Positions 1-37,136 of a DNA stretch of 37,136 nucleotides are shown here, one piece after another. A program made the translations under genes and the position numbers. Where the stretch lies: assembly GCA_017471465.1 (NCBI GenBank), contig JAFUTI010000026.1:1-37136 (forward strand), in the 5' to 3' direction. Position 1 is the stretch's first letter. Every line of letters begins with the position of its first letter. Under the pieces are notes generated by a model, which saw only the letters and a program-made list of their open reading frames with translations, did not search any database and was not told the origin of the DNA. Source of the DNA: Prevotella sp. Lineage in GTDB: Bacteria; Bacteroidota; Bacteroidia; Bacteroidales; Bacteroidaceae.

Positions 1-141
1 CCGCAAGATGAATGCAAAGAAGTAAAAGGGCAAAATAAAAATGACCCCGTCGGTCAGGACTTTACAGGGGTCAAAAATAAAAAGTTTTAAGGGGTCATCG
101 TCGCTTTGCCCTCGGGGGTCAAACTCGCGCGGCTTTTCCAT
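1..141 (-). CDS. Possible partial ORF running off the window's left edge
   Basis: An open frame starts at ATG 141 on the minus strand, just after an in-frame stop, and is still open at base 1 (47 codons). It begins MEKPREFDP and ends in a hydrophobic stretch (residues about 34-46, rich in Ile, Phe, Leu) that could be a membrane segment. The A-rich bases before the ATG would suit a Bacteroidetes ribosome site. Against it, the DNA contains the word TGACCCC at 24-base spacing (three times, then an inverted copy), so the frame could be a by-product of a repeat. I recognise no family. It lies downstream of the EamA gene on the same strand. Confidence 0.25.
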   Translation of the reverse strand, partial: MEKPREFDPRGQSDDDPLKLFIFDPCKVLTDGVIFILPFYFFAFILR

Positions 142-221
142 CTTATTTTAGTTTTATTATATCGCTCCACCTTATAGTAGGGTTTGGGCTTTTGTAGTCA
201 TTCTTTTATGGCATTGGCTGA

Positions 222-1154
222 TTAGAATTTCCACCGCCAGGTCTTTCTGACGATGGCAGATATGGTATGTGTGATGGTTCGCATGTGGAAATTCTTGCCT
301 AGGACTATCATCATGACGGCTGACAGAATCAGCAGGATACCGATGACGAGTTGGATGGTGAGTGTTTCTCCAAAGACTATGACTCCGATGGCTACAGCTG
401 TCAGCGGTTCCAGGGCTCCCATGATGGCCGTAGGCGTGGCCCCGACCTCGTGGACGGCGATAGTCATCAGCACCAGCGAGAGGATGGTAGGCACCAGTCC
501 CAGCCAGCAGGCGTAGAACCATGCTCGTGGCGATGGTGGCAGTTGCAGATGCAGCTCGGGCGTGGTAAACGAGTATGCCAGCAACGCAAACATACAGATG
601 AGCAGCACGTAGAACGTGAGTTTCAACGACGACATGCGGATGCTCGACTGGTTGACAACAACGATATAGATGGCGTAGCACAATGCCGACAGTATGACCA
701 GGATGATGCCCGTGGTGCTGATCGCTGTCTCTCCATCGCCTTGATACAGCAGTCCGATGCCGCTCAAGGCCAGAAGGATGGCCGTAACTGTAGAAAGTGT
801 TATCTGTTCCTTGAAGAACAGTGCCATAATGCACGCCACCATGACCGGATAGACGAACAGGATGGTAGATGCGATGCCGGCATCCATGAGCAGGAAGCTC
901 TCGTAGTAGGTGATGCACGACCCGGCGAAAAGGAGTCCCAACGCACCGAGCACTTTCATCTCTTGCCGGTTAATGCGAAAGGACTTTCTTTCCACCAACA
1001 GCATCACGCCCAGCATGGCGACAGCCGTCGCAAAACGGTAGAACAGCACGGACGACGTGTTCACCCCTTCTTCGTAAAGAGGCAGAGCACCAAACGGATT
1101 CGTGCCGTAACACACCGCAGCCAAGATTCCACAGATAACTCCCTTGTGTCGCAT
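222..1154 (-). CDS. EamA/DMT-superfamily permease
   Basis: Predicted inner-membrane drug/metabolite transporter of 310 residues with about ten hydrophobic helices in two EamA repeats (roughly residues 5-140 and 150-285). The first starts GVICGILAAVCYGTNPFGA, and the second half carries the typical GALEPLTAVAIGVIVFGE signature near residue 245. The substrate cannot be read from sequence; family members export amino acids, metabolites or drugs. The length is normal for the family. It starts 28 bases after the stop of the AsmA-like gene, so the two are probably co-transcribed. The C-terminus is a short basic tail (RKTWRWKF), cytoplasmic by the positive-inside rule. Confidence 0.9.
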   Translation of the reverse strand: MRHKGVICGILAAVCYGTNPFGALPLYEEGVNTSSVLFYRFATAVAMLGVMLLVERKSFRINRQEMKVLGALGLLFAGSCITYYESFLLMDAGIASTILFVYPVMVACIMALFFKEQITLSTVTAILLALSGIGLLYQGDGETAISTTGIILVILSALCYAIYIVVVNQSSIRMSSLKLTFYVLLICMFALLAYSFTTPELHLQLPPSPRAWFYACWLGLVPTILSLVLMTIAVHEVGATPTAIMGALEPLTAVAIGVIVFGETLTIQLVIGILLILSAVMMIVLGKNFHMRTITHTISAIVRKTWRWKF

Positions 1155-1182
1155 TTACGTTTGTCCCTTTTCTGCTATGACT

Positions 1183-3132
1183 TTACTTGAATATATTGAA
1201 GTGCAGTTTCGGTTTCACTTTCACCTTCGTGCCCTCAGTGGTGCTGGTGTAACTGATGTCGAAGCCTGTGTTGGCAAACTTGCCGGGCTTGTCCACGTCG
1301 AGCAGGGCGGTGGCGCCGTCGGAGGTGATGTCGGCAAAGATGTCGGTGAGGCGCACTTTTTTCAGATAGACTTCCTTCACCTGTATCTGTGCCGTTCCGA
1401 TGGGCAGCTTCCCGTTCTTGTCCTTGCGCATCTGGGCTGTGCGCTCCTTCGAGAAGTCCACCTTGAAGTCGCCGGTAAGGGCAACGTTGCCAATGGTTTT
1501 CACGCTGAACGCCCGCCCCACGTCGAAAGCCTTCGTATCGATGTTCCCATCGATATACTTGTTGGTCTCGTCGAGAGAAATTTTGAAGTCCACCGCGCCA
1601 ACCTCCGTGCTCAGTTTGCCGCCGAAGCGCTCATTCTTCCAATAGATGCCCAGTTCGCCGCGATAGTCGATTGTGGCAAGCGATTTCAACTGGTCGGTCA
1701 TCAGTTTCTTCACGGCAAACTTGTTGATGATCTCCATGACCTTCTGGCTGTAGGTGTGCATATTTTCTATGTCGAACCTGATGGCCAGTTTATACTTGTC
1801 CTTCAGGTTGGCTATTCCGCCCTTAGCCCTGATGTCGAGTTGACGGTCGGGGGTTGTCACGTGTACGTTGTCGAACGTCATGCCGTCTTCGTGACCCGTC
1901 ACAGTAGTAGTCACAGTGAGTGGCATGTCGAAGTTCTTCAGCACTGGGGCGAAGGGCGTGGCGATGTCTTTCAACAGTGTGCTGACGGTGACGGTGCCTG
2001 TCTTGTAGGCCAGCGTCGTGCCCCGCTTGGCACTTGGCAGTTGCATCCTGGTACTGTCGATGCTCACGCGGGTGTTCTGGTGGCTGAAGGCCAGATCCTG
2101 CACGTAGGCCGTACCGCCTTTGTAGGCGAGCAGGCCCTGAAGGTCTCTGAGGAAGAATCCCGTCAGCGTGTCGGTCACGTTGCCGCTGACGATGCGGGCA
2201 TACACGGTGTCCTTGTTCATGTATTGCAGTTCGGCCTCTAGGTCGGCCCACACGTTCAGGTGCCCGGTGTCGAAGGCCCCGCGCTTGGGCCTCGCTGCAT
2301 TTTTGCGCGGCTGGTGGTTGTCGGTGGTGTAGTGCAGCCGGTGCAGCCTCAGTCGCCCCACGCCGTCTTCAGGCAGCAGTTCCAGCCGGTCTATCGACAA
2401 GGTGGTCTCCACGGGGCCTTTCTTGGTCTGTGCCGTCCAGTGTGTGCGCAGGTTCTCCACGATGCCCGTCTCTTTCCAACGCTCGCCGAACGCCACCTGC
2501 AGGCGGTCCAGATGCACCAGTTTGTCCAGGTAAGTCAGCGTCACGTCCTCGATGCTGCCCTGTCCCTTGAAGTTGCCGTCGAGGCTGGCTCCCACCGACT
2601 CCAGGTTCAGGTCGATGTCGTTGTAGGTCAGTCTCACGTCCTCCAGTTTGATGTCGCGCAGGTCGAACTTCAGTTTGCTTTTCTTCTGTCTCGTGGTCAG
2701 CGTGTCGCCGGGTGCCTTGTCCTTCTTCAGCGCGTCGAGGATGGCCTGATAGTTGGGCGGCTCACCGGGATTTTCCACGATGTTCGCGTGCAGGCCTGCT
2801 ATCCGTGCGCGCTCCACCTCAATCTTGCTGGCCAGCAACTGGGTCAGGTCGAAATCGACCACCATCCGCTCCATCTCGAAGAGTTTCCGCTTCTGCTGGT
2901 CGTCGATGCTCACACCATAGAGTTGCAGGTCCTGCCGCAGCATGTCGATGTACACGCTGTCTGCCGTGACCTTCGTGCCCAGCCGTTCCGACAGCATCTC
3001 GGTGGCCTTGTGGAGCACCTTTTCCTGAATCGCCGGTGAATTCACGGCGATGGCGAGACCGCCAAGGACGATGATCAGCACGGCGAACAGGCCGCCCAGA
3101 ATCTGCAAAATCAGCAACAACTTCTTTTTCAT
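1183..3132 (-). CDS. AsmA/TamB-like inner-membrane anchored protein
   Basis: A 649-residue protein with one N-terminal membrane anchor (about residues 5-29), followed by a long periplasmic part with alternating beta-strand character and a repeated pattern of short ligand-like strands. The segment after the anchor (SPAIQEKVLHKATEMLSERLG) resembles the start of AsmA/TamB-like bridge proteins, which help lipid transport or outer-membrane assembly. It is much shorter than a full Bacteroidetes TamB (well over 1000 residues), so I call it AsmA-like and not tamB. The start is MKKKLLL because a TAACTTTG promoter element sits only four bases before it, which predicts a nearly leaderless message. It heads the operon with the EamA gene. 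Confidence 0.72.
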   Translation of the reverse strand: MKKKLLLILQILGGLFAVLIIVLGGLAIAVNSPAIQEKVLHKATEMLSERLGTKVTADSVYIDMLRQDLQLYGVSIDDQQKRKLFEMERMVVDFDLTQLLASKIEVERARIAGLHANIVENPGEPPNYQAILDALKKDKAPGDTLTTRQKKSKLKFDLRDIKLEDVRLTYNDIDLNLESVGASLDGNFKGQGSIEDVTLTYLDKLVHLDRLQVAFGERWKETGIVENLRTHWTAQTKKGPVETTLSIDRLELLPEDGVGRLRLHRLHYTTDNHQPRKNAARPKRGAFDTGHLNVWADLEAELQYMNKDTVYARIVSGNVTDTLTGFFLRDLQGLLAYKGGTAYVQDLAFSHQNTRVSIDSTRMQLPSAKRGTTLAYKTGTVTVSTLLKDIATPFAPVLKNFDMPLTVTTTVTGHEDGMTFDNVHVTTPDRQLDIRAKGGIANLKDKYKLAIRFDIENMHTYSQKVMEIINKFAVKKLMTDQLKSLATIDYRGELGIYWKNERFGGKLSTEVGAVDFKISLDETNKYIDGNIDTKAFDVGRAFSVKTIGNVALTGDFKVDFSKERTAQMRKDKNGKLPIGTAQIQVKEVYLKKVRLTDIFADITSDGATALLDVDKPGKFANTGFDISYTSTTEGTKVKVKPKLHFNIFK

Positions 3133-3136
3133 GCTG

Positions 3137-3144
3137 CAAAGTTA
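3137..3144 (-). promoter_or_regulatory. -7 promoter element of the AsmA-like gene
   Basis: TAACTTTG on the minus strand matches the Bacteroidetes TAnnTTTG element. It ends four bases before the ATG at 3132, so transcription would start at or right beside the start codon. I see no clear TTTG -33 box at the usual 19-base spacing. Confidence 0.5.
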
Positions 3145-3347
3145 GTCTTTTTTTTGCAGACTACAGCAAGTCTCTCGCTATTTCTTATACAATAACAATC
3201 GTAATCTACAAACTGATATATCCTTCACCGAACTGGTAAGTGATTATGCGGCAAATGGTTATGGTGAAGAGTCGTTTTACGTTCATTTACTTTAGTCTTT
3301 CCGTGATTCTTGCTCTTATATATAGAGTCTCTTCATGAAAGAAATGG

Positions 3348-3453
3348 CCGTCTGGTGAAAAAAAAATAACCGTCTGGTGAAAATTTCGAGCCGCCAGATG
3401 AAAATTTCGAGCCGCCAGATGAAAATGAATAGCCGTCAGGTGATGGCGAATGG
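3348..3453. repeat. 21-bp tandem repeat, about five units
   Basis: Units begin at about 3348, 3370, 3391, 3412 and 3433 (spacing 22, 21, 21, 21). The core is CCGYCWGRTGAAAA, in the central copies followed by TTTCGAG. Units three and four are nearly identical and the outer ones diverge. It lies in the 466-base gap between the CcsA stop and the AsmA-like start. I see no gene in that gap: frames through the array on the minus strand only yield repeated seven-residue blocks. Apart from this array, a weak 6-bp hairpin (AACACA/TGTGTT, 3512-3534) and the AsmA promoter, the gap holds nothing I can name. Confidence 0.85.
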
Positions 3454-3598
3454 GCTTCTGACAGGAAAGATACCTTGACAAACAATTGTATCAATTTCAA
3501 CCATTCACCGTAACACACTGAATATCAATGTGTTGCATAATTCGTGAAGGCTTTTTGCTTTCGAAAATCGGGTGTCAGTATATGTGGGTGTCGTATAG

Positions 3599-4393
3599 TC
3601 ACTTAGGCTGACTATAGACATGCACACTGGAACCTTGGGCGGAAGGCAGGTAATTGATGCCCCACCAACACATCTGCAACAGTACGAACGAGACGAGCAA
3701 TACCCACAAGGCAAGCTTCGGACGGTGAGCGGGCACTTGGCGGTAGTGCACATAGACCAGATAGGCAAACCAGGTGATGGCAGCCCACGTCTCCTTGGGA
3801 TCCCATGACCAGTAGTGGCCCCACGCCTCCTTGGCCCAGAGTGCACCGAAGAGCATGCCGATGGTCATAAAGGCGAGACCGACATAGACGAGATTGTCTG
3901 TAATGTCGAATTCTTCATCGGCAATGGCGTTTTTCTTGAAAAACAGCAGATACAGAGCCATGACTGTTGCAGCACCAAGCACAGCGTATGCAAACATATA
4001 GACGATGACGTGGGGTGCAAACCACGGACTCTGCAGGGCTGGCATCAGCGTCTTGGAGTGAATTTCGGGCTTGAAGAGATTCACGCATATAAACACCACG
4101 GAAAGTATGGTTGAGAACGTGAGTATCCACCTGTATTTCCAGCGGGAGTAAACGATGATGCCCGCCAGCGGAAGGAAGAACGAATACCACAGACGCGTCT
4201 CGCCCATAGTCCTCAGTGGTGGACGCTCCAAGGAAATCCACATCGTCAGGATAAAACTGAAGAATACGATGAGGCCGATGACTGTCGATGTATAGGCCAT
4301 CGGCGTCTTCTCACGCCATGCTGCCCATGCGCCTACGGCCCATAGCAATACTGCTGCTATTGCGAAATATATGAAATGTTCCCAAGTAATCAT
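3599..4393 (-). CDS. ccsA: Cytochrome c biogenesis protein CcsA (haem lyase subunit)
   Basis: Polytopic membrane protein of 264 residues that presents haem for attachment to apocytochrome c in the periplasm (System II). The tryptophan-rich haem-handling WWD motif WGHYWSWDPKETW is at residues 191-203. His128 (before it) and His258 (after it) fit the two conserved periplasmic haem-ligand histidines. About seven to eight hydrophobic segments are visible. The partner ResB is immediately upstream; the ResB stop and this ATG are about 21 bases apart, and the spacer is a repeat of the word AGTTTATAG. No nitrite reductase (nrfHA) genes lie beside it here, unlike the arrangement common in relatives, so the target cytochrome is not identified by context. 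Confidence 0.93.
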   Translation of the reverse strand: MITWEHFIYFAIAAVLLWAVGAWAAWREKTPMAYTSTVIGLIVFFSFILTMWISLERPPLRTMGETRLWYSFFLPLAGIIVYSRWKYRWILTFSTILSVVFICVNLFKPEIHSKTLMPALQSPWFAPHVIVYMFAYAVLGAATVMALYLLFFKKNAIADEEFDITDNLVYVGLAFMTIGMLFGALWAKEAWGHYWSWDPKETWAAITWFAYLVYVHYRQVPAHRPKLALWVLLVSFVLLQMCWWGINYLPSAQGSSVHVYSQPK

Positions 4394-4428
4394 CTATAAA
4401 CTATAAACCTTAAACTATAAACTCTTCC
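4394..4428 (-). repeat. Short-period repeat spacer between resB and ccsA
   Basis: On the minus strand the junction is made of AGTTTATAG, AGTTTAAGG, then TTTATAGTTTATAG directly before the ccsA ATG. The last codons and stop of ResB (Lys-Ser-Leu-stop) are encoded by the first unit. No separate promoter is apparent inside. Confidence 0.75.
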
Positions 4429-5341
4429 ATCTTCCTCCCAAAACAAACATACATACGGCTCCGGCGAGCATCATATAAATGCCCGTATAAACAAGCGGCA
4501 GCCACGGGTCGCTCACCAGCTCAAGAATGCTTGTCTGGCTCATGGCTCCCATCTGCGTATCGTAGCCATATTGATAGATTTTCCAACCATCCACCTCCAC
4601 GGGCTTGTTCACCTCGACGGTGGCCTGTACGCTTTTGCCGGTCTTTGTCAGAATCTGGATGTCGGAGGCAAAACGGCGGGGCGATCCGTCATCGTAGGTC
4701 TCCATGACAAACTGCTTCAGTTCGATGGCGATAGGCATCTCTACCACCTGCTGCTGCGCCGTCAGCGCCCGCCATTCCGGTTCTCCCTTTACCGTTATCA
4801 TCTTTAACCGCTGCACATCGGCATTGCCCAGCGTAGCGGTTGTCATAGCAAGGAACAGGCCTAAGTGGTTCAAGAGAAAAGGGATGTCCCTTTTCAAGTT
4901 GAGAGATGAGAGTTTAAAGTTTAGAGTGCGCCTGAGGATGGTCTGCCCCAGAATCACGGCGATATAGACGTAGATGAGTACAAAGGGCCAGAACGCCAGC
5001 ATGTAGTTGATCCATAAGCTCCCCTCTTCCATTGGAGTGGGGCCGGGGGTGAGGCTCTTCTGTCGCGTCAGTCCCATGATGAGAGTCAGTACGACGGCAT
5101 ACACCAATGCCGGTATCGCGGCATTGTGAGTTCCGATGAATTGAAAACCATACACCTTCTTCCGAAGAACGAAGATGACGGCAATTAGTGCGAGAAAAAC
5201 CGCCAGCAAGATACCGTTGACCGGCCAGCGGAAAGCATCCCAGTCGACAGGGCCGACGCTCAGTTGGAGCAGCAGTCCCGTCACGATAAGGCCTCCTCCT
5301 ATATGGAAGCCTTCCTTCATTCCGTATGGTTTATTCCACAT
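4415..5341 (-). CDS. resB: Cytochrome c biogenesis protein ResB (Ccs1)
   Basis: Membrane component of System II cytochrome c maturation, which acts with CcsA to keep apocytochrome and haem ready for joining. From MWNKPYGMK the product is 308 residues with N-terminal helices near residues 12-30, 38-55 and 65-82, a further one near 105-130, a periplasmic beta-rich region (about 170-270), and a last helix near 283-300. I choose this start over the upstream in-frame ATG because the TACCTTTG promoter element (5361-5368) lies inside the longer version. Two stretches look like in-frame repeat-derived inserts: residues about 84-101 (Pro/Gly-rich, KSLTPGPTPMEEG) and about 120-133. The assignment rests on size, topology and the CcsA partner. 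Confidence 0.82.
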   Translation of the reverse strand: MWNKPYGMKEGFHIGGGLIVTGLLLQLSVGPVDWDAFRWPVNGILLAVFLALIAVIFVLRKKVYGFQFIGTHNAAIPALVYAVVLTLIMGLTRQKSLTPGPTPMEEGSLWINYMLAFWPFVLIYVYIAVILGQTILRRTLNFKLSSLNLKRDIPFLLNHLGLFLAMTTATLGNADVQRLKMITVKGEPEWRALTAQQQVVEMPIAIELKQFVMETYDDGSPRRFASDIQILTKTGKSVQATVEVNKPVEVDGWKIYQYGYDTQMGAMSQTSILELVSDPWLPLVYTGIYMMLAGAVCMFVLGGRWKSL

Positions 5342-5360
5342 AATTTTCTTTTTCCGGTTG

Positions 5361-5368
5361 CAAAGGTA
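5361..5368 (-). promoter_or_regulatory. -7 promoter element of resB-ccsA
   Basis: TACCTTTG on the minus strand, 19 bases ahead of the chosen resB start. It forms a divergent pair with the element of the aldo/keto reductase gene within a 153-base intergenic region. Confidence 0.6.
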
Positions 5369-5466
5369 CAAAGAAAGATGCAAACGGTCGTTAAGTCATC
5401 ATTGTAAAACTCCTTAAATATTGTTAAGTTAATACAGAATAGTCTGACCAAGTCATCTTTATTACG

Positions 5467-5474
5467 TATATTTG
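5467..5474 (+). promoter_or_regulatory. -7 promoter element of the aldo/keto reductase gene
   Basis: TATATTTG, 20 bases ahead of ATG 5495, matching TAnnTTTG. No clean -33 TTTG is visible at 19-20 bases upstream. Confidence 0.55.
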
Positions 5475-5494
5475 CATTCAAAACACATACGACT

Positions 5495-6850
5495 ATGACG
5501 AAAAAGGATGGAACGAATCTCAGCCGTCGCGACTTTCTGCGGCGATTAGGCGTGGGAGCCGGTTCGGCAATGGCTATGATGGCGCTGGAGCCGCTAAGCG
5601 TGCTTGCCCGTGAGAAAGAGAAAGAGACAGGGCCTGTGACTAACCGCATGACCTACCGTGTGCAGCATGGTTCGGGTGAGCAGATCTCGTTGCTGGGCTT
5701 CGGCATGATGCGGCTGCCTGACAACCAGGAACAAGTAGACGAACTGGTGGACTATGCCATCGCTCACGGCGTGAACTACTTCGACACGGCACCGATGTAC
5801 ATGGGCGGGCGCTCGGAGGTGCTGACAGGCAACACGCTGAGTCGGTTCCCCAGAGAGAAATATCATGTAGCCACCAAAATGTCGAACCAGAACCGCCGCT
5901 TGTGGAGCTACGACGAATCGAAGCGGATGTACGAACAGTCGTTCGAGCGACTGAAGGTCGACTATATCGACTATTATCTGCTGCATAGCATCGGAGGTGG
6001 TATGGACTCGCTGAAAGGCCGCTTCCTCGACAACGGCATCCTCGATTTCCTGCTGAAGGAGCGCGAAGCCGGACGTATCCGTCATCTGGGATTCTCGTAT
6101 CATGGCGACGTGCGCGACTTCGACTGGCTACTGGACCGTCAGGACGAATACCACTGGGACTTCGTACAGATACAGATGAACTTCCTCGACTGGCGCCATG
6201 CATCCATCAGACAGGGCCGCCGCCACGATGCCGACGCGGAGTACCTGTACGGAAAACTGGAGAAGACAGGCATACAGGCCGTTATCATGGAACCCCTGCG
6301 GGGAGGAGCTTTCGGAAGGATGGCCAGCGAACTGACCGACCAACTGAAAGCCGTGCGTCCTGATGACAGTACCGCCCGCTGGGCCTTCCGCTGGGTGGGC
6401 TCCTATCCCAACGTGCTGACAACACTGAGCGGCATGAACCGTATGGAACACCTTGTTGACAATGTGACAACCTTCTCACCCTTGGAGGCATGCACTGAGG
6501 CTGAAAACCGACTGTTGGCCGACATTGCCGACCAAATGGCAGGCTACCCCACCATACCCTGTACCACCTGCGCCTACTGCATGCCGTGTCCCTACGGCGT
6601 TGATATTCCTGGTAATTTCGCCTATTACAACGAGGCCGTCAAGGAGAAAATTCTTCCCCTGCCGGAACGTACTGCCGCTGACTATGCCAGCCGTAAGCAG
6701 CAGTTCACGGAGGGTTATCGCAAGGCGCTGACAGACCAGAAGTCATGGGCACACAGTTGTCAGGACTGTGAGGAATGTCTGTCGAAGTGTCCGCAGCAGA
6801 TACGCATCCCCAACCAGATGGCCCGCATTGTGGAGACGTTGAGGAAGTAA
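5495..6850 (+). CDS. Tat-exported aldo/keto reductase with C-terminal 4Fe-4S domain
   Basis: The 451-residue protein opens with a twin-arginine signal (SRRDFLRRLG, residues 10-19, then a hydrophobic run to about 37), so it is probably exported folded with cofactors. Residues about 52-330 are an aldo/keto reductase barrel with the catalytic tetrad visible as Asp97, Tyr102, Lys128 and His164. The C-terminal part has two cysteine groups: Cys356/359/362/365 and Cys422/425/428/432, the second ending in the classical CP. These would bind iron-sulfur clusters, suggesting electron supply by a protein partner as well as, or in place of, NADPH. It converges on the CMD-cupin gene (25 bases between stops). 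The substrate is unknown. Confidence 0.92.
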   Translation: MTKKDGTNLSRRDFLRRLGVGAGSAMAMMALEPLSVLAREKEKETGPVTNRMTYRVQHGSGEQISLLGFGMMRLPDNQEQVDELVDYAIAHGVNYFDTAPMYMGGRSEVLTGNTLSRFPREKYHVATKMSNQNRRLWSYDESKRMYEQSFERLKVDYIDYYLLHSIGGGMDSLKGRFLDNGILDFLLKEREAGRIRHLGFSYHGDVRDFDWLLDRQDEYHWDFVQIQMNFLDWRHASIRQGRRHDADAEYLYGKLEKTGIQAVIMEPLRGGAFGRMASELTDQLKAVRPDDSTARWAFRWVGSYPNVLTTLSGMNRMEHLVDNVTTFSPLEACTEAENRLLADIADQMAGYPTIPCTTCAYCMPCPYGVDIPGNFAYYNEAVKEKILPLPERTAADYASRKQQFTEGYRKALTDQKSWAHSCQDCEECLSKCPQQIRIPNQMARIVETLRK

Positions 6851-6875
6851 TTTAGAACAATTGCTTACTTGGAGT

Positions 6876-7886
6876 CTATCGTAGTTTGTTGTACACTTCG
6901 TCGGTCAGTGGTTCAAGCCATTCATTGCTATTACCTGGTTGTAAATTGGCGTGGTAGGTCAGATGTTGCATCCAGCTGTCGCGGGCAGCTCCGTGCCAGT
7001 GCTTCACACCTTCTGGTACGGCGATGGTCACACCGGGCTTCAGTTCCACAGGTTCCTTGCCCCATTCCTGATACCAGCCGCGACCGGCAACGCAGATAAG
7101 CATCTGAACGGCACCGTGATGCACGTGCCAGTTATTGCGGCAACCCGGTTCGAAGGTGACGTTGCAGAGCCCTGTCTTGTCGAGCACAGCCAAATAGCTG
7201 TTTCCTGTAAAATATTGGGCGTAAGCGGTGTTGGGCTCGCCTTTGGGCCAGGTGCTGCTGAGGGTGTAGCCCTCCGCACAGAGCCATGCACAGAGTTCGT
7301 CGACGAGTTTTTGACTGTTGCCCATATTCACCGCGCCCTGCTTGTGGGCAGCCAACTGTGGACTCACACCTTCGAGCCCACTCAGGGCTGCAACAGTTAC
7401 AATCTCGCGGTCGGCATGTGAGAGTTGGTCGCCAGCAAAGATGTCGCCGAAGAGGTGTGACTTCAGATAGTAGTCGTCCTGTTGACAGAAGTCATAGTCG
7501 AACGCACGGCCGGAGAGTTTCGTCTGCACCTCCGTGCCTTGTTTTAGGGCCTCTGCTGCGTCATTCCAAATTTCCGGACGTTTCCAAGGCTTGCCCTCCT
7601 GCCAGTTCGCCTGCTTGTTTTCTAATACCTTGTTCAATACTCCCAGTGCGTTCAGCGAGCGAGGAAATCCCGTGTAGGCATAGAGTTGAGAGAATGCCTC
7701 CTTCAGTTCATTGATGGTCACGCCATTGTCGAGTGCCGTCCGCACGGCAGGCTCCAGCCGTTCCAAGTCACCCTGTGCCATCAGGCAGGCACAGGCCGCC
7801 AATCCCTTTTGACGCTCCGTCAGCGTCTGTCCGTTTAACATTGCCATAGTCATTACTGCTATTACAAATACGATGATTCTTTTCAT
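6876..7886 (-). CDS. Exported carboxymuconolactone decarboxylase-like protein fused to a cupin
   Basis: A 336-residue protein with an N-terminal signal peptide (residues 1-19, cleavage near NGQ-T). It then has two alpha-helical CMD/AhpD-like segments (about 25-95 and 115-205) and a C-terminal cupin (about 235-315). Cupin metal ligands are visible as His254, His256 and His298, with Gln261 where a Glu is often found. CMD-family proteins include peroxidase-like and decarboxylase members; the CxC-type pair at residues 33-35 (ACAC) is not the canonical CxxC, so peroxidase activity is uncertain. It begins one base after the alcohol dehydrogenase stop, so translation is probably coupled. Catalytic role unknown. 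Confidence 0.88.
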   Translation of the reverse strand: MKRIIVFVIAVMTMAMLNGQTLTERQKGLAACACLMAQGDLERLEPAVRTALDNGVTINELKEAFSQLYAYTGFPRSLNALGVLNKVLENKQANWQEGKPWKRPEIWNDAAEALKQGTEVQTKLSGRAFDYDFCQQDDYYLKSHLFGDIFAGDQLSHADREIVTVAALSGLEGVSPQLAAHKQGAVNMGNSQKLVDELCAWLCAEGYTLSSTWPKGEPNTAYAQYFTGNSYLAVLDKTGLCNVTFEPGCRNNWHVHHGAVQMLICVAGRGWYQEWGKEPVELKPGVTIAVPEGVKHWHGAARDSWMQHLTYHANLQPGNSNEWLEPLTDEVYNKLR

Positions 7887-7887
7887 C

Positions 7888-9051
7888 TTACAGACTGGCC
7901 AAAAGGATTTCCTTGATGTCCTGCTCTGTCAGGGGTGCGTAGGCATTCTCCAGACCTTCGTTGACAGCGATGTGATGAGCCATCTCGTCGATACGGCTGT
8001 CGTCGATGCCCACCTCACGCAGGTGCATGGGAATGTTGATGCTCTCGAAGAAACGGTAGGTGGCGTCGATCGCCTTCTCGGCTATCTCTGCCCCAGGCAG
8101 CGAAGCGTCGATGCCGAAGACGTTGATACCATACTTCACGAAGCGGGGCAGGGTGCGCTCGTTAAGAATATGCTTCATCCAACGCGGGGTGATGATTGCC
8201 AGACCCTCGCCGTGAGTGATGTCGTAGTAGGCAGAGAGGGCGTGTTCGATGCCGTGACAGGGCCAGCCGCTGGGGCTGTTGCCAAGTGACAGGATGCCGT
8301 TGCAGCCGTAGGTGCAGGCCAGCATCATCTCGGCACGGGCGGTGTAGTCCTCGGGGGTCTCTAAGCACTTGCGGCCATTCTCCATCAGCGAGCGCAGCAT
8401 CGACTCGCAGAAGCCGTCGTTGAGCAGCGTGGTGTCGGCGGCAAAGTACTGCTCGATGGTGTGGTTCATAGCATCGGCAACGCCTGCAGCGGTCTGCTTC
8501 TTGCTGACGGTGAAGGTATAGACGGGGTCGAGAATCGACACGGCCGGGAACAGCAACGGGTCCATATAACCAATCTTGTCGTTGGTCTCGGTGCGCGAGA
8601 TCACACCTCCGCAGTCGTATTCCGAGCCGGTAGCTGCGAGGGTGATGATGTCGACGATAGGCAGGGCGGCCTGTGCTTTCACCTTATAGGAGATCAGATC
8701 CCAGGGGTCGCCGTCGTACTTAGCTCCGGCTGCGATAGCCTTTGAGCAGTCGAGCACACTGCCACCACCCACAGCCAGGATGACGTCGATGCCATGCTCC
8801 TTGCAGAGGCGCACGCCGTCAAGCACCGATGGGTCATACTTCGGGTTGGGCTGGATGCCTGAGAGTTCAATGATTTCGTAGCCTTTTAATAGTTCCTTCA
8901 CGCGGTCGTAGAGACCAATCTTTTTGATACTTCCACCGCCGTAGGTGAGGAGAATCTTCTTACCAAACTGCGCCATCACGCTGGGCAGCTTCACAATCGA
9001 CTCACGTCCGAAGATGAGCCGGGTAGGGGTCATGTAATCAAAGTTCTGCAT
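7888..9051 (-). CDS. Iron-containing alcohol dehydrogenase (YqhD/BdhA type)
   Basis: A 387-residue group III alcohol dehydrogenase, probably NAD(P)H-dependent and reducing aldehydes to alcohols in the cytoplasm. The dinucleotide-binding GGGS is at residues 95-98. The metal ligands appear as Asp193, His197, His266 and His280 in the expected contexts (VADAMNH, HGIEH, DITHGEG). The full family length is present. It sits in the middle of a three-gene operon: flavodoxin ends 24 bases upstream and the CMD-cupin gene begins one base downstream. The closest described relatives by pattern are butanol dehydrogenase/YqhD enzymes that detoxify short-chain aldehydes; the substrate here is inference. Confidence 0.95.
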   Translation of the reverse strand: MQNFDYMTPTRLIFGRESIVKLPSVMAQFGKKILLTYGGGSIKKIGLYDRVKELLKGYEIIELSGIQPNPKYDPSVLDGVRLCKEHGIDVILAVGGGSVLDCSKAIAAGAKYDGDPWDLISYKVKAQAALPIVDIITLAATGSEYDCGGVISRTETNDKIGYMDPLLFPAVSILDPVYTFTVSKKQTAAGVADAMNHTIEQYFAADTTLLNDGFCESMLRSLMENGRKCLETPEDYTARAEMMLACTYGCNGILSLGNSPSGWPCHGIEHALSAYYDITHGEGLAIITPRWMKHILNERTLPRFVKYGINVFGIDASLPGAEIAEKAIDATYRFFESINIPMHLREVGIDDSRIDEMAHHIAVNEGLENAYAPLTEQDIKEILLASL

Positions 9052-9075
9052 AGTTCTATTCGTATGAGTAGTTTG

Positions 9076-9678
9076 TTAATATCCGAGTCCTTTCAGCCAT
9101 TTTTCTACCTTTGCCTTGCCGCTGCGCACCTCGTGACCGTAGATGCTGAAACCTTTGGTGACATTGGCTCCAGTGAAGGCTGCCTCCACGTCTTCCACAC
9201 AATTGGCCAGACCAGAGCCCTCATGCGTGGTGAAGGGGATGACGGTCTTGCCCTTCAGGTCGTTAGCGTGCTTCTTGAAAAAGGTGAACATCACCTGAGG
9301 ATAGGTGCCCCACCACACAGGGCCACCGATGAACACGGTGTCATACTGACTCAGATTCACGTCGCCCTCATATTCCGGCAGTTCGCCTTTTCTGGTTTCT
9401 TCCTTTGCCAGATTGATGAGCGGCGTATAGGCCATACCGTCGTACTTGTGCGTCACAATCTCAAACTGTTCTGCGCCGGCCAGTTCGCTGATATAATCGG
9501 CAACAATCTTCGTGTTGCCAACCTCAATGTTGCCTACAGCGTAGTTGTCTCCCGCATGCGAGAAGAACACTACTAATGTCTTTCCGTTTGCCATAACTTT
9601 TTCCTGTTTTGCGCCGCCACTGCATGCTGTCGAAACGAGCAGCGCTACTGCGGCTGTGATGATACTTCTGATATTCAT
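9076..9678 (-). CDS. Flavodoxin-like lipoprotein
   Basis: A flavodoxin-fold protein of 200 residues with an N-terminal lipoprotein-like signal (MNIRSIITAAVALLVSTAC; Cys19 the likely lipidated residue, though Ser at -3 is unusual). The FMN phosphate loop reads VVFFSHAGDNY (about residues 36-46), and the second isoalloxazine-contacting loop is FIGGPVWWGTYP. The mature protein would carry FMN and transfer electrons outside the cytoplasm. An in-frame ATG lies 12 codons further upstream, but those codons come from an AATTGTAAATTG-type repeat, so I prefer ATG 9678. It is first in the operon with the alcohol dehydrogenase and CMD-cupin genes. Confidence 0.88.
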   Translation of the reverse strand: MNIRSIITAAVALLVSTACSGGAKQEKVMANGKTLVVFFSHAGDNYAVGNIEVGNTKIVADYISELAGAEQFEIVTHKYDGMAYTPLINLAKEETRKGELPEYEGDVNLSQYDTVFIGGPVWWGTYPQVMFTFFKKHANDLKGKTVIPFTTHEGSGLANCVEDVEAAFTGANVTKGFSIYGHEVRSGKAKVEKWLKGLGY

Positions 9679-9730
9679 AATTTCATTTACTATTTGACAA
9701 TTTACAATTTGCAATTATCTTTCGACGTTG

Positions 9731-9738
9731 CAAAGGTA
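9731..9738 (-). promoter_or_regulatory. -7 promoter element of the flavodoxin-ADH-CMD operon
   Basis: TACCTTTG on the minus strand, in the 163-base region shared with the divergent AraC gene. An operator for the AraC protein would be expected between here and 9827, but I see no clear repeat there. Confidence 0.55.
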
Positions 9739-9826
9739 CGATGTTTTTTTTATACAACGGTTTCACAAAAAGCGCTACATTTTTCACTTTTTGCCGAAAA
9801 AAAATTCTTTATTAATAAAAAATGTG

Positions 9827-9834
9827 TAACTTTG
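9827..9834 (+). promoter_or_regulatory. -7 promoter element of the AraC-family gene
   Basis: TAACTTTG ending only seven bases before ATG 9842. Transcription would start nearly on the start codon, so the message may be leaderless or the true start may be internal (for example Met14). Confidence 0.5.
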
Positions 9835-9841
9835 CGCTGTC

Positions 9842-10657
9842 ATGAAGCGTGATTTCATCTATTCTACCGACTTCTACGGCATGAACGCGCCCGAGCTGAG
9901 TCACACCTGTATGCACCTGCTGTGTACGGCGGGCGAGGGAAGTTTCGTGTTTAACGAACGATGCTATCATATCGTCAGGAACGACCTGGTGGTGATACCT
10001 TATCCCAACCGCGTCAGTAATCTTGCAGCCCACAGCGACATACAGGTGGAATGGCTGGCTGCCGACTACAAGTTCCTGCAGAACCTGTTGCCATCCAACA
10101 ACTACAGCATCGGCGGCAGTATCTCGTTGAACCAAGACCCCGTCATCCGTCTGACAGACGAACAGACCCGGCATCTGTTGGAGGACTTCCGCCGGCTCCG
10201 TGACCGTCTGAATGACCGCCATCTGCAGTTCTACCGCGAACTGATGGGCAGTCTCTGTCTGACAATGATGTACGACATTTTTGAGCCCCATGCACAGCGC
10301 GATGCCACCGCTGCCCACAGCGACCGCACGGCCTATATCGTGAAGCAACTCATGGCGTTGCTTGCCACCGGTATCAGCTGTACGGAGCGCGATGTGAGCT
10401 ACTATGCCGAGCGACTGAACGTGTCGCCTAAATACCTATCTGCAACCATCAAGCGTGTTACGGGCCACAGCGTGACGTCCTACATCGACCGCCATACCGT
10501 GCCCATACTGAAAAGCTATCTGGATGACGAGCGTCTGTCGCTCACCCAGATAGCCGACCGTATGAACTTCACCTCGCTCTCTTATTTCAGTCGCTATTGC
10601 ACCAAGCACCTTGGACAGTCGCCCAGTGAATACCGCCAGAGCCTGCAGCCCAAATAA
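9842..10657 (+). CDS. AraC-family transcription regulator
   Basis: A 271-residue regulator with an N-terminal cupin-like sensing part (about residues 15-110) and a C-terminal double helix-turn-helix of the AraC/XylS type (about 175-268). The first helix pair includes VSYYAERLNVSPKYLSATIKR. The second carries the family signature SLTQIADRMNFTSLSYFSRYCTKHLGQSPSEYR. It is divergent from the flavodoxin-ADH-CMD operon, the usual arrangement for an activator of the neighbouring operon; the AKR gene further left may belong to the same regulon. It converges on the acyl-CoA synthetase gene with 17 bases between stops. The inducer cannot be read from the sequence. Confidence 0.93.
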   Translation: MKRDFIYSTDFYGMNAPELSHTCMHLLCTAGEGSFVFNERCYHIVRNDLVVIPYPNRVSNLAAHSDIQVEWLAADYKFLQNLLPSNNYSIGGSISLNQDPVIRLTDEQTRHLLEDFRRLRDRLNDRHLQFYRELMGSLCLTMMYDIFEPHAQRDATAAHSDRTAYIVKQLMALLATGISCTERDVSYYAERLNVSPKYLSATIKRVTGHSVTSYIDRHTVPILKSYLDDERLSLTQIADRMNFTSLSYFSRYCTKHLGQSPSEYRQSLQPK

Positions 10658-10674
10658 AACCTAATGCATACGTC

Positions 10675-12396
10675 TTAGACGACCTCAATACCCTGTTCCT
10701 CGCAGAGTTTCAGACTCATCTCCTTCAGCTTGAACTTTTGGATTTTACCAGAGCCTGTCAGAGGAAATTCCTTGATAAAGAAGACGTACTTCGGTATTTT
10801 ATAGCGGGCTATCTTACCGCGACAGAAGAGCTGGACATCCTCAGGTGTCATCTCGGCACCCTCCTCAAGGATGATGAAAGCGCCGACAGCCTCGCCGTAT
10901 TTCTTTGAAGGCACGGCAGCTACTTGCACGTCGCGGATGCCGGGCATGTGGTAAAGGAATTCCTCTATCTCGCGTGGGTAGATATTTTCACCGCCACGGA
11001 TAATCATGTCCTTGATGCGGCCTGTAATCTTATAGAAGCCCTGTTCGTCCTTCACGCCGAGGTCGCCAGAGTGCAGATAGCCGTTCTTGTCAATGACCTC
11101 AGCTGTAGCCTCAGGGTTCTTATAGTAGCCCTTCATGACGTTGAAGCCTTTGCAGCACATCTCACCCTGCACGCCGACAGGGCACTCCTCGCCGGTCTCC
11201 GGGTCAAGCACCTTGACGTCAACGTATGGATAGTCGCGGCCTACGGTGGTACAGCGCTGCTCGAAGGTGTCGTTCAGACAGGTCTGAGTCATGCCGGGCG
11301 ACGATTCTGTGAGGCCGTACACGCTGGTGATGGTCATATACATCTTCTCGCTTACCTGCTTCATCAGTTCGATAGGACAGAGCGAGCCTGCCATGATGCC
11401 TGTGCGCAGGCTGGTAAGGTCGAACATGTCGAACATCGGATGGTTGAGTTCAGCGATGAACATCGTGGGTACACCGTAGACGGCGGTACATCTTTCTTTA
11501 TGTATAGAGGCGAGTACTACCAGCGGGTCAAATTTCTCTACCATCACCTCGGTACAGCCATGTGTGAGGCAGTTCATCGTGGCCAGCACCACGCCGAAGC
11601 AATGGAACAGTGGCACGCAGACGCAGAGCTTGTCGTCTTGTGTAAAGCCCATGTTTTCTCCTGTGAAGTAGCCGTCGTTGGCGATGCCGAAGTGGGTGAG
11701 CATCACGCCCTTGGGGAAACCCGTGGTGCCGCTGGTGTACTGCATGTTGCACACGTCATAGCAGCTGACCTGCTTCTTCATTTCGTTGAGTGTCTCGTCC
11801 TCGATGTTCTGTCCGAGGAGCAGCAGCTCGGCCGTGTTGTACATGCCGCGGTACTTCTCCATGCCGATGAATACAACGTTCTTCATAAAGGGAAAGCGTT
11901 CGCTGTTCAGGTGTCCACGTTCGCAGGTCTTCAGCTCGGGCAGCATGGTGTAGGTCATGTCGACGTAGTTACAGTCCCATGTGCCGTCGGTGATGCAGAG
12001 CACTTCCATGTCGGAGTCCTTGCAGAGGTATTCCAGCTCGTTCTGCTTGTAATTGGTGTTCACCGTGACGAGCACAGCGCCGATCTTGGCAGTGGCATAG
12101 AGGAAGGTGAGCCAGTCGGGCACGTTGGTTGCCCAGATGCCTACGTTGGAGCCTTTCTTCACGCCAATGCTAATGAGACCTTTGGCAAGGTTGTCGACGC
12201 GCTCGTTGAACTTTGACCAGGTGAATCTGAGGTCGCGGTCGGAATATACAATGTATTCTTTGTCGGGCGTTGTCTCTGCCCAGTACTCCAGCCATTGGCC
12301 AAGTGTTCGTTCGTAGAGCGTATAGCCGACAGAACCGGTCTCAGCGGGATAAGTTCGGTCAGGCAGTGGTCTGCCTGCCATATCTAATTTACTCAT
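10675..12396 (-). CDS. AMP-dependent acyl-CoA synthetase (FadD-like)
   Basis: A 573-residue adenylate-forming ligase that activates a carboxylic acid, probably a fatty acid, with ATP and joins it to CoA. Visible motifs are the ATP loop [11 protein letters not shown] (220-230), YGLTE (360-364), HSGD (442-445), the hinge GRIKD (459-463) and the catalytic lysine in [11 protein letters not shown] (Lys551). All catalytic residues seem intact. It lies 40 bases downstream of the XRE-cupin gene in what looks like a two-gene operon, a pairing that suggests the regulator senses the acid or acyl-CoA. The spacer before its ATG is an ATAACG repeat. Chain-length preference is unknown. Confidence 0.95.
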
Positions 12397-12434
12397 GTCT
12401 TTCGTTATTACGTTATTGCGTTATACCGTTATTA
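12397..12434 (-). repeat. ATAACG short tandem repeat in operon spacer
   Basis: On the minus strand the spacer between the XRE-cupin stop and the synthetase ATG is four near-copies of an eight-base unit (ATAACGGT, ATAACGCA, ATAACGTA, ATAACGAA). The same word recurs in the gldM-gldN gap at 17983-18018. Confidence 0.8.
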
Positions 12435-12436
12435 TG

Positions 12437-13021
12437 TTAGAACGGAATATAAACCACAGCCAGGATCTTGGCCTTCTTGCCAGGTGCGCCGTGGACGTGG
12501 TGCTTCACAATGGAATCGTAGAAGATGGAGTCACCCTCCTTCAGTGTATAGGTCTCCTTGCCATAGACAATCTCCACCTCGCCCTGCATCACGTAGATGA
12601 ACTCTTCACCCTCATGGGCCGAGAGCTGGAACTCAGGTGACTCTTCCGGATTGATGTCGATGACGAACGGCTCCATGTGTCGTCCAGCCTTTTGCTGAGC
12701 CAGCGGGTGGTATTCCATGTGCTTGCGGGCATCTGTAGCACCATTGGAAAAACTGATGCTGTTGTCGCGCTCACGGTCGGCTGCTCGGCAGACGACAGGT
12801 CCCAGGGCGTCGCTGTCGTCGAGAAAGGTGCCGAGGCGAACGCCTAAGGCACGTGCTATCTTGATAAGCGGACCAAGCGAGGGCAGATTTTCATCGCTCT
12901 CGATGGATGAAATCTGTTCTAACGACAAGCCGCTGCGTTCGGCAATTTCCTCTAGAGAGAGGTTTTTTGACTCTCGGATGCTTCTGATTTTCGAGCCAAT
13001 GATGGTGTGATTTTCTGACAT
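12437..13021 (-). CDS. XRE-family regulator with C-terminal cupin
   Basis: From MSENHTIIGSK the product is 194 residues: a helix-turn-helix domain (about residues 8-62, LSLEEIAERSGLSLEQISSIE) followed by a small-molecule-binding cupin (about 115-190, including HEGEEFIYVMQGEVEIVYG and a GDSIFYDSIVKHHVHG strand). Longer in-frame starts reach back through the promoter, so I reject them; the TATCTTTG element at 13051-13058 gives a leader of about 20 bases to this start. It probably controls its own operon with the acyl-CoA synthetase. It is divergent from porP across a 114-base region. Confidence 0.93.
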   Translation of the reverse strand: MSENHTIIGSKIRSIRESKNLSLEEIAERSGLSLEQISSIESDENLPSLGPLIKIARALGVRLGTFLDDSDALGPVVCRAADRERDNSISFSNGATDARKHMEYHPLAQQKAGRHMEPFVIDINPEESPEFQLSAHEGEEFIYVMQGEVEIVYGKETYTLKEGDSIFYDSIVKHHVHGAPGKKAKILAVVYIPF

Positions 13022-13050
13022 AATCTTTAAGACTGTTAGTTTTTGGTGTG

Positions 13051-13058
13051 CAAAGATA
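13051..13058 (-). promoter_or_regulatory. -7 promoter element of the XRE-cupin operon
   Basis: TATCTTTG on the minus strand, 30 bases ahead of ATG 13021. The opposite, porP-facing strand has only a one-base-short variant, TATTTTG (about 13084-13090). Confidence 0.6.
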
Positions 13059-13135
13059 CGAAATATGCACGGAAAACGGAAAATATTTTGGAAGATTAAC
13101 ACAATAATCTCTTCTGTCCCGTCGTTATATTAGAC

Positions 13136-14074
13136 GTGCGTAAGCGTTACTATGTACTACTTGTTGTCCTGGGGATGCTGCTGGTGGAAGCTCAGGCTCA
13201 GTACGATCCTTCGTTCAGCCATTACTGGGCGATGGAGACATCTTTTAACCCTGCTGCTGCCGGAAAAGATCCTAAGCTGAATGTCAATGGCGCTTATAAC
13301 ATGACGCTGACAGGCTTTGAACACTATCCCAAGACGATGTACATCAATGCCGATATGCCCTTTTACTTTATCAGGTCTTTCCACGGTGTAGGTGTCCATG
13401 TCGTGAACGATGCCATAGGTCTCTTCTCCCATAAGAAAGTCAACCTTCAGTATGCCTATAAACTGCGGCTCCTGGGTGGTACGCTCGGTATAGGCCTGCA
13501 AGGCGGCCTTCTGAGTGAGTCGTTCGATGGTTCAGGAGTGGATTTGGAGGAGACAAGTGATCCCGCCTTTGCTAAGGCCGAGGTGACAGGTTCCGGCTTC
13601 GACCTCGGTGCCGGTCTCTACTACCAGCACCGAAACTGGTATGTGGGACTGTCGGCGCAGCACCTGACGAGTCCTACTGTGGATCTGGGTGAAACCAACG
13701 AGTTGACCATTAATCGTAGCTATTATTTTACTGGCGGATACAATATTCGGCTTAGAAATCCGTTTTTTACCATACAGACTTCGGTCTTAGGACGTACCGA
13801 TGGTGTGGCTTACCGGGGTGACGTGACGGCCCGGCTGAAGTACAGCTATGAGCAGCGTTTGCTCTATGCCGGCTTGTCGTATAGTCCCACAAACTCCGTA
13901 TCGGTGCTTGTCGGTGGCCATTTTCATGGCGTTATGGTGGGCTATTGTTACGAGGCTTATACCAGCGCCGTCAGTCTGGGCAATGGCGGTCATGAGCTGT
14001 TCGTGGGTTATCAGACCGATATCGACTTCGCCAAGAAAGGTCGAAACAAACATCAGAGTGTGAGAATTTTATAA
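13136..14074 (+). CDS. porP: PorP/SprF-family type IX secretion outer-membrane protein
   Basis: A 312-residue protein with a cleavable signal (residues 1-21, ending EAQAQ), then YDPSFSHYWAMETSFNPAAAG, the N-terminal signature of the PorP/SprF family. The rest is an outer-membrane beta-barrel that connects cell-surface substrates to the T9SS or gliding machine. The start is a GTG codon: no ATG lies upstream in frame, and the first ATG inside (residue 14) would remove most of the signal peptide. It is the first gene of porP-gldKLMN, in the order known from Porphyromonas, with eight bases to gldK. Confidence 0.92.
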   Translation: MRKRYYVLLVVLGMLLVEAQAQYDPSFSHYWAMETSFNPAAAGKDPKLNVNGAYNMTLTGFEHYPKTMYINADMPFYFIRSFHGVGVHVVNDAIGLFSHKKVNLQYAYKLRLLGGTLGIGLQGGLLSESFDGSGVDLEETSDPAFAKAEVTGSGFDLGAGLYYQHRNWYVGLSAQHLTSPTVDLGETNELTINRSYYFTGGYNIRLRNPFFTIQTSVLGRTDGVAYRGDVTARLKYSYEQRLLYAGLSYSPTNSVSVLVGGHFHGVMVGYCYEAYTSAVSLGNGGHELFVGYQTDIDFAKKGRNKHQSVRIL

Positions 14075-14082
14075 AAAAGTAT

Positions 14083-15534
14083 ATGAAAAGACTGACAATA
14101 GGACTTTGCGCTGCTGCGCTGATATTGCTGACGAGTTGTTTCGGCAGCAAGGTCGCATCGGGCAGTGGCGGTGAACTGACGGGGGCTAGTGGCCGCTCGT
14201 TCGCTGAACCGGCTCCGTACGGTATGGTTCTCATCAAGCGTGGCCATCTGAAGATGGGCATTGAGAAGCAGGACTCGCTCTGGGGCAAGCAGACCCCGTT
14301 GCGCGATATCTCGGTCGACGGTTTCTGGATGGACGACACGGAGATAACGAACTCTGAGTACCGCCAGTTTGTAAACTATGTGCGCGACTCTATTCTGCGC
14401 GAGCGTCTGGCCGACCCTAACTACGGCGGCGACGAGTCGTATAAGATAGAGGAGGATAAGAACGGTGACCCCGTGAAGCCTCACCTTAACTGGAAGAAGA
14501 ACCTGCCGCGTAAGCCCAATGAGGATGAACAGCGTGCTATCGAGAGCCTGTATGTTACCAATCCCGTGACAGGAGAAAAAATGCTTGATGCCGCTCAGAT
14601 GAACTACCGCTACGAGGTTTACGACTACACCAGTGCAGCCTTGCGTCGCAACCGTCTCAATCCTGAAGAGCGTAATCTGAATACCGACGTGCAGATCGAC
14701 CCCAATGAGGTTGTCTGGATTTCAAAGGACACGGCCTACATCAATGACGAAGGCAAGATTGTCAGCGAGACCATCAATCGTCCGCTAACCGGACCCTGGG
14801 ACTTCCTCAATACTTACATCGTCAATATCTATCCCGACACGACCTGCTGGGTGAACGACTTCCCCAATGCCGACAATGAGGTCTATATGCGTAACTACTT
14901 CTCGAATCCCGCCTACAATGACTATCCTGTCGTAGGCGTGACATGGGAGCAGGCCAATGCCTTCTGCGCCTGGCGAACCGAATATCTGCTGAAAGGACTC
15001 GGTCCCGCTGCCCGTTACGTGCAGCGCTACCGTCTGCCGACAGAGGCCGAGTGGGAATATGCCGCCCGTGGTAAGGAAGGCACGGAGTTCCCCTGGGAGA
15101 ACGAGGACGTGGCCAGCGGCAAGGGCTGCTTCTATGCCAACTTCAAGCCCGACGACGGTAACTACACCAAGGACGGCAACCTGATAACCTCGAAGGTGGG
15201 CATCTACAGCTCCAATACCAACGGCCTTTACGACATGGCCGGCAACGTGGCCGAATGGACCTCGACCATCTATACCGAGGCCGGCGTCGACGCCATGAAC
15301 GACGTCAACCCGCAGTTGCGCTACAATGCCGCCAAGGAAGACCCATATAGGCTGAAGAAGAAGTCGGTGCGCGGTGGCTCGTGGAAAGACCCTGAGAGCT
15401 ATATCCGTTCAGCCTGGCGCAGCAGCGAGTTCCAGAACCAGCCCCGTTCGTATATCGGTTTCCGTTGTGTGCGCAGCTTGGCCAATACGGTAAGCGAGAA
15501 GACAAAGCCCGGCAAGACATCAAAAAAAAAATAA
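14083..15534 (+). CDS. gldK: Type IX secretion lipoprotein GldK/PorK
   Basis: A 483-residue outer-membrane lipoprotein with lipobox LTSC (Cys19) and a formylglycine-generating-enzyme/SUMF1-type fold (about residues 45-475, ending GFRCVRSL). With GldN it forms the periplasmic ring of the T9SS. The fold is structural here and enzymatic activity is not expected. The C-terminus is short and basic (KTKPGKTSKKK), and the last codons lie in a ten-base A run (15522-15531) right before the stop, a possible slippage or sequencing-error site. It is followed by an unusually long gap (64 bases) to gldL with a hairpin in it. Confidence 0.95.
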   Translation: MKRLTIGLCAAALILLTSCFGSKVASGSGGELTGASGRSFAEPAPYGMVLIKRGHLKMGIEKQDSLWGKQTPLRDISVDGFWMDDTEITNSEYRQFVNYVRDSILRERLADPNYGGDESYKIEEDKNGDPVKPHLNWKKNLPRKPNEDEQRAIESLYVTNPVTGEKMLDAAQMNYRYEVYDYTSAALRRNRLNPEERNLNTDVQIDPNEVVWISKDTAYINDEGKIVSETINRPLTGPWDFLNTYIVNIYPDTTCWVNDFPNADNEVYMRNYFSNPAYNDYPVVGVTWEQANAFCAWRTEYLLKGLGPAARYVQRYRLPTEAEWEYAARGKEGTEFPWENEDVASGKGCFYANFKPDDGNYTKDGNLITSKVGIYSSNTNGLYDMAGNVAEWTSTIYTEAGVDAMNDVNPQLRYNAAKEDPYRLKKKSVRGGSWKDPESYIRSAWRSSEFQNQPRSYIGFRCVRSLANTVSEKTKPGKTSKKK

Positions 15535-15547
15535 AGAATAGCAGTGA

Positions 15548-15575
15548 GGTTCGCCACAACTTTGGTGGCACAACC
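15548..15575 (+). other. Hairpin between gldK and gldL
   Basis: GGTT-c-GCCAC, a loop of seven (15558-15564), GTGGC-ac-AACC: two paired blocks of four and five with small internal loops. No T-tract follows, so it is not a standard terminator. It could affect stability or processing of the mRNA between gldK and gldL. Confidence 0.5.
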
Positions 15576-15598
15576 ATTCATTAAAAGCAAATATTGAC

Positions 15599-16402
15599 AT
15601 GACACGATACAGTAAATTCAATATCATCTACCGCTTACAGAAGTGGTTGGATAGTGTCCCCGGACAGACGTTCATGAACTACGCCTACAGCTGGGGTGCA
15701 TCAATAGTCATTCTCGGTACGTTGTTCAAGCTGACCCACCTGCCAGGAGCCAACTTCATGCTGTTCCTGGGTATGGGTACCGAGGTTGTCGTGTTCTTCA
15801 TTGCCGCCTTCGACAGGCCGTTCGACAAGACAGCCGACGGTATGGATTTGCCGACACACGTTGGTGAGGAAGGCGAAGAGCCGGAGGTGGCTCCTGCTGC
15901 TGCCGTCGTCGGTGGTGGCGGTACCGTTATCATTGGCGGTGGCACAGGTACTGCGGTAACGCCGCAGCAAAGCGGGCAGGAGCCTCCCGTGGTGGATACC
16001 GAGGCCATTGCTGCTGTCTCGTCTTCAGTGACGACGATGGCCGGTGGCGCCGTTGTCGGTGCCGTGCCCTCCGTCAATCCTGAGTTGGAGGAAGCCACGG
16101 CCAACTATGTCGATGAACTTAAGCGTCTCACCGAGATGCTGTCGAAGGTTGCCGAGCAGAGTGAGCGTCTGACGCGTGACTCCGAGGAGATGGAGAACTT
16201 GAACCGTACGCTGACGGGTATCTGTAAGGTCTATGAGATGCAGCTCAAGGGTGCCAGCCAACAGATTGGGACCATTGACCAGATTAACGACCAGTCAAAG
16301 AGGATGGCTGAGCAGATTGCCGAGCTGAACAAGATCTACACCCGTATGATCGAGGCCATGACGGTGAACATGCCGGGCGCTTCGCTAACGAAAAGTGAAT
16401 AA
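15599..16402 (+). CDS. gldL: Type IX secretion motor protein GldL/PorL
   Basis: A 267-residue inner-membrane protein that with GldM forms the proton-driven T9SS motor. Two helices lie at about residues 28-45 and 53-71. Lys44 in the first (GTLFKLTHLPG) and Glu62 in the second (GMGTEVVVFF) occupy the positions of the Lys and Glu essential for proton flow in characterised GldL proteins. The cytoplasmic part has a glycine/valine linker (about 98-120, with GGGGTVIIGGG) and a coiled-coil C-terminal region (about 165-245). The linker looks longer and more Gly-rich than usual. Nine bases to gldM. Confidence 0.95.
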   Translation: MTRYSKFNIIYRLQKWLDSVPGQTFMNYAYSWGASIVILGTLFKLTHLPGANFMLFLGMGTEVVVFFIAAFDRPFDKTADGMDLPTHVGEEGEEPEVAPAAAVVGGGGTVIIGGGTGTAVTPQQSGQEPPVVDTEAIAAVSSSVTTMAGGAVVGAVPSVNPELEEATANYVDELKRLTEMLSKVAEQSERLTRDSEEMENLNRTLTGICKVYEMQLKGASQQIGTIDQINDQSKRMAEQIAELNKIYTRMIEAMTVNMPGASLTKSE

Positions 16403-16411
16403 GGAATAATC

Positions 16412-17977
16412 ATGGCAATTAAGAAAAGACCTGTCTCTCCGCGCCAGAAGATGATCAACCTGATGTATGTCGTCTTGATGGCCATGCTTGCGCTGAACGT
16501 CTCCAATGAGGTGCTCAATGGCTTCTCTATTGTCGAAGAGAGCCTGAAGCGTACGACCGCTAACGCCACTAAGGAGAATCTGGCCGTCTATGAGGACTTC
16601 GACACGCAGATGAAAGCCAATCCGCAGAAGGTCAAGGAGTGGTATGACAAGGCGATGAAGGTGCGGCAGCAGAGCGACTCGCTCTACAACATGGCCGACG
16701 AGCTGAAGATAGCCATCGTCAAGGAGGCTGACGGCGAGGACGGCGACCTGCATAACATCCGTAACAAGGAAGACATGGAAGCTGCCAACCAGGTGATGCT
16801 TGCCCCCGGACGTGGGCGTGGTCAAGAACTGTTCGACGCCATCAACGCCTACCGCAAGCAGATGCTCGGTATGGCCAGCGGTGAGCGCCAGAAGAAGACC
16901 ATCTCCGAGATTCTGGCAACCACCATCCCTGAGAATATGCGTACTCTGGGCAAGAACTGGCAGGAGTATATGTTCGAGTCGATGCCGGCAGCAGCTGCTG
17001 TCACCCTGTTGTCGACTTTGCAGAGCAATGTGCGCTACACTGAGGGAGAGATTCTGCACACCTTGGAACAGAACATCGACGTGAAGGACATCCGCGTTAA
17101 TATGCTTGAGTCCTTCGTCATTCCCAACTCGCAGACCATCGTGCGTGGCGATAAGTTCTCGGCCAAGATTGTTATGGCTGCGGTCGACACTACACAGACA
17201 CCTGAGATTTATATTGGCAATCAGAAGGTAAACTTGCGGGATAATGTGTACGAACGGATTTGCACCAGCACGGGCGACTTCACCCTAAACGGCTACCTGC
17301 AGGTCGTTAACGGCAACGGCGACAAGATTCGCCGTGACTTCTCGCAGAAGTACACGGTTGTCGACCCCAGTGCCACCGTGTCGGCCGATCTGATGAATAT
17401 GCTCTATGCTGGCTACAACAATCCCATCAGTGTCTCAGTGCCGGGTGTACCGCTGAACAAGATACAGGCAACGATGACGGGTGGCACCTTGCAGCCCACC
17501 GGCCCCGGTAAGTATATAGCCCGGCCGACGGCGGTAGGCCAGAACGCTACCATCACCGTGACGTCGACAAACACCGGCCGTCCGCAGCAGATGGGGCAGT
17601 TCACCTTCCGTGTGCGTAAGCTGCCCGACCCGACACCATTCATCGCTATGAAGGACGAACAAGGAAATCCATCGCGATTCCGTGGCGGCGGCTTGGCCAA
17701 GCAGAGCCTGATGGGTATCGATGGTATCGGTGCCGCCATCGACGACGGCATCCTCGACATCACCTTCCGTGTTGTCTCGTTCGAGACAGTGTTCTTCGAC
17801 AATATGGGTAATGCCGTGCCGATGAACAGCAACGGGGCGATGTTCTCCGACCGCCAGAAGGAGACTTTCCGGAAGTTGAACCGTAACCGCCGTTTTTATA
17901 TCTCTCGCGTGACGGCTGTCGGTCCCGACGGCATCCAGCGTACGCTCAAGAATCCAATGGAAATCATCGTGAAATAA
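16412..17977 (+). CDS. gldM: Type IX secretion protein GldM/PorM
   Basis: A 521-residue protein with a single N-terminal membrane helix (about residues 14-33) after the conserved SPRQKMINLMYVVLMAMLALNVS start; Arg11 sits where the family has its conserved cytoplasmic-side arginine. The long periplasmic portion comprises the helical D1 domain (about 40-220) and three beta domains to the C-terminus. It transmits motor torque from GldL to the GldKN ring. Length and residue pattern are normal. It lies between gldL and gldN in the same operon. Confidence 0.96.
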   Translation: MAIKKRPVSPRQKMINLMYVVLMAMLALNVSNEVLNGFSIVEESLKRTTANATKENLAVYEDFDTQMKANPQKVKEWYDKAMKVRQQSDSLYNMADELKIAIVKEADGEDGDLHNIRNKEDMEAANQVMLAPGRGRGQELFDAINAYRKQMLGMASGERQKKTISEILATTIPENMRTLGKNWQEYMFESMPAAAAVTLLSTLQSNVRYTEGEILHTLEQNIDVKDIRVNMLESFVIPNSQTIVRGDKFSAKIVMAAVDTTQTPEIYIGNQKVNLRDNVYERICTSTGDFTLNGYLQVVNGNGDKIRRDFSQKYTVVDPSATVSADLMNMLYAGYNNPISVSVPGVPLNKIQATMTGGTLQPTGPGKYIARPTAVGQNATITVTSTNTGRPQQMGQFTFRVRKLPDPTPFIAMKDEQGNPSRFRGGGLAKQSLMGIDGIGAAIDDGILDITFRVVSFETVFFDNMGNAVPMNSNGAMFSDRQKETFRKLNRNRRFYISRVTAVGPDGIQRTLKNPMEIIVK

Positions 17978-18025
17978 CAACAAAACGTCATAACGACAAA
18001 ACGTCATAACGAAATAACTTAACAA
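17978..18025 (+). repeat. AACGTCATAACGA repeat spacer between gldM and gldN
   Basis: The 48-base gap has two close copies of AAAACGTCATAACGA in tandem (about 17983-18011) followed by AATAACTTAAC before the gldN ATG. It is the same ATAACG-rich class as the spacer at 12397-12434. Confidence 0.75.
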
Positions 18026-19093
18026 ATGAAAAGGATCATTGCTTTTTTGACGATATCCCTGCTGACGGCTGGCGTCGTCGTTGCCCAGCCTAAGAAAAGC
18101 CGTGTACAGCAGACACAGCAGAAGAAACAGCAAGGAACATCGGCGCAGGGTATGTCGCGACGGATGCAGATCAGCTATCCCGTGGCCCTCGACATGCCTG
18201 AGGACGTGGTGTGGCGCCGCGATATCTACCGTGAGCTCGACTTACACGATGAGGCTAACTCCGGATTGTACTACCCCGTACAGCCGCAGGGTAAACAGCT
18301 CAACTTGTTTACCTATATTTTCAAGCTGGCACAGAACGGCTACATCCCCATCTATGAATACTCTGTGACGAATGATGGCAATGATGACTTCTCTGACGCC
18401 GCCAAGGTTAAGCTGAAGACAGTTCTCGACAACTATCATATCTACTATGAGGAGCAGGATGGAAAGCTGAAAGTCGACAACAGCGACATCCCTTCTGCCG
18501 AGGTGCTGAAGTACTATCTGAAAGAGAGTGCCTACTACGATCAGGGTAATGCTACGTTCCACATCAAGCCGTTGGCACTCTGTCCTATCATGTTGCGTGA
18601 GGATGACTTCGGCGGTGAAGCGGCACAGTACCCCCTCTTCTGGGTGAAGTACAGCGACCTGGAACCCTTTCTCAGCCGTCAGACCATCATGACGTCGAAC
18701 GTCAATAACGCTGCTGTCATGTCTATGGACGACTACTTCACGCTGAACAAGTACAAAGGAAAGATCTACAAGACCAACAATATGCTTGGCAAGACACTGG
18801 CACAGATAGCCGGCGGCGACACCGCTAAGCTGTCGCAGGAGCAACAGCGCATAGAGGCCGAGTTGGAGGCGTTCCGCAAGAATATCTATGGCGACCAGCA
18901 GAAGAAAGACTCCCTCGACAGTGTCGCAGACACGAAGACCGATCTCTCGAAGGCTGCCAAGAAGGTGCGTAAGGACAAGGTGAAGACGGAGAAGGCATCC
19001 TCTTCCCGTCGTGTGAAGTCAGCCAAGTCGTCGGCAAGCACTAGCAGCAGTCCGGCTGCTGCCCGTGTGTCGGTACGTCGCCAGCGTCACTAA
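18026..19093 (+). CDS. gldN: Type IX secretion protein GldN/PorN
   Basis: A 355-residue exported protein (signal peptide residues 1-20, ending VVAQ) containing the GldN domain, starting around YPVALDMPEDVVWRRDIYRELDL (about 51-73) and continuing to about residue 290. It binds GldK in the periplasmic ring and contacts GldM. The last 45 residues are an unusual Lys/Arg/Ser/Ala-rich tail (KKVRKDKVKTEKASSSRRVK, then many Ser/Ala, ending RRQRH) which I do not recognise as part of the GldN fold. Nineteen bases to the next gene. Confidence 0.93.
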   Translation: MKRIIAFLTISLLTAGVVVAQPKKSRVQQTQQKKQQGTSAQGMSRRMQISYPVALDMPEDVVWRRDIYRELDLHDEANSGLYYPVQPQGKQLNLFTYIFKLAQNGYIPIYEYSVTNDGNDDFSDAAKVKLKTVLDNYHIYYEEQDGKLKVDNSDIPSAEVLKYYLKESAYYDQGNATFHIKPLALCPIMLREDDFGGEAAQYPLFWVKYSDLEPFLSRQTIMTSNVNNAAVMSMDDYFTLNKYKGKIYKTNNMLGKTLAQIAGGDTAKLSQEQQRIEAELEAFRKNIYGDQQKKDSLDSVADTKTDLSKAAKKVRKDKVKTEKASSSRRVKSAKSSASTSSSPAAARVSVRRQRH

Positions 19094-19112
19094 TCCGTAA
19101 TATTTACTGCTT

Positions 19113-19715
19113 ATGAAGAAAATCCTGACAGTATTGATGGCATCGGCATTGCTGATAGCTTTGCCTGCCAGAGCACAACTGAAGTTTGGTTTCAAGGGCG
19201 GACTGAACGTGACGGAGATGTCGTTTAGTGAAAAGGTGTTCGACTCGTCCAACCGTTTTGGCTATTTCATCGGTCCGACGGTGAAGTTTAATTTGCCGAT
19301 TGGTGGCTTGGGCATCGATATCGCCGGTCTTTATGAGACGAAGACGACGAAGGTGAATGGCAAGGCCATCGAACAGGAGAACATCATCGTTCCCGCTAAT
19401 CTTCGTCTGAATGTCGGAGCGGGCGCCGGTTTCTACCTCGCCCTTGGTCCGCAGTTTGCATTTAACATCGGCGACGACGAATTCAAATGGAACAAAGACG
19501 GCGTCGAAAACACTTTCCAGCTGAAGAAGTCCTTCCTCAGTGTCAATCTGGGGGCAGGCATCTATTTTAGCAAGCATCTCGAAGTCGGCTTTACCTATAA
19601 TATAGGCGTCAGCACAACCGGCGATGCCTCTTGGAGCGATGCCAGAGATGCTGTTTTGAAAGAGGATGATACAAAGGCCAAGGGCTGGTCTGTCCAGGCT
19701 GCTTTATACTTCTAA
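19113..19715 (+). CDS. PorT-like outer-membrane beta-barrel protein
   Basis: A 200-residue protein with a signal peptide (residues 1-21, ending ARAQ) and a small beta-barrel resembling the Omp_b-brl_2/PorT family: FGFKGGLNVTEM near the mature N-terminus, alternating strands throughout, and a C-terminal aromatic residue (LYF) typical for outer-membrane insertion. Placement at the end of porP-gldKLMN hints at a T9SS role, as for PorT, but many unrelated Bacteroidetes barrels share this fold. Its stop is followed three bases later by the priA start in the same reading frame. Confidence 0.78.
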   Translation: MKKILTVLMASALLIALPARAQLKFGFKGGLNVTEMSFSEKVFDSSNRFGYFIGPTVKFNLPIGGLGIDIAGLYETKTTKVNGKAIEQENIIVPANLRLNVGAGAGFYLALGPQFAFNIGDDEFKWNKDGVENTFQLKKSFLSVNLGAGIYFSKHLEVGFTYNIGVSTTGDASWSDARDAVLKEDDTKAKGWSVQAALYF

Positions 19716-19718
19716 GCC

Positions 19719-21989
19719 TTGCTGGTCAATGTCATCCTGCCTCTGCCGCTTGACGGCACTTTTACCTACTCTGTCCCGCAACTGTTGGACGGGCAGGTGA
19801 ACGCCGGCTGTCGCGTCCTTGTGCCTTTCGGACGCAATAAGCAGTATGTCGGTGTCGTTTCCTCTTTGCACGACCGGCAACCAGAAGGGTATGAGGTGAA
19901 AGACATCCTTCAAGTGATAGATGCGCAGCCGATACTGCTTCCGGAGCAGTATCGGCTGTGGCAGTGGATAGCCGACTATTATATGTCGCCCATCGGCGAA
20001 GTCTACAAGGCAGCTCTGCCCGCAGGTCTTAAAGCCGTTGACGGCTATCGGGCCAAGACCGAGACCTATATCCGTCTGACCGAGCCTTACCGCAACGAGA
20101 CAGCCCTGCATGTGGCACTCAATATGTTGCAAAGGGCTCCCAGGCAGTTGAAGACCTTTATCGACTATCTGGCACTGTCGGGCTGGGATCAGGGCGAGGG
20201 TGGGGCACTGACCCGTGATGAACTGCTGAACGAGGGACATGCACTGCAGACACTCAACCTGCTGGTGAAACGCGGAATATTGGAGACCTACGAGGTAGAA
20301 GTAGGCCGGTTGAACCACGGCGGTGAGCCACACCCCGAACAAATCAAGAAACTCAGTCAGGCTCAGGAGACGGCCTATAACGAGATTCTCATGTCGATGC
20401 TCAAGAAGCAGGTGACTCTGCTTCACGGTGTCACCTCGTCGGGAAAGACAGAGATATATATCCATCTTATTCAACGCGAGATAGATCAGCACCGGCAGGT
20501 ACTCTATCTGTTGCCCGAGATAGCGCTGACGATACAGATGATGGACCGTCTGCGTCGCGTCTTTGGCGACCGTCTGGGCATCTACCACTCCAAGTATTCC
20601 GACGACGAACGTGTAGAGATATGGCAGAAACAGCTCTCTGGCCATCCCTATGATGTCATCCTTGGTGCCCGCTCTGCTGTCTTCCTGCCTTTCCAGCGGC
20701 TGGGTCTTGTCATCGTCGATGAGGAACATGAGACGAGCTTCAAGCAGCAGGACCCCATGCCCCGCTATCACGCCCGCAGTGTAGCGATTATGATGGCACA
20801 ATTATCGAGGCGCGAAAAAGAATCGCACCTCGCACCTCGAATTCTGCTCGGCACTGCAACACCATCTATGGAGTCCTACCATAATGCGCAGAAAGGGAAG
20901 TATGGCTACGTCCAGCTGACGGAGCGTCATGCCGGTATCCAACTGCCGGAGATACAGGTGGTAGACACCTACGACCTGCAGCGTCGCAAGATGATGAACG
21001 GTCTGTTCTCGCCGTTGCTGTTGACACGTGTGCGCGAGGCGTTGGAACGCGGTGAGCAAGCCATCCTCTTTCAGAACCGCCGTGGCTATGCCTCGATGTT
21101 AGAGTGCAAACAGTGCGGATGGGTGCCTCATTGCCAGAACTGCGATGTCTCGCTGACGCTGCACCGGCAGATGGGACAGCTCGTCTGCCACTACTGTGGA
21201 GCTGTCTACCAGGTGCCGGTCACCTGTCCTGCCTGCGGCGGTACGGAATTGCAGACGCATGGTTATGGGACTGAGAAGATAGAGGCCGCCGTACGCGACA
21301 TCTTCCCCGAGGCACGTATCAGCCGCATGGACCTCGACACCACCCGAACACGTAATGCCTACGAACGGCTTATCAGCGACTTCGGTTCCGGACATACCAA
21401 CCTGCTCATTGGCACGCAGATGATTTCCAAAGGACTCGACTTCGACAAGGTCAGTGTGGTAGGTATCCTGAACGCCGATGCGATGTTGAACTATCCCGAC
21501 TTCCGTGCCTACGAGCATGCCTTTATGATGATGTCACAGGTCAGTGGCCGTGCGGGTCGCAAAGGGCGCCGTGGACTGGTTATCCTGCAGACGCGCCAGC
21601 CTCAGCTGCCACTTATACAGCAGGTGGTTCAGAACGATTACGAAGCACTTTACCGCTCACTCTGCAATGAGCGGAAGACGTTCCACTATCCACCTTTCTA
21701 CCGCCTTGTCTATGTATTCCTCAAGCACCGTAACGACCAGCTCGTCGAGACGGCTGCCCAGGAGATGGGCTTCCGTCTGCGCCAGTGGTTCGGCGGACGC
21801 GTGTTGGGTCCCGACAAACCGGGTGTGGCGCGCGTGAAGTCGCTCAGTATCCGCAAACTTGTGCTGAAGTTGGAGAACGGTCTCAATATGGCTGACGTCC
21901 GCAAATATTTAGCGCTTGCCCAACAACAGATGTTGCAAGACAAGCGCTACAGTTCATTACAGATTTATTACGACGTTGACCCGCTTTAG
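19719..21989 (+). CDS. priA: Primosomal replication-restart helicase PriA
   Basis: A 756-residue DNA helicase that reloads the replisome at stalled forks. Visible: N-terminal 3'-DNA-binding domain (VILPLPLDGTFTYSVP), Walker A GVTSSGKT (237-244), DEEH box (334-337), and a zinc-binding insert with eight cysteines (463, 466, 472, 475, 490, 493, 503, 506) in CxxC pairs. The start is TTG at 19719 because the codon two before is the previous gene's stop and no ATG is near; the family's N-terminal motif begins at once. Translation is probably coupled to the upstream barrel gene. Residues about 363-373 (SRREKESHLAP) look like a short in-frame insertion from a TCGCACC repeat. It overlaps the convergent FadL gene by four bases. 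Confidence 0.96.
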   Translation: MLVNVILPLPLDGTFTYSVPQLLDGQVNAGCRVLVPFGRNKQYVGVVSSLHDRQPEGYEVKDILQVIDAQPILLPEQYRLWQWIADYYMSPIGEVYKAALPAGLKAVDGYRAKTETYIRLTEPYRNETALHVALNMLQRAPRQLKTFIDYLALSGWDQGEGGALTRDELLNEGHALQTLNLLVKRGILETYEVEVGRLNHGGEPHPEQIKKLSQAQETAYNEILMSMLKKQVTLLHGVTSSGKTEIYIHLIQREIDQHRQVLYLLPEIALTIQMMDRLRRVFGDRLGIYHSKYSDDERVEIWQKQLSGHPYDVILGARSAVFLPFQRLGLVIVDEEHETSFKQQDPMPRYHARSVAIMMAQLSRREKESHLAPRILLGTATPSMESYHNAQKGKYGYVQLTERHAGIQLPEIQVVDTYDLQRRKMMNGLFSPLLLTRVREALERGEQAILFQNRRGYASMLECKQCGWVPHCQNCDVSLTLHRQMGQLVCHYCGAVYQVPVTCPACGGTELQTHGYGTEKIEAAVRDIFPEARISRMDLDTTRTRNAYERLISDFGSGHTNLLIGTQMISKGLDFDKVSVVGILNADAMLNYPDFRAYEHAFMMMSQVSGRAGRKGRRGLVILQTRQPQLPLIQQVVQNDYEALYRSLCNERKTFHYPPFYRLVYVFLKHRNDQLVETAAQEMGFRLRQWFGGRVLGPDKPGVARVKSLSIRKLVLKLENGLNMADVRKYLALAQQQMLQDKRYSSLQIYYDVDPL

Positions 21990-23419
21990 AATTTGTAGTC
22001 GATACCAACGCCGATGACGTTGTTCGTGCGCGAGTAGGTCTCGGTGGCGGCGTATCCTGTGCCGTAGTAACCTTGGCCCTGTGTGGGGTCTCCTGCTTTG
22101 GTACTCTTTGTGTAGTCGCTGTAGAGAGTGATGAAGTAACCGGCGTTCAAGCGCAGTTTCTCCGTCAGGTTCAGGGCGCAGCCCAGACCGATGCTGTAGC
22201 TGTCGCAGGCAAACGATGTGTTCTGCTGGTAGTCATCGCTCAGACCGTAGTCTGTACGCTGTCCGCCAAGACTCACCGTCAGTAGCTTGCTGACATCGTA
22301 CTCAGCACCTAACAGCACCTCGTGCGTACCGCCGGAGAGCTGCTTCTGGCGCTCGTCGGCCATTTTGGCGTGCTTGTCGTCGAAGAAGTGGTATTCAGCA
22401 GTAGCGCGCAGACGAGGTGTGAACTCATAGCCGGCAGCCAGTACGAGCAGCGACGGCATGTCGTAGCGCGTCTCTTCGTCAGGCAGATAGCCCTTCACCT
22501 TCGTGGCCATACTGGCTAAAGCCGTCTGTCCGAGGGCAGCGACGGTAGCATCGGTACCAATTCTCTCTGCCTGTGCCTTGACGTCGTTGTCCTGCCCCAT
22601 CGTGCCTATGACGAGCTCCTTCGTATCGTTATTAGTGGCTATCTTTGTGCGGAACTCATAGCGGGCGGCCAGTGTCAGCCCGTCTTTGTGGTAGTTGGCA
22701 CTGACGATAGGGGCAAAGCCCCAGCCGCGCTGTGTGCAGTCGAGCTGCAGGTTCACCAGGTTGGCGTTGCCCGTAGGCAGTATTTGGGCGACCTGTGCCG
22801 TTGGCGAGGCGACGACATGCCCCCGGTAATAGCCGTCATAGTAGTTGGCACGCATACCGACGGCCACCGAGGCGTTCTCCGTCACGCGGTAGGTGAAGTT
22901 CAGCTGTCCGCCGTAGATATACTGCTTGCCTTTCATGTTGGAGTCGAGGATATACATATTGGGCATGATGCCTTTCTGGAACAGCAGGGCTGTAATGGGC
23001 ACGTTGAACATGGGCACACCCTCTTCATACTCGACGAAGCCACCGCTGCCTACGATACCGATCATGGCCGATAAAGCCCAGTTGTCATGCTTGTATGCAG
23101 CAAACAGGGCGGGCACGATGGGTGCCGATGCCTTGCCTTCGTATTTCTTGTTGAAGTCTTGCCCCAGAAAACCGGGAATTGTCGTCTCTACATTACGGTA
23201 CTGCCACGGTTTCTGGAAGTCGAGCGACATCTGGAAACCGTCGTATCCCCAGGCCAGGCCGGCGGGGTTGGAGTAGGCGGCGTCAATCTCCGTAGAGGCG
23301 CCCCGGGCCATCATACGGTCGAAGGCGATGTGGTAATTCGTGTTGGTCATAAGGCCACCGGCATTGGCTGTCAGCTGACAGGCGACGACAGCCATCAATG
23401 TCATTGTCTTCTTGGTCAT
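21986..23419 (-). CDS. FadL/OmpP1-type outer-membrane transporter (copy 1)
   Basis: A 477-residue outer-membrane protein with a signal peptide (residues 1-20), then GGLMTNTNYHIAF and the family's AYSNPAGLAW at 49-58 (NPAG 51-54). The remainder is a beta-barrel ending in YKF. FadL-type proteins let long-chain fatty acids or other hydrophobic molecules pass the outer membrane. It lies downstream of a homologous gene (copy 2) but has its own promoter. Its stop overlaps the priA stop by four bases on opposite strands. Substrate unproven. Confidence 0.9.
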   Translation of the reverse strand: MTKKTMTLMAVVACQLTANAGGLMTNTNYHIAFDRMMARGASTEIDAAYSNPAGLAWGYDGFQMSLDFQKPWQYRNVETTIPGFLGQDFNKKYEGKASAPIVPALFAAYKHDNWALSAMIGIVGSGGFVEYEEGVPMFNVPITALLFQKGIMPNMYILDSNMKGKQYIYGGQLNFTYRVTENASVAVGMRANYYDGYYRGHVVASPTAQVAQILPTGNANLVNLQLDCTQRGWGFAPIVSANYHKDGLTLAARYEFRTKIATNNDTKELVIGTMGQDNDVKAQAERIGTDATVAALGQTALASMATKVKGYLPDEETRYDMPSLLVLAAGYEFTPRLRATAEYHFFDDKHAKMADERQKQLSGGTHEVLLGAEYDVSKLLTVSLGGQRTDYGLSDDYQQNTSFACDSYSIGLGCALNLTEKLRLNAGYFITLYSDYTKSTKAGDPTQGQGYYGTGYAATETYSRTNNVIGVGIDYKF

Positions 23420-23438
23420 TTTCTCTTCTTTATTCGTT

Positions 23439-23482
23439 AATTCGGCTGCAAAGGTACGAAAAAATATCTTTGCAGCCGAATT
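23439..23482. repeat. 15-bp inverted repeat overlapping the copy 1 promoter
   Basis: Perfect 15-base arms (23439-23453 and 23468-23482) around a 14-base spacer; the inner arm word is TTCGGCTGCAAAG. The left arm contains the minus-facing promoter element TACCTTTG (23449-23456). The right arm contains a plus-facing TATCTTTG (23465-23472), so the structure has promoter-like words facing both ways. The RNA form could fold into a hairpin; five T bases follow on the plus strand. Confidence 0.85.
23449..23456 (-). promoter_or_regulatory. -7 promoter element of FadL-like copy 1
   Basis: TACCTTTG, about 30 bases ahead of ATG 23419, followed by CAGCCGAATT, the same continuation as in copy 2. Confidence 0.6.
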
Positions 23483-23516
23483 TTTGAAGAGAAATATGCT
23501 CTAAAAGAACAATTTC

Positions 23517-25070
23517 TTACAAATCTACCTGACAGCCGATGCCTAACACGCGGTTGGTGCGGGTGAAACCGTCCGTCGTGGGCACTGTACGCTCATACGT
23601 GCCATATTCCGTCTGGAAGAAGCCGGCCTTCAGCGTCAGACGGTCGGTGGCCTTGTAGCTGCCGCCGAAACCGACGCTGTAGCTGTTGACAACGAATGAC
23701 ATGTCGTTCATGTATTCGTCGGTCAGACCATAGCGTGTCAGCTGTCCGCCGGCAGAGATGGTGAAGCGGTCTGTGACGTCCCATTCGACACCTGCCAGCA
23801 CCTCGTATGAGTTATGGTCAAGCTTGTCCTGGGCATTAGCGTACCATTCTACCTGCTTGTCGAAGTAGTAGTGTCCGCCAACGTTGAGGCGTACATTGTT
23901 GACGGGCGTCCACTGAACACCGGCTGAGAGCATGGCAGGTATGTCTTCGTTAATCTCCTCTTCGTCACGGAACTTGTTGACAGCCTCAATCTCGCTGGCC
24001 TCGAAGACGGTCGATTCGTTCTTCATGCGGATCTGGGTCTTGAACTCATATTTGACGGCAAAGTTGAAGTGGTCGTTCAGTTTGTAGTCGACGCCGATGA
24101 TGGGCGCTATGCCTACGCTCGACTGGTTACACAGCAGGTTGACACCCGACGAGTATTTTGCCAGACTGTTCATCTCGCCGCTCTGTTGCTTGGCGGCCAG
24201 TCCTTCGATACTCTTCTTAAGCACCGTCTCCTGCTCGCTCAACGCCATGCCGGCAGCCTCTTTCTGGTTGAGCTGTCCTAGCACGCCTGTTGCTACTGGC
24301 ATGATTTCCGACATCTGCTGGCTGACACGCGGCAGGAAAGTGCCGAAATCCATGTCGCCATTCTCTGTGCGCACCTGTATATTACTGATACGGGCCTTAT
24401 AGGTAGCCGTTCCGTAGAGCAGTCGCAGACCGCCGTAGACCGAGAGGTTGGGATTAATCTTATAGGCGGTACCCAGCTGGAAGCCGAAATAATACTGGCG
24501 TCCCTGCATGTAGCTGTCCATGTTATAGCCAAGAACCTTGTTGTCGGTAATGCTGGAGCCGGTTAGGCCGTTGAGCGTGTTGGCAAAGTTGTCCAGAGTC
24601 ATGAAGGTAGCTGCAATCTCGCCCACCTTGCGCTCGAAAGAGCCTAAGCCATTCTCAAACTCACAGCTGCCGCCACCTGCGGGGACTGAGAAATTGAACT
24701 GTATGCTCCAGTCGCCCTTGTTCCAGGCTGCCTGCAGACTTGGTATGACAGGGGCGTCGGCGACGCCTTCAAAGACTTTAGTCTTCTGTCCGTTGTTCTT
24801 CTTGCCTAATGCAAAGAAGTCGTCGGTCGACGTGATGGTACGTGTCTGATGGGCATACTGCCAGTTCACTCCTAAATGAAACCCTTCTGGCATAAAGGCT
24901 ACGCCGGCAGGGTTGCTGTAGACACCGTCAAGTCCGATGGCGGCGTCACGGGCGGGATTGCGGAGGAAGTCAATGCTCTGATTCGTGTTGGTTAGAAATC
25001 CACCGGCCTGTGCCGTGGTGGTTGTCACTGCCAGCATCACGCCGGCTAAAATGTTTTGAATTTTGTTCAT
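23517..25070 (-). CDS. FadL/OmpP1-type outer-membrane transporter (copy 2)
   Basis: A 517-residue homologue of the neighbouring protein: signal peptide (residues 1-22, ending QAGG), GGFLTNTNQSIDF and the family motif YSNPAGVAF (NPAG 53-56), then a barrel of about 14 strands ending QVDL. The middle (about residues 250-310) has a longer helical/charged stretch than copy 1. The pair probably arose by an old tandem duplication since the sequences are strongly diverged outside the N-terminus. It probably takes up hydrophobic compounds; specificity cannot be inferred. It has two possible promoter elements upstream. Confidence 0.9.
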   Translation of the reverse strand: MNKIQNILAGVMLAVTTTTAQAGGFLTNTNQSIDFLRNPARDAAIGLDGVYSNPAGVAFMPEGFHLGVNWQYAHQTRTITSTDDFFALGKKNNGQKTKVFEGVADAPVIPSLQAAWNKGDWSIQFNFSVPAGGGSCEFENGLGSFERKVGEIAATFMTLDNFANTLNGLTGSSITDNKVLGYNMDSYMQGRQYYFGFQLGTAYKINPNLSVYGGLRLLYGTATYKARISNIQVRTENGDMDFGTFLPRVSQQMSEIMPVATGVLGQLNQKEAAGMALSEQETVLKKSIEGLAAKQQSGEMNSLAKYSSGVNLLCNQSSVGIAPIIGVDYKLNDHFNFAVKYEFKTQIRMKNESTVFEASEIEAVNKFRDEEEINEDIPAMLSAGVQWTPVNNVRLNVGGHYYFDKQVEWYANAQDKLDHNSYEVLAGVEWDVTDRFTISAGGQLTRYGLTDEYMNDMSFVVNSYSVGFGGSYKATDRLTLKAGFFQTEYGTYERTVPTTDGFTRTNRVLGIGCQVDL

Positions 25071-25099
25071 ATCCTAAAAACTTCTAAAAAATTCGGCTG

Positions 25100-25107
25100 C
25101 AAAGGTA
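25100..25107 (-). promoter_or_regulatory. -7 promoter element of FadL-like copy 2
   Basis: TACCTTTG followed by CAGCCGAATT, as at copy 1. A second element, TAACTTTG, lies at 25142-25149, so there may be two start sites. Confidence 0.55.
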
Positions 25108-25163
25108 AGTAGATTGTTCAATATTTCCCCGTTTGCGGACACAAAGTTAACGAATATTAACTG

Positions 25164-25207
25164 AAAATGCACAGAATACTGCACAAATGTGCAATTCTGT
25201 GCATTTT
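25164..25207 (-). terminator. Nested hairpin terminator after the HD-domain gene
   Basis: Perfect 14-base arms (25164-25177 and 25194-25207, core ATGCACAGAAT) enclose a second inverted repeat TGCACA/TGTGCA (25180-25193), with two unpaired bases on one side. T bases flank the stem on both strands: six on the plus side, four on the minus. The HD-domain gene ends at 25225 and is transcribed towards it, so I read it as its terminator. Confidence 0.75.
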
Positions 25208-25224
25208 TTGCACATCTCACGTTG

Positions 25225-27300
25225 TCATTGTGCAGTTTTTGCCGTGTTGTTTTTATTCAGTTCAGGATAGGCGATACGTGTGTGGTAGATGGTCTTCAGT
25301 TTCTCAATCAGTACTGTCTTGGCATACTGGATGTCACGGAAGGTGACAGGACAATCGCGAAAATAGCCTTCTTCTACCTGTGAATCGATGATGCGGCTGA
25401 CGAGTTCGCGGATACTCTGTTCGGTATAGTCAGGCAGTGACCGTGAGGCGGCCTCTACGGCGTCGGCCATCATCAGGATGGCCTGCTCCTTCGTTGAGGG
25501 GTTGGGGCCGGGATAGGTGAAGAGCAGGTCGTCGACGGGTTCTTCCGGGAACTCGTTCTTCTGCTTGATATAGAAGTATTTTGTTTTTCCCAGACCGTGG
25601 TGGGTGGCAATAAATTCTCGGATGACCTGTGGCAGGTTGTATTTCTCGGCCAGCTTCAGCCCTTCGGTGACGTGGCTGATGAGCATCTGGGCACTCTCAA
25701 TATATGTTTTCCCCTCGTGCGGGTTGATGCCTGCCTGATTCTCTGTGAAGAAGATGGGATTCTGTATCTTGCCGATGTCATGATACAGGGCGCCTGTCCT
25801 TACCAACTGACTCTTGGCGCCAATCTTGTTGGCTATCTCGGCGGCCAGGTTACCCACTTGTATGGAGTGCTGGAAGGTGCCGGGGGCCACCTCGCTCATA
25901 CGCCGCAGCAGTTCCTTGTTCATGTCCGACAATTCTATCAGCGTGATGTTCGACGTGAAGTTGAACGCTTTCTCCATGATATAGAGCAGGGGGTATGAGC
26001 AGAACAGCAGCAGACCGTCGATAAGCAGGTAGTTGAACTCGCTGTAGTCGATACTGGTGATATCGTTGTGTCGTATCCAGTCGATCGACAGGTTCGTCAG
26101 CATGGTTGCTCCTGTGACGAGCACGGCCGTCCAGAACAGTTGCGAACGGCTCGACAGTTCGCGTAGTGAGAAGATGGCCACCAGACCGGCAACCTCCTCA
26201 ACGGCGATAAACTCCAGAGGATGCTGCAATATGGCAGCGCAGATGAGCACCGTCGTGGTATGCGCCATGAACGCTGTCCTCGAGTCCATGAAGACGCGGG
26301 TGAAGATGGGCACCATGGCGAAGGGGATGATATAGACGTGAAGCACGTTATGGCTCACCATCAGTGAGGCGGTGACCGCGAACAGCAGGATGAGCGAGTA
26401 GAGCATCATCACGGAGCGGGGTTTCTCGAAGTAGTCTTTCCGAAACAGGCTGAGGTAGATGGTGAAGCAGATGACGAGCAGTCCCACGTAGAGTATTTCG
26501 CCTAAGATGATGTAGCTGAGCTTGGCGTCGTCATTCTGCCGGCGTTCACTCTCGCGGAAGAAAGACTCCAGAATGTTGTAGGCACGCTCGTCGATAATCT
26601 CGCCGCGGTCTATAATCTTCTGTCCACGCTGTGCAACGCCACTGGCCAGCGGTATGTTGCTCAGCAGGTCGTCCCGACTGGTCTCGCTTCGTTCCTTGTC
26701 GTAGCTGAGGTTGGCCAGGATGTAGTCGTTGAGATTGCATTTCACGAGGATGGCCCTGTACTCGGCCAGCGGCTTGCTGACAATCAGTTTCTCGTATGCG
26801 CCAATAGTAGAGTATAGTTTACTGACCGGTGTGCTGACGGCTTTCTTCCCGCTGACAATACGGATGGTCTTCGACGTGTCGGTGTGCAGCTCGTTGTAGT
26901 CCGATGTGCTCAGGATGCCCTGCGCATAGAGTTCGTGTAGCAGACCGGCTATCAGGTTCGTACTGCCGTCAGGCAGTCCGGGGATACCGTCAGGATAGTC
27001 CTGTTTCAGCTGGCGTATCTGTGTGTTCTCTACCGTTGAATGGTAGTTGTAGTAAGGCTCAAACTCCCTGAGCAGGCTGTCGCGCTCTTTGTTGACAAGT
27101 TTTTCGCTCTTGTAGATGGGGAAGTCAAACGGCGCCGTAAAATCAGCATATCGCCACGGCTTGCCTATCTCCACCTTGAAGTTGGTGCTGTTGTCGCGGG
27201 GCATGGCCCAGACGATGAGTGTCACGGTGCATGCTACCAGGGTAATCTTGGTGAGCAGGTTGCGTAAGTATGTGTTCTTGATAATGGGCTGATCCTTCAT
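25225..27300 (-). CDS. Membrane HD-domain phosphodiesterase (PgpH-like, 7TM-HD)
   Basis: From MKDQPIIKNTY the product is 691 residues: one N-terminal helix (about 17-33), a large extracytoplasmic region (about 35-262, matching 7TMR-HDED), seven helices (about 263-450), and a cytoplasmic HD domain (about 470-640). Metal-binding residues are present: His478, His507-Asp508, His543, His567/568 and Asp613 (MADAVEAASRS). Characterised PgpH proteins hydrolyse cyclic di-AMP, so that is the likely role. Earlier in-frame Mets would start upstream of the TAACTTTG element and are rejected. It is divergent from gltX. Confidence 0.92.
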   Translation of the reverse strand: MKDQPIIKNTYLRNLLTKITLVACTVTLIVWAMPRDNSTNFKVEIGKPWRYADFTAPFDFPIYKSEKLVNKERDSLLREFEPYYNYHSTVENTQIRQLKQDYPDGIPGLPDGSTNLIAGLLHELYAQGILSTSDYNELHTDTSKTIRIVSGKKAVSTPVSKLYSTIGAYEKLIVSKPLAEYRAILVKCNLNDYILANLSYDKERSETSRDDLLSNIPLASGVAQRGQKIIDRGEIIDERAYNILESFFRESERRQNDDAKLSYIILGEILYVGLLVICFTIYLSLFRKDYFEKPRSVMMLYSLILLFAVTASLMVSHNVLHVYIIPFAMVPIFTRVFMDSRTAFMAHTTTVLICAAILQHPLEFIAVEEVAGLVAIFSLRELSSRSQLFWTAVLVTGATMLTNLSIDWIRHNDITSIDYSEFNYLLIDGLLLFCSYPLLYIMEKAFNFTSNITLIELSDMNKELLRRMSEVAPGTFQHSIQVGNLAAEIANKIGAKSQLVRTGALYHDIGKIQNPIFFTENQAGINPHEGKTYIESAQMLISHVTEGLKLAEKYNLPQVIREFIATHHGLGKTKYFYIKQKNEFPEEPVDDLLFTYPGPNPSTKEQAILMMADAVEAASRSLPDYTEQSIRELVSRIIDSQVEEGYFRDCPVTFRDIQYAKTVLIEKLKTIYHTRIAYPELNKNNTAKTAQ

Positions 27301-27320
27301 TTTTTTATAAGTTTTGGCGG

Positions 27321-27328
27321 CAAAGTTA
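27321..27328 (-). promoter_or_regulatory. -7 promoter element of the HD-domain gene
   Basis: TAACTTTG on the minus strand, 20 bases ahead of ATG 27300. Confidence 0.6.
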
Positions 27329-27350
27329 CGAAAAAAACAAATAATATTCG

Positions 27351-27358
27351 TATCTTTG
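27351..27358 (+). promoter_or_regulatory. -7 promoter element of gltX-kdtA-phosphoesterase
   Basis: TATCTTTG, 21 bases ahead of ATG 27380; divergent from the element at 27321-27328. Confidence 0.65.
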
Positions 27359-27379
27359 CACACAAATTTCATAAAAGAT

Positions 27380-28897
27380 ATGTCAGAAAGAAGAGTTAGA
27401 GTGCGTTTTGCCCCGAGTCCTACGGGGGCTTTGCATATCGGTGGCGTCCGTACCGCCCTGTATAATTATCTGTTTGCCCGTCAGCACGGTGGCGACCTGG
27501 TGTTCCGTATTGAGGACACCGACTCGAACCGCTTCGTGCCCGGTGCCGAGGAGTATATCATCGAGTCGTTCCGCTGGCTGGGTATCCAGTTCGATGAGGG
27601 TGTCTCGTTTGGTGGCGACAAAGGACCGTATCGCCAGAGCGAGCGCCGCGACATCTATAAGAAGTATGTGCAACAGCTGCTCGACGCCGGCAAGGCCTAC
27701 ATCGCTTTTGATACGCCCGAGGAGCTGGAACAGAAACGTGCAGAGATACAGAACTTCCAGTACGACTCCCACACCCGTGGTCAGATGCGCAACTCGCTGA
27801 CCATGCCGAAGGAAGAGGTCGATGCGCTGATTGCCGACGGTAAGCAGTATGTCGTCCGCTTCAAGATTGAGCAGGGGCGTGAGGTGCTGGTCAACGACCT
27901 CATCCGTGGCGAGGTGCGTGTGAAGACCGACATCATCGACGACAAGGTGCTCTTCAAGAGTGCCGACCAGCTGCCGACCTACCACTTGGCAAACATTGTC
28001 GACGACCACCTGATGGAGATCACCCATGTCATCCGTGGCGAGGAGTGGCTGCCGTCGGCACCCCTCCATGTGCTGCTCTACGAGGCTTTCGGCTGGGCCG
28101 ACACCATGCCGCAGTTCGCCCATCTGCCGTTGCTGTTGAAGCCCGACGGCAAGGGCAAGCTGTCGAAGCGCGACGGCGACCGGCTGGGCTTCCCTGTCTT
28201 CCCCTTAGAGTGGCACGACCCGAAGACGGGCGACGTCAGCCGCGGCTACCGCGAGGACGGCTACTTCCCCGAGGCCGTCATCAACTTCCTGGCGCTGCTG
28301 GGCTGGAATCCCGGCACGGAGCAGGAGCTGTTTACGCTTGACGAGCTGGTGCCGCTGTTCGATATCACGAAGTGCTCGAAGGCCGGTGCGAAGTTCGCCT
28401 ACGACAAAGGCATTTGGTTCAACCATGAGTATATTCTGAAGAAGTCGCCGGCGGAGATTGCCCAGCTGTGGCTGCCCGAGGTGCAGCAGCACTGTCCTCA
28501 GGAGTCGCTGGAGCGTGTGACGGCGGTCTGCGCGATGATGAAGGACCGCGTGTCGTTCGTCAAGGAGCTGTGGCCTCTGTGCTCGTTCTTCTTCGTGGCG
28601 CCCACGGCGTACGACGAGAAGACGGTGAAGAAGCGCTGGAAGGAGGATTCTGCCCGTCAGCTGACGGAACTGATCGGTGTGCTCGAAGGTATTGACGACT
28701 TCTCACTGGAGAATCAGGAGCAGATTGTTCATGCTTGGATCGAACAGAAGGAGTACAAGCTTGGTAACATTATGAACGCCTGGCGTCTGACGCTCGTCGG
28801 CGAAGGCAAGGGCCCGGGAATGTTCGACATCTCTGCGTTCCTCGGCAAGGAGGAGACTATCGCACGAATGAAACGTGCCATCGAAGTGCTTGGATAA
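27380..28897 (+). CDS. gltX: Glutamyl-tRNA synthetase
   Basis: A 505-residue class I aminoacyl-tRNA synthetase charging tRNA-Glu. It opens [20 protein letters not shown]; the HIGH-type motif is HIGG at residues 19-22 and the KMSKS-type loop is KLSKRDGDR near residue 257. An in-frame ATG 22 codons upstream lies before the promoter element and is not used. Its stop overlaps the kdtA start by one base (TAATG), so translation is coupled. Confidence 0.97.
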
Positions 28898-30147
28898 TGT
28901 ATAATCTTATCATATATCTATATCAGTTAGGCGTCGCCGTCTATAGCCTTTTCAACGAGAAGGTGCGCAAGATGTGGCGCGGCGAGCGTGACGCCTTCCG
29001 CCTGCTGCGTGAGAAGGTGGATCCGATGGCTCAGTATGTCTGGTTCCATGCCGCCTCGCTCGGCGAGTTTGAGCAGGGCCGTCCGCTGATGGAGCAGCTG
29101 CGCCGTGACCACCCTGAGTACAAGATACTGTTGACGTTCTTCTCGCCGTCAGGTTACGAGGTGCGCAAGAACTACGCTGGGGCCGACATTATTTGCTACC
29201 TGCCGCTCGACACTATCACCAATGCCCGTCGCTTCCTTCGCACCATCCGTCCCGTCAAGGCCTACTTCATCAAGTATGAATTTTGGTACAACTACCTGCA
29301 CATTCTGAAACACCGCGGCGTGCCTACCTACAGTGTGTCGTCCATCTTCCGTCCCGACCAGGTGTTCTTCAAGTGGTATGGTCGTCAGTATGGACGTGTA
29401 CTGAAGTGCTTCACCCATTTCTTTGTGCAAAACGAGGTTAGCAAGCAGTTGCTGGCAAAACTCCACATCACCGATGTCACCGTTGTTGGCGACACCCGCT
29501 TCGATCGTGTGCTTCAAATCAAGGAGCAGGCCAAGCAGCTGCCCATTGTCGAGGCTTTCTTAGAGGATAGAGAGGGACCAGAGTCCCCCAAGGTCTTCGT
29601 TGCCGGCTCTTCGTGGCCACCCGACGAGGATATCTTTATCCGCTACTTCCGTGAGCATCCTGACTGGAAACTTATCATTGCCCCGCATGTTATTGATGAA
29701 GCCCACTTGCAGCAGATAGAACAGAAGTTGGAAGGCCGAAAGGTTATCCGGTATACTGAGGCAGAGAAGTCTCTCCCGTCTTCTCTCTCCTCCTGCCAAG
29801 TTCTCATCATCAACTGCTTTGGTCTACTCTCCAGCATTTATCACTACGGCAGTGTGACCTACATAGGGGGCGGTTTTGGCGTCAGCATACACAATACGCT
29901 GGAGGCTGCTGTCTGGGGTGTTCCTGTCATCTTTGGCCCCAACAATCAGAAGTTCCAGGAGGCTCAGGGATTGAAAGCCTGTGGTGGCGGCTTGGAAATT
30001 AATTCTTACGAGGACTTCTGTCGCGTCATGGATAGCTTTGCCGACCCACAGCGGCTGTCAGCAGCCGGCGAGGCCGCCGGACGCTATGTGCAAGGTCTGG
30101 CTGGTGCTACTCAGAAAATTCTTTCTGCAACCTTAACACAAAAATGA
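28897..30147 (+). CDS. kdtA: 3-deoxy-D-manno-octulosonic acid (Kdo) transferase
   Basis: A 416-residue inner-membrane-associated glycosyltransferase adding Kdo to lipid A precursor. N-terminal domain: HAASLGEFE (51-59, catalytic Glu57) and TFFSPSGYEV. C-terminal domain: GDTRFDR (198-204), SSWPPDE (238-244) and HNTLEA (332-337). Two stretches, residues about 222-232 (LEDREGPESPK) and about 289-300 (AEKSLPSSLSSC), are low-complexity and look like in-frame inserts relative to the family fold. Its ATG shares one base with the gltX stop, and its stop overlaps the next ATG by four bases. Confidence 0.95.
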   Translation: MYNLIIYLYQLGVAVYSLFNEKVRKMWRGERDAFRLLREKVDPMAQYVWFHAASLGEFEQGRPLMEQLRRDHPEYKILLTFFSPSGYEVRKNYAGADIICYLPLDTITNARRFLRTIRPVKAYFIKYEFWYNYLHILKHRGVPTYSVSSIFRPDQVFFKWYGRQYGRVLKCFTHFFVQNEVSKQLLAKLHITDVTVVGDTRFDRVLQIKEQAKQLPIVEAFLEDREGPESPKVFVAGSSWPPDEDIFIRYFREHPDWKLIIAPHVIDEAHLQQIEQKLEGRKVIRYTEAEKSLPSSLSSCQVLIINCFGLLSSIYHYGSVTYIGGGFGVSIHNTLEAAVWGVPVIFGPNNQKFQEAQGLKACGGGLEINSYEDFCRVMDSFADPQRLSAAGEAAGRYVQGLAGATQKILSATLTQK

Positions 30148-31259
30148 AAACTATGTGGATGTTGGCCTTTATGGTATTGCCCTTGCTGGGCATCCTTTAT
30201 ATTTCGTGGCACGTTTGGGTCCTGCTGCCCGTGTCCAGCGTATGGAAGTGCGTGGTCCTGGCCCTGGGCATCGGCTCGTTCCTGCTGATGTTTCTCAACT
30301 TCGGGCGGCGGTTCGACGGACTGCCCCTGCCGGTGGCTACTGCGTGCTATGAGATATCAACCAGCAGCATCTTCGTCATGCTCTACATGGTGCTGCTCTT
30401 CCTAGTGCTCGACCTGGGACGGCTTGTCCACTTGGTACCCCGCTCGTGGCTCTATGCCAACTGGCACATGGCTGGAGCCATCGTTGTGCTGCTCTTTGGC
30501 ATCTTCCTCTATGGTAATCTCCATTATAATAATAAGGTACGCGTAAGCCTGGATTTGACAACTGACAAGCCGTTGGCCAAGCCGTCGTACAAGGTGGTAA
30601 TGATGAGTGACCTGCACATTGGCTACCACAATCCGCGACGGGAGCTGGCTCGCTGGGTCGATATGGTGAATGCCGAAGAGCCAGACTTTATTCTTGTTGC
30701 CGGCGACATCATCGACGGCTCTATGCGACCCTTGATTGAAGAGAATATGGCGGCAGAGTTCCGCCGGTTTAAAGCACCTGTCTATGCCTGTCTGGGCAAT
30801 CACGAATATTTTGCAGGCTCACCTGAAGCGCAACGGTTTTATCGCGATGCCGGCATCCGGCTGCTCAGCGACGATAGTGCCGTTATTGATAGTTGCATTG
30901 TTGTTATTGGGCGCGATGACCGCACCAACCTGCGTCGCCACTCCGTGTCTGACCTCGTAGGCGCAGCCAATTCAAAATCCACCCCTCAGTCTTCAACTTT
31001 CAAAATCCTTCTCGACCATCAGCCTTATAACTTGGAATTAGCGGAGCAGGCCGGCATTGACTTCCAACTGAGTGGACACACTCACCGCGGTCAGGTTTGG
31101 CCCATCTCGTGGATAACCGATGCTTTGTATGAATGTTCGTGGGGCAGCCATCGGCGTGGACTTACACGCTATTACGTCTCCAGCGGCATTGGCATCTGGG
31201 GTGGCAAGTTCCGCATTGGGACCCAGTCGGAGTACGTCGTGGCTACCATCAGGCATTAA
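30144..31259 (+). CDS. Membrane-anchored calcineurin-like metallophosphoesterase
   Basis: A 371-residue protein with four predicted N-terminal helices (about residues 5-28, 35-52, 72-92, 107-125) and a phosphoesterase domain (about 148-370). Metal site: DLHIG (Asp156, His158), GDIID (Asp188), GNHEY (Asn219, His220), LDHQP (His292), SGHTHRG (His312, His314), so all motifs are intact. YkuE/LpxG-like enzymes of this type hydrolyse UDP-diacylglucosamine or related lipid intermediates; coupling to kdtA by a four-base overlap would fit lipid A metabolism, but that is inference. Residues about 274-285 are a low-complexity insert. Its stop overlaps the convergent DUF4421-like gene by four bases. Confidence 0.9.
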   Translation: MKTMWMLAFMVLPLLGILYISWHVWVLLPVSSVWKCVVLALGIGSFLLMFLNFGRRFDGLPLPVATACYEISTSSIFVMLYMVLLFLVLDLGRLVHLVPRSWLYANWHMAGAIVVLLFGIFLYGNLHYNNKVRVSLDLTTDKPLAKPSYKVVMMSDLHIGYHNPRRELARWVDMVNAEEPDFILVAGDIIDGSMRPLIEENMAAEFRRFKAPVYACLGNHEYFAGSPEAQRFYRDAGIRLLSDDSAVIDSCIVVIGRDDRTNLRRHSVSDLVGAANSKSTPQSSTFKILLDHQPYNLELAEQAGIDFQLSGHTHRGQVWPISWITDALYECSWGSHRRGLTRYYVSSGIGIWGGKFRIGTQSEYVVATIRH

Positions 31260-32347
31260 AGACGTATGCCGAACAGCAGGTCCGACACGAACACGATGTT
31301 GCTGTCAATATCGCCTTCGTTCTTCTCAAAGTGCATGGTGGCAATTCCGGTCAGCCCGATGTAGTAGCGGCCAAACTGGTGAATAAAGGCTGTACGTGGC
31401 GTGAGGATAACCGGTGGCATGTCGAAGGAGAAAGTCTCTTCTGTGTGTAATTCTTCTGTGCCTTCATCTCTATATTTGTTATAGATGTCTACAATTGTTT
31501 GCGACAGTTCACTTCTGTTTTTCACCCACGCGCCTATTTCCATTAAACCCGAAGCACTGATGAGCCAGTTGTGAGGCAGCACAAAGTTGTAGGCATAACC
31601 ACCGCCAATGCCTATCATCTTGGTCTTGATGTAGACATTGCCGAACTCCTGAAAGTTAATTCGCAGACGGTTGTAGATGTAGTTGGCTCCCAGCAGCACG
31701 CTGCCGCAACTGCGCTTCTGCATGCAGGTCTGGTCGAAGGCAGCGGCATAGGAGAATCGGCGTGAGTTGAACACATACATGCCGCCGAAGGTCAGGGTCC
31801 GCCTGTTGATCATCCCCTTTTCGACGATGTTGTTAAGTCCCTCCTCGCTGTCTGTCTGTTCTGTGTTAGTTGATGTAAATTGTCCGTTAAGCGTCTCTGA
31901 GTTCTGATACATAAAGTCGAACACCGTCTTGTCGCCGTATAGGCTGATGTCGAACTCGCTGTCGCTATTGCCGAACATGTTGAAGGGATTAGCGCTGAAG
32001 CTGATGGCCAAACCGCGGTAGCAGGCCCTGAGGCTGATGGAGCGCGACATGTCGCTGTTCAGTTCGTAACCCCCGTTCTCGCTGAATGTTCTCAGCTGGC
32101 CGCCTGAAGTTGTCAGTCCGGCAGAGAACATCAGCTTTTCAGGGTAGTTGCCCACGTAGGCTGTATCCAGTTTTGTGGCGTTGGCCTCGTCGCGCTTGTC
32201 AAGGAAAAAGTCCATGATGTGCTTGGCCAGATTCAACTGGCCAATGACGAAGCCCTTCCCAGGAATAGTGTCGGGAATGTGAACTTGGGCCGATGCCTGG
32301 GCGGTAATCAGTAGTGTCAGTAGTACTATTGGTAGTCTTCTACTCAT
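31256..32347 (-). CDS. DUF4421-like outer-membrane protein
   Basis: A 363-residue exported protein with a signal peptide (residues 1-20, ending ASAQ) and a beta-strand-rich body typical of a barrel. The segment DTAYVGNYPEKLMFSAGL near residues 61-78 resembles the N-terminal signature of DUF4421 proteins of Bacteroidetes. Function unknown. Its ATG overlaps the end of the carbonic anhydrase gene by eight bases (ATGAGTAG), so the two are translationally coupled; it is third in the mdh operon. It could also be another barrel family; the match is from memory of the signature only. Confidence 0.7.
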   Translation of the reverse strand: MSRRLPIVLLTLLITAQASAQVHIPDTIPGKGFVIGQLNLAKHIMDFFLDKRDEANATKLDTAYVGNYPEKLMFSAGLTTSGGQLRTFSENGGYELNSDMSRSISLRACYRGLAISFSANPFNMFGNSDSEFDISLYGDKTVFDFMYQNSETLNGQFTSTNTEQTDSEEGLNNIVEKGMINRRTLTFGGMYVFNSRRFSYAAAFDQTCMQKRSCGSVLLGANYIYNRLRINFQEFGNVYIKTKMIGIGGGYAYNFVLPHNWLISASGLMEIGAWVKNRSELSQTIVDIYNKYRDEGTEELHTEETFSFDMPPVILTPRTAFIHQFGRYYIGLTGIATMHFEKNEGDIDSNIVFVSDLLFGIRL

Positions 32348-32849
32348 TTTCTTCCAGGTAGAACTTGGAGTAGGCTACGTAATGCTCGGCGTTATCCGTC
32401 TGTCCCGGGCGGACGGGTTTGATGTATTTGGCCGGTACGCCGCCCCAGATCTCTCCGGCGGGGATCTTCGTGTTCTGCAGCACCAGGGCGCCGGCGGCGA
32501 CGATGGCACCTTCGCCCACTTCGCAGCCGTCGAGCAGTGTCGAGCCCATGCCGATGAGGGCGTGGTCGCGGATGGTGCAGGCGTGGACGGTGACGTTGTG
32601 GCCGATGGTGACGTACGAGCCGATGTGGGTCGGTCCCGTCTCGTGGGTGACGTGTACGCACGAGCCGTCCTGGATGTTCGTGCAGTTGCCGATGGTGATG
32701 GGAGCCACGTCGCCGCGGACGACGGCGCCAAACCACACGGAGCACTCGTCACCCATCGTCACGTCGCCAACGATTGTGGCGTTCTCGCTGAAATAGCAGT
32801 CTCGCCCCCATTTGGGAGCGAGACCGCGGTAGGTTTTTATCAGAGCCAT
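32340..32849 (-). CDS. Gamma-class carbonic anhydrase-like protein (YrdA type)
   Basis: A 169-residue left-handed beta-helix protein built from hexapeptide repeats. The three zinc-type histidines are His66 (CVHVTH), His84 (TIGHNV) and His89 (VHACTI), and Arg45 and Gln60-Asp61 are at the family positions. YrdA-like proteins have weak or unproven carbonic anhydrase activity. The start MALIKTYRG is preferred to an ATG seven codons earlier because family members begin there. It is between mdh (26 bases upstream) and the DUF4421-like gene (overlapping). Confidence 0.92.
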   Translation of the reverse strand: MALIKTYRGLAPKWGRDCYFSENATIVGDVTMGDECSVWFGAVVRGDVAPITIGNCTNIQDGSCVHVTHETGPTHIGSYVTIGHNVTVHACTIRDHALIGMGSTLLDGCEVGEGAIVAAGALVLQNTKIPAGEIWGGVPAKYIKPVRPGQTDNAEHYVAYSKFYLEENE

Positions 32850-32875
32850 TTGATGGTTTTCAATCAACAACTAAA

Positions 32876-33868
32876 TTACAGGTTTGGATTGATCTTGCTC
32901 CACTCGGCAATGGGCGGCACGATGTTCAGCGTCACCAGCTCGTCGCGCATCTTGCACAGGTGCTCGTAGCTCTGGTCCAGCTTGGCGTTCTCCTCGGCCG
33001 TACCCTGGGGCACTTCGAAGTGGGCGCCGTCCTTGTCCATCGTGGTCTTCATGGCCATCATGATGTGGTCGTACTTGTCGGTCTTCACATACGTGCCGAC
33101 GGGGAAGCGGAAGGGCTCGCCGCCCATGGCGGCACGGATCATCTCAACCGAGAGGTAAGCGGGACTCTGGAACGACGAACGGCCGCGCAGCTCGATGATC
33201 TTGGCGCCACCCTTGGTGACGTCCACCTTCATCTGCTCCCACTCCTCGGCGGGGAACTCCTTGGTGCCGATGATGTCGGTCAGCTTGCGGCCGGCAATCT
33301 CCACATGGCTGCCGAAGACGGCCATCTGCTCGCCGTGACCGCCGTAGGTGGCACAGCCGGTAATCTGGTTCTGCATCACACCGAACTTCTTGGCCAGGGC
33401 CGACTGCAGACGGGTGGTGTCCAGACCGGCGAGCGTGGTCACCTGTCCGGGCTTCAGACCAGAGTAGAGCAGCGTCACCAGACCAGTGAGGTCGGCGGGG
33501 TTGAAGATGATGACGACGTGCTTCACGTCGGGGCAGTACTTCTTGATATTCTGGCCCAGCTCCTCGGCAATCTTGCAGTTGCCGGCCAGCAGGTCCTCAC
33601 GGGTCATGCCGGCCTTGCGGGGAGCGCCGCCGCTGGAGATGATGTACTTGGCGTTCTTGAAGGCTTCCTCGGCATTGGTCGTTGCCACGATGTTCACATC
33701 GTCGAAGCCGCTCTGGCGCATCTCCTCGGCCACACCTTCGGGCGAGAAGACGTCGTACAGACAGATTTCACTTGTCAGACCCATCATCAGGGCCGACTGA
33801 GCCATGTTCGAGCCAATCATGCCGGCTGCGCCGACGATAACCAGCTTGTCGTTTGTTAATGTTGCCAT
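32876..33868 (-). CDS. mdh: Malate dehydrogenase
   Basis: A 330-residue NAD-dependent enzyme of the lactate/malate dehydrogenase family interconverting malate and oxaloacetate. Motifs: GAAGMIG (13-19), substrate-binding Arg84 and Arg90 (APRKAGMTRED), Asn123 (FNPAD), Asp150 and Arg153 (LDTTR), catalytic His178 (GGHGEQ). Central in the reductive branch to fumarate/succinate in Prevotella. First gene of an apparent three-gene operon, with a TAACTTTG element at 33900-33907. Confidence 0.95.
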   Translation of the reverse strand: MATLTNDKLVIVGAAGMIGSNMAQSALMMGLTSEICLYDVFSPEGVAEEMRQSGFDDVNIVATTNAEEAFKNAKYIISSGGAPRKAGMTREDLLAGNCKIAEELGQNIKKYCPDVKHVVIIFNPADLTGLVTLLYSGLKPGQVTTLAGLDTTRLQSALAKKFGVMQNQITGCATYGGHGEQMAVFGSHVEIAGRKLTDIIGTKEFPAEEWEQMKVDVTKGGAKIIELRGRSSFQSPAYLSVEMIRAAMGGEPFRFPVGTYVKTDKYDHIMMAMKTTMDKDGAHFEVPQGTAEENAKLDQSYEHLCKMRDELVTLNIVPPIAEWSKINPNL

Positions 33869-33899
33869 AGTTATTGTTGCTTTTTTAATTTCAGTGCCG

Positions 33900-33907
33900 C
33901 AAAGTTA
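33900..33907 (-). promoter_or_regulatory. -7 promoter element of mdh
   Basis: TAACTTTG on the minus strand, 31 bases ahead of ATG 33868. Confidence 0.6.
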
Positions 33908-33964
33908 CATAAAATTCTCCATAGTTTTTGCAGATTAACAGAGATTAATATTTCACTCTGCCGC

Positions 33965-33997
33965 TTTGCAACGTCGGGGTTGCAAAATCCCCACGAC
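33965..33997 (+). other. Two mutually exclusive small hairpins
   Basis: TTTGCAAC, six bases, GTTGCAAA (33965-33986) and, overlapping it, GTC-GGGG, nine bases, CCCC-ac-GAC (33973-33997). Both cannot form in one RNA. They lie just before the strong terminator-like hairpin at 34007-34048 on the plus strand. No gene is seen in 33908-34144. Confidence 0.45.
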
Positions 33998-34006
33998 AGC
34001 AACAAC

Positions 34007-34048
34007 GGTGGCGGCTCTTCCTCACGGATGGGCCGCCACCTTTTTTTT
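34007..34048 (+). terminator. Strong stem-loop with T8 tract (hairpin B)
   Basis: Nine-base-pair stem GGTGGCGGC/GCCGCCACC (34007-34015, 34032-34040), a three-by-three internal loop, three pairs, a four-base loop, then T8 (34041-34048). This is a textbook intrinsic terminator on the plus strand, but there is no plus-strand gene upstream; on the minus strand the loop reads GTGA (GNRA type) but no T-tract follows. It could end a small plus-strand RNA starting near 33930. Confidence 0.65.
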
Positions 34049-34082
34049 ACATACTTTTTTAACTAACAATTTAAAAAGCCGT

Positions 34083-34124
34083 CACGGCGACACCCTCACG
34101 GGCTGGCCGTGCAGCCGTTTTTTT
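34083..34124 (-). terminator. Stem-loop downstream of the small protein gene (hairpin A)
   Basis: CACGGC/GCCGTG (34083-34088, 34106-34111), an internal loop of 4 and 3, CCC/GGG, and the same four-base loop as hairpin B. T-tracts are present on both strands (T7 plus side, T5 minus side), so it can end minus transcription coming from the small protein gene, 21 bases after its stop. Confidence 0.65.
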
Positions 34125-34144
34125 ATCTCATTGAGTCGATGGTC

Positions 34145-34321
34145 TTAGAGATCCCAGACGGTGCCGCCACCCAACATGCGGATGAGTGCATCGCCGCCGT
34201 CGCCGCCGTCGCCGTCAGTGCCGAGGTCTTCGTTGAAACCTTCTACGGATGCGGCAATCATCTGTGCCATCTGCACCTTCACAATCGTTGTCTCAGGATT
34301 CTGATATATCTTCTTTTTCAT
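34145..34321 (-). CDS. 58-residue small protein with Gly/Asp-rich tail
   Basis: ATG 34321 to stop 34145, minus strand, 58 residues. It begins MKKKIYQNPETTIVKVQMAQ, continues through IAASVEGF, then an acidic Gly/Asp stretch (GTDGDGGDGGD, about 36-46) and ends LIRMLGGGTVWDL. A clear Shine-Dalgarno-like AAAGGAG lies about nine bases ahead, uncommon in this phylum. It follows the CTD protein by 43 bases and is followed by hairpin A. The MKKxYxxPxxxVxx...(A)GS-type opening resembles a widespread group of short Bacteroidales proteins of unknown function, as far as I recall. It has no signal peptide or helix. No maturation gene is next to it, so a RiPP precursor role is only a possibility. Confidence 0.78.
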   Translation of the reverse strand: MKKKIYQNPETTIVKVQMAQMIAASVEGFNEDLGTDGDGGDGGDALIRMLGGGTVWDL

Positions 34322-34364
34322 TGTTCTGTTCTCCTTTTTTTAATATGAAAGTAAAATAATCATT

Positions 34365-36428
34365 TTATTTGATGGCAATTTTCTTACCATTCACGATGTA
34401 GAGACCCTTCGTGGGCTCGCTGACGCGCTGACCCTTCAGGTTGTAGACCTCACTCTTCACTTTTATCTCTTCACTCTTCACTGACTCGATGCCCGTTGCC
34501 TCGTCGGCGAACGTCACGTCGAGGTTGCGAGCCGTCGTAGCGTTGGCTACCTTCAGGTAAGCCTTGCCGGCAGCAATCTCACCGCCCGTCACAGGTACGA
34601 ACTGAGCTTTCTCGCCCACCTTCTTCAGCATGTAGAGCGTATTGTCAGCGTAGGCGTCGAAGGCCGTAGCGTCGGTAGCCGAACCGAGCAGGTCGCCCTT
34701 AGCAGTCTCTGAACTGGCAGCAACATTGATTTGATAAAATGAAGGTCCGTCACCCTTCAGCACCACGCCGGTATTGGCAGGCACATTGTCAACCTTCGTC
34801 AGCGTCACCTTGCCGTCAGCAACAGCAGCCGTGTAAGCCGTAATACCAGGCTGTGTTGTGAAGTCAAGCGCATACGGTGTGTAGAGCGTTGCCCAGCCGG
34901 CGTCAGACATGTTTACTTCAATGGAGGTAGGCAACTTCTTAATGATGATGTAGTCAAAGTCCTCAGACTGGTTGGTCTTGCTATCGCTAGAGTTAGCTCC
35001 ATTGATTACCAAGGAAGTTGTTGCATTCAACGTGAAGTTGGCAGAACGTAATCCCTGAGTGGCTGCGTCATTCTTGTCTGTTGTCAGAATTACAATGGGA
35101 TCTGTTGCATCATCATTATTGCGAATACCAAGTCCTCGACCATTACGAGCAGTAAAATAGGTGATAAATTCGTAGTTTCCAGCGTTCAACTCAATCAAGC
35201 CAATGCCACGAAGGGTTGAGCCGCCACGGGCATTCTGTGCGCTGACATTACTGTTAGCTCCATTGGTATACGTATAGGTTGTTCCTTCTGTAGCTTGGTC
35301 GTAGAAATAGACCACATCATTGTCTACTGTGCTGTAAGATACAGACTTAGTGATAGTCTGACCGTCAGTAAATGTGCCTCCTTCACCAAAAGTTTCACTG
35401 TTATCTGCCTTGTAATACACATCTCCGCCCTTTACATACAGCGGATATGCATAGCTCCAGCTGCATACCTTGGTATCGGTCTCAGTTAATGTCTTTACGA
35501 CAGGGGTCTGTTCTTCATCGCCAATGGTAGTTTTTATTGTAAGTGTTGCTGTATAAGGTGCACGAACGGGAACATTCAATACATTTGTTCCATCAACAAG
35601 AGTCATCGAAGGAGCTTCTTCAGCAGTAATCAAATAATGCTTGTCTGCGAAATCGCCCTCACCGTCAATGGCAGTCTCTGCGGTAATCAGTGCATCTACA
35701 GAGCTAGAAGAGCTAACTGTTTTAACAACATCATCACCCAGTTTGTAGTTAATGGTATAGTTAGCTATGGTAACCGTCTGTTCGGCTTGGGAAACAGTAA
35801 TGGTCTGCAAGCCGTTTGGATAAGCCCAATTGGAGGTGCCACCGCCGCGTTGTAATCCAAAAGTCACGCTGTTGAAAGCACCCTCCAACGCACCAGAAAC
35901 ATTTGATGTGATATCTTTTCCACGGAAAGTAAAGTTCTCCACTGTTTTTGTTGCAGTGTTGAAGATAATAGTGATGTTAGAGCTGCCAGGAGTCTTTAAT
36001 TGATCGGTCAAGTCCACTGTCATATCGCAGGCTCCGGTTAGGCTCAAATAAAAATGATAATTTGAGTTGTAGCCAATTATAACTTTGTCACCAAACTTAA
36101 TGTACTCGTAATTGCTGGTACGACCGGTTGAATTGCCTGTGTACCAGGTTACTTCGTACTTAACTTTCGCATTCTTAGCAATCGAAAAAGATTTCGTTGC
36201 AGAATATGCAGCGCTAGGCTTTGTGGTGTTAAAATACAATCCATAATTTTCGTCAATTGTGAGGTTAGTATCCCCACCCCATTCTGTCAGGTCATCTTCT
36301 GTCCATGCACTTACTGCTGCACGCGTGTAAACAGGTTCATAGACATCGTCTGCCCACGCACTACTTGCTCCGCCCAGCAAAGCTGCGACGAGGAGCACTC
36401 TCATTGAATTGAGTAGTTTCTTTTTCAT
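34365..36428 (-). CDS. Large secreted protein with T9SS-type C-terminal tail
   Basis: A 687-residue exported protein: signal peptide (residues 1-26, ending SSAWAD), a beta-rich region of several possible Ig- or lectin-like domains (I recognise none firmly), a segment MSDAGWATLYTPYALDF near residues 515-531, and a C-terminal sorting-type tail (661-687: VYNLKGQRV...GLYIVNGKKIAIK) like those of T9SS-exported Bacteroidetes proteins. The linker before it (VKSEEIKVKSE, 650-660) is encoded by a repeat. Probably a cell-surface or secreted protein, plausibly a substrate of the machine encoded at 13-19 kb. A putative structured leader of about 300 bases precedes it. Confidence 0.85.
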   Translation of the reverse strand: MKKKLLNSMRVLLVAALLGGASSAWADDVYEPVYTRAAVSAWTEDDLTEWGGDTNLTIDENYGLYFNTTKPSAAYSATKSFSIAKNAKVKYEVTWYTGNSTGRTSNYEYIKFGDKVIIGYNSNYHFYLSLTGACDMTVDLTDQLKTPGSSNITIIFNTATKTVENFTFRGKDITSNVSGALEGAFNSVTFGLQRGGGTSNWAYPNGLQTITVSQAEQTVTIANYTINYKLGDDVVKTVSSSSSVDALITAETAIDGEGDFADKHYLITAEEAPSMTLVDGTNVLNVPVRAPYTATLTIKTTIGDEEQTPVVKTLTETDTKVCSWSYAYPLYVKGGDVYYKADNSETFGEGGTFTDGQTITKSVSYSTVDNDVVYFYDQATEGTTYTYTNGANSNVSAQNARGGSTLRGIGLIELNAGNYEFITYFTARNGRGLGIRNNDDATDPIVILTTDKNDAATQGLRSANFTLNATTSLVINGANSSDSKTNQSEDFDYIIIKKLPTSIEVNMSDAGWATLYTPYALDFTTQPGITAYTAAVADGKVTLTKVDNVPANTGVVLKGDGPSFYQINVAASSETAKGDLLGSATDATAFDAYADNTLYMLKKVGEKAQFVPVTGGEIAAGKAYLKVANATTARNLDVTFADEATGIESVKSEEIKVKSEVYNLKGQRVSEPTKGLYIVNGKKIAIK

Positions 36429-36471
36429 TGTTTTTTGTTTTTTTGATTAATAATTAAGTTGTTGTTATTGA

Positions 36472-36479
36472 TAAAGATA
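36472..36479 (-). promoter_or_regulatory. Proximal -7-like element of the CTD protein gene
   Basis: TATCTTTA on the minus strand (last base A in place of G), about 43 bases ahead of the ATG. Weaker than the distal element at 36733-36740. Confidence 0.3.
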
Positions 36480-36529
36480 TCGTTCTTCTCTCCCTCGTCT
36501 TGGCGGTAAGAAGGCTCAGAAATGTGGCA

Positions 36530-36727
36530 ACACAAAAATAAGCGCAAACCCCGCCATGTCTCACTCAGGCTTTGCACTGCCTCTACATACTATGGATGAG
36601 TCTGCGCTTAAGCGCATACCCTATCGTATGTAGATTCGCCCATTAATTCTCGTACTGAGGTGCAAATTCGAGTGAGAGATTGAGCTAATAAAAATGTCCG
36701 GTCGTCTGCATGTCTCCACACAAAGAC
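36530..36727 (-). ncRNA. Candidate structured 5' leader of the CTD protein gene
   Basis: On the minus strand, UAAGCGCAGAC (36610-36600) pairs with GUUUGCGCUUA (36549-36539) over 11 positions including one G-U, a pairing that fails on the plus strand (A-C). CTACATAC (36633-36626) pairs with GTATGTAG (36590-36583) inside that loop, giving a pseudoknot or a competing fold; TGCGCTTAAGCGCA (36603-36616) is a palindrome that competes too. Inside is a small AGGC/GCCT stem. It resembles no riboswitch I can name. Three ORFs of 8-13 codons lie within; none looks real. Between this and the ATG only the proximal element is seen. Confidence 0.45.
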
Positions 36728-36732
36728 CGCGA

Positions 36733-36763
36733 CAAAGATACAAACTTTTCTTGAACGGGCAAA
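36733..36763 (-). promoter_or_regulatory. Complete -33/-7 promoter ahead of the leader
   Basis: TTTG (36760-36763) and TATCTTTG (36733-36740) on the minus strand are separated by exactly 19 bases, the best match to the Bacteroides consensus in the window. It would start transcription near 36727 and give a leader of about 300 bases to ATG 36428. Confidence 0.7.
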
Positions 36764-36765
36764 GA

Positions 36766-36809
36766 AAAAGGCGAGAAAATTGCGAAGCGTCGCAAATTTC
36801 CCGCCTTTT
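36766..36809 (-). terminator. Long stem-loop upstream of the promoter
   Basis: AAAAGGCG/CGCCTTTT (8 bp), one mismatch, GAAA/TTTC, one mismatch, TTGCGA/TCGCAA, loop of four. T bases follow on either strand. Placed two bases upstream of the -33 box, it probably ends transcription from the right on the minus strand. Confidence 0.65.
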
Positions 36810-36940
36810 GGTCAAAAAACAAAAGTTGTAAAATGAAACGATGTGCTACAAAAAAATTTTTTTTGCCCGACTTATTACCACTTCTACCACTTTTCTTTGT
36901 AACTATCTGACAACGTGATTGTTAGCAAGTGGTGGATATG

Positions 36941-37136
36941 GTGGTGGCAGTGGTAGATATCTACCACTCGGCAAACGGGTCCGCTTTCATCGTCGTCAAC
37001 CGTTACCGTTGTCTCTCGCGCCGCGAAAATTTTGTCTGAGGCCACGAGACAAAAGTCCCGCGCCGCGGACCAAAAGTCCCAAGGCAGCTCGGATTTTTTG
37101 CGGTGGTGGCAGTGGTAGATATCTACCACTGCCACA
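36941..37136. repeat. Duplicated 28-nt palindrome with 21-bp-period array between
   Basis: The same 28 bases occur at 36941-36968 and 37103-37130; their core is the palindrome AGTGGTAGATATCTACCACT. The right copy extends to a perfect 30-base palindrome (37106-37135). Between them, units with AAAAGT or AAAATTT and GC-rich words (GCGCCGCG) recur with about 21-base spacing (about 37012-37080). Apart from the leader and stem-loop already listed, the rest of 36810-36940 shows only more CTACCACT-like words; I see no gene from 36429 to the window end. Confidence 0.8.

Follow-up and report, generated by a model that had tools for sequence, protein, structure and literature searches.

Lasso peptide systems combine a leader carrying a YxxP motif with an RRE (B1), a protease (B2) and a cyclase (C). 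In systems of the SynChlorMet type, to use the NCBIfam names, an HprK-like ScmC is accompanied by the PqqD-like ScmD and the radical-SAM proteins ScmE/F. Linear polyphosphorylated peptides (LPPs), comprising LppA together with LppB/K/S/N/D, were described in 2026 from Bacillota (PMC13381572). According to that report, LPPs are restricted to Bacillota, the leader is brought to the peptidase by the RRE, the kinase phosphorylates Ser3 of the core, for which neither Thr nor Tyr can stand in, and LppS has a reported Ser-His-Asp triad (PMC13381572); the string 'bacteroid' has 0 occurrences in its main text. Among the matches listed in the open-licence PMC literature, we recognised no report of the family described below or of LPP-type peptides in Bacteroidota.

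We analysed a stretch of 37,136 nucleotides (the window) from a Prevotella metagenome-assembled genome (MAG) that is 63% complete. The window encodes a 58-residue peptide, MKKKIYQNPETTIVKVQMAQMIAASVEGFNEDLGTDGDGGDGGDALIRMLGGGTVWDL, which belongs to a large and overlooked family of small genes in Prevotella-type bacteria. With LPPs the family shares an N-terminal YxxPx(h) head (V, L, I, F or A at the last position in LPP), a variable C terminus and a fixed downstream Ser; the RRE loci inspected in the same bacteria share with LPP loci a stand-alone RRE, an HprK-like kinase and, except beside the RRE of the window's own MAG, a signal-peptidase-like, putative Ser-His-Asp protease, and genes similar to the NTP transferase and ABC exporter of LPP were seen with them in two g27 genomes (PMC13381572). 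The surface context is often a capsule locus in LPP and an exported-protein gene in the Prevotella family. The two differ in phylum (Bacillota against Bacteroidota), in layout (one to three precursors per cluster against precursors dispersed outside the cassette), in the end of the leader (FETxxS against [LIM][AC]xS, with FET absent) and in the Tyr-Ser spacing (18 against mostly 19-20) (PMC13381572). Because the precursor lies outside the cluster and has no FET motif, and because phosphorylation and cleavage are predictions, we call the family LPP-like and do not count it as a member of the LPPs.

We consider it probable that the peptide is the precursor of a linear LPP-like RiPP that is matured in trans by an RRE, a kinase and a protease and is made together with surface proteins. 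A family that had been overlooked would thereby gain a testable function. If true, LPP-type chemistry would reach a second phylum, with a dispersed-precursor gene layout, and would be linked to exported proteins, T9SS-type cargo among them.

The 58-residue peptide gene and its signals

The original prediction of an intact 58-codon gene with a ribosome-binding site held good; the gene lies on the minus strand, which had been left unstated, with its ATG at 34321, an intact frame and a Gly/Asp-rich tail (Table 1). It starts 43 nt past the end of a gene for a 687-residue protein whose start resembles a signal peptide, in agreement with the predicted position behind a secreted-type protein. The 46 nt on the 5' side of the ATG folded at only -0.8 kcal/mol, and this absence of a stable hairpin fits cotranscription of the two genes. 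The mdh gene is separate and lies 276 nt further downstream. A terminator had also been proposed after the peptide gene. Folding agreed with this, since the 85 nt on the 3' side of the stop codon reached -30.2 kcal/mol (z -3.2) and included a T run, whereas a simple pattern scan at the locus reported a terminator on the plus strand only and none on the minus strand. By eye, a similar hairpin also follows the orthologue of the gene in RUG200. A 79-residue antisense ORF (window 34109-34348, plus strand) overlaps the peptide gene and has no supporting evidence.

Table 1. Features of the peptide locus, in window coordinates
Feature	Position	Strand	Basis
YxxP-head, variable-tail peptide gene, 58 aa	34145..34321 (including stop)	minus	ORF list, profile, orthologue
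GGAG ribosome-binding site	34331..34334	minus	9 nt 5' of the ATG; GGAG also before orthologue L172
Probable terminator, hairpin and T run	34072..34116 (approximate ends)	minus	folding; resembles hairpin after L172
Partner gene, 687 aa, signal-peptide-like start, T9SS-type tail YNLKGQRVSEPTKGLYIVNGKKIAIK	34365..36428	minus	resemblance
Head, predicted leader, residues 1-22	34256..34321	minus	leader role by comparison with LPP; unfolded model
YxxP motif (Tyr6, Pro9), predicted RRE-binding element	34295..34306	minus	invariant in 50/50 rows; Thr at P+2
A23-A24-S25, predicted core start and predicted kinase target Ser	34247..34255	minus	Ser invariant in 50/50 rows
Predicted core, 36 residues, acidic	34148..34255	minus	pLDDT blocks 51-65

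The orthologue, from the Prevotellaceae MAG RUG200 (G255), had the same residue at 50 of 56 aligned positions. The two genes differed by 10 synonymous and 8 nonsynonymous changes, giving dS 0.349, dN 0.063 and an omega of 0.18, a ratio not near one, the value named in advance as evidence against the gene. Pooled over six orthologous pairs of the family, omega was 0.34 (0.21 for the head and 0.40 for the tail); single pairs varied, two being without synonymous change, one having an omega of 0.93 and one of 3.8, and in the divergent pairs the heads were alike and the tails had diverged. The value of 3.8, calculated on few sites, came from L019:3035 and L180, whose heads are identical and whose tails differ strongly, a possible case of tail diversification.

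A short frame with a low-complexity tail might arise by chance. This explanation has next to no probability here and is already contradicted by the omega of 0.18 and 29 further matches in the host MAG, which place the gene beyond chance, and by the ribosome-binding site and terminator also present at the orthologue. The 58-residue peptide gene is confirmed as real.

A family with a conserved head and a variable acidic tail

Searches for homologues, which the original prediction had called for, were productive. Searched with the single protein, the host MAG yielded 17 matches at E<=10; a 16-row profile gave 30 at E<0.01, that is, 29 besides the peptide gene, of which one is broken by an in-frame stop. 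A 50-row profile matched 145 of 199 genomes of the same family, probably the Bacteroidaceae of GTDB, and 18 of 22 genera, the richest genome (G127, of the host's genus) having 39 matches, while the narrower 16-row profile had 0 matches in 24 genomes from 24 other families of the order. Many of the members fetched from G127 (L197-L224) belong to an NYSAPxC...NETxxLMxxS subfamily placed before lipoprotein genes. Pfam, NCBIfam and PHROG profiles gave chance-level matches only with the peptide and 50 members. Two of these were to lasso models, and it was they that prompted the idea of an RRE.

The consensus reads M-K-K-x-Y-x-x-P, alternating hydrophobics, [LIM]-[AC]-x-S and a variable tail, so that the MKKxYxxPxxxV opening with a variable acidic tail, anticipated as a family trait, was borne out by the profile members. 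Over 50 rows the Tyr, Pro and Ser columns were invariant (50/50 each). The conservation persisted in a set of 162 members, obtained by removing 5 of 167 re-extracted ORFs that had no motif and still holding at least one non-member and two mis-anchored rows: the Tyr of YxxP was found in 158, a hydrophobic residue at P+2 in 81% (Thr in the window's peptide), and a Ser at Y+19/+20 in 153, Thr replacing it in three. In 120 of those 153, A or C stood two residues before the Ser. Tails were net negative in 98% of the 162 members, and Cys occurred in 2% of tails. AlphaFold2 gave no fold for the 58-residue peptide (pTM 0.21); the head was without secondary structure, at a pLDDT of 85-87 over residues 1-20.

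Several known identities were set aside. By eye, the peptide has neither a signal peptide nor a T9SS tail, and identity as a signal peptide or lipoprotein was rejected on the absence of a hydrophobic core and of a lipobox Cys. The heads have no GG motif, against a GG-leader RiPP with PCAT export (PMC10352776). The likeness to lasso peptides extends to the YxxP leader motif and to an RRE of B1 fold; the family differs in that its heads show no invariant Thr where the leader would end, and B2 (PF13471) was over cut-off in 3 of 199 genomes (in 11 with the limit at E<=1e-3) and in none of the contigs of the 63%-complete host MAG, so a lasso peptide was rejected.

Small size, dispersed genes and variable tails would also suit an unmodified regulatory or signalling peptide co-expressed with adhesins. 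We think this very unlikely, as it leaves unexplained the RRE motif, the invariant Ser and the co-occurrence with an RRE reported below.

A stand-alone RRE accompanied by a kinase and a peptidase

A YxxP-type RRE was detected in 181 of the 199 family genomes, in a single copy in most, and a stand-alone one is present in the host MAG. It has the fold of lasso B1. An RRE profile searched against the PDB found LppB, which a single RRE sequence had missed; VIA-align rows for the RRE did not include LppB, an absence not counted as evidence. Single-sequence PDB searches with the peptidase and the kinase gave no useful match.

We inspected 27 RRE loci from 26 genomes (G164 twice), a non-random sample of the 20 best-scoring loci and 7 chosen genomes. 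An HprK-like kinase was found in 27/27, including the host MAG, with a profile whose 12 motif-picked seeds came from the same RRE loci. A signal-peptidase-like protein was found in 26/27, likewise with a profile built from motif-picked seeds in those 27 loci, and 25 of the 26 genomes had both kinase and peptidase with the RRE. The 19 peptidase seeds had been picked by GxSM, and every one of them retains HR and GDGN as well, motifs that by sequence match a putative Ser-His-Asp triad as in LppS. Curated matches for both proteins were below cut-offs. With a kinase and a peptidase adjoining it in nearly all loci inspected, this widespread RRE gains candidate substrates in the peptide family. In the two g27 genomes the cassette is followed by an NTP transferase and an ABC exporter, Pfam-confirmed in L286 and represented by genes of similar size in L290; these were not seen adjoining the RRE in most other loci, which are short. 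With them the set corresponds to LppB, LppK, LppS, LppN and LppD of the LPPs, whose exporter is MsbA-like. A member of the peptide family lay near 1 of the 27 loci, 20 of which span only about 3 kb. A WxxP ORF in L269 was rejected as a cluster-borne precursor; it is an in-frame stretch of the kinase gene.

The RRE and the peptide family co-occur across genomes, and 40 RRE-positive genomes had no family match. At a threshold of 1e-3 the link was significant in g35 (p 0.026) and not significant in g27 (0.55), g30, g37, g39 or the Sov-positive genomes (0.38); at 1e-10, a threshold chosen after seeing the data, p was 0.003 in g27 and g35. These values are optimistic because the genomes are related.

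In the host MAG, the only RRE detected (G000:C34; L284:759-8680) is clustered with an HprK-related kinase, an ABC exporter, three radical-SAM genes, one of them with SPASM, and another large ORF, and no peptidase lies beside it. The cluster is a candidate peptide-modification cluster and has the protein classes of the SynChlorMet type; it differs in that its matches are weak, below curated cut-offs, and in that no convincing precursor was seen in it. Four loci from the host's genus (L267, L272, L285 and L291) hold the full cassette core, so the host may have a peptidase gene that the incomplete MAG lacks, or a radical-SAM variant may be used. The host cluster, together with a g35 locus (L282, G198) in which RRE and signal-peptidase-like genes are flanked by two genes that are radical-SAM-like by motif, would suit an RRE-dependent RiPP of another chemistry, modified by radical-SAM enzymes instead of being phosphorylated and cut as in LPP. 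This we regard as rather unlikely, given the kinase and peptidase in 25/26 genomes, the scarcity of Cys in the tails, the invariant Ser, which suits a Ser kinase, and the 12 displayed RRE loci, where no radical-SAM neighbour was found on the RRE strand within about 1.5 kb each way.

In the LPP-like reading that we favour, the head (about M1-I22) would act as the leader and the core would begin at A23. The Tyr6/Pro9 motif is predicted to dock as an extra strand on the stand-alone PqqD-like RRE encoded elsewhere in the genome. The RRE would present the peptide to the HprK-like kinase, which would place a phosphate on the invariant Ser25, and to the signal-peptidase-like Ser-His-Asp protease, which would cut off the leader near A23-x-S25 and free a short acidic core that may then be exported. 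The functional options of the original prediction were partly supported overall, and a modified peptide is the best supported among them.

Pairing with exported-protein genes

The recurrent siting beside proteins with a C-terminal secretion tail that had been forecast was found in the host MAG, where a gene with a T9SS-type tail ends 2-84 nt ahead of 25 of the 30 members, against 0.24 expected at random positions (400-nt limit). The window's partner and 24 other host genes end in a T9SS-like tail; the peptide itself does not. The assignment of the tail, including that predicted for the window's partner, stands by resemblance and was not matched by models: the 687-residue protein had no Pfam or NCBIfam match at E<=10, and 0 of the 25 partner tails matched the curated Por-secretion tail model at E<=1. 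We take this model to be TIGR04183. A tail profile searched against the PDB gave an endo-arabinanase and a beta-helix protein as best matches; solved T9SS signal domains were not among them. Behind a further tail gene of the host MAG there was a 26th, divergent peptide. Among the other five members, three precede a lipoprotein gene by 13-49 nt, and one follows apparent ABC-2 permease genes. The remaining one is a degenerate copy with an in-frame TAA (G000:C27:73521-73601), situated at the start of a lipoprotein gene and shortly past an intact copy.

The pairing extends to relatives. At 13 loci from MAGs whose titles give Prevotella, Prevotellaceae or Bacteroidales and mostly point to ruminant stomachs, a tail gene lay upstream in 10 by pattern and in 12 by eye. 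At 141 further loci, 74 members followed a tail gene only, 50 preceded a lipoprotein gene only, 1 had both and 14 had neither, some of these being mis-picked ORFs, and 2 were not re-found; the lipobox pattern used is loose, matching 27 of 165 background ORFs. Genomes positive for the T9SS translocon Sov/SprA (TIGR04189) carried the family in 121 of 136 cases, against 24 of 63 negative genomes (p 2.8e-13), with a mean of 6.6 copies against 1.2. In five Sov-negative genomes with 28 loci, 0 members followed a tail gene and 21 preceded a lipoprotein gene.

The partners themselves are diverse. Pfam matches over cut-off were obtained for 7 of the 20 tail genes scanned out of the 25 (the window's own was scanned apart and was unmatched), among them two rhamnogalacturonan lyases, a C10 peptidase, a leucine-rich-repeat protein and a beta-helix protein, and for 4 of 20 lipoprotein-side neighbours (GLUG, beta helix, Mfa-like, LRR). 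The peptides of C21 and C38 are nearly identical and their passengers are unrelated. In Mantel tests on 24 pairs, peptide tails showed no significant correlation with passengers (r 0.11, p 0.11), heads correlated with the tail domain next to them (r 0.46, p 0.001), and whole peptides correlated more weakly with passengers (r 0.33, p 0.001; 0.21 once the tail domain was taken into account). The latter two correlations could result from linkage and from whole pairs being duplicated.

An immunity-type factor, or an antitoxin for the adjoining secreted protein, had been among the proposed functions. Operon adjacency suits such a role, and so would the correlation of whole peptides with passengers, which could also come from duplicated pairs; it found no support in Pfam-matched partners that are enzymes and adhesin-type proteins, in the tail-passenger comparison or in the C21/C38 pair, and we rate it highly improbable.

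The tight pairing with exported proteins, the association of the family with T9SS and the two significant correlations would agree with an export escort, in which a small protein stays unmodified in the cytosol and assists its operon partner in reaching the surface. We nevertheless think an escort quite unlikely. The partners belong to two export classes, the peptide is modelled without a fold, and only 1 of 21 high-scoring unpaired tail genes inspected (71 unpaired in all) had a divergent peptide gene behind it, in a ranking that is biased by a tail profile (A2) built on the 25 paired genes themselves; the correlations, moreover, can be explained by linkage and pair duplication. The related proposal of a chaperone-like partner of the tail protein is weakened by the many members that precede lipoprotein genes and by the near-identical peptides with unrelated passengers.

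In the LPP-like reading, the scattered precursors would each share a transcript with an exported protein, lying downstream of T9SS-type cargo or upstream of a lipoprotein that may itself reach the surface, and peptide and surface protein would thereby be produced together. The step from a modified peptide to a surface function is speculation drawn solely from the pairing. We put forward tentatively, and with considerable doubt, that one near-universal cassette matures tens of genome-wide peptides, each co-expressed with its own surface protein, and that this amounts to a peptide decoration of the cell surface, on T9SS cargo and surface lipoproteins, with the peptide perhaps attached to or displayed beside its partner.

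Two arrangements of partner genes were also seen. In the host MAG, two pairs of tail gene and peptide gene stand in tandem (G000:C3; L011:2611-8152), and one of them has a different gap sequence in RUG200, which suggests exchange between paralogues. At L020:5109-6257 and L091:5553-6728, the two family partners are alike, one having a sub-threshold cohesin match, and each adjoins a larger protein ending in a stretch that by eye is dockerin-like.
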